64,000 bases of DNA, taken from assembly GCF_900095385.1 (NCBI RefSeq), contig NZ_FMID01000004.1, positions 62,001 through 126,000 on the forward strand. The letters are read 5' to 3'. Position 1 is the first letter of the stretch; each line of letters opens with the position of its first letter. The notes under the pieces are model-generated. The model was not told the origin of the DNA and ran no database searches. It was given only the letters and a program-made list of their open reading frames with translations. Made by a program: the position numbers and the translations under genes. Source of the stretch: Methanoculleus chikugoensis (GTDB lineage Archaea; Halobacteriota; Methanomicrobia; Methanomicrobiales; Methanoculleaceae). This document shows, one piece after another, positions 1 to 64,000 of the stretch.

Positions 1-1
1 G

Positions 2-133
2 GAACTCGCCCCGGCCGGCCGCCGGTGCCTGGTCGCGTGCGGCCACGGCGCCATATCCGTCCTCTCGGACGGGAGACTGGAAGCGGTCGGGCCCATCGAG
101 CGCTACCGGGCAGACGAGGAACGAGCGGGTTAA
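2..133 (+). CDS. 3' end of an unrecognised protein (partial)
   Basis: An open frame enters from the left edge and stops at TAA 131-133. About 43 residues are visible, including CLVACGHGAISVL and a charged end RADEERAG. Codons favour G/C at the third position as in neighbouring genes, which supports real coding. I do not recognise the family from this tail. It converges on the permease gene downstream. Confidence 0.5.
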   Translation, partial: ELAPAGRRCLVACGHGAISVLSDGRLEAVGPIERYRADEERAG

Positions 134-262
134 TTCGGCGGGTGAGCACGGGCACCCATCAACCTGCCTTCCCGCGAGATCAGATTGTTGCGGAGCCCTC
201 CGGCCCATCGTTCTTCTCATGCTCTCCCCTACGGGGAACTCACGTTTAGCTCCGTACGGCCC

Positions 263-1555
263 CTACTCGCCGGTCAGGGCAATCAGCGCACCGATGACGA
301 CCATGACCCCGCCGACCATCAGCACCAGAGACTCCAGCTGGATGAGGAGAAGGAGGGTCGAGACGATGCCGACGGCCGGGATGACCGGGAGCCTGCCGAT
401 GCTGCCCGGTATCCGGAACGGCCGGAGAGCGTCCGGCGCACGGTAGCGGAGCAGGATCACGGACGCGTTGATGACGGCGAACGTCACGAAGAGCGTGAAG
501 TTCGTGATGCTTGCAACGAAGTCGATCTCGCCGGCAAAGAGGAACGCGATGGAGGCAAGCAGAACGGCGACGATGGCCGTCCACGGCGTCCGTGTCCGGG
601 GGTGCACCCGGGCGAGAGCTGCCGGGAGCGAGGAGGAGGATGCCATCCCGTAGATGATCCGGGACGACGCCATCATCATCAGGAGGGCGGTGTTTGCCGT
701 GGCGAAGAGAGCGATGACGGAGATGACGGTGAACGCCGCAGGGCCGAGGGCGACCGATGCGACGTCGGCGAAGGGCGCCCTCGACGCAGCGAGCTGCTCC
801 CACCCGACGACCGAGACGGCGGCGAGGGAGACCAGGATATAGAGGACGACGGAGATGGCAAGCGCGATCATCAGGGCGAGGGGGATGGTTTGTTCCGGAT
901 TTCTGGTCTCCTCCGAGAGTTTCACGATCTCCTCAAACCCCATGTAGGCGAAGAAGACGAGTGCGGAAGCCTGCAGGAGACCCGAAACCCCGAAGGGCAT
1001 CTCGAAGTAGTCTACCCGTCCAAGATACGGGAGGCCGATCAGGATGACCATGACGATTCCCCCGACCTCGATGAGGGTCATGGCGATGGCGGCCCGGGCG
1101 GTCTCCCTGATACCGTAGAGGAGGATCCCGGCAAGGACGAGGAGGAGCAGGACGGCGGAGGGGAGTGCCGGGAAGCCGAAGAGATCCGAGAAGTAGCCGG
1201 AGAACCCGAGCGAGACGGTCGCGGCCCCGAGGATGCCGGAGAAGGTGATCAGCCACCCGACGACGAACGCAAGCCTCCTCCCGAAGGCGTTTCTGACGTA
1301 CTCGAACTCGGCGCTCGCACGGGGGTACATCGACGAGAGTTCGGCGTAACCGAGCGCGCTGAAGCCGGCGATGGCGGCGGCGACGGCGAAGGTCAGCCAG
1401 ACGGCGTTTCCGGCCATGCAGGCCGCTTCCCCGAGCAGGGCATAGATCCCGGCCCCGAGGATGATCCCGACGCCCGAGAGGGTGACCGCAGGAAGGCCGA
1501 GTTCGCGCCGGAGCTTCGTTCCGGGAGCCGGGCTGTCCCGGTCCTCGTTCGACAT
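263..1555 (-). CDS. APC-family amino acid permease
   Basis: A protein of about 430 residues made almost entirely of hydrophobic helices, consistent with the 12-helix APC superfamily. The first helix carries the glycine-rich GVGIILGAGIYALLG motif typical of amino acid/polyamine permeases, and helix 6 has FFAYMGFEEIVKLSEE. It probably imports or exchanges an amino acid at the cytoplasmic membrane; the substrate cannot be read. The frame is open further upstream, but the start at MSNEDRD (ATG at 1553-1555) fits the family length; the upstream extension is polar and lacks the expected composition. It is divergent from the hemerythrin gene at 1748. Confidence 0.85.
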   Translation of the reverse strand: MSNEDRDSPAPGTKLRRELGLPAVTLSGVGIILGAGIYALLGEAACMAGNAVWLTFAVAAAIAGFSALGYAELSSMYPRASAEFEYVRNAFGRRLAFVVGWLITFSGILGAATVSLGFSGYFSDLFGFPALPSAVLLLLVLAGILLYGIRETARAAIAMTLIEVGGIVMVILIGLPYLGRVDYFEMPFGVSGLLQASALVFFAYMGFEEIVKLSEETRNPEQTIPLALMIALAISVVLYILVSLAAVSVVGWEQLAASRAPFADVASVALGPAAFTVISVIALFATANTALLMMMASSRIIYGMASSSSLPAALARVHPRTRTPWTAIVAVLLASIAFLFAGEIDFVASITNFTLFVTFAVINASVILLRYRAPDALRPFRIPGSIGRLPVIPAVGIVSTLLLLIQLESLVLMVGGVMVVIGALIALTGE

Positions 1556-1688
1556 GTACAGTCCTATGCGCCTGCAGCATTTATGGATATCCGGGAGCCT
1601 CCGCCGGGTATCGGCACGATACGCCATCCAGCCGGAGGGATCGCTGTCGGAAAGAGCGGACAGGCCGCGGGACGGAACTCCGCATAAC

Positions 1689-1697
1689 GTATATATA
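1689..1697 (+). promoter_or_regulatory. TATA box for the first hemerythrin gene
   Basis: GTATATATA lies about 55 bases before the ATG at 1748. The predicted transcript start is near 1722, leaving a leader that carries the purine-rich GGGGGAAGTGA site just before the start. Confidence 0.55.
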
Positions 1698-1747
1698 CCC
1701 GCCTCGCCCCTCATGGCTTCCCTGCAAGAGCGGGGGGAAGTGACTCG

Positions 1748-2197
1748 ATGGCACAGAACGTTATCGACATCCTGAAGCAGGAGCACGAGATGGTGCTCTC
1801 GCAGCTCTCGGAACTCTCAAGCACGGGCACGAGCAACCGGGAGCAGAAGTACACCACCATGAAGGAGAACCTCATACCGCACATGATCGGGGAGGAGCAG
1901 GCCGTATACCCGAAACTCATGGACTCGGGGATGAAGGAGATGGCCCTCGAGTCTATTGAGGAGCACAACGCGGTCAAGACGCTCTTATCCCAGCTCGACA
2001 GCGCATCCACGTCGGAGGAGGACGTCTGGGTGGCGAAGATAACGGTGATCCAGGAGAACGTGCAGCACCATATCAGCGAGGAGGAGGAGCATATCTTCCC
2101 CGAGATGCAACAGAAGATGAGCAGCAGCGATCTCTCGAGTCTCGGCAGCAGTTACGAAGAGGCAAAGAAGAGCGCGATGCCGATGGCGGCACGCTGA
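1748..2197 (+). CDS. Hemerythrin-like HHE domain protein
   Basis: A 149-residue four-helix protein with the spaced His/Glu ligands of HHE cation-binding proteins: H13, H45 and E49 (HMIGEE), H73 (EEHNAV), and H108 with E112 (HHISEEEEH). Such proteins bind a di-iron centre and handle oxygen, nitric oxide or iron. In a strict anaerobe a role in oxygen or nitrosative stress is plausible but inferred. It has its own TATA box and a T-run terminator. A divergent paralogue follows 100 bases downstream, so the two look like an old tandem duplication. Confidence 0.85.
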   Translation: MAQNVIDILKQEHEMVLSQLSELSSTGTSNREQKYTTMKENLIPHMIGEEQAVYPKLMDSGMKEMALESIEEHNAVKTLLSQLDSASTSEEDVWVAKITVIQENVQHHISEEEEHIFPEMQQKMSSSDLSSLGSSYEEAKKSAMPMAAR

Positions 2198-2226
2198 GCG
2201 ACCGGGCGAAGGTGTCGGCACCTCTC

Positions 2227-2232
2227 TTTTTT
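2227..2232 (+). terminator. T-run terminator after hemerythrin 1
   Basis: Six T residues follow a pyrimidine-rich stretch 30 bases after the stop codon, as in archaeal intrinsic termination. There is no strong hairpin. Confidence 0.4.
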
Positions 2233-2300
2233 GGTCGGGATCGGCCGGGCGAAACCGTTAAGTTCCTCTTCCCCTATTCTCCCCCGGACGGAGGACGCGT

Positions 2301-2738
2301 ATGCCGCAGGTTCTTGAACTGATCCGGGAGGATCACGATCTCATCAGGGCGCTCTTCGATGAACTCGAGAGCAATCCCGAGACCCGGGACGTCCGGTGCA
2401 TCACGTTGCGCCGGGAACTGCCGGGGCACATGCACGCGGAGGAGGTTACATTGTATGCGCATCTCCGGGACAGGGTTCCGGAGGAGATACGGCGGTCGCT
2501 CGACGAACATAACGAGGTTCGTGCGACGCTTGCACGCTTCGAGAGAATCCCGCTCCGGGACGGCGCCTGGTTGCCGGGGCTCCGTGAACTGAGGGAGGAT
2601 GTGGAGGCGCACTTCACAACGGAGGAGCAGAGAGTCTTCGCCCTGGCGGAGCAGCACCTCAGCAAAGACAACCTCTTTGGACTCACCGAGACATTCCAGC
2701 GGGAGAAAGAGGCGGCGGCACAGACTGCGGTGATGTGA
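2301..2738 (+). CDS. Hemerythrin-like HHE domain protein, second copy
   Basis: A 145-residue protein with the same ligand pattern as the gene at 1748: H12, H43/H45, E47, H70, H104 and E108. The final His of the first protein (EEEEH) is replaced (EEQRV), so iron binding may differ. It is more Arg-rich than its paralogue. The frame starts just after a GGACGGAGGACGCGT leader. The bases after its stop contain a decayed fmdB fragment. Confidence 0.85.
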   Translation: MPQVLELIREDHDLIRALFDELESNPETRDVRCITLRRELPGHMHAEEVTLYAHLRDRVPEEIRRSLDEHNEVRATLARFERIPLRDGAWLPGLRELREDVEAHFTTEEQRVFALAEQHLSKDNLFGLTETFQREKEAAAQTAVM

Positions 2739-2745
2739 CCTGCCG

Positions 2746-2925
2746 GTGCTGCACGGTCCGATCGGCACCGCATCTGCGAACCTCCATCCCATCCGGCTGC
2801 AGAAGGTTCCCGGCACCGCGCTACCGACCGACGAAGAGGCGGCCTCGCGGGTACTGCACACCGTACGGGAAGAGCGGCGGTCCGGTTATGCAGTGCGAGC
2901 AAGAGCGTTTCGGAACTCTGAAGGT
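2746..2925 (+). pseudogene. fmdB: C-terminal remnant of fmdB
   Basis: The reading frame from about 2791 to 2889 encodes IRLQKV...LPTDEE...V.EERRSGY. It matches the C-terminus of the complete FmdD-FmdB protein (IRMKKV...LPTDEE...VQERRQPY) at about 15 of 33 positions with no gap. The rest of the gene is absent: the stop of the hemerythrin gene lies immediately upstream. The remnant is followed by the same TATA-hairpin element that follows the intact gene at 5289. The simplest reading is a tandem duplication of fmdB plus its 3' flank, with the first copy mostly deleted. Confidence 0.6.
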
Positions 2926-3013
2926 TGGCAGGGAACGCTTCCAGACCCCGGCACCCTCCGGGGGCGGTTACCCCACGAACAAGTTAATCAAATACACTCA
3001 ACAAATGCATAAT

Positions 3014-3077
3014 GTTAAATAGTTTCGGCTTATATTGACAGTATGATGCCACCGCGCTTGCGGTGCATCATGAGATC
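3014..3077 (+). ncRNA. TATA-hairpin element, copy 1 (candidate small RNA or leader)
   Basis: GTTAAATA at 3014 lies 29 bases before a hairpin at 3043-3071. The stem is ATGATG-C-CACCGC paired with GCGGTG-CATCAT, with one bulged C and a four-base loop, and it is followed by GAGATC. The second copy at 5335-5400 has the same TATA-to-hairpin spacing within one base and about 30 of 35 identical bases over the hairpin and GAGATC. Its G-T replacement (ATGGTG against CATCAT) keeps pairing as an RNA wobble. The spacing fits transcription starting at or just before the hairpin. Function unknown. Confidence 0.5.
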
Positions 3078-3525
3078 GACGGAATGCGAGCGAGAAACTG
3101 GAATACCAGAGCACCATCTCCCGCTGTTGAGAGGCCGACGAAGTAACGATCGCGCCCTGAAGTTCTCTCCAAGCATCAACGTAATGAATCCACAGGGCAC
3201 CCGGGAGAAGATGAGGGAACGCACCGGGTAACACTGGGTAAACGCCACCCGGGTGCCTCTGAAGACGCCATGGAAGCCGGGCAGGATCGGCGTCGCCGGC
3301 CCTGCCCGACCAACTTTAACGCTGTTTTTGAAGAGATCCTGTGCGGGACCCGGGCTCTAACCGGCATCCGCATGCAGCATGCGGGCGGCGGACGGGCACG
3401 TGAACGCAACCGGACCTGCCCGGGTGCCGGTGGGCCGCGGCCCATAACCATCATGCCGTTACCATTACCGGAAAGTAAACATATTTTCATAACCCTTATC
3501 CGCGCGGAGGTCTGATTGAATTTCT
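3078..3525 (+). other. Intergenic region with two perfect long stems and the fmdDB promoter
   Basis: Two perfect inverted repeats are visible: GGCACCCGGG (3196-3205) with CCCGGGTGCC (3248-3257), and CGGGCAGG (3278-3285) with CCTGCCCG (3301-3308). Together with the hairpin at 3043 they suggest a structured transcript of roughly 270 bases. An AT-rich stretch around 3475-3492 (AAACATATTTTC) is the likely TATA region for the gene starting at 3526. I see no credible protein gene here. Confidence 0.4.
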
Positions 3526-5289
3526 ATGGACGTTCTCATCACGAGCGGGAGGACGATCGCCCAGGGCAGAAAACTCTACTACAAAGACATGCCCGCATAT
3601 TCCGATGAAACGGCACGCTGTTTCGTCAACCCGTTCGATCTCCTGGAACTCGGGGCCGCGGCAGGCGACTATCTTCTCCTCTCGACGGGCACGGGAGAAG
3701 AGGTGTTCAGCGCCACACCCTGCGACGATCTCGTCTCGGGAACCGTATTCATCCCCTGCGGGCCGCACGCAAATGCAATCCTGCACGCGACCACGCGGGG
3801 AACCGGTGCTCCGGATTACAAATGGCTGGAAGGGACGGTGACCCTGACCCGGAGGCCCCCGCGATCGGGCTGGGATATCCTCATCGAGGAAGGCGGTGCC
3901 GCATGCCCTCCGGTGCCGGCGCCCGTCGGCGGGGAAGACGGGGATCTCGTGACCATCCGCGACGTTGTCTGCCCGCTCTGCGGGTGCCTCTGCGACGACC
4001 TCGTCGTGAAGGTCGGGGGCGGGGCCGTCAGATCGGTCGATAACGCATGCTCGCTGGGCTCAGAGAAGTTCCTGTCGCAGAGCCGTCTCACGCACCCGAT
4101 CTCGAACGATGGAGGTGCCTGGAGAGCGATCGGCTTTCGGGAGGCGATCCGGCGTACCGTGGAGGTGCTCGCCGACGCCGAACGGCCGCTCCTTTTTGGG
4201 TGGAGCGGGACGTCCGCGGAGGCGCAGTGCATCGGCATCCATATCGCCGAAGCGATCGGGGGCGTCATCGACAACTGTTCGTCGATCTGCCACGGGCCGT
4301 CGATCATGGGCATCCAGGAGGCGGGCCACCCGGGATGCACGCTCGGTGCGGTGAAGAACCGGGCCGACGTCGTGATCTACTGGGGCTCGAACCCCATCGA
4401 GTCGCACCCGCGCCACCTCTCCCGGTATACGACGTTCGTCAACGGGAAGTACCGGGACAACGGGCACCACGACCGGACTCTCGTCGTCGTGGACATCAGG
4501 GAGACCGATACCGCGAAGATTGCCGACGAGTTCATACGGGTCAAGCCGGGCGCGGATTACGCCGTGTTTTCAGCGCTCCGGGCAATCCTCAGGGGTCACG
4601 CGGACATCCTTCCTGCAACCGTCGGAGGCGTCCCGCGGGAGAGGCTGATCTGGCTCGCCGACCTCTGCAGGAACACCCGGTTCGGGGCGCTCTTCACGGG
4701 GATAGGCCTGACGCAGTCTCCGGGCAGGTACAAAAACGTCAGGAACGCCATCCAGCTCGTCGACGAACTCAACCGGCATACGAAGTTCACCCTGACTCCC
4801 ATGCGGGGACACTGGAACGTCAACGGCACCAACCAGACGTTTTCGTACCTCACGGGCTACCCCTACGGCGTCGATTTCTCGCGCGGCACACCGTATTACA
4901 ACCCCGGCGAGACGACGGCGGTCGATCTGCTCCGCCGGGGCGAGGCCGATGCATGCCTCATCATCGGCGCCGACCCCGGGGCACACCTGCCGAGGAGGTG
5001 CAACGAGCACCTCGCGACGATCCCGACCATCGTCATCGATCCGTTCGTCTCGCTCAGCACCTCCTTTGCGGATCTCCATATCCCGGTCGCGTGCGTAGGC
5101 ATCGACTGCGAGGGAACGGGCTACCGGATGGACTCCGTCCCGATCCGGATGAAGAAGGTTCTCTCTTCGGGTCTCCCGACCGACGAGGAGGTGCTCTCAG
5201 AGATCCTCTCCCGGGTACAGGAGAGACGGCAACCTTACGGCGTAACCGTCCCGAAGACACCATCTTCAGAGGCGCCGCCGATAGCATGA
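3526..5289 (+). CDS. fmdB: Formylmethanofuran dehydrogenase, fused subunits D and B
   Basis: A 587-residue protein. Residues 1 to about 125 match subunit D (molybdopterin dinucleotide-binding domain; FVNPFDLLELG, GDYLLLST). Residues 145 onward match subunit B, the tungsten/molybdenum catalytic subunit that reduces CO2 with methanofuran in the first step of methanogenesis. The [4Fe-4S] ligands are in VCPLCGCLCDD (C149, C152, C156) with C175. The metal ligand is C255 in SICHGPS, encoded TGC, so it is the cysteine and not the selenocysteine form. D and B are usually separate genes; here they are one frame with a Pro/Gly-rich linker near residues 125-140. No fmdA, C, E or F gene is nearby. Confidence 0.93.
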   Translation: MDVLITSGRTIAQGRKLYYKDMPAYSDETARCFVNPFDLLELGAAAGDYLLLSTGTGEEVFSATPCDDLVSGTVFIPCGPHANAILHATTRGTGAPDYKWLEGTVTLTRRPPRSGWDILIEEGGAACPPVPAPVGGEDGDLVTIRDVVCPLCGCLCDDLVVKVGGGAVRSVDNACSLGSEKFLSQSRLTHPISNDGGAWRAIGFREAIRRTVEVLADAERPLLFGWSGTSAEAQCIGIHIAEAIGGVIDNCSSICHGPSIMGIQEAGHPGCTLGAVKNRADVVIYWGSNPIESHPRHLSRYTTFVNGKYRDNGHHDRTLVVVDIRETDTAKIADEFIRVKPGADYAVFSALRAILRGHADILPATVGGVPRERLIWLADLCRNTRFGALFTGIGLTQSPGRYKNVRNAIQLVDELNRHTKFTLTPMRGHWNVNGTNQTFSYLTGYPYGVDFSRGTPYYNPGETTAVDLLRRGEADACLIIGADPGAHLPRRCNEHLATIPTIVIDPFVSLSTSFADLHIPVACVGIDCEGTGYRMDSVPIRMKKVLSSGLPTDEEVLSEILSRVQERRQPYGVTVPKTPSSEAPPIA

Positions 5290-5334
5290 CGCGCGCCGCA
5301 CAAGTAAAGGTAAATAGTTCGACCCGGAACAAAA

Positions 5335-5400
5335 GTTAAATATGTAACACCGTCAACAGATAGAATGGTGCCACCGCAGTGGCGGCGCATCATTGAGATC
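5335..5400 (+). ncRNA. TATA-hairpin element, copy 2 (candidate small RNA)
   Basis: GTTAAATA at 5335 lies 30 bases before a hairpin at 5365-5393 (ATGGTG-C-CACCGC, AGTG loop, GCGGCG-CATCAT), then GAGATC. It starts 45 bases after the fmdDB stop. The spacer before it (from ACAAGT at 5300) has the same length, 35 bases, as the spacer before copy 1 (from 2979), with scattered identities. See copy 1 at 3014. Confidence 0.5.
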
Positions 5401-5640
5401 CAATTGTAAAAACCTCAATTCCATCAAACCAAACCGCGGAACACCGCGAACGCCGGGAACGGGGAAGAGCCCGACCGGGCATCGTGCCGGATGTCCCGGA
5501 AGGTGCTTCAACGGGGCGACAGGGATTCTTCCCGCTCTTCTCCACCCCTGGTTTTCGGTTTTGTGAATGGGGCCTTGTTGAGACCCCCTCAGGAGAAACA
5601 TCGACTGCGTCCCGGACACGGGTTCCGGGGGGACTGCACA
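5401..5640. other. Intergenic region, nothing recognised
   Basis: Between the hairpin element and the repeat block lie about 240 bases with no frame of convincing codon use. It includes short inverted repeats such as AACCGCGG/CCGCGAAC-type motifs, but no tRNA or known RNA signature. Confidence 0.3.
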
Positions 5641-5754
5641 CTTCGCACCTTCGGTGCTCACGCTCACTGTGTTCGCGCCTCGAAGCCTCACGGCTTTTCG
5701 TGCTCCGCTCCTATAGGAGCGTCGTTCTCCGGTGCTCCAGCTCCCACCCGTTGG
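5641..5754 (-). repeat. Hairpin-rich intergenic repeat, locus A
   Basis: Read on the minus strand this holds GGAGCACCGGAGAACGACG, then a small palindrome CTCC-TATA-GGAG, then CGGAGC and a GAGCACCGAAGGTGCGAAG unit. The same modules recur at 23797-24010 (minus) and 26703-26853 (plus). Modules share arms (GAGCACC/GGTGC, TCC/GGA) while loops vary, which suggests that structure is conserved. Confidence 0.6.
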
Positions 5755-5935
5755 CCGGTCGCATCACTATTGGGGGACCAGGGCATCAGACCGTGCATCT
5801 TATGCCGGACTGAGGGTCGATCGCAGATCATGCGCGCATCGCATCCGCGTAAAGTTAACATAATGAAGCCAACATTGTCGAAGAGTTACTGTCAACTTGT
5901 TAATACTTATCAGCCCATCCAGAGAATATTCCTAC

Positions 5936-6784
5936 ATGATAGGAGAGCAGCGCAAACTGAAATACAGGGTTAACTGGAGAGAGGCTCGGGAAGCGATCCT
6001 GAGCGAGAGGTTTAAAGGTCCGAAACTCCGTTTCGACCCCGATATAAAGACAAAAGCCGCCTCCGATTTCTCAAAAAGGGTCAAGGAAGGCGAATACGAG
6101 TACGGCAGGAAAACCGTGGAGATCTTCTCCGGCTTTCTCGACCCGTCTTCGGAGGTGCTTGAGATCGGACCCGGGCCGGGGACGGTGACCGTCCCGCTCG
6201 CAAAGCGGGTCAAAAAGATCACCGCCGTCGACCTTTCGCTGCGGAACATCGCTCATCTCGAGGAGAACCTGCGTGAAGAGTCCTGCGACAACGTCGAGGT
6301 GATCCATACGAACTGGCTGCGTACCGATGACGAGGCGTTGAAGGGCAGGTACGATCTGGTCTTCTGTTCGCACTTCCTCTGGATGATCCCGGATCTTGAG
6401 GAACACCTGAAAAAGATGGAGAACGCCTCCAGGAGATACTGTGCCATCGTGCAGCCCGCCGGAAGAGGCGATGTCGTCAAGGAAGTCTACACCCGGATTA
6501 CCGGCAGGGAGTACGGCGGGGAATTCGAACCCGACGGCGACTACTTTGCCTACGTCATCCTCAGGGAGTGGGGCAGGCTGCTCAACGTCACGCACTTCTC
6601 GTTCACCAATACGATGACCGTTGAAGAGAAAGTCCGTTCGACGGCGTCGTTTGTCGGCCGATTCGTCGAGGTTGACGAGGACGTGGCGGAGCGCATCCGG
6701 GAGTCGGTCCTCCCGCATGCCGATGAGAACGGCACGTTCGTCGAGACGAACAACGTGGTGGTGATGTGGTGGGAGGTGGCGTAA
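5936..6784 (+). CDS. Class I SAM-dependent methyltransferase
   Basis: A 282-residue protein with a Rossmann-type SAM-binding motif I, VLEIGPGPGTVTVPLA, an acidic strand-2 end (ITAVDLS), and motif IV region DLVFCSHFLWM. The substrate is not evident. Start chosen at ATG 5936 (MIGEQRK): an AT-rich TATA-like stretch around 5899-5910 (GTTAATACTTATC) would give a nearly leaderless transcript there. An upstream in-frame start at 5897 would fall inside the promoter. It is transcribed in the same direction as fmdDB but separated by 650 bases. Confidence 0.75.
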   Translation: MIGEQRKLKYRVNWREAREAILSERFKGPKLRFDPDIKTKAASDFSKRVKEGEYEYGRKTVEIFSGFLDPSSEVLEIGPGPGTVTVPLAKRVKKITAVDLSLRNIAHLEENLREESCDNVEVIHTNWLRTDDEALKGRYDLVFCSHFLWMIPDLEEHLKKMENASRRYCAIVQPAGRGDVVKEVYTRITGREYGGEFEPDGDYFAYVILREWGRLLNVTHFSFTNTMTVEEKVRSTASFVGRFVEVDEDVAERIRESVLPHADENGTFVETNNVVVMWWEVA

Positions 6785-7019
6785 CCCGAAGCCTCCCATT
6801 CCGGAAAAATACGCCGACGGGGGATAGTGCCCCTTTCCAGCGAGAGCGCGCCCTCCACCCCGGGAATCGTGCATCTTTGTGGGGATAGACGGGAGGCCCC
6901 ATTCTTACGGGTGGGGCAGTTCACACCCGCCCCCGATATTTTGTTATCCACCGGACACCCATATCAATCATCGAAGTCCCGGTATACCCCACCTTCGAAA
7001 CTGCACAGGAGAATCCAGA

Positions 7020-7307
7020 TTGTCCACCCCATATGCCAACCAGATTCCCCCATACCCGCACTGGCAGCGGATGATTTATCATCTCCCGCGTCCGGTGACC
7101 GAGGAGGACGTCGCCGCTTTTGTCCGGAACCAGGACCTTTACCTCAGGGAGACCGATGCAGGAGAGGTGCGGATCATCCACAAGTTCGGTATTGTCGAGA
7201 TCAACTGCCTTATCGGCGAACGGACGATAGAGGTCTGGTTCACCCCCAATAAAAGTGCCGTTGCAGCGGCGTACGTCGATGCCCTCCTCGCCACACGGTT
7301 CCCGTAA
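7020..7307 (+). CDS. Small conserved-looking hypothetical protein
   Basis: A 95-residue alpha/beta protein of unknown function. The TTG at 7020 is taken as start because AGGAGA lies seven bases upstream. The next ATG at 7071 would remove an aromatic N-terminal segment (PPYPHWQRM). The body (EVRIIHKFGIVEINCLIGE, TIEVWFTPN) looks like a compact beta-sheet domain. It converges with the molbindin gene. Confidence 0.6.
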   Translation: MSTPYANQIPPYPHWQRMIYHLPRPVTEEDVAAFVRNQDLYLRETDAGEVRIIHKFGIVEINCLIGERTIEVWFTPNKSAVAAAYVDALLATRFP

Positions 7308-7321
7308 GACCCCTCCGAAGC

Positions 7322-7329
7322 AAAAAAAA
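7322..7329 (-). terminator. T-run terminator of the molbindin gene
   Basis: Eight consecutive T residues on the minus strand, about 35 bases after the molbindin stop codon, in a CTTCTCTC context. It also separates the convergent gene ending at 7307. Confidence 0.5.
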
Positions 7330-7363
7330 GAGAGAAGGGTGCCCGGCCTGCAGCACGAGCCGC

Positions 7364-7573
7364 TCAGTCCTTGCCTATCACGACCTCGGAGGCCTTTATC
7401 AGGGCGTAAACCTCCGATCCCTCCTTTAGATTCATTTTTTCGGCCGAATAGGTCGTGATGACCGAGACGATCTCGATTCCTCCGGGGAGGACGACCGTCA
7501 CTTCACTGTTTATGGGCCCTTTCTTGAGCATCTTGATAGTGCCCTTCAACTGGTTCCTTGAACTGACTTCCAT
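7364..7573 (-). CDS. Molbindin (Mop/TOBE domain protein)
   Basis: A 69-residue protein that is a single Mop domain: SSRNQLKGTIKMLKKGPINSEV, then VVLPGGIEIVSVIT and LKEGSEVYALIKASEVVIG, the usual oxyanion-binding beta-barrel. Such proteins bind molybdate or tungstate as oligomers in the cytoplasm, for storage or homeostasis. Location 2 kb from the molybdenum/tungsten enzyme FmdDB is consistent with a role in metal supply (inference). A TATA box lies at 7605-7615 and a T-run follows the gene, so it is probably monocistronic. Confidence 0.85.
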   Translation of the reverse strand: MEVSSRNQLKGTIKMLKKGPINSEVTVVLPGGIEIVSVITTYSAEKMNLKEGSEVYALIKASEVVIGKD

Positions 7574-7604
7574 GCTGCACCAGATGAAGTCTGTCTTGAC
7601 ACCG

Positions 7605-7615
7605 CTATAATAACC
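7605..7615 (-). promoter_or_regulatory. TATA box of the molbindin gene
   Basis: GGTTATTATAG on the minus strand lies about 32-42 bases before the ATG, predicting a start of transcription near 7583 and a leader of about 10 bases. The rest of the gap to the 5S rRNA (7620-7942) holds no gene that I can see. A TTTTT run on the minus strand at 7870-7874 may end the 5S transcript. Confidence 0.5.
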
Positions 7616-7942
7616 TTATGACGATCTTCCCGTGCTGTGCTGATATAGAGGTCATCCCAATATTCTCGCGATCGTGACGCTGCATGCCATACACCAGTGA
7701 GAATCCGGATACCTCTCACTGTTCACGAAGCGCGGCTGACAGCCGACGCATCAGGCCCCGCGCTCCGGGTATGAGGCTGGGGTTAGGAGATATCCCATCG
7801 ATAACCCGGGACCGGCCCTGCCGGGGCAGTTAGGTGTGATTGAGAGACGGTCTACAAACGCGCGTTACCAAAAACAGGCGATCGGAAACAGCAAACGCTC
7901 GCACAATAAGATATCAGAAGAACAGTTTTCAGAGTAAAGGGA

Positions 7943-8069
7943 GGTAATAGCAGCGAGTCGGGCTTCCCGAGGGCTCGCGCACCTCAGTACCACACGGCAC
8001 GTGGGAGGGCTTAACTGCTGGGTTCGGAATGGGTCCAGGTGTTTCCCCTCTGCTATGGCCGCTATTACC
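7943..8069 (-). rRNA. 5S ribosomal RNA
   Basis: On the minus strand the segment begins GGTAATAGCGGCCATAGCAG and ends GCTGCTATTACC, so the two ends pair as helix I. It contains the archaeal/bacterial core CCATTCCGAACCCAGCAG followed by TTAAGCCCTCCC. The ends are approximate to a few bases. Confidence 0.9.
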
Positions 8070-8071
8070 AA

Positions 8072-8143
8072 AGCCAAGGCCCGGACTTGAACCGGGGTGT
8101 AGTTGATCTGCAGTCAACCGCGTGGCCGCTCCGCCACCTTGGC
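8072..8143 (-). tRNA. tRNA-Cys (GCA)
   Basis: A complete cloverleaf: acceptor GCCAAGG with CCTTGGC and discriminator U, D arm GGCGGAGCGGCC, anticodon stem TTGA/TCAA with loop CTGCAGA (anticodon GCA), and T arm CCCCGGTTCAAGTCCGGG. U73 is the expected cysteine identity base. CCA is not encoded. Only two bases separate it from the 5S gene, so both are likely processed from one transcript. Confidence 0.95.
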
Positions 8144-8171
8144 AAGCTGTGTTACCTCAGTAGTTTAGTCC

Positions 8172-8187
8172 TCCTTTTTATTTAAGG
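8172..8187 (-). promoter_or_regulatory. TATA-like box before tRNA-Cys and 5S
   Basis: CCTTAAATAAAAAGG on the minus strand lies between the end of 23S rRNA and tRNA-Cys, with a predicted start near 8154, eleven bases before the tRNA. The tRNA-Cys/5S pair may therefore have its own promoter in addition to read-through. Confidence 0.4.
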
Positions 8188-8239
8188 ATTACTCACTCGG
8201 GGTGTTTTTGGTGCGTACTCCGGATTTCGTCTGAGTTCA

Positions 8240-11165
<2,926 letters not shown>

Positions 11166-11291
11166 GAACTCATTTAACGTCCAGAGTACGCACCTATACA
11201 CAGCCTCCTCAGGTCAAAAGACCTTCAGCCCTTCCCCGGTGATTCACATCTCCGGGTGCATCGAAGGCAGGAAGGGATGCTTCCTGCCCAG

Positions 11292-11364
11292 TGGACTCAG
11301 GGGGATTTGAACCCCCGGCCTCCGCCTCGCAAAGGCGGCGCTCTTCCAACTGAGCTATGAGCCC
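11292..11364 (-). tRNA. tRNA-Ala (TGC) in the 16S-23S spacer
   Basis: Cloverleaf with acceptor GGGCTCA/TGAGTCC, D arm ATAGCTCAGTTGGAAGAGC, anticodon loop TTTGCGA (anticodon TGC) and T arm GGGGGTTCAAATCCCCC. Position in the 16S-23S spacer is standard for methanogens. Confidence 0.95.
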
Positions 11365-11431
11365 GAATCTCCCGTTGACATCAGCAATTTTACGTTTTGT
11401 CCAGCAACCGCTTGACCCAAGTAATTTCATT

Positions 11432-12898
<1,467 letters not shown>

Positions 12899-13045
12899 TT
12901 GGAAGTGATGCACACTACTAAACTTGGGAGGAATTAGCGGTTACTGAACAAATTTCCGCATTGCCAATGCCAACGTCAGAACCAACCCGCGTCACGGCGC
13001 GGTCGTGTCGGTTCTCCATCAACAGGAAAACAATGTTTATTTTAC
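12899..13045 (-). other. 16S leader and processing stem
   Basis: Minus-strand leader of 16S rRNA. It holds the 5' half of the 16S processing stem and leads back to the promoter array. No protein gene is visible. Confidence 0.5.
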
Positions 13046-13750
13046 AAGTATTTAAACATGTGTTCCTGCATCGGATTCGAGAGCGAGTCTCGAACCTTCA
13101 TATCCGTTTTGAATACAGGGAACTCGGCCCAAACCGGGTCGCGAGATTTCACCTGCGAGGGAATTAACGTTTGTGTTTGAACACATATAAACGTTTTCAT
13201 CCCGCTACAGGATCCACCCCGGAGATTCCCGAAGGATCTCCGGCCCGATCTGAGAACCGTCCGGAAATTTGCGTTCCGGGCCCCCAGATGCTTCACCTGT
13301 GCAGAAACATATGTTTGTGAGTCATCACATATAAACATTGTTCCCATCCAGGTTCCAGGCCGGAAATCAAACATACACCCCCGACCCCCACCCGCGTCGC
13401 GGGTGGGTGAGTTCATCTTGTGAGAATATATATCGGATCTCCGGACATATAAACATTGTCACCCTGCATCAGACCCGACTCAATTGTCGGGCCCTCACAG
13501 CGGTTGAGGGACACGAGATCAGACCACCCCGGAAGGGCTGCACGATCCGACGTCCTGACAACACAGCCCTACTATGTTGTCACCAATGCCATATAAACAT
13601 TTCCCTGCATCGTCGGATCCAAGCACACGGCTTCGACCCCCATAAACGTTGAGATCTCCGGACATTCTGCACATTCCGTGCAGAATTCACGCGGATTTTG
13701 CTCCCAACTTGACTATTACATGTTGATGGCGGAGGTATTTAAACATTTAC
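13046..13750 (-). promoter_or_regulatory. Six tandem TATA-box units upstream of the rRNA operon
   Basis: On the minus strand, near-identical boxes occur at about 13740 (AAATGTTTAAATACC), 13594 (AAATGTTTATATGG), 13449 (AATGTTTATATGTCC), 13332 (AATGTTTATATGTG), 13188 (ACGTTTATATGTG) and 13053 (ATGTTTAAATACT). Spacing is 117-146 bases. Several are preceded by a GATGCAGG-like block within a few bases. The array is oriented into the 16S gene. Multiple rRNA promoters are known in some archaea; the number and regularity here are read directly, their activity is inferred. Confidence 0.7.
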
Positions 13751-14215
13751 CCCGCACCGGTTCAGAAAAGTGGAATCGCGCTGCCGAACTCCCGGGATTC
13801 ACCCCTCAAAAGACCTCACCGGGGGCAAGAGCGCGGGTAAGATCCCATGCGCGCAGCCCCATCAATCACGGAGCGGGCATAATTATCGCAGGAACAGGGC
13901 GATCAACGCTATCAGACCGGGGATGAGGAGTCCTGATCCAGAACTGGACCACGGTATCAAAGGTTCCACATAACGCCGCCCCTGCCCCCCTCCACACTTT
14001 TGATGCTCACGCCCCGGCTCTTCAGCCTATCGCGCCGTCCCGGCAGTCGCAGAACTGGAGATGCAAAAGACGACGGCCCTTTGACCATCGTTCCTCCGGT
14101 GCGGCAACTCCGCTCAGGAGAAAACGTCGCTCTTTGCGCGAGTTTTCAGTAGAGTGGATGAAACGACCTCACGCGTTGAGCGTGAAAGGCTGTTGAAAGT
14201 TTGACGGGAGTTTCC
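13751..14215. other. Gap between rRNA promoters and scpA
   Basis: No convincing gene. A hairpin TCACGC-GTTGA-GCGTGA (14169-14185) lies 31 bases after the scpA stop and may be part of its terminator; the following T content is weak. Confidence 0.3.
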
Positions 14216-14980
14216 TCAGGACTGTGACGAAGTAGTGTTATCGGCCTCTGCGGCATCGTTGTCGGGAATCTGCTCGCCGACATAGATCTCGCCGAAGAAC
14301 TCGTCCTGCCAGAGCGCGAGTTTGCCCTCGAGCATCAGGAAGAGGAGCGGGATGTAGACATCGCGGCGGCTCCGCCCTATGGCGCCGGAGAGATCGCCGA
14401 GCGTCAGGACATCCCCGTTCGGGGCAGCGCGCCGGAACTCCTTCATGACGACCTCGACCGCACCCAGGTAGCCTTCGTCGTGCGCCACCGCCACCACATC
14501 CCGGGCGTCGAGATCGAGGTCCGGCTCTCTCGGCACAGAGACCCGTTTGCGCTGCCTGCGCCGCTGCTCCTTCTCCGCCGTTTTGAGCTGCTTGATGAGC
14601 TCGTAGAGCGTGACCGGGGGGCGTTTCCGCAGGTTCTTTCGCCCCAGGCGACGCTGGATCTCCCGCTCCAGGCGGCCGATCGGCTCGGCCCCTCCGCCCG
14701 ACTCGAAGTCGAACCCAAGATCATCAAACGACTCCTCCTCGTCATCGTCAAACGAATCCTCGTCCTCTTCTTCGCCCCAACTATCGAGGTAATCCGACTT
14801 CAGGCGCAGCAGGCACGCGGCATAAAAGAGCGTCCTCCCCGAGATCCGCAGGTCGAGCTCCTTCCGGCGGTCGAGTTCGGCGAGGAACCGGTCGGTCACG
14901 TCAACGATATCGATGTTCCAGGGATCGACCTCTCCCCGCTCGGCCATGCCGGCCAGGATCTCGACAGGTTCCTCATCCAT
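14216..14980 (-). CDS. scpA: Kleisin ScpA, partner of SMC
   Basis: About 254 residues. The N-terminal half matches ScpA (VEILAGMAERGEVDPWNIDIVDVTDRFL, then ISGRTLFYAACLLRLKSDYL); the C-terminal half is a winged-helix-like region (LGDLSGAIGRSRRDVYIPLLFLMLEGKLALWQDE). It closes the SMC ring in chromosome condensation and segregation. A very acidic linker (EEEDEDSFDDDEEESFDD) interrupts the middle. The ATG at 14978-14980 overlaps the smc stop by 8 bases, indicating translational coupling; a GTG/ATG 12 bases further up is possible. No scpB follows in the window. Confidence 0.88.
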   Translation of the reverse strand: MDEEPVEILAGMAERGEVDPWNIDIVDVTDRFLAELDRRKELDLRISGRTLFYAACLLRLKSDYLDSWGEEEDEDSFDDDEEESFDDLGFDFESGGGAEPIGRLEREIQRRLGRKNLRKRPPVTLYELIKQLKTAEKEQRRRQRKRVSVPREPDLDLDARDVVAVAHDEGYLGAVEVVMKEFRRAAPNGDVLTLGDLSGAIGRSRRDVYIPLLFLMLEGKLALWQDEFFGEIYVGEQIPDNDAAEADNTTSSQS

Positions 14981-17900
14981 TGTTCTGCACACCGGTCACG
15001 TAGGTGCTCTTGTCAGCGCGGATCGTCACGCCCACGATGCGGTCGGCGCGCTCGATCATCGGTTTTCGAAGCGAGACGATGATCGACTGCGCGTTCCCCG
15101 AGAGTTCGCTCATCATGGTGGCGATGCGGCCGACGTTGTTCCCGTCGAGGAACATATCCACTTCATCGAGCGCATAGAACGGCGCGGGCATGAACTGCTG
15201 GATGGAGAAGATGAACGCGAGCGTGGTGAGCGACTTCTCGCCCCCCGAGAGCGCGGAGAGGAGGTGCACCTTCTTGTCGCGCGGCTGGACTGCAAACGTC
15301 ATGCCGCCTGCGAAGGGATCCTCCTCGTTGTCGAGGACAAGCCTCCCGCTCCCGTCGGTCAGGCGCGCGAAGATCTCGCGGAAGTTCGTGTCGATCGCGG
15401 TGAATGCGGTCATGAAGGCGTCGTACTTCATCTTCTCGTATTTCTCGATCCGCTCGAGGAGCATCATCCGCTCCCGCGAGAGCACCTCTTTCTTCTCCGT
15501 CCGCTCCTCGACGCGAGCGGAGACCCGGTCGCACTCCTCGATCGCGAGCATGTTCACCGCGCCGATCTTCTTTAACGCCCGCTCGGCCTCCGCGATACCG
15601 GCTTCGATGCCGGCGAGGTCGAGATCCGTCTCCACGTCGCCTGCCTGCTCCCTGAGCACCGCGAGTTCTTCGAGGAGCGTCCGTTCCCGCTCCTCGAGAG
15701 CATCGATCTGCATCCGGATCCGTTCCATCGTGCCCGAGAGTTCGAGCGAGCGCTGGTCGAGCACCCGGATCTCCGCGAGAACCCGGTCGCGCTTCTCATG
15801 CAGGCCGGCAAGTTCGTCGGAGAACTCCTTCTGGCGCGCCTCGAACTGCACGATCAGACGACGCTGTTCCTCGATCTGCTCCTGCGTGGTCGCGATCTCG
15901 CCGTCGATCTCCCGGTTCTTCGCCTCCAGACGGCTCCGCTCCGCGGCAAGTTCCTCGATCCGGTTCGCGAAGTGCTGGCGCTCGCGCTTCGCATCGGTGA
16001 TGTCGGCATCCTTGTTCCGGAGCCGCCGCTCGATATCCTCGACAGTTTTGCGGATGCTCTCGTACCGCTCGCTGAGCTCCGGAACCTCAGTATCGTCGAG
16101 TTTCTTCTTGAGGTCGTCGATCTCCGCCGAGACCTGCGCGATCTCGCCGGTTATCCGTTCGAGATCGCCCTCGAGCCGTGCAAGCTCCTCGCCGCCGTTC
16201 TTCGCGGCATCGAGCATCTCCTGCAGGCTCTCTTCGAGCGTCCGCTTCTCACCGGAGAGCACCTCGATCCGCTTCCGGAACTCGTCCACCAGCATCCGGT
16301 AGCGCGCAACCTGCTCGTCGATCGAACTCCGCTCCGCTCGTTTCGCCTCCGCGGCCACGGCAAACCGGCCGATAGACGCCTCGATCTCGCCCGCCTCCGC
16401 CTCGAGTTCGGCGAGCTTCGCGCGAACCCGCGCGATCTCGTCGTCGACCGCCACCCCGAACCCGCGGACCTTCTTTCCCTGGGAACCGCCGGTCATGGCA
16501 CCGCTCCTCTCGACGAAATCGCCATCGAGAGTGACCATCCTGTACCGGCCCATCAGCCGCCGCGCACGATCGAGGGTGTCCACCACAACCGTCGCGCCGA
16601 AGACGACCCGGAACGCGCGGTCGAACGCCGGGTCGAACTCCAGGAGATCGACCGCGTAGCCGACGATCCCCGGATCGGCCTCGAGCGGCGAGAGGATCGG
16701 GGGCCGGAGTTTGTTGAGCGGCAGGAACGTGACCCGCCCGAGCCGGTTTTCCTTCAGGTAACGGATCGCATCGGACGCCACCGCGTCGGTATCGACGACG
16801 ACCCACCTGAGCCGGCCCATCGCCGCCACGTCGAGCGCGGTCGCGTACTCCGGCGGGGCTCGCCCGAGCTGCGCGACCGCGCCGTGGACGCCGTCCATCC
16901 CGAGCACGACCTCCATCGCCTTCCCGCCGGCATCGCCGTGCGCCTGCTGCTGCGCCTCATAGCGCATCAGGTTCTGCTCGTTCTCCCGGATCTCCTTCTT
17001 CAGCCGATCGAGCGCCGACCGCCGCCCAAAGAGCGTGCTCTCCGCCTCGGAGAGATCCCGCTCGATCTGGTGTTTCTGTGCCTCGCAGTCGGCCATGCAG
17101 GAGGAGTACTCCGCAACCTGCTCCTGCTTGTTCGTGAGTTCCTCCTCGATCTGGGCGATGCGCGCGTCCAGGCGTTCCCGCTCCGACGTCCGCATCCGGC
17201 TCTTCTCGATGAAGAGGTCCTGCTCGCGGAGGATCTTCGACCGGAGTTCCTTCTTGCTCTCGAGATCCTGCATCTTCGCGAAGAGCTGGTCTTTTACCCC
17301 TTCGACCTCCTTGCTCCCGCTCGCGATACGCTCCTCGATCCCTGCCATCTCGTCGCGCTCTTTCGCGAGTTCCATGGCAAGGTTAGCCCGGTCGATCGAG
17401 AGGTTGCGGATCTGCGCGGCGCACTCCTCGACTTTCGCCTCGGCGCGTTTGCTGTCGAGATAGACCCGCTGGACAGCCTCGGCATTCTCGTCGCGGTTGA
17501 CCTTCAGTCGCTCGATGCTCTTCTCGCCGAGTTTGATCGCGCTTCGCGCCTCTTCGAGCCGTCCGACGAGTTCGAGATACTCGGGACCGCTCTTGTGGTT
17601 TATCTCCTCTTCGACGGCCTGCTGGCGTCCGTGCGCCTCCTCGATCTCCCTCTTGACGGCCTCGACCTCTCCTTCGGTGCGTGCGACCGCCGCCTGCTGA
17701 TCGCGCATGAGATCGTGAAGGGTGCCGATCTCCTGCTCTTTATGCCGGACGAGCGCCGCCCCCCGGCACTGTTCGAGGTGTTCGAGTTCCTCCTGCCACC
17801 GCCGGTACTCCATCGCCTGCTCGCGCTCGTGCTGGAGCGCGTCAAGCCGCGCCACGAGCTCGTTCAAGAGGAGTTCCTCGCGTTCGAGCCGTTCCCGCAC

Positions 17901-18416
17901 CACTTCGAGCTCCGAGAATGCCTGTCCGCGCTTCTGATCGAACTCGGCGACACCCGCAATCTCGTCGATGATCTTGCGCCGCTCGCCGTCGGTCATCTCC
18001 ATGATGCGGGTGATGTCGCCCTGCATCACGACGTTATAGCCCTCCGGCTTGATCCCGATCTTCGCGAGGAACTCGATGACGTCGCTCTGCTTGCAGAGGC
18101 GGTTGTTGAGATAGTTGTAACTGTAGTATCCCGCCGGCGTCCGCTTGATCCGGCGGCGGATCACCGTGCCGTCCGAGAACGTGACCGTCACCTCGGCGGT
18201 GTTCTTCCCGGAATTGACGTTGATGAGATCGGTCAGCTTCTCGGCCCGCAGCCCCCGCGCACCCGAGAGGGCCAGGACGAAGAGGATGCTGTCGATGATG
18301 TTGCTCTTTCCGGAGCCGTTCGGGCCTGAGATGACAGTAAATCCTTCGAAAAAAGGAATTTTCGTCTTTCTGGCGAAAGACTTGAAGTTGTCGATCTCAA
18401 GCTGCGTGATGTACAA
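14973..18416 (-). CDS. smc: Chromosome segregation protein SMC
   Basis: A 1147-residue protein with the full SMC plan: Walker A GPNGSGKS at residues 31-38, a long coiled coil, a central hinge with GVHGAVAQLG and the GGSQGKK segment, a second coiled coil, then signature LSGGEKSLTTLAFIFSIQ and Walker B FYALDEVDMFLD. It forms an ATP-driven ring that organises the chromosome with ScpA. The start is the TTG at 18414-18416 giving MYITQLEIDNFKSF, with GGGAG upstream; no ATG is available before the conserved N-terminus. It lies 17 bases after the coiled-coil gene and overlaps scpA. Confidence 0.95.
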   Translation of the reverse strand: MYITQLEIDNFKSFARKTKIPFFEGFTVISGPNGSGKSNIIDSILFVLALSGARGLRAEKLTDLINVNSGKNTAEVTVTFSDGTVIRRRIKRTPAGYYSYNYLNNRLCKQSDVIEFLAKIGIKPEGYNVVMQGDITRIMEMTDGERRKIIDEIAGVAEFDQKRGQAFSELEVVRERLEREELLLNELVARLDALQHEREQAMEYRRWQEELEHLEQCRGAALVRHKEQEIGTLHDLMRDQQAAVARTEGEVEAVKREIEEAHGRQQAVEEEINHKSGPEYLELVGRLEEARSAIKLGEKSIERLKVNRDENAEAVQRVYLDSKRAEAKVEECAAQIRNLSIDRANLAMELAKERDEMAGIEERIASGSKEVEGVKDQLFAKMQDLESKKELRSKILREQDLFIEKSRMRTSERERLDARIAQIEEELTNKQEQVAEYSSCMADCEAQKHQIERDLSEAESTLFGRRSALDRLKKEIRENEQNLMRYEAQQQAHGDAGGKAMEVVLGMDGVHGAVAQLGRAPPEYATALDVAAMGRLRWVVVDTDAVASDAIRYLKENRLGRVTFLPLNKLRPPILSPLEADPGIVGYAVDLLEFDPAFDRAFRVVFGATVVVDTLDRARRLMGRYRMVTLDGDFVERSGAMTGGSQGKKVRGFGVAVDDEIARVRAKLAELEAEAGEIEASIGRFAVAAEAKRAERSSIDEQVARYRMLVDEFRKRIEVLSGEKRTLEESLQEMLDAAKNGGEELARLEGDLERITGEIAQVSAEIDDLKKKLDDTEVPELSERYESIRKTVEDIERRLRNKDADITDAKRERQHFANRIEELAAERSRLEAKNREIDGEIATTQEQIEEQRRLIVQFEARQKEFSDELAGLHEKRDRVLAEIRVLDQRSLELSGTMERIRMQIDALEERERTLLEELAVLREQAGDVETDLDLAGIEAGIAEAERALKKIGAVNMLAIEECDRVSARVEERTEKKEVLSRERMMLLERIEKYEKMKYDAFMTAFTAIDTNFREIFARLTDGSGRLVLDNEEDPFAGGMTFAVQPRDKKVHLLSALSGGEKSLTTLAFIFSIQQFMPAPFYALDEVDMFLDGNNVGRIATMMSELSGNAQSIIVSLRKPMIERADRIVGVTIRADKSTYVTGVQNNG

Positions 18417-18433
18417 GGACGGGACTCCCTTAC

Positions 18434-19156
18434 CTATCGATCGAGGTCGACGGTGTCGTCCTCGTCGGCCTGGATGACGTCATTGACCGGACGTGCCTTC
18501 TGCTCGACGAAGAGCTTGCGTTCGGCCGGTTTGCCGCCTTTACCCCGGCCCTTCGCCGCGGCGATCCCGGACCCGGTGCTGGCGACGATGTACTCGGAGG
18601 ATCTCCTTGGCTCCGGTTTCAGCGTCCCGTCGTTCTGCATGATGAGCTCGAAGTCCTTGTCGTCCTCCGGAGCGGGCGCGGGCTGCCGCCGCTCCACCTG
18701 GCGCGCAGGAGCCTTCCGCTCCACGGCACGCACGGGGCGCGGCTCGGCGGCGGCGCGTGGTTCCGCCTGGAGCGTGACGGGGGCCTTCTTCTCCTCGACC
18801 GGCACAGGTGCCTTTCGGCGCTCCTCCGCATCCCGGGCGAGTTTCATCACGATCGATTTGATGTCCAGAACCTCTTCCGTCAGGCCTTTCACCACGGCCT
18901 CCAGTTCCCGCACCTTCCGTTCCACGTCGCGCAGACGCTCGTCTCCCGTCTCCGGCGCCCGGGATTGCCCGCGGTCTTCCGCCAGGCCCCTCATCACATC
19001 CTCGAACTCCCGCACTTTCCGCTCAAGGTCGTGCAGGCGCTCGTCTCCCGCCGCCGATACCGGCGGCTGTTCTCGCTCTCTCATCGTCTCCATCTCCTTC
19101 TCGCGCTCCGCAAGTTCCCGCTCAAGAAACCGTATCCTCGCATCCTTCTGCGCCAT
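18434..19156 (-). CDS. Coiled-coil protein encoded upstream of smc
   Basis: About 240 residues. The first 125 form a predicted coiled coil with two near-repeats of GDERLxDxERKVREFE/LE separated by about 32 residues. The remainder is Pro/Ala/Arg-rich and disordered, and ends acidic (ADEDDTVDLDR). I do not recognise a family. First gene of a run with smc and scpA, so a link to chromosome structure is plausible. The ATG at 19154-19156 is chosen for the GAGGGAGAT site directly before it; the in-frame TTG upstream would place that site within the gene. Confidence 0.7.
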   Translation of the reverse strand: MAQKDARIRFLERELAEREKEMETMREREQPPVSAAGDERLHDLERKVREFEDVMRGLAEDRGQSRAPETGDERLRDVERKVRELEAVVKGLTEEVLDIKSIVMKLARDAEERRKAPVPVEEKKAPVTLQAEPRAAAEPRPVRAVERKAPARQVERRQPAPAPEDDKDFELIMQNDGTLKPEPRRSSEYIVASTGSGIAAAKGRGKGGKPAERKLFVEQKARPVNDVIQADEDDTVDLDR

Positions 19157-19180
19157 TATCTCCCTCAAACTAATCCTTGA

Positions 19181-19207
19181 TAATAATTACGTAATAATAT
19201 TACTATA
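19181..19207 (-). promoter_or_regulatory. AT-rich promoter region with a palindrome upstream of the smc operon
   Basis: The palindrome ATTACGTAAT (19186-19195) sits in an almost pure A/T stretch 30-50 bases before the start of the coiled-coil gene. It includes TATA-like matches such as AATATTATTACG. It may be both core promoter and operator. Confidence 0.4.
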
Positions 19208-19367
19208 GATTCCCCCGAATGAAGAAGTATTACATTTAATCCGGGACGCAGTCGGGGAAATCCCGGCGGCCGTCGCGGATGACGGCGGAGCCGCATCCCC
19301 CGGGGCCCATGCCCGCGTCTCGGGAGGCCGTACAAAGAATGCCTCCCGCGCAGCTGCAACCGGCCCC

Positions 19368-19376
19368 GTATAAAAG
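19368..19376 (+). promoter_or_regulatory. TATA box of the glyA operon
   Basis: GTATAAAAG lies about 40 bases before the glyA ATG, predicting a start near 19400 and a short leader. Confidence 0.6.
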
Positions 19377-19413
19377 AAAGCATATTACCTCAACGGAGCA
19401 ACCCTTTTTCTGC

Positions 19414-20685
19414 ATGTCTAATCTGGCAAACTTCGATCCAGAAGTCGCAGGCCTCATCGAGAAGGAGCGCCTGCGCCAGGTCAACGGGTTGGAACTGATC
19501 GCTTCCGAAAACGTCGTCAGTAAGGCGGTTCTCGAAGCGATGGGTTCTATCATGACCAATAAATATGCCGAGGGATACCCCGGCAAGCGCTATTACGGCG
19601 GCTGCGAGTTCCATGACGTCGTGGAGAACCTGGCGCGCGACCGGCTCTGCGAACTCTTCGGGGCCGAACACGCGAACGTCCAGCCTCACTCCGGGAGCCA
19701 GGCAAACCAGGCTGTCTACTTCGCCTACCTCGGCTACAAGGACAAGATCATGAGCCAGAGCCTCACCCAGGGCGGCCACCTCTCCCACGGATCGCCGGTC
19801 AACATCACCGGGCGCTGGTACTCCATCTTCCACTACGGCGTCGACCCCGAGACCGAGACGCTCGACTACGCGGCGATCGAGGAGATCGCACGGACAGTGA
19901 AACCGCAGATGATCGTCTGCGGCGCGAGCGCCTACCCGCGCGAGATCGATTTCAAGGCCTTCCAGGAAGTCGCCGATACGGTCGGCGCGCGGTGCATGGC
20001 CGATATCGCCCACATCGCCGGACTCTGCGCGACCGGATACCACAACTCCCCGGTCGGGGTCGTCGACATCGTGACGACGACGACGCACAAGACCCTGCGC
20101 GGCCCCCGCGGCGGCGCCATCATGTGCGGCAAGGAGGATGCGGCCGCGATCGATAAGTCGATCTTCCCGGGAATGCAGGGCGGCCCGCTGATGCACACCA
20201 TCGCGGCAAAGGCGGTCTGCTTCAAGGAAGCCCTGACCCCCGCGTACAAGGACTACTGCGGGCAGGTCGTCAAGAACGCAAAGACGATGGCCGACGTCCT
20301 CGCAGAGGAAGGGCTCGATCTCGTCTCCGGCGGCACCGACAACCACCTGATCTTGCTCGACCTGACCGGGGTCTCGACGAACGGCGAGCACCTCACGGGT
20401 CTTGCGGCCGAGACCGCGCTCGGCGAGGCGGGGATCACCGTGAACAAGAACACCATCCCCCGCGAACAGCTCAGCCCCTTCGTGACGAGCGGCCTCAGAA
20501 TCGGCACGCCTGCTGTTACCTCGCGCGGGATGAAAGAGGAAGAGATGAAGCAGATCGCTCACTGGATCGCCCGGGTCGTGAAGGATATCGCGAAGGACAA
20601 GACCTCGAAGAAGGCGATCGCCGAAGTGGGAGAAGAGGTTATTGCCCTTGCGAGCAAGTATCCCCTCTACCCTGAAGTAGCATGA
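19414..20685 (+). CDS. glyA: Serine hydroxymethyltransferase
   Basis: A 423-residue PLP enzyme that interconverts serine and glycine and transfers the C1 unit to a pterin carrier. Visible motifs are [23 protein letters not shown], the nucleotide-site HSGSQAN, and the PLP lysine K226 in [14 protein letters not shown]. The frame is open upstream, but the ATG at 19414 ([10 protein letters not shown]) fits the family and the TATA box at 19368. The stop overlaps folD by four bases (ATGA). First gene of glyA-folD-DHPS-like-cofE. Confidence 0.96.
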
Positions 20686-21533
20686 TACTCGACGGCAAAG
20701 CGGTCTCGGAGAAGAGACTCGAGATCCTCAAAGAGAGAATAGAAGAGTCCGGGCTCTACCCGCGCCTCGCGACCGTCATCGTGGGCGAAGACCCAGCGTC
20801 GCAGATGTACGTCCGCATGAAGCACCGGGCGTGCGAGCGCGTCGGGATCGGGTCGGTCGGGATCGAACTCCCGGCGGACGCCACGACGGAGCGGGTGCTC
20901 GAGGCGGTCGCGCGCCTCAACAACGATCCCGACATCAACGGGATCCTGGTCCAGCTGCCGCTCCCGGCCGGAGTCGATACCACCCGCGTCATCGAGGCGG
21001 TCGCGCCCGATAAGGACGTGGACGGGTTCCACCCCTGCAACCTCGGCAGGCTGTTTTCCGGAGCCCCGGTCTTTGCGCCCTGCACCCCACAGGGGATCAT
21101 GACAATCCTCGAAGAATACGATATCCCGATCCGCGGCAAGCGGGCGGTCGTCGTCGGCCGGAGCATCGACGTCGGCCGGCCCATGGCCGCCCTGCTCCTG
21201 AACGCCGACGCGACCGTCACCATATGCCACTCGAAGACCGAGAATATCGAGGCGGAGATGCGAAACGCCGATATCCTGGTCAGCGCGATTGGAAAAGCGA
21301 AGTTTGTCGGGCCGGAGATGGTGAAGGAAGGCGCAACGGTCATCGACGTCGGGATCAACCAGGACGAGCAGGGCAAGCTTTGCGGCGACGTCGATTTCGA
21401 GGCGGTGAAAGACCGGGCGGGAGCGATAACCCCGGTCCCCGGAGGCGTCGGCCCTATGACCATCGCGACGCTGATGGAGAACACGTTCATGGCGGCCAAG
21501 ATGAGGACATGCGACAACACCACTGTTTGGTAA
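20682..21533 (+). CDS. folD: Methylenetetrahydrofolate dehydrogenase/cyclohydrolase
   Basis: A 283-residue FolD with the signature segments [41 protein letters not shown], and the NADP-binding [14 protein letters not shown]. The catalytic lysine position is in YVRMKH. It oxidises methylene-tetrahydrofolate to the formyl level in the cytoplasm. Its coupling with glyA suggests a folate-type C1 branch alongside the methanopterin pathway, feeding purine or other synthesis. This is an inference from context. Confidence 0.95.
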
Positions 21534-22324
21534 ACCGTCTCCGGATCGGCGGCGACGCTCCGGTTCGCCTGATGGGCGTCATCAACTGCAGCCCCGAGTC
21601 GTTCTACCGGGGCTCCTATATCCCGGCCGGAGAGGTCTACGACCGCGCCCTCGCCATGACGGCAGCGGGCGCCGATATGATCGATCTCGGTGCGCGGAGC
21701 ACGGCCCCGGGCTCTTCTCCCATCACCGTCGCCGAGGAGGCGGCACGGGTGGACGCGGCCCTCTCGGAACTCGACGGGACCGGGATCACCCTCTCGGTGG
21801 ATACCCGCTACCCGGAGGTGCTCGAGGTCTGCCTCCGCCACGACGTCCATGCGGTGAACGATATCTCCGGGCTTGCAGAAGAGCGATACGCGCGGGCGAT
21901 CGCCGACTCCGGGCTGCCGGTCTTCGCGATGGCGAGCTGCCGGGAGCCCGGCGACGCCGCCGGAGTTGCCGCCACACAGAAAGCCCTCGAAGCGGTCGTC
22001 GGCCGGTGTGCGCGCCTCGGGATCGAGGAGTACGTCCTCGATCCCGCCGTCGGGCGATGGGTTCCCGAACGGACGAACGAGGACGACTGGGAACTCTGCC
22101 GGAACTTTAACTCGTTCCTGGAGTTCGGCCGCCCGGTGCTTGCCGCGATCTCGCGGAAGACGTTCATCGGCGACCTGCTCGGCCGCCGGCCCGAAGACCG
22201 GCTCGCGGGCACCCTCGCGCTCACGACGATGCTCGTCGACGCGGGTGCGGCCGTCGTGCGGAGCCACGACGTCGCCGAGACCGCCGACCTCCTGCGGGTC
22301 CGTGCAAAGATGAGGCAGACATGA
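21509..22324 (+). CDS. Dihydropteroate synthase-like protein
   Basis: About 271 residues of a TIM-barrel pterin-binding fold: [54 protein letters not shown] and a C-terminal RSHDV, all DHPS hallmarks. Archaeal homologues are often annotated as DHPS, but methanogens build methanopterin by a different aminobenzoate reaction, so the true substrate is uncertain. The start is either ATG 21509 or TTG 21527; both overlap the folD end. The stop overlaps cofE by four bases. Confidence 0.85.
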
Positions 22325-23127
22325 CGACACCTTCATTCTCGGTATACGGCCTTGCGACCCCCCTGCTCCGCCCCGGCGATGACGTCGCGGCGCACCTTCT
22401 CTCGTCCGTCGAACACTCGGCCGCCCGGAACTTCGAGACGGGCGACGTCTTGGTCGTGGCAGAGTCCGCTCTCGCCACCGCCGAAGGCCAGGTCGTGAGG
22501 CTCGACGATATCGAGCCCTCGGCGGAGGGCCTCCGGCTCGCCGAAGAGTACGAGATGGATCCCCGGCACGCCGAGGTGGTGCTCCGGGAGAGCGACCGGA
22601 TCGTCGGGGGTATTCCCGGGTTCCTGCTCTGCATGAAGAACGGGACGCTTCTGCCGAACGCCGGGATCGACGCCTCGAACACCCCGGCGGGCACGCTCGT
22701 CCTCCTCCCCCTTGACCCGGACGCATCCGCGGCGGGTATCCGTGCCGCGATCGCCGGGCGGTCGGGGGCCGACGTCGGGGTCATCGTCGTCGACTCCCGG
22801 ACGCACGCGATGCGGCTCGGGTGCTCCGGGGTCGCGATCGGGTGTTCGGGCATCCCCTCGGTGGTCGACGAGCGCGGGAGAAAAGACCTCTTCGGCCGCG
22901 AACTTGAGGTCACGAAGAGAGCGGTTGCGGACTGCATTGCGTCCGCCGCAGAACTCGTGATGGGAGAGGCGGGGGAGTGCGTCCCCGCGGCCGTGGTGCG
23001 GGGAGTCGGGCTTCCCGTCGGCGATTATGCCGGGGTCGCCACGATCGACGCTTCAGAGTGCCTCTTTATGGGGGTCGCGCTGCACGCCGACCCGTCCCTT
23101 CTCGTCAAGGGCGATCGAGAACCCTGA
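22321..23127 (+). CDS. cofE: Coenzyme F420-0:L-glutamate ligase
   Basis: A 268-residue CofE, which adds glutamates to F420-0 using GTP. Family segments include GDVLVVAESALATAEGQVV, IVGGIPGFLLCMKNG, LLPNAGIDASN, and a C-terminal hydrophobic domain with AIGCSGIP and GECVPAAVVRG. The ATGA overlap with the DHPS-like gene indicates one operon. Its last 75 bases overlap the convergent cofC gene on the other strand. Confidence 0.92.
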   Translation: MTTPSFSVYGLATPLLRPGDDVAAHLLSSVEHSAARNFETGDVLVVAESALATAEGQVVRLDDIEPSAEGLRLAEEYEMDPRHAEVVLRESDRIVGGIPGFLLCMKNGTLLPNAGIDASNTPAGTLVLLPLDPDASAAGIRAAIAGRSGADVGVIVVDSRTHAMRLGCSGVAIGCSGIPSVVDERGRKDLFGRELEVTKRAVADCIASAAELVMGEAGECVPAAVVRGVGLPVGDYAGVATIDASECLFMGVALHADPSLLVKGDREP

Positions 23128-23700
23128 GTTCTCCAGATACTCCCTGCTCTTTCTTCCTTTTCCGTGAATGAGGATCTCGACCAGGTCTTCCTTCTCGTCG
23201 ATATCGGTCGACATCCTGAATGAATCGATCACCTCGACGGAGAAGCCGCACTCCTCGGCAATCCGCATGTGGTCGAGGAAACTCGCGCCGTAGTAGTCGG
23301 CGCGGAAGCACCGCGGCTTTTTCAAGAATATGATGTTCGTCCCGCCGCCCCGCCCCGGCACGATGGACATGTCCTTCTCGGTCCGGATCAGCCGCTGGAT
23401 ATCCCCGGCCGTCACCAGGGGGATATCGGCCATGATGATGAGCGCGGGACAGTGGAACTGCTTGAGCGCCCAGTTTATGGCGTCGTTGAGCGACTCCGTC
23501 CGGACGGCGACGAGGGCGTTCTCGTGTTTGAAGGAGTGGGTGCAGAGGAGGGTGGCGCTGCACCCGGACTTCTGCACGGCGGCGATCACGTCTTCAAGCA
23601 TCGCCCGGGCGAACGCTTCCCGCTCTTCCTGGTCAAGGATGCAGGAGAGGCGCGTCTTGGGGTTTACCGGCTTAAAGGGAATGAGCGCGTGGAAGTACAT
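23053..23700 (-). CDS. cofC: 2-phospho-L-lactate guanylyltransferase
   Basis: A 215-residue nucleotidyltransferase fold with LIPFKPVNPKTRLSCIL at the N-terminus, LNDAINWAL and the metal-binding ALIIMADIPLVT, then VPGRGGGTNIIFL. It activates phospholactate with GTP in F420 synthesis, the step before CofD. It is antisense to and overlaps cofE at the 3' end by 75 bases, so the two F420 genes are convergent with interlocked ends. Confidence 0.92.
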   Translation of the reverse strand: MYFHALIPFKPVNPKTRLSCILDQEEREAFARAMLEDVIAAVQKSGCSATLLCTHSFKHENALVAVRTESLNDAINWALKQFHCPALIIMADIPLVTAGDIQRLIRTEKDMSIVPGRGGGTNIIFLKKPRCFRADYYGASFLDHMRIAEECGFSVEVIDSFRMSTDIDEKEDLVEILIHGKGRKSREYLENSGFSIALDEKGRVGVQRDPHKEAL

Positions 23701-23796
23701 TGGGAAACGGTTGTCGGGGCAGTATCAAAAAGGCATCGTTTCCCCGCGACGGGAAAAGGCAGCCCGGGCTAAATCGAAAACTCCGGATCCAACCCT

Positions 23797-24010
23797 TTTC
23801 AGGTGCTCACATTTCGGTTCTCGCACCTTCGCACCTGCCGACTACCTTGATGATCTGCTCACGCGAAGACGCGAAGACGCGAAGTCCAGTATAGTTGCCT
23901 GAAACTCCCTTCGCGTTCATCGCACCTGACGGTGCTCAAACCCTGGGCCTGCGGCCCGTCGCATTCCTACGGAACGTCGCGCCCTTCGGGAAAGTCGTCC
24001 TTCACGGCTT
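23797..24010 (-). repeat. Hairpin-rich intergenic repeat, locus B, with a triplicated octamer
   Basis: On the minus strand, modules GCGACGTTCC-GTA-GGAATGCGAC, GGGCC-GCA-GGCCC, and TTTGAGCACCGTCAGGTGCG match those at loci A and C. On the plus strand, ACGCGAAG occurs three times in tandem at 23861-23884. The segment fills the gap between the divergent cofC and cofG genes. An open frame crosses it in phase with cofG but looks like repeat read-through. Confidence 0.65.
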
Positions 24011-24072
24011 CGCGCGAGGCCACGTCGCCCTCACGACCGAAAGTTCATGTGCGGGAATGCCGACATATAGCC

Positions 24073-25068
24073 ATGCACCGGCGCGTGATCACCTTCTCAA
24101 AGAACGCGTTTCTTCCCCTGACGACGGTCTGCCAGAACCGCTGCGGTTACTGCTGTTTCCGCACCCCCGTCGAGGAAGGGTGCGTCATGCCGCCCGACGA
24201 GGCGATCCTGACGCTGGAAGCGAGCGCAGCCCTCGGGTGCACGGAAGCGCTCTTCACCTTCGGGGAGCGGCCCGGCGCGGTACCGGGCTTTACCGAGATG
24301 CTCGGGCGGTTCGGCTACGCGGATATCCTCGACTACGTCTACGACCTCTCTCTCGCGGCCATCGAACGCGGTCTTTTGCCGCACACCAACGCAGGCATCC
24401 TCACCTACGAGGAACTCGGCTGGCTCCGCGAGGTGAACGCGAGCATGGGGCTGATGCTCGAGACGACCGCGGATATTCCGGCGCACGGGAACTCCCCGGG
24501 GAAGGACCCGGCGGTGCGGATAGAGATGATCGAGAACGCCGGGAGGCTCTCGATCCCGTTCACGACCGGCATCCTGCTCGGTATCGGCGAGACGGCGGAC
24601 GACCGAGAGGAGTCGCTCCGGGTCATCGCCGACCTCCACCGGCGCTACGGTCATATCCAGGAGGTGATCGTCCAGAACTTCTGTCCGAAACCCGGGACCG
24701 CGATGGAAGGGGCGGCGGTCCCCGGCCCCGACGAGATCGCTGCGGCGATCAGCCTCGCACGCGAGATCCTCCCCCCGGACGTGGCGGTGCAGATACCCCC
24801 GAACCTTGCGGACGCATCCCGCCTCATCAGGTGCGGCGTCAACGACCTCGGCGGGGTCTCCCCGCTCACCATCGATTACGTCAACCCGGAGCATCCCTGG
24901 CCGCAGATCGACGAACTCCGGCGGATCGCCGGGGACGCCGAACTCCGCGAACGGCTCTGCATCTACCCGCAGTACATCGAGAAGGGCTGGTACTCCTCGC
25001 TCCTCGAACCCCTCATCCGGCGGCTCGCGGAGAGGATTGCCGCACCCGGACGGGACGCGGGTGCATAA
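24073..25068 (+). CDS. cofG: FO synthase subunit CofG (radical SAM)
   Basis: A 331-residue radical SAM enzyme that helps make the deazaflavin chromophore FO of F420. The cluster motif CQNRCGYC places cysteines at C20, C24 and C27. Other family segments are FTFGERPG, YDLSLAAIERGLLPHTNAG, GLMLETTADIP, FTTGILLGIGET and VIVQNFCPKPGT. The start at ATG 24073 (MHRRVITFSKN) fits the family; the frame upstream is repeat DNA. The CofH partner is not in the window. purC follows after 43 bases. Confidence 0.94.
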   Translation: MHRRVITFSKNAFLPLTTVCQNRCGYCCFRTPVEEGCVMPPDEAILTLEASAALGCTEALFTFGERPGAVPGFTEMLGRFGYADILDYVYDLSLAAIERGLLPHTNAGILTYEELGWLREVNASMGLMLETTADIPAHGNSPGKDPAVRIEMIENAGRLSIPFTTGILLGIGETADDREESLRVIADLHRRYGHIQEVIVQNFCPKPGTAMEGAAVPGPDEIAAAISLAREILPPDVAVQIPPNLADASRLIRCGVNDLGGVSPLTIDYVNPEHPWPQIDELRRIAGDAELRERLCIYPQYIEKGWYSSLLEPLIRRLAERIAAPGRDAGA

Positions 25069-25111
25069 CCTCATGACAAATCCCGGACAACAGATACCAG
25101 GAGATCCGACC

Positions 25112-25837
25112 ATGAAACAGGCTGACCTCCTCTACACGGGGAAGGCTAAATCCGTCTACCGCACCGACGACCCGGAGGTATACATCATGAAGTTCCGGGA
25201 CGACATCACGGCGTTCGACGGCGAGAAGAAAGATACCCTGGAGGGCAAAGGGAGATACAACGCAGAGGTCTCGACCTTCATCTTCAGGTACCTGGAAGAG
25301 CACGGGATCAGGACGCACTACCTCGCGAGCATCGAGCCCGGCGTCATCGCCGTGCGGAACCTCACGATGATCCCGCTCGAGGTGATCGTGAGAAACGTCG
25401 CGGCCGGTTCGATCGTGCGCAACTACCCGTTCCGGGAAGGAGAACCGCTCGATCCGCCGGTGATCGTCATCGACTACAAGAGCGACGCCCACCACGACCC
25501 GATGCTGAACGACGACCTGATCTACGCTCTCGGTCTCACCACGCCCGAGGAACTCGACCAGATCAAGGCCATGGCGCTCGCGATAAACGAACTGATCAGC
25601 GAGTACCTCGACCTGCGCGGCATCACCCTGGTCGATTTCAAGATGGAGTTCGGTAAGTACAACGGCGAGATCGTCCTCGGCGACGAGATCAGCATGGACT
25701 CGATGCGCCTCTGGGACAAAGAGACCGGGACGTCCCTCGATAAAGACGTCTACCGGTTCGGCAAGGGGGACGTCATGGAGACCTACGCCGGCGTCGCGAA
25801 GCGGATCCTCTCCCCGCCCTGGGGCGAGCCCGCATGA
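25112..25837 (+). CDS. purC: SAICAR synthase
   Basis: A 241-residue enzyme that ligates aspartate to CAIR in purine synthesis. Family segments are LLYTGKAKSVYRTDDP, FRDDITAFDGEKKD, VIVRNVAAGSIVRNYP and ITLVDFKMEFGK. The start at ATG 25112 is preceded by AGGAGAT, a good ribosome-binding site. The stop overlaps purS (ATGA). The frame is open upstream through cofG, so the longer version is rejected. Confidence 0.95.
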   Translation: MKQADLLYTGKAKSVYRTDDPEVYIMKFRDDITAFDGEKKDTLEGKGRYNAEVSTFIFRYLEEHGIRTHYLASIEPGVIAVRNLTMIPLEVIVRNVAAGSIVRNYPFREGEPLDPPVIVIDYKSDAHHDPMLNDDLIYALGLTTPEELDQIKAMALAINELISEYLDLRGITLVDFKMEFGKYNGEIVLGDEISMDSMRLWDKETGTSLDKDVYRFGKGDVMETYAGVAKRILSPPWGEPA

Positions 25838-26076
25838 GGTATACCGTAGTCATCACCATCGGACTCAAAGAGGGGATGCTCGACCCCGAAGCGCGTGCCA
25901 TCCGGCACGCCCTCGCGAACCTGATGTTCCCGACCGACGACCTGACCACGGCGCGGCTGGTTCGGATCACGCTCGATGCACCGGATGCTATGGCGGCACG
26001 CGAGGAGGCGGCACGGATGTGCGAGCTGCTCCTCGCGAACCCGATTATCCACGACTACACGATTGAGGTCGAGTGA
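25834..26076 (+). CDS. purS: FGAM synthase subunit PurS
   Basis: An 80-residue protein (VVITIGLKEGMLDPEARAI, DDLTTARLVRITLDA, ANPIIHDYTIEVE), the full length of PurS, which bridges PurL and PurQ in formylglycinamidine ribonucleotide synthase. It is translationally coupled to purC and followed after 3 bases by a broken purQ. Confidence 0.93.
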   Translation: MRYTVVITIGLKEGMLDPEARAIRHALANLMFPTDDLTTARLVRITLDAPDAMAAREEAARMCELLLANPIIHDYTIEVE

Positions 26077-26079
26077 GGC

Positions 26080-26253
26080 ATGCGGTTTGCGGGGATGCAG
26101 TTCGGCGGCAGCAACTGCGACCGGGACACCTACCACGTCCTCGCGACGATGCAGCATTCCGAGCGGGCGAGCGAGCCCGTGCTCGGGTCGGATGACGAAG
26201 TCAAAATCTTTAATTCGATGATAGCCTATATCGAAGGGTACAGGCGCCGATAA
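26080..26253 (+). pseudogene. purQ: Internally deleted purQ
   Basis: A 57-codon frame. The first 20 residues match the PurQ N-terminus (MRFAGMQFGGSNCDRDTYHV) and residues from about 24 match the PurQ C-terminus (HSERASEPVLGSDD, IFNSMIAYIEG). A normal PurQ is roughly 220-280 residues, so some 170 or more are missing, including the catalytic cysteine of the glutaminase. The junction keeps the frame. It sits exactly where purQ belongs, after purS. It could be a dead gene, or a retained mini-protein that still contacts PurS/PurL. An assembly collapse cannot be excluded. Confidence 0.75.
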
Positions 26254-26275
26254 GTTGGATAATTGGAGTTTTATT

Positions 26276-26554
26276 ATGAGTGAAGAAGGGATCGAAGAGG
26301 CGCGGACCAGGGCAAAGGTGTACGCGAAGGAGAAAGGGTTCATCTTGAACGTCGACGAGAAGCAGCTCGATGCCGTCCTCCGCGGGCTCGCCCGGAACAA
26401 GGAGCGGTTCGGGGAGGCATACTGCCCCTGCAGGCTCCGGAGCGGCGACCCCGAGAAAGACCGGATCATCGTCTGCCCCTGCATCTACCACGAGAACGAG
26501 ATCGAGGAGCAGGGAACCTGCCACTGCCGGCTGTTCTTCAAGAAGGGCGAATAA
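26276..26554 (+). CDS. Ferredoxin:thioredoxin reductase-type catalytic protein
   Basis: A 92-residue protein with the three paired cysteine motifs of the FTR catalytic subunit: CPC (C50, C52), CPC (C67, C69) and CHC (C82, C84), with YCPCRLRSGDPEKDR and VCPCIYHENEIEEQG. The family carries a [4Fe-4S] cluster next to a redox disulfide and passes electrons from ferredoxin to thioredoxin-like proteins. The ATG at 26276 has TGGAG upstream. It ends with ACTTTTTCC, a likely terminator. Confidence 0.88.
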   Translation: MSEEGIEEARTRAKVYAKEKGFILNVDEKQLDAVLRGLARNKERFGEAYCPCRLRSGDPEKDRIIVCPCIYHENEIEEQGTCHCRLFFKKGE

Positions 26555-26702
26555 CTTTTTCCCCCGTCCCGGCAGCCGTACTGCGCAAATCCGGCCTATC
26601 AGGGCTCGATCTTCAAATCGTCACCACTCGCACCAGCACCACTCATACGCGATCGTCGGTTGCGTTCCGGATACGGCTTCCGTGGTGGCTATCGCCATTG
26701 GG
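26555..26702. other. Spacer after the FTR-like gene
   Basis: It begins with the T-run at 26556-26561. The remainder has no gene and leads into repeat locus C. Confidence 0.3.
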
Positions 26703-26853
26703 GGAACGACATCCTGAAAGGACAGAGTTCGAGCACTGAAGGTGCGAAGAGGGGCTGACGGTGAGTGCGACGGTTCGTAGAACCGGAACTGGAGCACCGA
26801 AGAACGACGTTCCGCAGGAACGGAGTTTGAGCACCGTTAGGTGCGAAGGTGCG
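26703..26853 (+). repeat. Hairpin-rich intergenic repeat, locus C
   Basis: It shows two tandem modules of about 46 bases, 26705-26749 and 26802-26848. Each has AACGAC, a small palindrome (ATCC-TGAA-AGGA or TTCC-GCA-GGAA), GAGTT, then GAGCAC...GGTGCGAAG. Between them lies CGGTTC-GTA-GAACCG. Arms covary between modules while spacing is kept. Same family as loci A (5641) and B (23797). The gap to 26983 after it holds no gene. Confidence 0.65.
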
Positions 26854-26983
26854 ATATCCAATAGAAAGCCGATTCACCCTTTTTGCTCAGAATGCGGCTC
26901 AGATGATAGACGCCCCGGACATAAGGGCTTCAATTAGGGTATACCGAAGGTCCGGAGATCTTTTTGGGACGAACTCCTGTCCT

Positions 26984-28633
26984 TTACCGTCGGAGACCCC
27001 GGCTGTGCCTGAGGACGCTATAGACCGCATAGAACCCGACGATGACCGCGAAGACGTAGCCCAGCGTGGCGAGAACCGAGACGTACCCGGGCACGGGGAT
27101 ATCGGCAACCCGGAGCACCAGCGATGAGCCCACGACGACCGCGGCGACCACCACCCCTACGATGATCTTGTCGCTCGTCCGGTCGATGACGCCGACGATC
27201 TCGTCGAGGTCGTGGTCCTCGAGTTCGAGCTTAACGGTGCCCTCGGAGAGTGTCTTCAGCGTCTCGTTCACGTTCCCGGGGAGGGCAAGGAGGCCCTCGG
27301 CCGCACCGATGATCGACTGCACCGCACCCGTCACGTTATCCGGGGAGAGCCGTTGCGCCGCAGCGATATCGAGGAGGTACGGCCGGATCCTCCGGTCGAA
27401 GTTGAACGAGGGGTCGAGCCGGGTGCCGATATCCATCACCATGACGATCACCTTCATCATGATCATCAGGGTCGACGGCACCCGGATACGGTACCTGCGG
27501 AGGGTCTCGGTCAGGCCCCGGATCGCCGTCCCGAAGTTCACCTGCTCGATCTTCGTCTCCCGGTAGTCGAGCAGGACCACATAAAGGTCGTCTTTCACCG
27601 CATCGAGCACCGCCGGATCGATCCGGACGTCGAGTTTCTTGAGTGCCGAGATCACCCCGGCGACGTCCGTCCGGCTCATGGCGAGGAGGAGGTCCACGAA
27701 GACCCGCCGCCGTTCCGGGCGGAGGACGCCGACGATGCCGTAGTCGAGGAAGACGATCTCACCCTCGCATGTCACGAGAAGGTTGCCCGGGTGGGGGTCG
27801 CCGTGAAAAAACCCGTCGACGAAGATCTGCTTGACGTAGGCCTCAAACCCCGTCGCGGCGATCTCCTCGGGGATGAGGCCGAGGGACCGGATCGCCTCCA
27901 CGTCGTCGATGCGCACACCCTCCACGTAGTCCATCGCAAGCATGGCAGGGCCGGAGAGGTCCCAGTGGATCCGGGGGATCCTCACGCACGGCAGGTCCGC
28001 GAGGTTCCGCTTGAGACGCTCCGCGTTCATCCCGTCCTGGGTGAAATCGAGTTCGCGCCGGATCTGGGTCACGAACTCCTCCACCACCCCCTCCGGGTTG
28101 TAGACCCGGAGATCGGGGAAGAGCGAGTTCGCCCGCTTCGCGAGGGACCGCAGGATCGTGATATCGGTCTCGATCAGCTCGGCGATCCCCGGGCGCTGCA
28201 CCTTGAGGGCGAGGAGCCGGCCGTCCCGCGTCACGGCGCGGTGCACCTGCGAGAGCGAGGCCGACGCGACCGGTTCCGCCTCGATGATATCGAAACATTC
28301 CTCGAGGTTCCTGCAATGCTGCGCGATCACCGGCCGGATCTCATTGTAGGGGACCGGGGCGACCCGGTCCTGGAGTTTCTGCAGTTCCTCGACCAGCTCC
28401 GGGGGGAGGAGTTCCCGGCGGGTGCTTACGATCTGGCCGAACTTGACGTAGGTGGGCCCCAGTTCCTCGATGGCGAGCCGAATCCGCTCGTAGACCGACC
28501 GTTCGTCTTTCCGGGTTTTCCCGAGCCCCCGCAGCCGTTCTCCGCCGGGAACGATCTCCTCGACAAGGATCCCGAAGCCGTATTTGACCAGCACATCGGC
28601 GATCTGCCGGTAGCGCTGGAACCGGGTGACCAT
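26984..28633 (-). CDS. AarF/UbiB-family atypical kinase
   Basis: A 549-residue ABC1-type kinase-like protein. The family marks are KFGQIVSTRRELLP (KxGQ motif), ALKVQRPG (ATP-binding lysine), HGDPHPGNLL (catalytic loop) and FLDYGIVG (metal loop). Two hydrophobic C-terminal helices follow, ending near the residue HSRGLRR. UbiB proteins act in isoprenoid quinone or lipid metabolism at membranes; the archaeal substrate is unknown. It is the last gene of a seven-gene minus-strand run. Confidence 0.9.
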   Translation of the reverse strand: MVTRFQRYRQIADVLVKYGFGILVEEIVPGGERLRGLGKTRKDERSVYERIRLAIEELGPTYVKFGQIVSTRRELLPPELVEELQKLQDRVAPVPYNEIRPVIAQHCRNLEECFDIIEAEPVASASLSQVHRAVTRDGRLLALKVQRPGIAELIETDITILRSLAKRANSLFPDLRVYNPEGVVEEFVTQIRRELDFTQDGMNAERLKRNLADLPCVRIPRIHWDLSGPAMLAMDYVEGVRIDDVEAIRSLGLIPEEIAATGFEAYVKQIFVDGFFHGDPHPGNLLVTCEGEIVFLDYGIVGVLRPERRRVFVDLLLAMSRTDVAGVISALKKLDVRIDPAVLDAVKDDLYVVLLDYRETKIEQVNFGTAIRGLTETLRRYRIRVPSTLMIMMKVIVMVMDIGTRLDPSFNFDRRIRPYLLDIAAAQRLSPDNVTGAVQSIIGAAEGLLALPGNVNETLKTLSEGTVKLELEDHDLDEIVGVIDRTSDKIIVGVVVAAVVVGSSLVLRVADIPVPGYVSVLATLGYVFAVIVGFYAVYSVLRHSRGLRR

Positions 28634-28676
28634 CGGGGATGAATCGGCACTCCCGGTACTTAAGGGATGGGGCGGT

Positions 28677-29846
28677 TCATCCCCGGGAGGGGAGCCGGCC
28701 CCGCAGGAAGGACTTCCAGGGGTAGGGGACGAGGAGGAAGAGCGGCACGGCGAGGACGATCGCGAGCGGGATCGTGGTGAGGCCGAGCGTCAGCGTCGTC
28801 ATATCGGCGATCCACCCGGTGACCGCGACCCCCATCCCGCCCACGCCGACCGCGAGCCCGAGCATCAGGCCGGAGACGAGCCCGACGTTTCCGGGGGCTA
28901 TCTCGTGCGCCATGGCGACGGTGACGGCGAAGGTCGACCAGAGGATGAACCCGAAGATCATCAGCGCGACGAGCGAGACGATGCCGCCGGTCGTGAGGAA
29001 TACGACAAACGGCGGGATGGCGGCAACAAGCCCCAGGATCGTGTACTCTTTACGGCCGTAACTGTCGGAGAGCGCGCCGCCGACGACCTGCCCCACGACC
29101 CCGGCAATCAGCATGCCCGAGACCAGGATGTTCGCGGTCACGAGGTCGAACCCCCGCAGCGTGAGGATGGTGGGGAGGAAGGCGACCGAGCCGAAGATCG
29201 CCCATGCCCGGAGGCCGGATGCCGCGACCAGGAGGACGATCGCCCGATATGAGGGTTTGGCGGCAGGGGCGACAGGTTCCGGAACGGAGCTGCGGTCAGG
29301 GGAGGGGAGGATGCGCCGGAGCACCACCGCCATCACGAGGCCGGGGACGGCGAGCATGGCGAGGCCCGGAAGGCCCATCAGCCCGACGGCGACGCCCGCG
29401 CAGATGGGGCCGATGGCGTAGCCCAGGTTGCCGCCGATGACGAAGTAGGAGGTGATCCTGCCCCGGCTCGCGTCCCGGGTCAGGCGGCTGACGGTGCCGA
29501 GCGCGCTCGGGTGGAAGAAGGCGTGCCCGAGCGCCGCGACGGCTACGGACGCGAGCACGATGTAGTAGTTGTCGAGCAGCCCGATGACGGAGATGAAGAT
29601 CGCGCTGATGGCGACGCTCGTGCCGATGTGGACGGCAAACCCCCGGGTATCGAAGACCCAGCCGACGAGCGGCTGCACGAACGACGACGTGAGGTTGTAG
29701 ACCGTGACGATCAGCCCCGCGAGGAAGAACGAGTAGCCCTGCTCCGCGATGAGGAGCGGGAGGATTGCGGGGAGGACGGGCGAGTAGAGGTCGGTCACCA
29801 GGTGGGCGGCGGAGAGCCCCCAGACGGATTTGGTATTGGAGGTCAC
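28677..29846 (-). CDS. MFS transporter
   Basis: A 389-residue 12-helix major facilitator, with a start resembling the fosmidomycin-resistance subgroup (AAHLVTDLYSPVLPAILPLL) and the inter-helix motif VGWVFDTRG. It probably exports a small molecule; substrate unknown. It lies four bases after the upstream methyltransferase gene and 43 before the kinase gene, so it is likely cotranscribed. Confidence 0.85.
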   Translation of the reverse strand: MTSNTKSVWGLSAAHLVTDLYSPVLPAILPLLIAEQGYSFFLAGLIVTVYNLTSSFVQPLVGWVFDTRGFAVHIGTSVAISAIFISVIGLLDNYYIVLASVAVAALGHAFFHPSALGTVSRLTRDASRGRITSYFVIGGNLGYAIGPICAGVAVGLMGLPGLAMLAVPGLVMAVVLRRILPSPDRSSVPEPVAPAAKPSYRAIVLLVAASGLRAWAIFGSVAFLPTILTLRGFDLVTANILVSGMLIAGVVGQVVGGALSDSYGRKEYTILGLVAAIPPFVVFLTTGGIVSLVALMIFGFILWSTFAVTVAMAHEIAPGNVGLVSGLMLGLAVGVGGMGVAVTGWIADMTTLTLGLTTIPLAIVLAVPLFLLVPYPWKSFLRGRLPSRG

Positions 29847-29850
29847 GGTA

Positions 29851-30462
29851 TTAGATCCGCCTCAAGTGTATGACCTCTACGGTAATATCCACTCGGTCTT
29901 TGCGGTGGTGCGCAAACGTCCGCTTCATCGGGAATGCGCACCGGATAACCTCCTCGACCGTCGCACGCCCTTCTGTGTAGGCGGCGACGAACGGGGTCGA
30001 GCCTTCGTTGAAGATGCCGTAGACCTCGCCCGCGAGTTCGAGCGCCCGGTCGATGAACGGCCGGTCGGCGTGCGCCTTCTGCGCCCCGAACGGCGGGTTC
30101 ATCACGACGGTGTCGCAGGCGAGACCCGCCCAGTCGACGCCGGGGTCGCGGACGTCGGCGACCAGGAACTCGACGGAGACCCCGAGCGTCTCCGCGTTCC
30201 GCCGGGCGACGGCTATCGCCGCCGGATCGATATCGATCCCGGTTACGGGAGAGGCGCCGAGGAGCGCCGCGCCGCAGGCGAGGATTCCCGTCCCGCACCC
30301 GAGATCAGAGACCACCCGCCCCTCGATTGCCCCCTGCATCGCGGCATGGTGAAGGAGGCGCGCCGCCACCGGCGCCGGGGTCTGGTACTGTTCGAGCCGG
30401 GTCGTCGGCCGCTCGAATCCCGCGAGGCGTTCGAGCCGCATCTCAAGGTGCCGCAGGTTCAT
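29851..30462 (-). CDS. METTL5-like RNA adenine methyltransferase
   Basis: A 203-residue SAM enzyme with motif I DLGCGTGILACGAALLGA and the catalytic NPPFGAQ motif of N6-adenine/N-methyltransferases. The N-terminal LEQYQTPAPVAARLLH is typical of the METTL5 group, which modifies an adenine in small-subunit rRNA. The start codon overlaps the dph2 stop by four bases. A translation-related role fits the neighbour dph2. Confidence 0.88.
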   Translation of the reverse strand: MNLRHLEMRLERLAGFERPTTRLEQYQTPAPVAARLLHHAAMQGAIEGRVVSDLGCGTGILACGAALLGASPVTGIDIDPAAIAVARRNAETLGVSVEFLVADVRDPGVDWAGLACDTVVMNPPFGAQKAHADRPFIDRALELAGEVYGIFNEGSTPFVAAYTEGRATVEEVIRCAFPMKRTFAHHRKDRVDITVEVIHLRRI

Positions 30463-31412
30463 GGCGCGAGGTACTCGTCGATGGTATAGTCGTCCCAGTC
30501 CCGGGCGCCGCAGAGGATCTCGAACTCAGGCGGCGTCAGCACCGGGACGGGGAACCGGACCTGGTCGTCGTAGGCGAGCCGGGGGCAGGCGGTGTTCACG
30601 TAGGCCCCAAACCCGAGGTCGAGCATCTCGCCGGGCGAGACCTCGCGCATCGCGACCAGGAACGCCCGGTCCGAGAGGGCGGCGAGCCGGCGCGCGAGGT
30701 CCATCCGCCGCTGCCCGCTCTTCGTGCTGACGAGGATCCCGTAGTTCGCGGCGTCCCGCGCCTTCTCCATCACCGCGGCGCGGCGGCGGACCAGGCGGTC
30801 GGCGTCCACCACATCTCCCTCGCCGGTGTAGGGGTCGAGCGCGACGACGCGGGCCCGGGTCGCGAGCCGGATCCCGATGGGGTGAAAGACCCCCGTCCCC
30901 ACGAAGAGGATCTCATCCGCTCCCGTCGCCCGGGCGGCGGCGAAGTTGCACCCGAGCACCTGACCGGGGATCGGTGTCCGGCCGTCACCGGGGGCGACGA
31001 CCGCCTCGATGCGGCGATCGTGGAGATACGCCGCCATCGCGCCGAGGAGGTGGACGTGCTGGACGGTGGTGACGAGGCCGATGCGGCGGGCGGTCAGAAG
31101 AGGGAGGGCCTTCTCAAGCACGGTTACGTCGAAGTCGAACCGGACGGGCTCGTAGATGACATTAGATCGCTCCTCGACCGGCGCGTGGCCGAAGTGCACC
31201 AGGACGTCCGCGTATCGGAGGGCGTCGAGCGCGAGGTCGCAGGCCCCGTAGCAGGGGTCGCCACTGACGATCACCTCGAACCCCTCGCGGCGGAGGGCGG
31301 CGGCCGTTCCCGGCGCCTGCCGGGCGAGCCCGGCGGGGAACTGGAGGGCGACCGACCGCGCCCCGCGCTCGCGGAGTCTTCCGATGAGATCAGAGACAGG
31401 TATCAACGACAC
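30459..31412 (-). CDS. dph2: Diphthamide synthase Dph2
   Basis: A 317-residue enzyme that starts diphthamide formation on elongation factor 2 by noncanonical radical SAM chemistry. The three cluster cysteines are at C58 (YGACD), C155 (GCNF) and C276 (ACPR). It is in a tight overlap with hpt upstream (23 bases) and the METTL5-like gene downstream. Confidence 0.93.
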   Translation of the reverse strand: MSLIPVSDLIGRLRERGARSVALQFPAGLARQAPGTAAALRREGFEVIVSGDPCYGACDLALDALRYADVLVHFGHAPVEERSNVIYEPVRFDFDVTVLEKALPLLTARRIGLVTTVQHVHLLGAMAAYLHDRRIEAVVAPGDGRTPIPGQVLGCNFAAARATGADEILFVGTGVFHPIGIRLATRARVVALDPYTGEGDVVDADRLVRRRAAVMEKARDAANYGILVSTKSGQRRMDLARRLAALSDRAFLVAMREVSPGEMLDLGFGAYVNTACPRLAYDDQVRFPVPVLTPPEFEILCGARDWDDYTIDEYLAP

Positions 31413-31950
31413 GCACCTGCGCCTCGGAGACCTCGATCTTCACCAGGGTCTTGAGCGGCCGGCCGATATCCGCGTCCCCCCGGCCGATGACCACGCAGAT
31501 ATCGGCGATCTCGGCGCCCGTCACCTCGATCGCGCTGATGAGGGCGCGGAGCGTGCCGCCGGTGCTGCAGACGTCGTCGATGATCACGACCCGGTCGCCC
31601 GCGGCAACGCCGTTTAAGTAAAGCTCGCCCTTCGAGTAGCCGGTGGCCTGGTGCACCGCGACCTCGCCGGGGAGGCCGTAGGGGCGTTTCCGGACGACCA
31701 CGAGAGGGATGTCGGTCATCATCGAAAATGCGACGCCGATGTGGATGCCCATCGCCTCGCAGACGACGATCTTGTCGACATCGTTGAGGTCGAGGTTCCG
31801 CACCATGGCGCACCCGATCTCGCGGAGGAGCGCGGGTTCGAGGAGCGGCACCCCGTCGGTGATCGGGTTGATGAAGTAGTTGTACTCTCCCCGCTTCATG
31901 ACGGGAGAGGTTTCCAGCGAATGAATCAGGCGTTCAAGCATCGATATCAC
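31390..31950 (-). CDS. hpt: Hypoxanthine phosphoribosyltransferase
   Basis: A 186-residue PRTase with the PRPP loop VVIIDDVCSTGGTLRAL and the archaeal Hpt-specific N-terminus (LIHSLETSPVMKRGEYNYF). It salvages hypoxanthine or guanine to nucleotides. It overlaps mfnA by 17 bases and dph2 by 23. Confidence 0.9.
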   Translation of the reverse strand: MISMLERLIHSLETSPVMKRGEYNYFINPITDGVPLLEPALLREIGCAMVRNLDLNDVDKIVVCEAMGIHIGVAFSMMTDIPLVVVRKRPYGLPGEVAVHQATGYSKGELYLNGVAAGDRVVIIDDVCSTGGTLRALISAIEVTGAEIADICVVIGRGDADIGRPLKTLVKIEVSEAQVRVVDTCL

Positions 31951-33049
31951 CCATATCTACAAGGAACCGCTCGACGACGTCGCGGGTGACGTGGGGCATG
32001 CAGACGATCCGCATATGCCCGTTCCGGGTCGTCGAGACCCGCCACCCGGGAGGCATACGGTCGCAGGAGAACGTCGCCACGTTGACGTCCGGGGTCACGG
32101 CTCTCGGGTAGCCGAACGTCTCCATCCCCTCGATCAGCCTCCGGGTGTTCTCCATGCACCCGGCGACCACCGCCCGCATCCCGTCCATCCCCAGGTACTC
32201 GAGGACGGCGACCGCTGCGGCCACCGACGCTCCCGGCCGGGTGCCGGCGAGGGTGCACTCCCGCTTCACCGTCAGGTAGGGGGTGTCGACGTTGAGGCAC
32301 GCGAACCAGTCCGGGTTGCGCGTGAGGAGGCAGCCCGCCGGGATGGTGCTCATCCCCATCTTGTGGGGGTCAATGGAGATGGAGGAGACGCCCGGGAGCC
32401 GGAAGTCGAACGGGACGGGGCTGTCGAGGAACGGGACGACCATCCCGCCGAACGCGGCGTCGACGTGGAGGAAGACGTCCCGGTCGAGGGCGATCTCCGC
32501 GAGCCGGGCAATGGGATCGACCACGCCGTACTCCGTCGTCCCGACAACCCCGACGAGCGCGACCGTATTGTTGTCGATGAAGCCGTCGACCGCCTCCGTG
32601 TCCATCCGGAACTCAGCATCAAGCGGCACCGTCCGCATCTCGAGCCCCAGGATGTCGCAGGCCTTCGTGAACGAAAAATGGCTCGAAGCCGGAATGACGA
32701 CGTTCGGGGACTTCACCGACTTCTGCCGTTTTGCAATCCGCAGCGCCTGGATGTTCGACTCCGTCCCGCCGCTCGTCGCGTAGCCTCCGGCATCCGCATG
32801 GTGCATCAGGGTGCCGAGCCTCCGGACGAGGAGGTCCTCGAGCGCGGCCGTCCCCGGGAAGAGCCCGGGGTCGCCGAGGTTGGTCTCGAGGAAGATCGCG
32901 TGCGCCCGCGCCGCGACCGGGTGGGGCGGCGTGCACATCGAACTTAAGATATTCCGGTAGCCGAGATCCTCCCGCCGCTTTGACGAGAGGAAGGAAAAAA
33001 GGTCTTCCTCAGGGCAACCTACTTCACGCATTTCTTCTCGCCGCATCAA
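31934..33049 (-). CDS. mfnA: L-tyrosine/L-aspartate decarboxylase MfnA
   Basis: A 371-residue PLP decarboxylase with YATSGGTESNIQALRIAK, HVDAAFGG and the PLP lysine in SIDPHKMG. In methanogens MfnA makes tyramine for methanofuran or beta-alanine for coenzyme A. Methanofuran is the substrate of FmdDB in this window. The start may be ATG 33049 or the Met six codons later (MREVGCP). The first overlaps the ppsA end by 26 bases and the second by 8. Confidence 0.92.
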   Translation of the reverse strand: MMRREEMREVGCPEEDLFSFLSSKRREDLGYRNILSSMCTPPHPVAARAHAIFLETNLGDPGLFPGTAALEDLLVRRLGTLMHHADAGGYATSGGTESNIQALRIAKRQKSVKSPNVVIPASSHFSFTKACDILGLEMRTVPLDAEFRMDTEAVDGFIDNNTVALVGVVGTTEYGVVDPIARLAEIALDRDVFLHVDAAFGGMVVPFLDSPVPFDFRLPGVSSISIDPHKMGMSTIPAGCLLTRNPDWFACLNVDTPYLTVKRECTLAGTRPGASVAAAVAVLEYLGMDGMRAVVAGCMENTRRLIEGMETFGYPRAVTPDVNVATFSCDRMPPGWRVSTTRNGHMRIVCMPHVTRDVVERFLVDMGDIDA

Positions 33050-35327
33050 GGAGAATCTGTCGCTCTTTCCGCGCTACGGCCTCCCGGATGCGGGGAACCG
33101 CATCGATGTTCGCCGAAACGCTGGAGATGCCGTGCTCGACGAGCCACGTGACCATGTCGGGGTCGGAGCCGGCCTGGCCGCAGATGGAGCACTCGACACC
33201 GTTCTCCCGGCAGACGCTGATTGCGTGGTCGATCAGCCGGAGGACGGCAGGGTGCTTGGGCTGGTACATATCGGCGACGTGCTCGTTGTTCCGGTCGATG
33301 GCGAGCGTGTACTGGATGAGGTCGTTCGTCCCGAACGAGGCGAACCGGATCCCGGCCCGGATGAAGTCCTCGACCAGGATGGCGCTGCTCGGGACCTCGA
33401 TCATGACGCCGAGGGGCGCGGTCTCCACGTCGACGCCCCACTCCTGCATCATCGCCCGGGCTTTGACGAACTCGCCGGGGTGGTTGACCATCGGGAACAT
33501 CACGCCGAGGTTGTCGTAGCCAGCCGCCCAGAGCCGCTTGAACGCCTCCACCTGCAGGCGGAACTGCTCGGGGCTCCGGAGGTCGCGGCGGATGCCGCGC
33601 CAGCCGAGCATCGGGTTGTGTTCGAACGGTTCGTCCTCTCCGCCCTCCATGTTCCGGAACTCGTCGGTCGGGGCGTCCAGCGTCCTGACCCAGACGGGCT
33701 TACCGGGGAAGGCGTCGAGGACGGTCTTGATGCCGCCGTAGAGTTCGGCGATGAACTCCTCCTCCGCGTCGTGCTCGATGTACCAGCCCGGAGTCTTTGC
33801 GAGACCGAGGATGAGGTGCTCGATCCGGAGAAGGCCGACGCCGTCCGCACCGGTGGCGGCGGCACGCTGTGCGGCCTCGGGGAGGGAGACGTTCACCTTG
33901 ACGAGCGTGCCGGTGATGACCGGGGCGACCGCTGCCGCCGCCGGTGCGGCTGCCGGTGCCGCCGCCGCGGGCGCCGCAACCGCGCCCTCGTAGATGATGC
34001 CTTTCTCGCCGTCGACGGTGACGACCTGGCCGTCCCGCAAGAGTTTCGTCGCCTTCTTGGTTCCGACGACCGCGGGCGTCCCGAGCTCGCGGCTCACGAT
34101 GGCCGCGTGGCAGGTCATGCCGCCTTCGTCGGTGACGATGGCGCTGACCCGCCGCATCGCCGGCACCATGTCGGGGTTGGTCATCTTGGTGACCAGGATG
34201 TCGCCGTCCTTGACGCCGCTCGTGTCCTTGACGTCGCGCACGATGACGACCCGGCCGCTCGCGACGCCGGGGGAAGCCCCCTGGCCTTCGACCAGCACCA
34301 CGCCGAGGGGGCCTTTCGGCTGCCCTGCGGCCCCGCCGTGCGGGATATCGGGGCGCTTTATCGTGGTTATCGGCCGGGACTGGAGGATGAAGAAGACGTC
34401 GCCGACGATCGCCCACTCGACGTCCTGCGGGACGCCGTAGTGGTCTTCGGCGATCTTCCCGAGCGTGGCGAGGCGCGCCACCTCTGCGTCGGAGAGGACC
34501 GGCGCGGTGCGCTGTTTCGCGGAGAGGTTGACGGTCTTCGTCCCGTGCTTGCCCTCCGGCACGATCATGATCTCCTTCTCGGCGATCAGGCGGTCGACGA
34601 CCCGCTCGGAGCGCAGGTCAAAGACGTAATTGTCGGGGGAGACGCTCCCCGAGACAACGGCTTCCCCGAGACCCCAGGAGCCTTCGACGATCGTCAGGGG
34701 TTCGCCGGTGACGGGGTGAGAGGTAAACATGACGCCGGACTTCTCCGAGCGGATGAGTTCCTGCACGACGACGGCGATGTTCACGCTCCGGTCGTCGAAC
34801 CCCTGTTTTGAGCGGTAGTAGATGGCGCGCGCGCCGTACAGCGAGGCCCAGCACCGCTGGACCGCGTCAAGGAGGTCGGTCTCCCCGAGGATATTGAGGA
34901 ACGTCTCCTGCTGGCCGGCAAAACTGGCATCCGGCAGATCTTCGGCGGTAGCGCTCGAACGGACGGCGACAACCGTTCCGTTCGCACCCATCCGGTCGTA
35001 TGCCTCGACGATATCCTGACGGAGGTGATCGGGCATCTCGACGCTGAGGACGATCTCCTGCACTTCTTTCGCGACCGATTCGAGCGCTCCGTTGTCGTCT
35101 ACGTCCAGACGCTCCAGTTTGCGGAAGAGTTCTTCTTCGATCCCGGTCTCAATAAGAAACCTTCGGAACGCCTGGGCGGTCACCACAAACGCCTTCGGCA
35201 CGGGCAGGCCGATGGCCGTCATCTCGCCCAATGAGGCCCCCTTTCCACCTACAGAAATGATATCTTCCTTTTTTATTTCTTCGAGCCACAGAACGTTGGG
35301 CATTTCCTTCATGCTCGCACCACACAT
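33024..35327 (-). CDS. ppsA: Phosphoenolpyruvate synthase
   Basis: A 767-residue enzyme converting pyruvate and ATP to PEP for gluconeogenesis. It has the N-terminal nucleotide-binding segment SVGGKGASLGEM, the phosphohistidine site GGMTCHAAIVSREL, an Ala/Pro linker rich in AAAP repeats near residues 445-470, and the C-terminal barrel motif CSICGQAGSD. Start: ATG 35325-35327 (MCGASM) has GGTGAG upstream; the alternative MKEMPN at 35312 would suit the TATA at 35341-35350. First of a seven-gene run. Confidence 0.94.
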   Translation of the reverse strand: MCGASMKEMPNVLWLEEIKKEDIISVGGKGASLGEMTAIGLPVPKAFVVTAQAFRRFLIETGIEEELFRKLERLDVDDNGALESVAKEVQEIVLSVEMPDHLRQDIVEAYDRMGANGTVVAVRSSATAEDLPDASFAGQQETFLNILGETDLLDAVQRCWASLYGARAIYYRSKQGFDDRSVNIAVVVQELIRSEKSGVMFTSHPVTGEPLTIVEGSWGLGEAVVSGSVSPDNYVFDLRSERVVDRLIAEKEIMIVPEGKHGTKTVNLSAKQRTAPVLSDAEVARLATLGKIAEDHYGVPQDVEWAIVGDVFFILQSRPITTIKRPDIPHGGAAGQPKGPLGVVLVEGQGASPGVASGRVVIVRDVKDTSGVKDGDILVTKMTNPDMVPAMRRVSAIVTDEGGMTCHAAIVSRELGTPAVVGTKKATKLLRDGQVVTVDGEKGIIYEGAVAAPAAAAPAAAPAAAAVAPVITGTLVKVNVSLPEAAQRAAATGADGVGLLRIEHLILGLAKTPGWYIEHDAEEEFIAELYGGIKTVLDAFPGKPVWVRTLDAPTDEFRNMEGGEDEPFEHNPMLGWRGIRRDLRSPEQFRLQVEAFKRLWAAGYDNLGVMFPMVNHPGEFVKARAMMQEWGVDVETAPLGVMIEVPSSAILVEDFIRAGIRFASFGTNDLIQYTLAIDRNNEHVADMYQPKHPAVLRLIDHAISVCRENGVECSICGQAGSDPDMVTWLVEHGISSVSANIDAVPRIREAVARKERQILLDAARRNA

Positions 35328-35406
35328 ATACTTCTCACCATCACATAAAAGATTTCGGAGGAAAAAGCATCAATACATATGATGTTGAATTAGTATGGGT
35401 TGAACC

Positions 35407-36990
35407 GTGAAATATAGAGTGCTGGTCAGCGACCCGCTGGCAGAGGAAGGGATCGACATCCTGAAGGAATTCTGCGATGTGGATGTCAATACCGGGCTAA
35501 CCGAAGATCAACTCATTGCTGTTATCGGGGACTACGATGCCCTGCTGGTGCGCTCGGGAACCGAGGTGACGGCGCAGGTCATCGATGCGGGAGAGAAACT
35601 CAAGTTCATCGGCCGGGCCGGCGCCGGGGTCGACAATATCGATACGGAAGCGGCGACGAGGAGAGGCATCGTCGTTGCGAACGCTCCGGAAGGAAATACC
35701 CTCGCGGCCACCGAGCACACGATGGCGATGATGCTCTCGCTCGCGCGCAATATCCCCCAGGCGACGGCGTCCCTGAAGAAGGGCGAGTGGAAACGCTCGA
35801 AGTTCATGGGCGTTGAACTGAACGACAAGGTTCTCGGCATCATGGGATTCGGGCGTATCGGGCGTGAGGTGGCAAAGCGGGCACAGGCGATGGCGATGAA
35901 GTGCATCGCCTACGACCCGTTCATCACGAAGGAGAAGGCGGCAAGCCTCGGCGTGGAGATGGTGCCGCTCGACGAACTCTTCCGGAGAGCCGACGTGATC
36001 ACCGTCCACACGCCGCTGATCAAGGAGACGCGCCACGTCATCAACGCCGAGACGATCGCGACGATGAAGGACGGCGTCCGGCTGATCAACTGCGCCCGCG
36101 GCGGAATCATCGATGAGAAGGCCCTCGCGGACGGGATCGCAAGCGGCAAGGTCGCCGGTGCGGCGCTGGACGTCTTCGAGAGCGAGCCGCCGACGGACTC
36201 CCCGCTTCTCGGGCTCGGTAAGGTGATCGTCACCCCGCACCTCGGGGCGAGCACGGTCGAGGCGCAGAAGAACGTCGCGATATCGGTCGCGAACCAGTGC
36301 ATCAGCGTTCTCTCCGGCGGCGCGGCGAAGTACGTGGTGAACGCGCCGATGATCCCGGCGGAGCAGCAGGCGCTGGTCGAGCCCTACGCGATGCTCGCGC
36401 AGAAGATGGGCAGGCTCCTCATCCAGCTCACCGAAGGGCGGCTGGAGTCGATCGAGGTCACCTACGGCGGCGAGGCTGCAGCGCTCCCGAACACGAAGTT
36501 CGTCACCCGCGTTATCCTGAAGGGCATGCTCGACCCGATCCTCCAGGCGCCGGTCAACATCGTGAACGCGGAGTTCGTGGCAAAGGAGCGCGGCATCCGG
36601 ATGAGCGAGACGACGACGGAGGAGGCGCAGGGGTTCAAGAACATCATCACCATCACCGCGAAGACCGACAGGATGACGGAGACGGTGAGCGGGAGCGTCT
36701 CGGGCCCGAACCGCGCGCGGATCGTGAGCATCGGCGGATACATGACCGACCTGACCCCGACCGGCCACGTGGTCATCTCCCGCCACACCGACAAGCCGGG
36801 CGTCATCGGCAAGGCCGCGACGATCCTCGGCCGGGCGAACGTGAACATCGCGGGGATGCAGGTCGGGCGCCACAAGCCCGGCGAGGAAGCCCTGATGGTC
36901 CTCACCGTCGATTCCGCGGTGCCGGCCGACGCGATGGAAGAGATCAAGAAGATCGACGCCATCCACACGGCGAAACACGCCGAGATCTGA
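35407..36990 (+). CDS. serA: D-3-phosphoglycerate dehydrogenase
   Basis: A 527-residue SerA with catalytic and NAD domains (IGRAGAGVDNIDTEAATRRG, LGIMGFGRIGREVAKRAQ, TPHLGAST), the intervening domain, and a C-terminal ACT domain (VISRHTDKPGVIGKAATILG). It starts the serine pathway; its product route feeds glyA in this window, and the ACT domain suggests serine feedback. It begins at GTG 35407 with TATA-like ATACATATG near 35374, close to leaderless. Confidence 0.95.
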   Translation: MKYRVLVSDPLAEEGIDILKEFCDVDVNTGLTEDQLIAVIGDYDALLVRSGTEVTAQVIDAGEKLKFIGRAGAGVDNIDTEAATRRGIVVANAPEGNTLAATEHTMAMMLSLARNIPQATASLKKGEWKRSKFMGVELNDKVLGIMGFGRIGREVAKRAQAMAMKCIAYDPFITKEKAASLGVEMVPLDELFRRADVITVHTPLIKETRHVINAETIATMKDGVRLINCARGGIIDEKALADGIASGKVAGAALDVFESEPPTDSPLLGLGKVIVTPHLGASTVEAQKNVAISVANQCISVLSGGAAKYVVNAPMIPAEQQALVEPYAMLAQKMGRLLIQLTEGRLESIEVTYGGEAAALPNTKFVTRVILKGMLDPILQAPVNIVNAEFVAKERGIRMSETTTEEAQGFKNIITITAKTDRMTETVSGSVSGPNRARIVSIGGYMTDLTPTGHVVISRHTDKPGVIGKAATILGRANVNIAGMQVGRHKPGEEALMVLTVDSAVPADAMEEIKKIDAIHTAKHAEI

Positions 36991-37080
36991 TCGGCCGGAT
37001 CGTCACCCCCCATTTTTGGCGCGTGCCGGCCCCCGATGCGGCGGAGCCGGGACGGAACCTGTTTTGGCGTGTGGCAATAA

Positions 37081-37089
37081 TTTTATACC
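37081..37089 (+). promoter_or_regulatory. TATA box of tRNA-Val
   Basis: TTTTATACC lies about 40 bases before the tRNA, predicting a start near 37112. Confidence 0.5.
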
Positions 37090-37124
37090 CGGAGCACCAA
37101 CCTTATTGATCGTCGGGCAGACAC

Positions 37125-37198
37125 GGGCTCGTGGTCTAGCTGGTTATGACGTCGCCTTGACATGGCGGAGGTCCTGAGTTCGAATCTCAGCGAGCCCA
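37125..37198 (+). tRNA. tRNA-Val (GAC)
   Basis: Acceptor GGGCTCG/CGAGCCC with discriminator A, D arm TGGTCTAGCTGGTTATGAC, anticodon stem CGCC/GGCG with loop TTGACAT (anticodon GAC), T arm CTGAGTTCGAATCTCAG. No intron, CCA not encoded. A T-run follows at 37204-37208. Confidence 0.95.
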
Positions 37199-37230
37199 TC
37201 ACTGTTTTTGAAACGATTGGTTTTGTGAAT

Positions 37231-37485
37231 TTATCGCTGAGGAGAGATATCTCCCGTAAGGACGGTTAAATCCCGATAATTCGTGCAGCCGCCATACGGA
37301 CAATCATACTTTCCCGGGGCGCTACGCACGATAGATCCCTTCTTAACAGGCAGTTTGTGTTCACCGTCCAGACATTTTTTCCGTAGTTTCCCTACATCAA
37401 CGCGGCGTCCATTGCCCGGGGCCGGAGGAGAGAAGCCACGGGTTTCAGGCGATGGAAGGGCGAATCGGGGTGCGCCGCTCGCGCG
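37231..37485 (-). other. Doubtful frame with unusual codon use next to tRNA-Val
   Basis: A minus-strand frame ends at 37231 and reads VGKLRKKC, then YDCPYGGCTNYRDLTVL. It uses AT-rich codons (CTA, TCT, TTA, TAT) unlike its neighbours and has no clear start. It may be the tail of a foreign gene. I cannot assign a product. Confidence 0.25.
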
Positions 37486-37698
37486 GTGACGCGGGGCGGA
37501 GCCGCCACACGACCCCGGCCACGAAACGCCGATGAACTCCCGGCACCCGAGATCGGCGACCGCTGCATCAATTACAGGATACCGGGCACGGGCTCGGGAG
37601 GAAGCAACGAATACAAGATTTACTGCACCATATTCACGAAAGGCGACGTCTACGAGAGGTTCTTCACCTACGGACCGCCCCCGGATTACGAACTTTAA
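37486..37698 (+). pseudogene. C-terminal fragment of an unknown protein
   Basis: From about 37530 the frame reads DELPAPEIGDRCINYRIPG, then NEYKIYCTIFTKGDVYERF and ends FTYGPPPDYEL. Composition looks like the end of a real protein (conserved-looking Cys, Tyr, Gly), but the region before it is low-quality coding. It may be a remnant. Interval 37699-37860 holds only a minus-strand T-run (37843-37847) that probably ends the surface-protein operon. Confidence 0.35.
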
Positions 37699-37860
37699 AA
37701 GACCTTGCCGGGCGTGCCGCGGCACAGATCCCCTGACTTTCGAGGCAGCAACGGGTTATCTGCAGCCGGTATAGAGGCGAAGAGCAGCACCTTCGATCTT
37801 CGCGAAACGCTCGCGGCTTCGGATTGAGGCAGACCCCCCGACAAAAAGAGAGGCGCCGGG

Positions 37861-39381
37861 TCAGTCATCCCCCGTTGCAGGGATGCAGCTGACCCAGAGC
37901 CTGCCGTTCGGCGTGCCCTCGCCGCCGGAAACCCTGAGGGCGAGCGAGAGCGGCACCGTCTCGTCCACCGGCACGATGTCGGGGAGGGTCACCGCCTCCA
38001 TCGGCCCGAAGGCGACGGGAGTGCCGTCGCTGCCGAGTCTCGCCGTGTAGACGACCGGAGCGTCAATTCCCATGTCGTCCTGGCTGACGACGACCCGGAT
38101 CGGCACGTTGCCGGTGTTCCTCACCGTCGGGCTCTGTCTCGTCCCGAACGCGGCGTCACCCTCAACCCAGGCATCGATGCCCTGTTCGACGACGCCGTAG
38201 TTGATCGCGGCAAAGTCAATCTCGAACGATGCCGTCGGCAGGTAGGTGAAGATGCTCCCGAGCGGCTGATCGGCCGGATCCACGTCTTCGGCCGGGACCT
38301 GCACCGAGACCTGGTAATCCCCGGGCGCCTGGTTGAAAGCGAGGTCGACCTCGCCCGCATAGATCGCCGCACCGGCCTCTTCCAGACCGCGCACAGCCTC
38401 ATTCAGGCTCGTCCCATGAGCATAGGTGACCAGGCCGGCCACAGAGGCCTCATCGAGCGCATCCGCCGAGGAGTTCTGCCGGGTCAGGTTGACCTGCACG
38501 AGGGGCGAGCCGTCGGGCGACGTCACGTCGGCGACGATCGGATATGACGCCGTGCTCTCCCCGGCGACGACCGCATGGATCCACACGGTCTTCGTGGCGC
38601 CGTAGGTGCAGGGCGGCAGGAACTGGCTGCCCGGCTCCACCGGGTCGTCGTCAAGCATGCCGCCGGCAGCATCGAGTTGCTCCCAGATGCAGAGCACGGC
38701 CGCGCGGGAGGGGACCGCTGCGGTCGTTTCGCTCTCGGCCGGCGGGTCGGCGGAGACGGACTCGTTCTCCACAACTCCGGGTTCGGTCGCCGTGGTGTTC
38801 GTCAGTGCCGGATCATCGGGTGCCGTAACGTTCCCCGGTGCCGGATCATCGGGCACCGTGGTGTTCCCCAGCTTCAGTTCATCAGGTGCCGTAACGTTCC
38901 CCGGCGTCGATTCATCGGGTTCCGTCACGTTCGTCGGTGCCGATTCATCGGGTTCCGTGGAGGCCGGGTCAACCGTCTCCTCCGGATCCGGCGACAGGCC
39001 GTCGTCCGGGTCACCCGGTGCCGCCTCGGGCGAACCGTCATCCTCGGCCGAAGGCGGATTGCTCACCTCGTTCTCGGATGAATCGTCAGAATCCGGCAGG
39101 CCTTCTTCCGGCCCGGAAGAACTGTCTTCAGAACCTTCAGGGCCTGTCGGACTATCCTCCGGCCCGGAGGAGTCATCTTCGGGGCCGTCAGGACCGTCGG
39201 GCCCGGGTGGTTCAGAAAGAGGTTCGCCGCCGGTCGCTCCGGCACCGGCCTCCGTCTGCTGATCGCTTCCCGCGAGAGGATCGCCAGAGGTATCCACGGG
39301 CGAGCCCGCAAGTGCCGGCACGACGGAGGCCGAAACAAGGAGAATCGCAAGGATCACCGCGATTCTATCCATAATCTTCAT
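37861..39381 (-). CDS. Secreted surface protein with glycosylation-repeat linker (cluster gene C)
   Basis: About 506 residues. It has a signal peptide (MKIMDRIAVILAILLVSA, cleavage after PALA), then an acidic Pro/Gly/Ser-rich region. Next come five 11-residue repeats with PD(E/D) and an N-x-T sequon each (TNVT, GNVT, GNTT, GNVT, TNTT), and a C-terminal globular domain. The domain matches the gene at 40765: PGSQFLPPCTYGATKTVWIH, APGDYQVSVQV, FAAINYGVV and PTVRNTGNVPIRVVVSQDD. The ATG at 39381 is chosen for GAGGAG five bases upstream and for the signal peptide. No membrane anchor, so it is secreted or bound to a partner. Confidence 0.75.
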   Translation of the reverse strand: MKIMDRIAVILAILLVSASVVPALAGSPVDTSGDPLAGSDQQTEAGAGATGGEPLSEPPGPDGPDGPEDDSSGPEDSPTGPEGSEDSSSGPEEGLPDSDDSSENEVSNPPSAEDDGSPEAAPGDPDDGLSPDPEETVDPASTEPDESAPTNVTEPDESTPGNVTAPDELKLGNTTVPDDPAPGNVTAPDDPALTNTTATEPGVVENESVSADPPAESETTAAVPSRAAVLCIWEQLDAAGGMLDDDPVEPGSQFLPPCTYGATKTVWIHAVVAGESTASYPIVADVTSPDGSPLVQVNLTRQNSSADALDEASVAGLVTYAHGTSLNEAVRGLEEAGAAIYAGEVDLAFNQAPGDYQVSVQVPAEDVDPADQPLGSIFTYLPTASFEIDFAAINYGVVEQGIDAWVEGDAAFGTRQSPTVRNTGNVPIRVVVSQDDMGIDAPVVYTARLGSDGTPVAFGPMEAVTLPDIVPVDETVPLSLALRVSGGEGTPNGRLWVSCIPATGDD

Positions 39382-39449
39382 CATCACTCCTCTCTTCATC
39401 CGGCGGCCCTGCCCGCGCAAGAACATGGCCTCGCACGGGCAGGAACCGA

Positions 39450-40646
39450 TCACCGGTTCTCGCGATGTCTTCTTCCCGCTACCAGGAGGCAGATGAACGC
39501 GAGTGCTGCAGCAACCGGGGCCGGGGAGAGCGGCAGGTTCAGGCCCGACGACGAATCGGACTGAACCGTGAAGACCATATCCTTCGAATCGGTCGTTTTG
39601 CCTTCGAAGACGGCGCAGGTCTTCATCGTGTACTCCCCAGGCTCTTTCGGGGTGTAGTACGCGGTCAGGGGATCCTCCGAGAAGACCAGAACGGTCATCT
39701 CGTCGCCGGTAATGACGTCGACAAGGCTCCCGCCCCGGTAGATCTCGCCTGAGAGTTTGGCCCTCGTCGCGATCGACCCCGAGTTCTTGAAGAGCCCGGT
39801 GATCTTGATCGGCTTGCCGACGACGAGCGCTCCGTCGTAGTTGAGATCGATCAGTTCACCCTGGCGGGTCAGGGACCCTAGCGTCTGGATCTCGAAGGTG
39901 CGCCCCTCCTTCCCCAGGACCTCTCCGCGGAGCGAGACCGTCACGTTCGCCAGGTAGGTTCCGGTGGGGAACCCCTCGTTTGGCCAGCACACGACGATCT
40001 GTTCCGTGGTTCCGGGGCGGACCGATCTTTCGGCCCACGAGACGGTGTCGACGACCGGCCCGTCACGGGAGATGACGGCGGTGATCTCAGGGGTCACCAC
40101 GACGTTTCCGGTGTTCTTGAACCCGACCTCAATCCCCAGCGGGACATCCACCTCGGTGTCTCTCACCACGATGCTCGTGACCTCGCCGGAGAGCTTCTCG
40201 ACGTCGGTCACCGTGATCTCCAGGGCGGACTTCGCCTGGAGGATCATCCCCACCGAGCCGGGAATCTCCTCCCCGGGAACCGTCTCGACGACGACCGTTG
40301 CCGTATAACGGCCGTTCGCCGCGTCGTCGGGGACCGTCACGCGCATCAGGACAGGGGCCTGGCCATTCTCCGGGACGTAGACCTTCTCAATCTCCTCACC
40401 GTCTTCAATGGCAGAGAACCGGATCCAGTCCCCTGCGGAACCTTCGGTCTTGAGGACCACCTCAAAACCCGTATCGGAGGGGTTGAAGACGGTCAACGAC
40501 CGCTCGAAAGACCCTCCACGCAGCCCGTTCTCTATCGTCAGGCTGGAAGGTCCGACGGCTATGCCTGCAGCACTCACGGGCTGGCAGACGAGCGCCGCCA
40601 CCAGTACGATGACAGCGACCGTCGCCACCCTTCTTCTCAGATTCAT
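39450..40646 (-). CDS. Membrane-anchored Ig-like surface protein (cluster gene B)
   Basis: A 398-residue protein. It has a signal peptide (VIVLVAALVCQPVSA), a beta-rich body with two or three Ig/CARDB-like domains (SLTVFNPSDTGFEVVLKTEG, VGFKNTGNVVVTPEITAVIS, ITGLFKNSGSIATRAKLSG), and a single C-terminal helix (PVAAALAFICLLVAG) with a basic stop RRHRENR. The body faces outside, anchored in the membrane. It sits between two secreted paralogues, so it may anchor them. No exact family recognised. Confidence 0.75.
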   Translation of the reverse strand: MNLRRRVATVAVIVLVAALVCQPVSAAGIAVGPSSLTIENGLRGGSFERSLTVFNPSDTGFEVVLKTEGSAGDWIRFSAIEDGEEIEKVYVPENGQAPVLMRVTVPDDAANGRYTATVVVETVPGEEIPGSVGMILQAKSALEITVTDVEKLSGEVTSIVVRDTEVDVPLGIEVGFKNTGNVVVTPEITAVISRDGPVVDTVSWAERSVRPGTTEQIVVCWPNEGFPTGTYLANVTVSLRGEVLGKEGRTFEIQTLGSLTRQGELIDLNYDGALVVGKPIKITGLFKNSGSIATRAKLSGEIYRGGSLVDVITGDEMTVLVFSEDPLTAYYTPKEPGEYTMKTCAVFEGKTTDSKDMVFTVQSDSSSGLNLPLSPAPVAAALAFICLLVAGRRHRENR

Positions 40647-40764
40647 CGCCTCTCCTTCTTCTCAGTTGTCTTGGGCTACGTTCTCGCAGCCATAAATGCC
40701 GGTTGTTGCGCCGATCTTCGGCGCAAATCCGGCAGGATAGTCACAACCTCTACTGCACCCGACC

Positions 40765-41835
40765 TTACACGAGAACCTCGTCACACGACGGAGCAGCCCC
40801 GAGGATCATCGTGCCGTGCTTCTCGCCGGTGGTTCCCTTGAAGACCTCGAGGTAGAAGTCGAGCTCGTCCTGGTCGCAGAGCGTGAGGGCGTTCGGCAGG
40901 ACGACGGGCTCGAAGGGCTCGTAGTAGACCGCGTTGGCGTTATCGTTGCCCATGCGGGCGCCCCACTCGACGTTCCAGCCGTTCAGGCTCTCTCCAAGCT
41001 GCATGTCATCCTGCTGGATGGCGACCTGCAGGTGGGTGTTGCCGATGTTGCGGACGGTCGGGCGATTGTCACCCACGTTGAAGAGGGTGTTACCTGCAAC
41101 CCACTTGGGCACGTTGATGTTCACGCTGCCGTAGTTGACCGAGCTGAAGTCGATGTCAAAGGCGGTGACGGGCACGTACTCGAAGTTGTTGTAGAGCGGT
41201 TCGGCCCAGTTGTTGTTGTGGTCGATGGCGTTCGCCTCGACGAGGTAGTCGCCGGCGGGAGCGCAGTAGCAGAGGTCAGCCTGGCCGACCCAGAGAGCGG
41301 CGGTCCCCTTCTCGAGGTACTCGGTGAGGATAGTGTTTGCATCGTAGCCGTCAGCGACCTGCAGCAGACCGCGGTCCAGAGCACGCTGGAAGAACGTCAC
41401 GGCCTGGTCCTGGTTGTTGACTTTCGTGCCCATCACCTGGTACACGAACGAGCCGTTGCCCCAGCAGTTCTCCGGCTGGTAGACGTCCCAGGAGACGACG
41501 TTCACATCGCCGTTCTCCTCGTCATCATAGACGACAGCGTAATATTTAACAGTCTTCACACCGTTGTACGTTACGGGGGGTAGGAACTGGCTTCCCGGGA
41601 TAGCGTGTGTGGGATCGCCGTCCTCCCAGGATCCAGTGGCGTCAGCTTCCCATTTGCAGAGCACAATGGGGACTTCTCCTCCCCCTGTCGCAATCTGGGC
41701 CAACGTTTCAACATCTTCTCCATCTAGAGGCGTCTGGGTGCACATCGGCACCACTTCCGCCGACACCGGCAGGACCATGGCTGCCAGTATCATCATAACC
41801 GCGGTAGCGATACCTAGCGGTACTCGGATTTTCAT
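40765..41835 (-). CDS. Secreted surface protein (cluster gene A)
   Basis: A 356-residue protein with a signal peptide (IATAVMMILAAMVLPVSA) and a domain shared with gene C: PGSQFLPPVTYNGVKTVKYY, APAGDYLVEANA, FDIDFSSVNYGSV, PTVRNIGNTHLQVAIQQDD. It lacks the acidic and sequon linkers of gene C and is richer in Asn, Tyr and Cys. The start ATG at 41835 has GGAGAGATGA upstream. It is the first gene of the cluster with its own TATA box and a long leader (about 170 bases). Confidence 0.78.
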   Translation of the reverse strand: MKIRVPLGIATAVMMILAAMVLPVSAEVVPMCTQTPLDGEDVETLAQIATGGGEVPIVLCKWEADATGSWEDGDPTHAIPGSQFLPPVTYNGVKTVKYYAVVYDDEENGDVNVVSWDVYQPENCWGNGSFVYQVMGTKVNNQDQAVTFFQRALDRGLLQVADGYDANTILTEYLEKGTAALWVGQADLCYCAPAGDYLVEANAIDHNNNWAEPLYNNFEYVPVTAFDIDFSSVNYGSVNINVPKWVAGNTLFNVGDNRPTVRNIGNTHLQVAIQQDDMQLGESLNGWNVEWGARMGNDNANAVYYEPFEPVVLPNALTLCDQDELDFYLEVFKGTTGEKHGTMILGAAPSCDEVLV

Positions 41836-42023
41836 TTGTCATCTCTCCATAGATGTGGCTTCCAGGCGGTGGTTTGCGGGACGGGCCACCTGGCACAGTA
41901 GCGTGACCTCTTTCCCGGGTACCGGGACGGCCTTGCCTCATCGGTCGGCCGGGCGCCCATCGACATCCAACACGTTCCCCACCCGGCTGGCCTCGGCAGC
42001 TACCGTGACCAGGAGATGTCCAT

Positions 42024-42040
42024 CATATCATATATAGTTA
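42024..42040 (-). promoter_or_regulatory. Promoter of the surface-protein cluster
   Basis: TAACTATATATGATATG on the minus strand is a strong TATA match. The transcript would begin near 42005, leaving about 170 untranslated bases before gene A; no known riboswitch is evident there. Confidence 0.55.
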
Positions 42041-42284
42041 TCCCAAGCCGGGGGACCAGAAGGACTGTTGCGGACGATTATCTAAGGCAATGGACGTTGC
42101 TGAAAAGGTCAATTATAACCGATGCAGCATAAAAATAATTTTCACCGATTTGCCTCAATTATGGAAAAATCTGAGAGGTTTCAGAGCACACAAGAGGGGC
42201 GAAACTCGGGGGGCGAAATCACCCCGGCATCCCGACTCATGGTCTTTGGAAGGTACCGATTTTTGAAACCATAGACCATCGTTC
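42041..42284. other. AT-rich gap with an inverted repeat
   Basis: No gene is seen. ATGGTCT (42239-42245) and AGACCAT (42273-42279) form an inverted repeat just before the TATA box at 42285 and could be an operator. Confidence 0.3.
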
Positions 42285-42681
42285 ATTATTTAAAAACATA
42301 ACCTTTTTGTTCCGGAGGTTACCGACAGGAAGGAGCGGAGATCGCGTCTCGCCGGCGCGCCGAGCAGGCACCCGGCGCATGGGGCGCCGGATAGAACCAG
42401 CAGCGGCGCCGCAAAGACCGCCGGGAAGTCGTGATGTTGCTACGCCGGGCTACGGGACGCTTGCGGTCTCTCACGGACACCGGGAAGAACACCTTCGAGC
42501 CCTGGGAGACGTACGCGCCTTCCGGCCGGGGAGGGGGACTCTCCCCCCTTCCGGGTGGGGTTCTTCTCTGCCAGAGCCTGCCTACCCTCAATCGTGCCGC
42601 GGCCGGCTCTTTGCTCTTCTGGAGTTCCTGGGCCATTCTGTCCATTTCCTTTCGCATCCCCACGCGGCCCTCATCTTTTTT
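42285..42681 (+). ncRNA. Candidate structured RNA of about 360 bases
   Basis: ATTATTTAAAAAC at 42285-42297 is a TATA-like box with no plus-strand gene for 1.7 kb. A TTTTTT run at 42676-42681 would end a transcript beginning near 42318. Between them are strong stems: CCGGCGC-ATGGG-GCGCCGG, AGGGGGA-CTC-TCCCCC, GAAGAAC with GTTCTTC about 70 bases apart, and AGAGCC with GGCTCT. I could not match it to RNase P or SRP RNA signatures. A minus-strand frame also crosses the region, but its codon use is poor. Confidence 0.35.
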
Positions 42682-42791
42682 ATAGATTATCGGCCGTGCT
42701 GCGGAACACCACCGTGAGCGGTCGAGAACGATCGGGAAAAACCATCCCGGGCGAGATTGTACGGCGAACCCGAATGGTAACGGCACACTCT

Positions 42792-43919
42792 TCATTGCAG
42801 CGGCCCTCGCCGCATCCGCGGCTCACCGAGCAGCCACCCCGCGTACGGGACGCGGGCGAGAACCCGCACCGCCGCGTAACTCCCGAGCACCGCCGCGATA
42901 AAGACCGCCGGGTAGGTCAGCCAGTCCGCCCACGCGAGCCCCGTGAGCGAGGCCCAGAGACTCACAGCAGCGGCGATGACGAGCGGGTGGACGAGGTAGA
43001 TCGCGTAGGAGTGCTCCCCGAACGACCGGGCGGCGGCCGCGGAGAGGCCGCCCGTCTCCTCCAGCCGCCAGGCCGCGAGGACGAGCACCGCGATGACCGG
43101 GACGTAGTAGAGCGGCTCCAGGATCCGGTAGATGCAGAAGACCGCGAGCGTCGTGCTCGCGAGGCTCCCGTAACGGATCACGCTCGCGATCCAGATCCCG
43201 CCGAGGAGGAGGGCGCCCGCACCGGCCGCGGCGAGAAGCCACCCCGCCGGAACCGACCGGAGGGCCGAGCGGCAGTCATCGGTATGCCGGGCGACATGGA
43301 CGCCGAGGACGAAGTAGAGGAGGTGCGACGGAAAGAGACGGATCAGGACGGTATACCACTCCGGGCCCAGATACGCCCCCGCGATGTGGGCGCCCGCGTT
43401 CCAGAGGATCTGGATAATAAAGAGGGAGAAGAGGAGGAAGAGCGACGCACCGGCCCGGTCGAAGAAGTCGTAGCCCCGCACGATGAGCGGGAAGAGGAGG
43501 TAGAACTGGATGATCAGCACGAAGAACCAGAGGTGGTAGGCCGCGTTCCCGAGGAGGAGGGCTTCAGCAACCCTCTCCGGAGAAGGCACCCCGGAAAACC
43601 CGATCGTCCCCTCCACCGCGACCATGAGGTAGAACGCGGTGAAGAAGAGGTAGGGCACAAGGATCGCCTTCGCCCGGCGGCGGTAGAACTCACCAGGCGA
43701 GTAATTGCCCGCATACCGCGCCGCGAGCACCCACCCAGAGACGAAGATGAAGACCGGCACGGCGAAGTGGGCGCTGATATAGATGAAGACGTCGAGGAGG
43801 GCGAGCAGGTTCACGGCGGGAATCCGCGTGTAGTTCATCGAGACGTGGACGGCGATCACGGCGAGGGCGGCAAACCCCCGCATGTATTCAACCTCCCGGA
43901 ACCAGACCACCGCAGCCAC
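42792..43919 (-). CDS. Acyltransferase 3 family membrane protein
   Basis: A 375-residue protein with about ten membrane helices. It has the family N-terminus EYMRGFAALAVIAVHVSMNY with the catalytic-type His, FVSGWVLAARY, and RRRAKAILVPYLFFTAFYL. Such proteins acylate sugars or lipids of the cell envelope. It may modify surface glycans near the surface-protein cluster, but the promoter direction and gap do not show an operon. Confidence 0.85.
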   Translation of the reverse strand: MAAVVWFREVEYMRGFAALAVIAVHVSMNYTRIPAVNLLALLDVFIYISAHFAVPVFIFVSGWVLAARYAGNYSPGEFYRRRAKAILVPYLFFTAFYLMVAVEGTIGFSGVPSPERVAEALLLGNAAYHLWFFVLIIQFYLLFPLIVRGYDFFDRAGASLFLLFSLFIIQILWNAGAHIAGAYLGPEWYTVLIRLFPSHLLYFVLGVHVARHTDDCRSALRSVPAGWLLAAAGAGALLLGGIWIASVIRYGSLASTTLAVFCIYRILEPLYYVPVIAVLVLAAWRLEETGGLSAAAARSFGEHSYAIYLVHPLVIAAAVSLWASLTGLAWADWLTYPAVFIAAVLGSYAAVRVLARVPYAGWLLGEPRMRRGPLQ

Positions 43920-44041
43920 ACCTCTCTATCGCTCGCAGGACACTGTACCATGGCAGGCCGGGCATATAACTGCCCGCACGCGCAGCGGGTCGGGCACTAA
44001 TAATACAAGAAGACACCATCATATCCAGGAGAGTTGAGTCC

Positions 44042-44491
44042 ATGCAGTACTCGGAAGGACAGGTCGGCAGGGTCTTCACCGTCCGGATCGACGACGGAGA
44101 GGACTTTCTAAGAGAGATCCAGCGGTTTGTCGCGGCGATGAACATCAGGTGCGGCACGATCCAGTTCCTCGGCGCCGTCCGGTCGGCAACGATCGTGACG
44201 GGGCCGAAAGAGCCGGTCATCCCGCCGTCCCCGCGGGGCGAAGAGATATTCGGGGGCTGGGAACTCCTCGGGTTTGCGACCATCTACCCGGGGGAGGACG
44301 GGCCGTCCATCCACCTTCATACGGCGGCGGGGAAGGGGATACGGTCGCTCGCCGGGTGCCTCCGCGAGAAAGCGGAGGTCTACCTGGTGATTGAAGCGAT
44401 CGTCACGGAGTTCGTCGGCATCGCCGCGAAACGGCTCCCCGACGAGCAGACCGGCGTCAGCCTCCCCGTCTTCGACCGGATGCTCCCATGA
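44042..44491 (+). CDS. PPC-domain (DUF296) protein
   Basis: A 149-residue protein with the PPC fold: FTVRIDDGEDFLREIQRFV, IRCGTIQFLGAVRSATIV, SIHLHTAAGKG. The His pair in IHLHTAAG is the usual metal-site region. These trimers are predicted to bind DNA or nucleotides; function in archaea is unknown. The stop overlaps the ygiQ-like gene by four bases. Confidence 0.82.
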   Translation: MQYSEGQVGRVFTVRIDDGEDFLREIQRFVAAMNIRCGTIQFLGAVRSATIVTGPKEPVIPPSPRGEEIFGGWELLGFATIYPGEDGPSIHLHTAAGKGIRSLAGCLREKAEVYLVIEAIVTEFVGIAAKRLPDEQTGVSLPVFDRMLP

Positions 44492-46293
44492 CCGGGCAGC
44501 CCGAGTTCCTCCCGATGACGGTCGGGGAGGCGGAGCGGCTCGGCATCGACCGGTTCGACATCATCCTCGTCACCGGCGACGCCTACGTCGACCACCCCTC
44601 CTTCGGGACGGCGCTGATCGGGCGGGTCCTGTGGGACGCCGGCTACTCGGTCGGCGTCATCGCCCAGCCCGACTGGAAGAGCGATGCGGATCTGGGGCGG
44701 CTCGGCGAACCGCGGCTCTTCTTCTCGGTCTCGGCGGGAAACGTCGATTCACTGGTGAACGCCTTCACGCCGAACCTGAAGCGCCGGAGCTCGGACGTCT
44801 ACTCGCCGGGGGGGAGACTTCTCCGGCCCGACCGGGCGACCCTGGTCTACACCGACCGCATCCACGCCCTCTTTCCAAAGACCCCCATCGTCATCGGCGG
44901 GATCGAGGCGAGCCTCCGGCGGTTCGCCCACTACGACTACTGGTCCGACTCCGTCCGGCAGTCCATCCTCGCCGACGCCCCCGCCGACCTTCTCGTCTTC
45001 GGGATGGGCGAACGCCAGGTGGTCGCGATCGCCGACCGCCTCGCGGCCGGAGAGACCGCGAGGGACCTCACCGAGATCCCCGGCACCGCTTACCGGATCG
45101 AGAAGAAGGTCTGGCGGGGCATGGACCAGTCCGGCTACGTCGTCCTCCCCGGCTACCCGGAGGTGAAAGAGGACCGGTATGCCTATGCAAAGGCGTTTGC
45201 GATGCACTATGCCGAGCAGGATCCTCTCCGGGGGAGATCGGTGGCCCAGCCGCACCCGAAGACCGTCGTCGTCCAGAACCCGCCGGCGATGCCGCTCTCA
45301 GGCGTTGAACTCGACCGGGTCTACGAACTCCCCTACACGCGGAGAGCCCACCCCTCCTACACCGAGCCCATACCCGCCCTCGAACCTGTCAGGTTCTCGG
45401 TCGTCACCCACCGGGGATGTTTCGGGGCCTGCTCCTTCTGCGCCCTCACCCACCACCAGGGCCGGATCATCCAGAGCCGGAGCGCGGACTCGATCGTCCG
45501 CGAGGTGGAGCGGATGGCAACGATGCCGGAGTTCACCGGGGTCGTCCAGGACGTCGGCGGGCCGACGGCAAACATGTACGGCATTCACTGCGGCCGGTGG
45601 GAGAGCGACGGCACCTGCCCCGACCGCCGCTGCATCGACTGCCCCGCACTCGACCGGAGCCACGAGGAGCAGATTCGCCTGCTCCGGCGCATCCGCAAGA
45701 TCCCGGCGGTGAAACGGGTCTTCATCGCGTCGGGCATCCGCTACGACCTGATCGGTCCGGAGGACCGGGAGTATCTCACGGAAGTCTGCGCCCACCACGT
45801 CTCCGGGCACCTCAAGGTCGCGCCCGAACACGTATCGGAACGGGTTCTCGCGTCTATGGGAAAGCCCTCCCGCGAGGCTTTCGACGCCTTCCGCGAACGG
45901 TTCGAGGCTCTCCAGGAAGGGAAGAAGAAACGGCAGTATCTCGTCACCTACCTGATGTCCGGCCATCCCGGGTGTCGGATCGCCGATATGGTCGAACTCG
46001 CCGAGTACGTCCGGGACACCGGGCTCTACACCGAGCAGGTCCAGGACTTCACGCCGACCCCGATGAGCATCTCGACGACCGTCTACCACACCGGGCTCGA
46101 CCCCTTCACCCTCGAAGAGGTCTACGTCCCGAAAGACCGCGAGAAACGGGTTCAGCGGGCCCTCATGCACTACCGCGACCCGGCAAACTACGGGCTCGTC
46201 TGCGAAGGGCTCCGCGCCGCCGGGAGGGAAGACCTCATCGGGAGCGCGTGGAAGTGTCTCGTCCCGGCGAGGCGGAAGAAGAAAAAGGTGTAA
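44488..46293 (+). CDS. YgiQ-family radical SAM protein
   Basis: A 601-residue protein with the radical SAM motif CFGACSFC in HRGCFGACSFCALTHHQGR. The N-terminal B12-binding-like or UPF0313-type region includes ITGDAYVDHPSFGTALIGR and PIVIGGIEASLRRFAHYDYW. A second Cys cluster, CPDRRCIDCPALDRSH, follows. Function unknown, family widespread. It is coupled to the PPC gene. Confidence 0.9.
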   Translation: MTGQPEFLPMTVGEAERLGIDRFDIILVTGDAYVDHPSFGTALIGRVLWDAGYSVGVIAQPDWKSDADLGRLGEPRLFFSVSAGNVDSLVNAFTPNLKRRSSDVYSPGGRLLRPDRATLVYTDRIHALFPKTPIVIGGIEASLRRFAHYDYWSDSVRQSILADAPADLLVFGMGERQVVAIADRLAAGETARDLTEIPGTAYRIEKKVWRGMDQSGYVVLPGYPEVKEDRYAYAKAFAMHYAEQDPLRGRSVAQPHPKTVVVQNPPAMPLSGVELDRVYELPYTRRAHPSYTEPIPALEPVRFSVVTHRGCFGACSFCALTHHQGRIIQSRSADSIVREVERMATMPEFTGVVQDVGGPTANMYGIHCGRWESDGTCPDRRCIDCPALDRSHEEQIRLLRRIRKIPAVKRVFIASGIRYDLIGPEDREYLTEVCAHHVSGHLKVAPEHVSERVLASMGKPSREAFDAFRERFEALQEGKKKRQYLVTYLMSGHPGCRIADMVELAEYVRDTGLYTEQVQDFTPTPMSISTTVYHTGLDPFTLEEVYVPKDREKRVQRALMHYRDPANYGLVCEGLRAAGREDLIGSAWKCLVPARRKKKKV

Positions 46294-46297
46294 GGTA

Positions 46298-46570
46298 TCA
46301 GCGCAGGGCTGAACTGACGGCGAACCCGGCGGCCATCGCGAGCGTCCGGTTCGGGATCCGGGGGATCAGCAGGGTCGTCACCGCGAGCGTGACCGCGAAG
46401 TTGGCCGCCGTCCCGGGGGTGAAGACGTCGCTCGCCATCCGCATCGTCGAGGAGCGCCATTCATGATGAGGCGACGAAGGAAGCGCCACCCGCTCCGCAA
46501 GGCCGCTCGCCGTTCGCATGGCCGTCGAACGCCACGAACCCGTCTCCGATACACGCTTCCTGCAGGGCAT
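46298..46570 (-). CDS. Possible small membrane protein with a duplicated N-terminal segment
   Basis: Up to 90 codons. The N-terminal half contains two similar segments, SWRSTAMRTASGL and EWRSSTMRMASDV, about 34 residues apart; the DNA is similarly duplicated. The C-terminal half (FAVTLAVTTLLIPRIPNRTL) could be two short membrane helices. A shorter start at 46438 (MASDVFTPG) is possible. It converges on the ygiQ-like gene with four bases between stops. Coding is uncertain. Confidence 0.35.
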   Translation of the reverse strand: MPCRKRVSETGSWRSTAMRTASGLAERVALPSSPHHEWRSSTMRMASDVFTPGTAANFAVTLAVTTLLIPRIPNRTLAMAAGFAVSSALR

Positions 46571-46595
46571 GGTAACCAGTGATGGGTTCCGGGGG

Positions 46596-46853
46596 TTACT
46601 TATTCCTATGGTCGGCGAACCCCTCCCGGATCCGGCGCATATGGTTCAGGTGGCAGGAGGGGCAGAGGGCTGCAAGGTTCCCGAGCGTATGGGAGCCGCC
46701 GCAGATCGCCGGTCGCCGGAGGTCGAAGTACGTCGATCCGGCGTCGAGCGGGGCGCTGCACCCGGCGCACCGGTTGTCCTGCCGCTCAAGGACGGCCCGG
46801 ACAGCCTCGTGCGTGAGATACGCATCTCCGATAGGCATATCGTCGAAGTACAT
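46596..46853 (-). CDS. Small HNH-like zinc protein
   Basis: About 85 residues with two CxxC pairs (CAGC and CPSC) followed by HLNHM, and SHTLGNLAALCPSCH like the second half of an HNH nuclease fold. The first histidine of the usual EIDHI motif is replaced (YFDLRRP), so nuclease activity is doubtful. A TATA-like GGTATATCATC at 46904-46914 supports the ATG at 46853; a GTG at 46883 is an alternative. Confidence 0.6.
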   Translation of the reverse strand: MYFDDMPIGDAYLTHEAVRAVLERQDNRCAGCSAPLDAGSTYFDLRRPAICGGSHTLGNLAALCPSCHLNHMRRIREGFADHRNK

Positions 46854-47000
46854 CGCGGCATGAGTCCCGCGCTCAGGTATCACGCGGAGAAATTATTTTT
46901 CCAGATGATATACCTTACGGTTCTGCACCGGGTTACAACACCCGAAAAGAGAGAGATCTGTACCGGTGAGCGAGATGCAGGCGCATTCCCGACCCGGAAT

Positions 47001-47300
47001 TCAGGGGGGAGGTGCAACCCGTTCGACGGTCCCGTTCACGAGACCCAGCCCCGACTCCGCCAGGTCCATCAGGCGTTCGAGATACCCGACTCCCGCTTCA
47101 AGCCACCCGAGCACGTCGCGGGCGAGCGAGATCAGATCGGCACCGAACTGCACGAGCCCCTCGATAACCTCCCGGATCGATTCGACCGTCTCGAAGACGC
47201 GCTCCGGTGCGTCGGAGTCGGGCAACGGAATGGCGGGAGTCCCCGCGCTTCCCGCCGCTACGACGACAACGAGGAGCAGGACGAGAGCGATCATCCTCAC
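47001..47300 (-). CDS. Small secreted or membrane-anchored protein
   Basis: A 99-residue protein with an N-terminal hydrophobic segment (MIALVLLLVVVVAAGSAG) followed by an amphipathic helix-rich body (VFETVESIREVIEGL, YLERLMDLAESGL). GGTGAGGTGG precedes the GTG start. No family recognised. Confidence 0.55.
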   Translation of the reverse strand: MRMIALVLLLVVVVAAGSAGTPAIPLPDSDAPERVFETVESIREVIEGLVQFGADLISLARDVLGWLEAGVGYLERLMDLAESGLGLVNGTVERVAPPP

Positions 47301-47480
47301 GCCGCCACCTCACCGGCCGGAGCGCCGACGAAGCGGAGGATAGACGGTCCATTCCGCATAAAGATCGTTACGGCATCGATCGCTATTAAGCCGTCCGCTC
47401 CGTGGTTCTCAAAAAACTGCTGAGGGCATCTGGTGAAGAAAGAGAAAAGATCAAGTACCCAAAACGGAAGATATTCCGGT

Positions 47481-48167
47481 ATGCAGTACGAGATCACCGG
47501 AGACAACCTCCAGATGGTGACCCTCCGCCTCGCCCCCGGCGAGAAAGCCTGCGCCGAGGCCGGCGCCATGGTCAACATGAGCGGGAACATGCAGATGACC
47601 ACCAACATGAAGGGCGGGCTCTTCAAGGGACTCAAACGGATGATGACCGGCGAGGGGCTCTTCATGACGGAGTTCACCCCCGAGGGCGGGGAAGGGTTCG
47701 TCTCGTTCGCCGGGAACGTCCCGGGGAAGATCTTCACCCTCGACATCAACGGGAACGAGTTCATCGCCCAGAAGGACGCGTTCCTCTGCTCCGAGCCGGG
47801 CATCGACCTTGATGTCGCGTTCACGAAACGCCTCCGGTCGGGCGCGTTCGGCGGCGAGGGGTTCATCCTCCAGCGGCTCTCCGGCAGCGGGAAGGCGTTC
47901 CTCCACTGCTGCGGCGACATCATGGAGATGACGCTTGCGCCGGGCGAGGTGGTCAAGGTCGAGACGGGGCTCGTCGTCGGGTTCGAGAGCACCGTCGACT
48001 ACAGCATAGCGCTCGCCGGCGGCGTGAAGACCGTCTTCTTCGGCGGCGAAGGACTCTTCCTGGCCACGCTGACCGGGCCGGGCAAGGTCGTCATGCAGTC
48101 GATGGATATCGCGAAACTCGCCTCCTCCCTGATACCCTACCTCCCCATCCAGAACTCGTCGGGATAG
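47481..48167 (+). CDS. AIM24/TIGR00266-family protein
   Basis: A 228-residue beta-rich protein: LQMVTLRLAPGEKACAEAGA, GGLFKGLKRMMTGEGLFMT, AGGVKTVFFGGEGLFLATL, and SGSGKAFLHCCGDI. It matches the widespread AIM24-like family, a double beta-barrel of unknown function. The start at ATG 47481 fits the family; a longer frame upstream does not. Confidence 0.88.
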   Translation: MQYEITGDNLQMVTLRLAPGEKACAEAGAMVNMSGNMQMTTNMKGGLFKGLKRMMTGEGLFMTEFTPEGGEGFVSFAGNVPGKIFTLDINGNEFIAQKDAFLCSEPGIDLDVAFTKRLRSGAFGGEGFILQRLSGSGKAFLHCCGDIMEMTLAPGEVVKVETGLVVGFESTVDYSIALAGGVKTVFFGGEGLFLATLTGPGKVVMQSMDIAKLASSLIPYLPIQNSSG

Positions 48168-48264
48168 TGAAAACTACCCCACCCTTGCGGACCGGGCCTT
48201 CTCACCCATCATCCGCAAGCCCCGCAGAGGTAACCTGATAGTTCGCGAAACCCAAGATTAGGGT

Positions 48265-49299
48265 ATGATCTCCCCGACGGCGGATATCGTCATGGTGGTG
48301 CACGGCCCCGAGGCCTTCGATGCCGGCGACGTCGGGCGGCTGATCGATCTGCTCTCGCCCCCGCGGGTGCTTGTCGCGGGAGTGATGGCCCGGACGGCCG
48401 CCGAGGAGTCGGGGCTCCCGGTTGTCTGCACGGACGAGCGGCCGAGCACGGTGCTCGGGAGCATCCGGGAGCGCGCGTGCCTGGTCAACCGGGGAAAGAC
48501 CCCGGCATCCGGGAGGATATTCGGCGAGATCGTCGCCGGCAGGCTCGAAGGGCTCGTCCACGTCGAGACCTCGAGCGGCACCGTCTACTGCTGGAACCGC
48601 GGGGACGACACCCTCGCGGAGGAGATCGCACGGCTGACGGGGTACGCCCTTGTCCGTGCGGAGAGCGTCGGCACCCGGCAGGACGGGATGCGGGAGATCC
48701 GCGGGTGCCTGCCCGGAGAGGCGGTCTTCGTGAACGGGATCGTCATCGGGAGCGCGACGGCGGAGACGGTCGTCCTCGCGAGCGAGAACGGAGCCCTCCG
48801 GGCAGTCTCAGGGCTCGATCCGAAACCGCACGGGTTTGAAAAACTCCTCCGTGCAGGTCTTCCCGAGATCCGGACAGCCTGGTGCAAGAGCGGCGCGGTG
48901 CGGAGGGCTTCGCCCGGCCGGGGCAAGCGCGCCCGGCGTGGCGGGAGGATCGCGGTCATCGACCACTGCGGCCACACCATCTATAACGAGATCGGGGAGG
49001 AGGTCTGCGGCGTCCTCGCCGTCGGCGACGATACCACCGCCGTCTGCGGGCATATCTGCTCGCATTCCGGCATCCCCGTCTTCGGCGTGGTCGACGGGGA
49101 CGGCGATGGCATCGTGGAGCCCGGGTACGCCCCGGGATCGGTGGTGGTCGAGGTTCTGGACGGGCGCGACGACGATCTCGGGCGGGAGGTTGCGGCCGTC
49201 CGGGATCTCGAGACCGACTCGTGGGAGGAGTGGGTCGAGGAGACGCTCCGCGTCCTCGCAGGGAGGGTGCGGGTCGTCATCGACCTTCGCGGGAGGTAA
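48265..49299 (+). CDS. DUF2117-type methanogen protein
   Basis: A 344-residue protein with a start typical of the methanogen-restricted DUF2117 family (IVMVVHGPEAFDAGDVGRLID). It has VMARTAAEESGLPVVC in the first half and the C-terminal VIDHCGHTIYNEIGEEVCGV and TAVCGHICSHSGIPVFGVVDGD. Function unknown. Cys and His in the C-terminal half may bind metal. Only two bases separate it from the Nre repair gene. Confidence 0.75.
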   Translation: MISPTADIVMVVHGPEAFDAGDVGRLIDLLSPPRVLVAGVMARTAAEESGLPVVCTDERPSTVLGSIRERACLVNRGKTPASGRIFGEIVAGRLEGLVHVETSSGTVYCWNRGDDTLAEEIARLTGYALVRAESVGTRQDGMREIRGCLPGEAVFVNGIVIGSATAETVVLASENGALRAVSGLDPKPHGFEKLLRAGLPEIRTAWCKSGAVRRASPGRGKRARRGGRIAVIDHCGHTIYNEIGEEVCGVLAVGDDTTAVCGHICSHSGIPVFGVVDGDGDGIVEPGYAPGSVVVEVLDGRDDDLGREVAAVRDLETDSWEEWVEETLRVLAGRVRVVIDLRGR

Positions 49300-49301
49300 C
49301 C

Positions 49302-50450
49302 ATGCGATGCGCCGAGTGTAAGGGAAGGGGGTTCTGCGGGCTCGAACGCTGCCCGATCATGAGCAGGTTCTACGCGCAGCTCCCGGTCCGGCAGAGCGAC
49401 CACTACCAGGGATCCGCGCCGTCGGTCTTTGTGGGGAGCCACGGTTACCCGAAGGTTGCGGGCGGGCCGCTGATGATCGACGACGCCGACCATCCGCCGG
49501 ACTGGGTGGCGAGAGGACTCGGGATCGAGGATATCGTGGGGCTCCGGGCCCGGACGATCCGCGGTTCCGGCGAGGCGAAGAACCTCTCCGGGAGCATCCA
49601 GGAGATCGCGCTCTCGAGCAGTCCGCTCGACGTCGAGGTGCGGTTCACGAAACCTGTCGCCTTTGACCTCCGGTTCGACGGGACGATCGCCCCGGTCGGG
49701 CTCACCGGCGCCATCAAAAAGATGGACGTCCTCGGGAACGCCCGTGTGGACCGGGCGGTCGACCGGGCGACGTCGGACACCGATCTCACCGCGACCGACG
49801 CCTGCGAGATTCTCAGCGCCTCGGGCACCGATGTCTACCGGATCACCCAGCTCCTCACCGCCGGGCTCCTCGGGAGCGAGAAGAAGCGGCACGTCGTCCC
49901 CACCCGCTGGGCGATCACGGCCGTCGACGACACGGTCTCAAAGCAGCTCAAGAGGAAGATCGTCCGCTACCCTCCGCTCTCCGGGATAGAAGTCTTCTCC
50001 GGCGGACTCTACGGCAACCACATCGTCTGCATCCTCGTCCCGGGGGACTGGAAGTTCGAGATGATCGAGGTCTGGGGGAAGCAGTCGCTCTGGGGCGGCG
50101 GGAACGAGTCGATCGCCGTGGACGGCGAGGGGCTCACCAAGTCCGGCTACTCCCCGATCGCGGGGGCATACTACTCGGCGCGCCTCGCGGTCGCGGAGTA
50201 CCTGGAGAGCGTCCGGCGCTCGGCACGGGTGCTCGTGCTCAGGAACGTCACCGGCGAGTACTGGGCGCCGCTCGGCACCTGGGTCGTGCGGGAGGCGACG
50301 CGGAACGCCATGCAGGGCGAGAAGACCCCGTGCGCCGATCTCCGGCAGGCAATCGACGTTGCCTCCCGGCTGATCGGGTTTAGCCACTGGCAGCCCCACA
50401 GCAGGCTCATCCCGGAACTCACGACGCAGAAGACGTTGTTTGATTTTTGA
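49302..50450 (+). CDS. Archaeal DNA repair protein Nre
   Basis: A 382-residue protein that starts with a zinc-like cluster (CAECKGRGFCGLERC) and contains FVGSHGYPKVAGGPL, SSSPLDVEVRFTKP and HVVPTRWAITAVDD. It ends in QKTLFDF, a PCNA-interacting PIP box. Nre proteins act in archaeal DNA damage tolerance, docking on the sliding clamp. GGGAGGTAA directly before the ATG is a strong ribosome-binding site. It is followed by a convergent DNA ligase gene. Confidence 0.9.
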   Translation: MRCAECKGRGFCGLERCPIMSRFYAQLPVRQSDHYQGSAPSVFVGSHGYPKVAGGPLMIDDADHPPDWVARGLGIEDIVGLRARTIRGSGEAKNLSGSIQEIALSSSPLDVEVRFTKPVAFDLRFDGTIAPVGLTGAIKKMDVLGNARVDRAVDRATSDTDLTATDACEILSASGTDVYRITQLLTAGLLGSEKKRHVVPTRWAITAVDDTVSKQLKRKIVRYPPLSGIEVFSGGLYGNHIVCILVPGDWKFEMIEVWGKQSLWGGGNESIAVDGEGLTKSGYSPIAGAYYSARLAVAEYLESVRRSARVLVLRNVTGEYWAPLGTWVVREATRNAMQGEKTPCADLRQAIDVASRLIGFSHWQPHSRLIPELTTQKTLFDF

Positions 50451-50500
50451 GTGAACACAGGGCGCGAGTTGAGGGGCCTTGGGGGGCCTCACGCGAAAAG

Positions 50501-50564
50501 CGCGAAGCCGCGAAGGAAAGTTGCACATCCATTTACCAATCTTCGCGTCCTTCGCGGCTTCGCG
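50501..50564. terminator. 17-base inverted repeat between convergent nre and ligase genes
   Basis: CGCGAAGCCGCGAAGGA (50501-50517) pairs perfectly with TCCTTCGCGGCTTCGCG (50548-50564), separated by 30 bases. Flanking CTCACGCGAA extends the symmetry. It lies between the two stops and may terminate both transcripts. The ACGCGAAG unit also recurs three times at 23861-23884. Confidence 0.5.
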
Positions 50565-50600
50565 TGAGATTAGATCGCTTTCCCTGCTGACACGAGATAT

Positions 50601-52253
50601 CTACAGAGACTCCTGCCCATTCTTCTGCCGGGCATAGCGCTCGACGAGCGCTTCAAGGGTCTCAGCCTCGTCCACGCTCTTGTCCTCACGCACCCGGACG
50701 AACCGCGGGAACCGGAGCGCGTAGCCGCTCGCGTAGTTCGGGCTTGTCTGGATCTCGGAGTAGCCCACCTCGAAGACCACTTCCGGTTCGAGGGTCACCT
50801 CCTTTCCGGAGCGGGCGATGACTTTGTCCTTGAAGAGGGCGTAGAGGTCGGCCAGCACCTCGTCCGTGATCCCGGTAGCCACCTTCCCGACCGGGAGGAG
50901 CCGCCCCTGGTCCTGCACCGCGAGCAGGAACGAGCCGAACGTCCCGGCTCTCCGGCCCTCGCCCCACTCCGCCCCGACGACCGCGAGGTCGAGCGTCTCG
51001 ACGCCGGGTTTCACCTTCACCCAGAGCCGGCCCCGGACGCCGGGGGTGTAGGGCGAGTCGAGGACCTTCACCATCACGCCTTCGTGCCCGAGGGCGAGGG
51101 CGTCGGCGTAGATCGTCTCCGCCGCGGCCGCGTCGGCGGCCGGGAACTGCGGAGCGACGTGGGCACGGAGCACCGTATCGAGGGCTTTGCGCCGCTCCGC
51201 GAGGGGGCGATCCATCAGCGTCTCGCCGTCCAGGTAGAGGATATCGAAGACCTTCGGCACGAGTTCGATCTTCTCCATCATCGAGTCCACCCCATGTTTG
51301 CGGCGGAACCGCCGGATCACGTACTGGAACGGCATCGGCCTCCCGTCGCGGACGGCGACCGCCTCCCCGTCCAGGATGACGTCGTGGTCGGTCGCCTCCA
51401 GGAGGAGGTTCGCGATGTCGGGGAGGCTTTCCGTGACATCCTCCAGTCTTCGCGAGTAGATCCGGCAGACGTCGCCCACCTTGTGGAACTGGAACCTGCT
51501 CCCGTCGTACTTGTACTCGACCGCCACCTCGCCATGATCCTCAAGCTGGGCGGCGATCGTTCCCGCCTGCGCGAGCATCATCTTCACCGGCCGGAACGGC
51601 TCGATCGTCACGCGGGAGAGCGCGTCGGGGTCGCGCCGGGCGAGGAGGGCGACCTCCCCGAGATCGTTCAGCGCCTGGTGGGCATGCTCGACCAGGCGGA
51701 CGTCGACCTCGAACGCCCGGGCGACGGCGTCGCGGACGTTTCCTTCCCCCACGCCGATCCGGAGTTCCTCGAGCATCAGCCGCGCGAGGTAGCGGCCCTC
51801 GAGCGGCCGGGCGTTGCCGAAGAGCCTCTGCGCCACGCGGAGTTTCTCCCGCTGCGACCGCTGTCCTTCGACGGCCGCCATCCGCTCGAGTTCCCGGTAG
51901 ACCCCGGTGAGGTCAAGTTCCTCGATAAAAAACGACGTCTGCTCCTTCTTTGCAAGGAGCCCCTCGACGGCGAGGCCCACGTCGCCGGTCGTGTTGATCG
52001 CCTCCCGGACGGTCTCCCGCTTCGTCCCGACGACGTAGGCCACGGCGTCGTAGAGGAGGTTCGGACCCACACCGAGTTTTTTGGTGCTCCAGTCGGGAAA
52101 GACCCTGCCCATGACGAACCGGACGAAGACGGGGAGTTCCTCGTCGTCGAGCCGGGGGAGGACGGCGGCGATCTGCTCGATCATATCGAGGCGTCCCGGG
52201 GTCCCTTCGAGGCGCTCGCAGACTTGGGCGAACTCCAGAAACTGCATACCCAT
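50601..52253 (-). CDS. lig: ATP-dependent DNA ligase
   Basis: About 550 residues. The N-terminal alpha-helical DNA-binding domain ([21 protein letters not shown]) is followed by the adenylation domain with lysine K248 in EYKYDGSR, motifs FDILYLDGE and GHEGVMVKV, and the OB-fold domain with LWVKVKPG and [11 protein letters not shown]. It seals nicks in replication and repair. Start taken at 52253 (MGMQFLEF); 52247 or 52283 are alternatives. Confidence 0.95.
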
Positions 52254-52308
52254 ACTCTCTGAAGTATTTCCCGGCGTGGTCAATCAACCCTTCTATTGGG
52301 CACGATTG

Positions 52309-52569
52309 ATGAAGGAGCACTGCCTACCTCTATCCATGCACCAGGACGAAGAAACGAAAGAGATGCTCCGCGACCTCCTCTGGCTCAACGCCCTGATAGC
52401 AACGGAGCTCATTCAGATCACCGAGAACACTTCCCAGATCCTTCGGAAGGCGGCCCCGCCGGAGTCCTGTATCGTGGAGCACGCGGCTCTCCGGAAGACA
52501 GCGCTCGAGATCGCCGACCGCTACAGGCCCGGCACGATGCTCCGGCAGCACGTCGCGGAACACCAGTGA
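52309..52569 (+). CDS. Small helical hypothetical protein
   Basis: 77-86 residues (starts at 52309 or 52336). The body is amphipathic helix (DEETKEMLRDLLWLNALIA, ELIQITENTSQILRKA). It is divergent from the ligase gene. No family recognised. Confidence 0.5.
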   Translation: MKEHCLPLSMHQDEETKEMLRDLLWLNALIATELIQITENTSQILRKAAPPESCIVEHAALRKTALEIADRYRPGTMLRQHVAEHQ

Positions 52570-52587
52570 AAATTTGTATGATTGCCG

Positions 52588-53079
52588 TCAGGCGGCGGCC
52601 GGCACCAGACCGGCATCCCTGACGACGAGATCCGTCGTCTGAACCGTCTCTTCCGTCAGGTCGATGGTGGTGGTCGTGCCGTTCACTGTATCGACGGTGC
52701 TCATCGTCTCGCCGGGAGCCCCCATGCCGGGGACGGTGAAGCCGTAGCCCTCCGGCGGGACGACCTCGACGGTGTAACTCCCCGGGAGGACGCCGCTGAA
52801 GATGAAGAGCCCCTCACAGGCGTGGGCGAACGTCTCCGCCGTTGCGATCCGCTCCCCCGCGGCGTCGAGGAGATGGACGGCGACGCCGCTCATGCCCTGC
52901 TCGCCGGGACCCTGGACGCCGTTCGCGTCGGCATCCAGAAATATCGTGCCCCCGATCGTGCCGGCGGTTCTCTCATACACTGCACCCGAGCCGGGCTCCG
53001 CCGGGACGGCGGCGCCTGCCATCGAACCGAAGACGAACGCTGATACGATGACTGCTGCAAGAACGCTGATAGATCTCAT
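52588..53079 (-). CDS. Secreted SdrD-B-like domain protein
   Basis: A 163-residue protein with a signal peptide (ISVLAAVIVSAFVFGSMAGA) and one SdrD-B/Cna-B-type beta domain (IGGTIFLDADANGVQGPGEQ, GVAVHLLDAAGERIATAET, LPGSYTVEVVPPEGYGFTVP). The D-x-D-x-N-G motif is the usual calcium site. GAGGTGA lies seven bases before the ATG at 53079. A TATA-like AATATATTTTAA lies near 53225-53240, giving a leader of about 120 bases. The same domain occurs twice in the larger neighbour. Confidence 0.8.
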   Translation of the reverse strand: MRSISVLAAVIVSAFVFGSMAGAAVPAEPGSGAVYERTAGTIGGTIFLDADANGVQGPGEQGMSGVAVHLLDAAGERIATAETFAHACEGLFIFSGVLPGSYTVEVVPPEGYGFTVPGMGAPGETMSTVDTVNGTTTTIDLTEETVQTTDLVVRDAGLVPAAA

Positions 53080-53434
53080 TCGGTTCACCTCGTCTGCCCG
53101 GACGCTCCGGGCGTGTAACCCCATGAAAGGCTGCTGTGCCTCTTCGCACCGCCTTCCGGCGGCCTGCAGGATCGAGATTTTTTTCGGTCCGGTACCGGCC
53201 CCGGGGTTCGGTTCCTGATAGGCATTAAAATATATTAATATTTTTATTGATTTGGGGGAGATACTCAGGAACTTCCCGGGTTCGTCCGAACGATCCGTGC
53301 GGCCATCGCCATGAAAACAGAAAATATCCCGGTCTCCGTGACCCGAACCGATCGGGAGCAGGGAGCCGTGCCGATCAGAAAACCATAGAGAAAGCGTGCA
53401 TCGCCGTTGTCGAACGCCGCCTTACCCCTCCCGA
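53080..53434. other. Gap holding the SdrD-B gene promoter
   Basis: It contains the AT-rich block 53222-53252 that supplies the promoter for the gene ending at 52588. The rest shows no gene or known RNA. Confidence 0.35.
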
Positions 53435-56131
53435 TCAGTCATCCTCGTCCCTGCCGTCGTCACGCCGGACGCTCTCTTCCATCCCACCCGGCCTTTTCCG
53501 GCCATCGTCTTTTACCTCCTTCCGATCGTCGTTGTCCCGGGTCTCTTTCCGGTCGTTATTGTCTCCAATCTCTTTTCGACCGTCGCTGTCCCTACCGCCT
53601 TCCCGGTCGTCGTCATCGTCGTCTACTTCTCTCCGGTCATCGCTATCCCTAACCTCGTTATCGTCGCCGCTCTCCCACACAGGTTCCCGTTCGCCGGCGG
53701 GATCGCCGTCATCGACGGTCCCATTCACCGGAACCTGCGGGGCGCCGGTCACGACCGGCCCGGCCCGCTCATCGTCTTCCTCAGTGCGAACGGCCGCATC
53801 GTCCCGGAGGAGCTCCTGCTCACCGTCCGTCCCGCCCGGAACGGGGGCCTCATTCCCCGGATCGCCGGGTGGGGCGGCCGGAGGCGGGGAGAGGATCAGC
53901 CCCGCACCCCTGACGACCGCCTCCCCTCCGCCGACCGTAAACCGGCCGGTCACCCCGGTCGAGGGGTCGACGTGGCTGTCCCGACCGGGATTCGTGAAGA
54001 TGTAGCCGTCCGGCGCAGTGAACGCGACGGAGTACTCCCCGGGCGGAAGCGGGCCGAAGAGGTACATGGAGAAGTACCGGTCGTGATACCTGGTCTGGGT
54101 CGACGCCGCCACGTTCCCGTCCGCGTCCAGGAGGCGGACCTCGACACCCGTCACGCCAGAGGTCTCATCCCGGACCCCGTCCCGGTTGTCGTCGCTCCAG
54201 GCCGTCCCGAGCACCCACCCGTAGGCCCCCGCCGGGGTTCCGGGCAGGAGATTCCCGACGAGTCCCGCATTCAGGGTCTGCCGGTCAACCCCGCCTTCGG
54301 CGAATATCACGTCCGTGTCGAGCGGGGCGGCGTTGTTGTCCAGGCCCGGGACGGTGCAGGAATACCCGTCCGGGAGAACGAACTCCACACCGGCGTAGCC
54401 GACGGAGGGGACGAGCCCGAACCGGTACGACCCGTCCGGGCCGGTGGCGGTATAGTCGAGCATGGTTCGCTGGCCGATCAGCCGCACGCTGATCTCGGGG
54501 ATACCCGGCTCACCGGGATCGCGGGCGCCGTCACCGTTCAGGTCGAACCAGACCGTCCCCGAGAGCGATTCGTTTGCCGCGCCGCCGGTCTGGTTAGTAT
54601 CGTCGTCATTGTCATCGTCATCATCATTATCGTCGCCGACCGGCGTCATCGTCGGAGATGGGGCGGCCGTCATGGTCGGCACGGCCGTGGGCGTCGTCGT
54701 CCCGGTGGGCACGGGCGTCGTGACCCCCGTCGGAACCGCAGTCGGAGACGGCGAGGGGGTTCCCGCCGGCCCCGTCACGACCGGTGACGGGGCGGCAGTC
54801 ACCGTTGCGGCCGGTACCGGCGGCTTCTGGGAGATGATAGGTGCTTTTGAGGGCCTGGAAGGCGTCGCCGTCGGCACGGGTGTCGGGGTAGTCGTCGGGG
54901 TTGGCGTCGGCGTGGGCTTCGGCCCCAGTTTCACCGCCCAGGCATCCGTGTTTGCCCCCCCTCCGCTCACCGTGGCGTTGAACGTCCCTGCAAAGACGAA
55001 CTCTCCCGGTGCGGACTCGATAAGCGATGCTGCCGCATCACCGGGGTTTACGCCGCCGAACGTCCTGCTCCACGCCACCGCTCCGTCGGCGTCGGTCGCG
55101 ACCAGCCAGGCGTCGGTATCGTCCACCCCGGGATAAGCCGTCTCCCCGGCGAAGAGGTAGCCGCCGTCAGGGGTCTCGATGACGGCCGCCGCCGTCTCGT
55201 TCACGCCGAAGTCGCCGTAGATCCAGTTCCAGACGATATCCCCGTCGGGCGTGAGTTTAATGAGGAGGGCGTCGGTATCGACCGTCGTGTTGTCCGGCCG
55301 TTCCGTGAACGTGCCAGCGACGAGCAGGTTGCCGTCGGAGGTGTTGATCACCGCCCGGCCGGCATCGTCGTCGGGGCTGCCGAACGTCCTGTTCCAGACC
55401 TCGTCGCCCGACCCGTCCAGCCTGACCGTCCAGACGTCGGCCATGCCCGCTCCCGAGGACCCGGTGCTGCCGGCAACGACGAAGTCCCCGCCGGGGATCC
55501 GGGTGACGGCGTTCGCGGCATTCTCTCCCGCTCCGCCGAACGTCCGGTTCCAGACCTCACCACCCGTCGCGTTCACCCTTACCACCCAGGCCGAGGATTC
55601 GTTCCCCTCCCGCGGCGCGATGGAGCCGACGACAACGTAACCCCCGTCCTCCGCCTCGATGACCGCGGCTGCCGTGGCGTTGTCGTCCGGGCCGCCGTAC
55701 GTCCGGTTCCAGATCTCGCCGCCGGAAGGGTCAATCTCCAGGAGCCAGGCGTCGGTGTCGGCCACAGTCCCGTTCGTGACGAGGGTGAGATTCCCGGCAA
55801 GGAGGAGATTACCCCCATTGGTCCGGACGATGGAGTGCGCAGCGTCGGTCTCCTCCCCCCCGTAGGTTCTGTTCCACTCCTCGCCGCCGTCCGGCGTGAG
55901 CCGGATCACCCAGGCGTCCGTCTTCGCACCGAACGACGCCGTCTCCCCGGCAAGGAAGAGCCCGGTTCCGCCGGGATCGGGGACGACCGCGTATGCCGCG
56001 TCGTATGTGTCAGGTCCTCCGTACGTCCGGTTCCAGATAACCGCAGGATCTCCTGCCTGCGCCCCCGCGCTCATAACGAGCGCGAGTGCCGAGAGCAGGA
56101 CGAACCAGAGACAGGTGCCGCGTCGCATCAT
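53435..56131 (-). CDS. Large secreted propeller/SdrD-B surface protein
   Basis: An 898-residue protein. It has a signal peptide (LWFVLLSALALVMSAGAQA), then seven repeats of about 55 residues built around W-N-R-T-(Y/F)-G-G and DAWxxxxxxDG, which predicts a seven-bladed propeller. A Pro/Thr-rich stalk follows (PTPTPTTTPTPVP), then an Asp run, two SdrD-B-type domains (GTVWFDLNGDGARDPGEPG and GTAWSDDNRDGVRDETSG) and a very charged tail of DxDDRKE-like units. Five or more blades keep an N-R-T sequon. No C-terminal anchor or sorting motif is seen. SD site GGAGTGGT precedes the ATG at 56131. Role may be surface adhesion. Confidence 0.8.
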   Translation of the reverse strand: MMRRGTCLWFVLLSALALVMSAGAQAGDPAVIWNRTYGGPDTYDAAYAVVPDPGGTGLFLAGETASFGAKTDAWVIRLTPDGGEEWNRTYGGEETDAAHSIVRTNGGNLLLAGNLTLVTNGTVADTDAWLLEIDPSGGEIWNRTYGGPDDNATAAAVIEAEDGGYVVVGSIAPREGNESSAWVVRVNATGGEVWNRTFGGAGENAANAVTRIPGGDFVVAGSTGSSGAGMADVWTVRLDGSGDEVWNRTFGSPDDDAGRAVINTSDGNLLVAGTFTERPDNTTVDTDALLIKLTPDGDIVWNWIYGDFGVNETAAAVIETPDGGYLFAGETAYPGVDDTDAWLVATDADGAVAWSRTFGGVNPGDAAASLIESAPGEFVFAGTFNATVSGGGANTDAWAVKLGPKPTPTPTPTTTPTPVPTATPSRPSKAPIISQKPPVPAATVTAAPSPVVTGPAGTPSPSPTAVPTGVTTPVPTGTTTPTAVPTMTAAPSPTMTPVGDDNDDDDDNDDDTNQTGGAANESLSGTVWFDLNGDGARDPGEPGIPEISVRLIGQRTMLDYTATGPDGSYRFGLVPSVGYAGVEFVLPDGYSCTVPGLDNNAAPLDTDVIFAEGGVDRQTLNAGLVGNLLPGTPAGAYGWVLGTAWSDDNRDGVRDETSGVTGVEVRLLDADGNVAASTQTRYHDRYFSMYLFGPLPPGEYSVAFTAPDGYIFTNPGRDSHVDPSTGVTGRFTVGGGEAVVRGAGLILSPPPAAPPGDPGNEAPVPGGTDGEQELLRDDAAVRTEEDDERAGPVVTGAPQVPVNGTVDDGDPAGEREPVWESGDDNEVRDSDDRREVDDDDDDREGGRDSDGRKEIGDNNDRKETRDNDDRKEVKDDGRKRPGGMEESVRRDDGRDEDD

Positions 56132-56265
56132 GTACCACTCCTCGTCTCCACCCCGGGAACAGGCCTCTACTCCGTACCGGGGACGGCCCGATCCGGATGA
56201 GTGACCGGGCCTCCGGCAGAGCCTTCGGATCTCACGGTGCCGCGGGGTCTGCACTTCAATGGCGC

Positions 56266-56293
56266 AATTATTATAATAATCTTGTTTAAAAAC
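56266..56293 (-). promoter_or_regulatory. Promoter region of the propeller gene
   Basis: The minus-strand AT-rich stretch TTTTTAAACAAG and TTATTATAATAATT gives TATA-like boxes about 140 bases before the ATG, so the leader would be about 115 bases. Confidence 0.4.
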
Positions 56294-56389
56294 ACGGCCC
56301 GGATCTTCCCGGGCATTCTCTCCGGGGGGCACGACCCCGCTCCACAACCATCAATACGCTTATGAACAAATCCCTGATAGAAGACGCGT

Positions 56390-56905
56390 ATGAAACTCTT
56401 GCTTGCGATTGCACCGGAACGGTTCAGAGACGAGGAACTGGAGATCCCGAGACGCACCTTCGAGGAGGCGGGGATCGGCGCCGACATCGCCTCTACGGTC
56501 GCCGGCACGTGCACGGGGATGCTCGGGGGCGCCGCGGAGGCGACCATGACGTTTGATGACGCAAAGAGCGACGACTACGCCGGGATCGTGATCGTGGGCG
56601 GCAGCGGCTCGGAGGAGCACCTCTGGGGAAGCGAGCGGCTCCGGGAACTCACCAGGTCGTTCTTCGAGCAGGGCAAGGTCGTCGCCGCCATCTGCCTTGC
56701 GCCGGTCGTGCTGGCACGGGCGGGCATCCTCGCCGGGAGGCAGGCGACGGTATACCCGAGCCCGGCGGCTGTCGCGGAGATGAAGAAGGCGGGAGCGAAC
56801 TTCCTTGAGATCCCCGTCGTCGCCGACATGCAGGTCGTGACCGCGAACGGCCCCGCCGCCGCCGCACAGTTCGCCGACACCATCATCACGAAACTGGAAT
56901 GCTAG
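56390..56905 (+). CDS. DJ-1/PfpI-family protein
   Basis: A 171-residue protein of the class I amidotransferase-like fold: AGIVIVGGSGSEEHLW with the acidic and Gly motif, and the nucleophile elbow VAAICLAPVVLA with a reactive cysteine. The family includes deglycases, chaperones and proteases; the specific activity is not evident. The stop overlaps the next gene by 7 bases. Confidence 0.88.
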   Translation: MKLLLAIAPERFRDEELEIPRRTFEEAGIGADIASTVAGTCTGMLGGAAEATMTFDDAKSDDYAGIVIVGGSGSEEHLWGSERLRELTRSFFEQGKVVAAICLAPVVLARAGILAGRQATVYPSPAAVAEMKKAGANFLEIPVVADMQVVTANGPAAAAQFADTIITKLEC

Positions 56906-57612
56906 ACGATACCGGTAACGGCGGCGTGAGCCCGGCGGACTGCACCCTGGTGATCCCCGCATACAACGAAGAGCGGCGGATCCGGTCGCTCCTCGAGGAC
57001 GTCTCGGGCTTCAAGGGCGATCTCGTCTTCGTCTGCGACGGGACCGATGCCACAGCAGAGATCGTCGGTGCGTTTGCGGACGCTCACCCGTCGCTCTCCA
57101 TCCGGTGCCTGACCTACCCGGCCCGGCTCGGGAAAGGGGGAGGCGTCGTCGCCGGGATGGAGGCGGCGGAAACACCCTTCGTCGGCTACATGGACGCGGA
57201 CGGTTCGACCGCGCTCTCCGAGATGGAGCGGCTCTTCGACCGTCTCGCAACCGCCGACGGCGCCATCGGGTCGCGCTGGGTTCCGGGATCGGTCCTCCCC
57301 GTGCGGCAGGGGTTCCGTCGCCGGGTCGAGAGCCGTCTCTTCAACCTCATGGCCAGGGCGCTCTTCGGGCTCGATTACCGGGATACCCAGTGCGGCGCAA
57401 AGGTCTTCCGGAAGGATGCTCTTGAGGAGGTTCTCCCCTCGATCCGGTCGACCGGGTTCGAGTTCGACGTCGAACTCCTCTGGCGGTTGCGCCGGAGCAG
57501 CTACCGGGTGGAGGAGGTCCCGATCACCTGGGAGAACCGGGACGAGTCGAAGGTGGCGACGACGGACGTGAAGGCGATGCTGCTCGGGATGATCCGGCTC
57601 CGGTTCGGGTAG
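56899..57612 (+). CDS. Family 2 glycosyltransferase
   Basis: A 237-residue GT-A enzyme: TLVIPAYNEERRI, VFVCDGTDATAEI, MDADGSTALSEMERL (the DxD motif) and GSRWVPGS, resembling dolichyl-phosphate glucosyl/mannosyltransferases. There are no long membrane helices, so it is a soluble or peripheral enzyme that may charge a lipid carrier for N-glycosylation. The window also encodes sequon-rich surface proteins. Confidence 0.88.
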   Translation: MLDDTGNGGVSPADCTLVIPAYNEERRIRSLLEDVSGFKGDLVFVCDGTDATAEIVGAFADAHPSLSIRCLTYPARLGKGGGVVAGMEAAETPFVGYMDADGSTALSEMERLFDRLATADGAIGSRWVPGSVLPVRQGFRRRVESRLFNLMARALFGLDYRDTQCGAKVFRKDALEEVLPSIRSTGFEFDVELLWRLRRSSYRVEEVPITWENRDESKVATTDVKAMLLGMIRLRFG

Positions 57613-57691
57613 TCCGCCTCCCCCTCTCCTCCTGGAACAGATCGCCGGGTTTTAAGCCTCTTTACGTGGATGGAATCCTGACGGTGATCCA

Positions 57692-58645
57692 GTGCTTGAG
57701 AAGACGATCTTCGTGGAAGAACTGAGCGGGAGCGTCCAGGTCGACGCGCCCTTCGTGGTGGACGCCGCAGAACTCCGGGAGAAGCGGGGCGGCAAATACA
57801 TTCAACTCGTCATCTCCGACAGGACCGGGCGAGGGACCTGCAAGGTCTGGGGGACGCCGGATCTCAGTGTGGAGCAGATCGAGGGGTTCTGCCGCGCTAT
57901 CCGGCCCGGCGAGGTCTACCGCATCCGGGGATATGCGAAGGAGTTCAACGGCACCTGCGAGGTGAACGTGAACGACGGGATCGCGAACCTCGCGGACCCT
58001 ATCCGGGGAGACCTTCTCGACCCGTCCTGGTTTGTCCATGCACCCGCGGACGACGACGGAGTCCGGCGGGGACTCGGGCGTATGGCCGCCCAGATCGAGG
58101 ACCCCGGCATATTCTCCCTCGTATCACGGGTGATGAACGATACGCCCGGGTTCTTTGAGGTTCCCGCGGCCAAACGCCGCCATCACGACTATATGGGAGG
58201 CCTTGCGGAGCACACCCTCGAGACCGCGGAGATTGCGGCGAACCTCGCGGGCAGCGTCTCGCGGGCGGAGATGGATACCGACATCCTCCTCGCCGGAGCA
58301 CTCCTCCACGACATCGGCAAAGCGTCCTGCTTCTGCCGTCGGGGTTTCTCGTTCGTCGCGCTCCCCGACTACACCCTCGTCGGGCATACGGCGATCGGGG
58401 CCGCGGCGCTGATGAAGTACTCCGCCGGCGTCGATCCCGCACGGTTCGCGCACATCCTCCATATCGTGATGTCGCACCACGGCCCCCACGGCGAGGTCCA
58501 GCCCCGGACGCCCGAGGCCTGGGCGGTTCACTTCGCTGACAACGCAAGCGCCACCCTCCGGAGTGTCTGCGACGACGCGAGCGCCCTTAACCCGGGAGAG
58601 GAGCGGCAGGGAGCGCGGACGCGGCAGATGGTCTACCGGTTCTGA
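57692..58645 (+). CDS. OB-fold and HD-domain protein, YhaM-like nuclease
   Basis: A 317-residue protein with an N-terminal OB fold (GGKYIQLVISDRTGRGTCKV, IRPGEVYRIRGYAKEFNG) and an HD domain (HHDYMGGLAEHTLETAE, ALLHDIGKASCF, VMSHHGPHGE). This arrangement is that of the 3'-5' exoribonuclease YhaM/CBF1 group. Metal ligands are the paired His-Asp in LLHDIGK and the distal HH. The GTG start at 57692 has GGTGAT five bases upstream. TATA-like GTTTTAAGC lies at 57646-57656. Confidence 0.85.
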   Translation: MLEKTIFVEELSGSVQVDAPFVVDAAELREKRGGKYIQLVISDRTGRGTCKVWGTPDLSVEQIEGFCRAIRPGEVYRIRGYAKEFNGTCEVNVNDGIANLADPIRGDLLDPSWFVHAPADDDGVRRGLGRMAAQIEDPGIFSLVSRVMNDTPGFFEVPAAKRRHHDYMGGLAEHTLETAEIAANLAGSVSRAEMDTDILLAGALLHDIGKASCFCRRGFSFVALPDYTLVGHTAIGAAALMKYSAGVDPARFAHILHIVMSHHGPHGEVQPRTPEAWAVHFADNASATLRSVCDDASALNPGEERQGARTRQMVYRF

Positions 58646-58780
58646 AGGGCACACACCGATATAAACTATATGATGCTATACCAAAAATAACGGTTTTTAG
58701 GGGTTAGATCTAAGAATATCCTATTATTCTCTGAGTATAAGGGGTTTGTGATCCGCAGGGGAGGACCCTAGGTGACGAAC

Positions 58781-58930
58781 TCACGCCCCCTTCAGGTACG
58801 CCTCCGGGTCGCGCTCGAAGAGTTTCTTGCAGCCCGGGGCGCAGAAGTAGTAGGTCTTGCCCTTATACTCGGACGTGAACTTCGCCGTCGCCTCATCGAC
58901 GTCCATCTTGCATACGGGATCAACTGCCAT
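58781..58930 (-). CDS. Minimal YHS-domain protein
   Basis: A 49-residue protein consisting only of a YHS domain: [18 protein letters not shown], then [17 protein letters not shown]. The cysteines (PVCK, FCAPGC) suit binding of copper or another heavy metal. Its ATG overlaps the CopA stop by 11 bases, so it is cotranslated with the ATPase and may deliver or store its metal. It ends in YLKGA, full length for the domain. Confidence 0.85.
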
Positions 58931-61385
58931 AAGTATCGACCTCCGACAGGATCCCTCTCTTCACCGGAGGTATATATGTCTTGAGCAGCAGCGAGAGCGA
59001 GACGACCGTCACCGACGAGAGGGCCATCGCGAGCGCCGCGTACTCCGGCCGGAAGGTGATGCCGAAGAAGGGGTAGAGCACGCCTGCCGCGAGGGGGATG
59101 AGGGCGGAGTTGTAGGCGAACGCCCAGAAGAGGTTCTGCTTGATCCGGCTCATCACCTTCCGGGAGAGTTCGACGGCCGCGACGGCGTCGACGAGGTCGT
59201 CCCGGACGAGGACGATATCCCCGCTCTCGATGGCGACGTCGGTTCCACTCCCGATGGCGATCCCGACGTCCGCCTGCGCAAGCGCCGGGGCGTCGTTGAT
59301 CCCGTCGCCGACGAAGGCCACGACCTCGCCCTGCACCTGGAGGGCCCGGACCTCTTCGGCCTTCTCCTGCGGCAGCACCCCGGCGTGGACGTCCGTGATA
59401 CCGACCTCGCGGGCGATGGCGTTCGCCGTCCGCTCGTTGTCACCGGTGATCATCATGACGGAGAGGCCCATCCGTTTCAGTTCCGCGACGGCGGTCCGCG
59501 TCGTCGGTTTGAGGGTATCGGCGATGGCGAGAATGCCCGCGAGTTCGCCCCCTATGGCGACGAGCACCGCGGTCTTCCCCACGTCCTGAAACACGGTCAC
59601 CCGCATCCCGGCCTTCGGCGGGACGGCGATGCCGCGCTCCTCAAGGAAGGGCTGGTTCCCGATCAGGACCTCCTCCCCCTCCACGACAGCGCTGACCCCC
59701 AGGCCGCCGAAGGTGTTGAATCGCTCCGACGCCGGGATACCGACCCCGGCGCTCTCTGCCCGCCGGACGACCGCTGCCCCGAGCGGGTGCTGGGAGTTCT
59801 TCTCGACCGCCGCGGCGACCGATAACAGCCGGTCCTCCGGAACCCCGAACGCGACGACGTCGGTGACGTCGGGTTTCCCCCGGGTGAGCGTCCCCGTCTT
59901 GTCGAAGACGATCGCGGTCAGTTTCTCCGAGACCTCGAGCGCCTCGCCGTTCCTGATCAGCAGTCCGAGTTCGGCGCCCCGGCCGATCCCGACGGTCACG
60001 GCGGTCGGGGTGGCAAGGCCGAGCGCGCAGGGACAGGCGACGACCAGGACGGATATCAGCACCGTGAGCGCAAAGAGGAGCGACGAACCGAGCCCCACGT
60101 ACCAGACGAGGAAGGCGGCAATCGCTATCGCGAGAATGACCGGGATGAAGTAGGAGACCGCGACGTCGGCGATCCGCTCCACCGGGGGCCGTGAACCCTG
60201 GGCGTCCCGGACGAGCCTGATGATCTGCGATAACACCATATCTTTCCCGACCTTCTCCGCCCGGACCCGGAGGACCCCGTTCACGTTCAGGGTGCCGCCG
60301 ACGACCCCGTCGCCCTCCCGCCTGTCGGTCGGGATGGGCTCGCCGGTGATCATCGACTCGTCGACGGAACTCTCGCCGCCGACGACCGTCCCGTCCACCG
60401 GCACCTTCTCCCCCGGCCGGACCAGGAGCACGTCGCCGACGACGACCTCCTCGATCCCGACCTCGACCTCCCGGCCGTCCCGGATAACCGTCGCGGTCTT
60501 CGGCCGGAGGCCGATCAGGTTCTTGATGGCTTCAGACGTCCGCCCCTTCGCCCGGGCTTCGAGGTACCGCCCGAGCGTCAGGAACGAGGCAAGCATCACG
60601 GCGGTCTCGTAGAAGTTGAACTCCGGGGTGAGGACGATCCCGAAGGTGCCGAGAAGGCTTGCGCCGTATGCGACGCCGATCCCCATCGCGTACATGACGT
60701 CCATCGTCAGCGCCCGGTTCCGGAGCGCGGCGGCCGCGGCCCTGAAGATGGGGGCGCTGACGTAGAGGAAGACCGGCAGGGTGATGACGAGCATGACGAG
60801 GTTCACGGAGACCGGGAGGGCGGCCGCCCCCGGCATCCCGAGGAGCATGTAGACGAAGAGCGGGATGCTCACCGCAAAGCCGACGGTCAGCCGCCGGAAC
60901 TTGTCCCGGAGGTCTTCCTCGCGCATCCGGGTCTCGACGTCCCCGGTGACCTCCTCCTCGAGGCCGAGGTACTGGTAGCCGGCGTCCTCGACGGCGGCGC
61001 GGATATCCGCAGTCGTGACGAGCGCGGGGCTGTAGACGACGTGTGCATTCTCGTTTGCGAGGTTGACCCGGGCATCGTAGACCCCGTCGAGATCGCCGAG
61101 CGATGCCTCGATCACCTGGGCGCAGGAGGCGCAGACCATCCCGCCGATCCTGACGGTGACCTCGTTCCTTACGACCTCGTAACCGACGTTCGTGACCGTC
61201 CGTTCAAGATCCGCGAGGGTGGCCTTCGACGGGTCGTACTCGACGACGGCGGTCTCGTTTGCGAGGTTGACCCGGGCGTCATAGACGTCGTCCCGGCCCT
61301 GGAGAGCGCGTTCCACGTTGAGGGCGCAGGACGCACAGTGCATCCCGGAGATCTTCAGTTCCGCCTTTCTCTTCTGCTCCGGCAT
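58920..61385 (-). CDS. copA: Copper-type P1B ATPase
   Basis: An 821-residue heavy-metal pump. Two N-terminal metal-binding domains each carry CxxC (MHCASC at C17/C20, MVCASC), with matching [11 protein letters not shown] segments that suggest an internal duplication. Other family motifs are the CPC of the membrane site ([13 protein letters not shown]), the phosphorylation site [10 protein letters not shown], and [12 protein letters not shown] and [12 protein letters not shown]. It exports monovalent copper or silver. GAGGAG precedes the ATG at 61385; an upstream in-frame extension is not needed. Confidence 0.93.
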
Positions 61386-61551
61386 GTTATTCTCCTCGCT
61401 CTGCGCAGATAAAATACCTGCTCTCACCTGCCCGCCTTCGCGCACCCCCTCCCGGGAGAGGCCGGATTCTCAATACGGCACATCTCGATTTTTATGCACG
61501 ACATTTTTATATTCTTGACCGATTATACCGCCCCATCCTGAGGTGATTGTG

Positions 61552-62382
61552 ATGCAGAGAAGGGACATTCCAGCAGGGGAGAAGCAGTACGATATCGAGC
61601 ATACGGCATCGAGAGAGGATGTCGACGCCGGTCCCGGCGGAGGCGGTGATGCCCCCCCGCCCGATATCGAGCATACGGCATCGAGAGAGGATGTCGACAG
61701 CCTGATCGAGACGCTGCAGAGCGGCGATCCGACCGCACGCCGGACCGCCGCCCTCAACCTCGGCGCGCTCGGGGAGTGGCGGGCGGTGGACCCCCTCATC
61801 CGGGCGCTCAACGATCCGGTGCAGGACGTCCGGGAGGGGGCGGCAAACGCGCTCGTCATGGTCGGAACACCGGCGGTCGAACCGCTGATCGGCCTCCTCG
61901 ACCGTCCCGGAGTCGGGGTGCCACGGGAGCCGACCGGCCATGGCCTCACCCAGATCGACCTCCTCGGCGGGCCCGAGGGGATACCACCCGAGAAAAGGAG
62001 GCTCCAGCACGGGAGCGAGATCACCCAGCACGATCTCTTCGGGGGGCCGGCGGATCTCGGGACGAGAAAGAATCTCCGGCACCGCGAACTCGCCCAGCAC
62101 GATCTCCTCGGCGGCCCGGAGGACGCAAGGGAGCACGAACGACTCTTTCCCGGAGCGAGGAGGGCCGGCGTCGTGCCGGAAGGGGTCAGCCCCGGCACGG
62201 CGCTGCGCCGGGCCTACGCCGCCATCATCCTCGGGGAGATCGCCGACCCGCGGGCGGAAGGAGCGCTCGACCGGGCGCTCTCTGATGCCGACCCCCGGGT
62301 CCGGAGGGGGGCGGAGGACGGGATGGCGCGGTTCCGGCAGAAGCAGGGTTCGGCGACCCCCGTTCCACCGGTATCCCGGTGA
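61552..62382 (+). CDS. HEAT-repeat protein with internal duplications
   Basis: A 276-residue protein. The N-terminus holds DIEHTASREDVD twice, encoded by an exact 36-base direct repeat (61591-61626 and 61663-61698). Then HEAT-like repeats follow (TARRTAALNLGALGEWRAVDPLIRAL, AVEPLIGLLDRPG), an inserted block with three QxDLxGGP units, and a C-terminal HEAT repeat (LRRAYAAIILGEIADPRAEG). TATA-like TTTTTATATTC at 61504-61514 and GAGGTGAT six bases before the ATG support the start. Likely a scaffold or lyase-like adaptor; function unknown. Confidence 0.78.
   Translation: MQRRDIPAGEKQYDIEHTASREDVDAGPGGGGDAPPPDIEHTASREDVDSLIETLQSGDPTARRTAALNLGALGEWRAVDPLIRALNDPVQDVREGAANALVMVGTPAVEPLIGLLDRPGVGVPREPTGHGLTQIDLLGGPEGIPPEKRRLQHGSEITQHDLFGGPADLGTRKNLRHRELAQHDLLGGPEDAREHERLFPGARRAGVVPEGVSPGTALRRAYAAIILGEIADPRAEGALDRALSDADPRVRRGAEDGMARFRQKQGSATPVPPVSR
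61591..61698 (+). repeat. Exact 36-base direct repeat within the HEAT-protein gene
   Basis: Two identical copies begin at 61591 and 61663, each GATATCGAGCATACGGCATC followed by GAGAGAGGATGTCGAC. Unlike the GC-rich linker between them, they are exact, which suggests a recent duplication or strong constraint. The length is divisible by three, so the frame is kept. Confidence 0.85.
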
Positions 62383-62804
62383 TGCCGGAGCGAACCACTC
62401 TTTTCTTTTTGGCATGCCGGGAGCATCTTCGGACCAGAGGGCCCTCGTGGGGGTGGTAGAGCCGGGGTATATATGGGTGGACCTCATAAGTTAGACACCT
62501 TAGGCGCCCCGGGTGCAGCCATGACCCTGAACTCCGGGAGAGGCATACCGCCTCTTCGGAGCACTCTGACGCGGGTCTTCACATTCCTGACTGTACAAGA
62601 GAGCAGCCGCCGGGCACAGATCTATTCCGGGCGTGACGATATGCCGCGCAAGGGGGTCGGCCCGGCGGGCAGTCTCTACCACCCCGGGGAAAGACTGCCC
62701 CATCGTTCTCTTACGAGTTTTGCCGATGCTGGCAGTTGCCTATCCTGAACAGCGAGCCCGGAGGAGACACGGGATCTCTTTGCCGGGTTCAAGAGAGTTA
62801 TACC
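62383..62804 (+). ncRNA. Promoter-linked structured segment between HEAT and zinc-ribbon genes
   Basis: A T-rich terminator stretch after the HEAT gene (62398-62411) is followed by TATA box GTATATATG (62467-62475). Downstream, from about 62495, stems AGAGGC/GCCTCT (62539-62555) and the 9-base perfect GGGCAGTCT/AGACTGCCC (62667-62700) suggest a structured transcript or long leader of the zinc-ribbon gene. No convincing open frame. Confidence 0.35.
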
Positions 62805-62960
62805 ATGACAGCAGAAACAACCGGAAACTACGCCATCTATTACTGTGGCAAATGCCATCACCGATGGGAAGGAGAATCTACCAGTGGACCCGTCAAATGT
62901 CCGATATGTCGAAACTACAGCACCATAGGACGCACGGAACCGAGACGTTGGCGGAGGTAG
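62805..62960 (+). CDS. Small zinc-ribbon protein
   Basis: A 51-residue protein, mostly one zinc ribbon: YYCGKCHHRWEG and VKCPICRNYSTI, with two CxxC pairs about 18 residues apart. The C-terminus is basic (PRRWRR), suiting nucleic acid or protein contact. Starts at ATG 62805. No specific family recognised. Confidence 0.65.
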   Translation: MTAETTGNYAIYYCGKCHHRWEGESTSGPVKCPICRNYSTIGRTEPRRWRR

Positions 62961-63141
62961 TGACAGGCGTTGCCTTGAGCCCCGGATGCCATGTGCGACC
63001 GGAATTGCACGCGCCTTACCCCCTCTCTCTTTTGAAGATCGCCCCGCCAGAGTTGAACGCCTCTCAGAACAGGGTCTTTGGATGCCTCCCGAGAGGCATC
63101 TTGCGCAAGTTATTATATCGACCCTTCGCCATACACCGGCC
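62961..63141. other. Gap with TATA box for the second HEAT gene
   Basis: TTATTATATCG at 63111-63121 lies about 21-31 bases before the ATG at 63142, so that transcript would be leaderless or nearly so. Nothing else seen. Confidence 0.4.
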
Positions 63142-64000
63142 ATGGAGGCGAAAAGATTGGCACAAGAGAGACGGTTCAACATCGATCGCCTGCGGGCCGA
63201 GGAGGACGTAGACGGCCTGGTCGAGGCGATCGAGAGCGATGACGGCCTGACCCGTCAGCGGGCCGCCCTGGCGCTCGGGGACTTCGGCGGTGCCGAAGCG
63301 GTCGGGCCGCTCATCCGGGCGCTTGGCGACCCGCTGACGGCGGTGCGGGAGGCGGCGGCGGACTCGCTCACGCTGCTCGGGAGCCCGGCGGTCGGGCCGC
63401 TGGTCGAACTCCTCGATGACCCCGAAGCGTCGGGGAGGTACGACGAGCCGGGGGCCGCCGCCGGCCCGACGACCGTGACCGGCCCCGGGGGCCGGACCTG
63501 GGAGGTCGCGACCGGGAGGGATCTCCGGCGGGTCTACGCGGCCGCCATCCTCGGTGAGATCAACGATCCTGCCGCGGTCGAGCCCCTCGCCCGGGCGCTC
63601 AAGGATGCAAGCGATGACCTCCGGTGCCAGGCGTCCGGGGCGCTTGCAAAGTTCGAGAGCAGGGCGGTGGAGCCGCTCATGGCGATGCTCGCCGATGCGG
63701 ACCCGGACGTCCGGATCGTCGCGGCGGGGGTCCTCGGCGATACCGGCAACCCGGCTGCGGTCGAGCCCCTCATCGGGGCGCTCCGGGACGAGAACGACGA
63801 TGTCCGGGGGGCGGCGGGAGGCGCCCTCTTTCGGATGGGCGATGCCGCGGTCGAGCCGCTGATCGCGGCGACGAAGGACGCCGACAGGAACGTCCGGCTC
63901 TATGCGGCGGGAGCGCTCAAGTACATCGGCAACCCGCGGGCAATCGAGGCGTTGCAGCGCCTCGCCGGGAGCGCCGATGCGGAGGAGAGAAGCGTTGCAG
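63142..64000 (+). CDS. HEAT-repeat protein (runs off the window)
   Basis: An open frame of 286 codons without a stop at the right edge. It holds at least six HEAT-like repeats (RAALALGDFGGAEAVGPLI, AAAILGEINDPAAVEPLA, AAGVLGDTGNPAAVEPLI, AAGALKYIGNPRAIEAL). It is a paralogue of the protein at 61552: both begin EDVDxLxE and share VxPLIRALxDP. It lacks the QxDLxGGP insert and the N-terminal duplication; in their place is a Gly/Thr-rich stretch after the second repeat. Confidence 0.85.
   Translation, partial: MEAKRLAQERRFNIDRLRAEEDVDGLVEAIESDDGLTRQRAALALGDFGGAEAVGPLIRALGDPLTAVREAAADSLTLLGSPAVGPLVELLDDPEASGRYDEPGAAAGPTTVTGPGGRTWEVATGRDLRRVYAAAILGEINDPAAVEPLARALKDASDDLRCQASGALAKFESRAVEPLMAMLADADPDVRIVAAGVLGDTGNPAAVEPLIGALRDENDDVRGAAGGALFRMGDAAVEPLIAATKDADRNVRLYAAGALKYIGNPRAIEALQRLAGSADAEERSVA

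Follow-up and report, generated by a model that had tools for sequence, protein, structure and literature searches.

Two hairpins beside a fused formylmethanofuran dehydrogenase gene mark a candidate pair of structured small RNAs in Methanoculleus

What is the role of two nearly identical hairpins that stand behind an intact and a decayed copy of a methanogenesis gene in Methanoculleus chikugoensis? The window analysed here, a stretch of 64,000 nucleotides of this genome, carries the order hemerythrin, fmdB remnant, RNA A, fmdDB, RNA B, with A and B denoting the two hairpin-bearing units. We consider it likely that each hairpin forms the 5' end of a structured small noncoding RNA with a transcript of its own, the two RNAs being paralogues. 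They probably are trans-acting regulators, and their transcription, ends, action in trans and target we infer.

Layout of the locus

The first-pass annotation had described the same layout behind both gene copies, and its positions and spacings are exact: ACAAGT starts at 2979 and 5300, GTTAAATA at 3014 and 5335, and the hairpin at 3043 and 5365, with a start-to-start distance of 35 bases from ACAAGT to GTTAAATA in both copies and of 29 and 30 bases, respectively, from GTTAAATA to the hairpin. The near-identity of the two segments comprising hairpin and GAGATC is likewise borne out, and the genome holds just two segments of that pattern. The features of the locus are as follows.

2788-2895, plus strand: decayed C-terminal fmdB fragment, matching residues 539-573 of the fused protein (BLASTP, tblastn; G004 has a longer remnant at the corresponding site)
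2988-3021, plus strand: promoter of RNA A, comprising an upstream element and a TATA box, GTTAAATA (3014-3021), conserved across 34 copies
3041-3330, plus strand: RNA A, predicted (9-copy alignment, structure counts, conservation profile; ends placed by TATA spacing and the U-tract at 3325-3329)
3042-3072, plus strand: P1 hairpin of RNA A
3193-3261, plus strand: second helix of RNA A (arms ~3193-3205 and ~3247-3261)
3279-3307, plus strand: 3' terminal stem of RNA A (GGGCAGG/CCTGCCC)
3526-5289, plus strand: fused fmdD-fmdB gene (TIGR03129, E 1.5e-173; NF042908, E 1.1e-13)
5309-5342, plus strand: promoter of RNA B, AAAAGTTAAATA, TATA box 5335-5342, conserved across 34 copies
5363-5565, plus strand: RNA B, predicted (16-copy alignment; ends placed by TATA spacing and U-tracts)
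5364-5394, plus strand: P1 hairpin of RNA B
5393-5403, plus strand: conserved linker TTGAGATCCAA of RNA B, beginning at the P1 foot (class B alignment)
5461-5543, plus strand: long-range helix P2 of RNA B (arms 5461-5470 and 5534-5543)
5475-5499, plus strand: P3 hairpin of RNA B with invariant GUGCCG loop
5552-5562, plus strand: U-tracts, likely terminator of RNA B (sequence; conservation drop after 5575)

By its TIGR03129 match, the protein encoded between the hairpins is a fused formylmethanofuran dehydrogenase subunit D-B; besides the gene at 3526-5289, the genome has separate fmd/fwd copies at other places. The fmdB fragment before the first hairpin is real: in a single BLASTP comparison it is 47% identical to residues 539-582 of the fused protein (E 2e-8), and the close relative G004 has a longer remnant at that site, covering residues 508-569. 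Upstream lie two hemerythrin-domain proteins (1748-2197 and 2301-2738), the first of which resembles NCBIfam NF053874, the PA2171 ribosome-binding persister protein, with an E of 1.2e-19 and 70.6 bits against a cut-off of 190.

Promoter, structure and reading frames

Searches that started from the fused protein or from the DNA of either copy yielded loci carrying the element in Methanoculleus and in Methanomicrobiales bins; 34 copies were aligned overall, and the class B and class A alignments comprise 16 and nine copies, respectively. Across the 34, a TATA box is conserved at constant spacing before P1, and AAAGTTAAATA or a near variant precedes the hairpin. As TATA-to-start spacing in archaea usually places the transcript start at a fixed distance, this geometry predicts a start at or just before P1. 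ACAAGT, which had been counted as part of the layout, keeps its positions and spacing in the window but is not conserved in relatives, where the promoter AAAAGTTAAATA and the hairpin are conserved instead. Behind copy B, GAGATC is conserved (TTGAGATCCAA), whereas behind copy A its conservation does not reach beyond the closest species. The conserved units are much longer than the hairpin, about 200 nt for B and about 290 nt for A. Identity to relatives amounts to 91-97% in P1 and to about 40% past 5575, which equals the level of unrelated sequence; in the conservation profile, conservation stops at the U-tract.

In class B, P1 is followed by TTGAGATCCAA, the long-range stem P2, the P3 hairpin CCGGGCAUC-GUGCCG-GAUGUCCCGG and T-tracts, and in class A by a second long helix and a terminal stem, with TTTTT in the window. 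The two occur in direct tandem in several genomes (L007, L008, L009 and L047), and the P3 model of class B weakly detects class A at the same relative place (L047, E 4e-4; L043, 0.02; L046, 0.06; others, 0.2-1.4). RNAs A and B have the promoter and P1 in common, as well as a 3' domain whose similarity is only weakly recognisable, and so look like paralogues.

In P1, 84.6% of cells are paired across the 34 copies, and the covariation score exceeds that of all 500 shuffles, which ignore relatedness. Class A has 94.5% of cells paired, with 15 double-change cells versus 5.6 in shuffles, a value reached in none of 500, again with relatedness ignored, and its second helix shows compensatory changes in 7 of 11 pairs. 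Within a species, the two arms of P2 pair better with each other than with arms of other species (p 0.046), and the divergent copies L036 and L012 retain this helix despite a quite different sequence. P3 has 96.5% of cells paired and two compensatory pairs, and its GUGCCG loop is invariant in 24 copies. In the P1 pairing simulation on genomes without fmdDB, some clades have a different P1 register.

Could the hairpin instead be a DNA palindrome bound by a protein, that is, an operator by the TATA box? P1 is indeed near-palindromic and sits directly after the promoter. However, one of its arms has a one-base bulge, the conserved structure runs on for 200-290 bases with compensatory helices, and at the fourth pair of P1, 28 of the 34 copies have G-U, three A-U and three G-C, a wobble preference expected of a plus-strand RNA but not of a DNA palindrome. 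An operator is thus highly improbable. Even more remote is a leaderless small protein translated from an ATG inside P1. In 19 of the 34 copies such an ATG lies about 25 bases past the TATA box, and the window has a 62-codon frame from 3043, but the start is lost in nine of 34 (ATA, ACG, CTG, TGG and others) even with GTG and TTG counted as starts, several copies run into stops after 5 codons, and frame-shifting indels fall within the conserved segment, which carries compensatory changes. Among the 34 copies neither a start codon nor a reading frame is kept, and we have rejected a small protein for this reason.

Distribution in the genus and history of the cassette

A covariance model of promoter and P1 finds 35 sites in 25 of the 35 genomes of the genus and none in the 197 others of the order; a search at class level took in no genomes beyond the 232 already covered for the order. 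The P3 model agrees with the covariance model within the genus. Among cultured species, M. sediminis carries RNA B. Genomes contain one or two copies, with three in one fragmented MAG, and the element sits at the one hemerythrin/fmdDB locus wherever its context was read. Two kinds of match were set aside as chance: one in G018 (L038), which lies inside an apparent DNA-glycosylase gene, and the R2 matches outside the genus (G130, G152 and G166; E 0.002-0.03).

Fused fmdDB is present in 16 of the 25 RNA-bearing genomes, in one piece in 14 and split in two (G013 and G031), perhaps through assembly errors. In the remaining nine, the RNA has no intact fmdDB next to it: four retain remnants beside it (G009, G011, G017 and G019), G010 has an internal deletion, and in G002, G029, G030 and G035 no convincing fmdDB was found beside the RNA. 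None of the ten RNA-less genomes of the genus, some of which are incomplete, has the fused gene. Thus, among the 35, every genome with fused fmdDB carries the RNA, while the RNA often occurs without fmdDB. Absent from ten genomes, some of them incomplete, the RNA is not essential; in G003, G025 and G026 the hemerythrin gene leads directly to the 5S/rRNA operon, with no cassette. Homologues beside fmd genes, whose absence the first-pass annotation had named as evidence against its proposal, were hence found in related genomes. Fused proteins for which no credible RNA match was found occur in Methanocalculus (L013, L014 and L016), Methanothermococcus (L019) and Methanoculleus sp. FWC-SCC1 (L018).

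These patterns bear on two further explanations. A cis element that controls only the mRNA of the neighbouring fmdDB, as a structured 3' UTR or terminator (B) or as a 5' leader (A), would agree with the presence of the element in all genus genomes with fused fmdDB and with the position of B, always close behind that gene. However, the element has its own conserved TATA box and is kept in the nine genomes without intact fmdDB, the position of A relative to fmdDB, upstream or downstream, differs among genomes, and in many the gene has an upstream region of its own without A. An RNA that outlives fmdDB is probably more than a 3' UTR of that gene, and we regard control in cis alone as improbable. 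That the element is a neutral relic, or a mobile repeat moving together with the cassette, is very unlikely: patchiness in the genus and the two copies in some genomes would speak for it, but the single locus, the low copy number, the compensatory changes and the retained promoter do not. A phage origin was discarded, as no phage match was found. Both double compensations in P3 fall in lineages without intact fmdDB (G019 and G035; rows L035 and L037), which suggests that selection on the RNA continued after loss of the gene, though these changes could predate the loss.

How did the arrangement arise? Many species have the order hemerythrin, fmdDB, RNA B, and others fmdDB, RNA A, RNA B. Together with the order in the window, these fit a history in which fmdDB and its RNA were duplicated in tandem long ago and lineages then lost different parts. 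As tblastn found no fmdDB remnant separating A from B where the two stand in tandem, this history is not proved. Of the tandem duplication of fmdB and its 3' flank originally proposed, the decayed copy stands and the gene orders fit, with the duplication itself a plausible course of events.

Candidate function and comparison with known systems

The comparative evidence strongly supports the earlier suggestion of a functional small RNA with starts near 3043 and 5365, and a trans-acting regulatory pair is our best reading of it. Each RNA would have a BRE/TATA promoter of its own, with a start that coincides with P1 or lies just before it, and would probably end at a U-tract. P1 would shield the 5' end, the body being formed by P2 and P3 in B or by the second helix in A, and the conserved unpaired parts of B, the linker UUGAGAUCCAA and the P3 loop GUGCCG, may contact a partner RNA or protein. 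The proposed link to the first enzyme of methanogenesis is one of position only, given the nine genomes with the RNA but no intact neighbouring fmdDB and the fused gene without the RNA in Methanocalculus. Furthermore, the linker pairs with the start region of fmdDB no better than random, which led us to reject a target there, and an exact complement of the 11-base linker was found nowhere else in the genome.

More speculatively, and in our estimate improbably, the pair could be a genus-specific invention that originated together with a duplicate of a formylmethanofuran dehydrogenase gene and later became independent of that gene; it would now exert trans control over the remaining fmd/fwd isoenzymes or act in a dormancy response. 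In the former case, it would control the entry step of methanogenesis. The latter is prompted by the adjoining hemerythrin proteins, joined in several species by the rRNA operon; it is no more than a lead, drawn from the resemblance of the first hemerythrin protein to PA2171, a translation repressor in Pseudomonas (PMC13041383).

Which known systems does the pair resemble? No Rfam match at or above gathering score was found at this locus, dismissing a known Rfam RNA, and literature on Methanoculleus small RNAs and archaeal structured motifs, a scope excluding most subscription journals, held nothing on the element. Like known archaeal intergenic sRNAs, for example Haloferax sRNA132 (PMC6560208) and Methanosarcina mazei sRNA154 (named in PMC11549558), A and B are intergenic, non-coding, structured and confined to one lineage, with a predicted promoter of their own; the fixed distance of the TATA box from P1 in 34 copies and the lack of a conserved frame accord with this kind. 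Unlike sRNA132 and sRNA154, to which they are not known to be related in sequence, they are predicted RNAs and tandem paralogues around a metabolic gene. They would fit in as a putative new family of this kind. The archaeal SECIS element is found in 3' UTRs of fwdB/fmdB (PMC11881835), and our hairpin also comes after an fmdB-type gene, but it has its own promoter. As the genome has no tRNA-Sec above cut-off and the fused fmdDB no in-frame stop (TGA), a SECIS element is excluded. With a riboswitch or other cis leader the RNAs share a structured, promoter-proximal position. In contrast to such leaders, however, what follows them varies (methyltransferase, convergent rRNA operon, fmdDB or the second RNA), and the U-tract precedes any gene. 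Since no downstream gene is constant among the genomes compared, a riboswitch leader is unlikely.

The pair, previously uncatalogued and with predicted promoters of its own, constitutes a testable candidate family of regulatory RNAs in Methanoculleus, a common biogas methanogen, and comes with predicted ends and conserved contact sites. Its retention where the adjacent enzyme gene has decayed makes its role separable from that gene. Downstream of RNA B, a methyltransferase gene (5897-6784) lies between it and the rRNA operon, whereas several relatives have the 5S gene immediately behind RNA B. The intergenic region 5630-5760 contains the short inverted motifs CTTCGCACCTTCGGTGCTCACGCTCAC and GCTCCGCTCCTATAGGAGCG; stretches resembling it also occur after RNA B in L005 and L011, and may represent a dispersed repeat.
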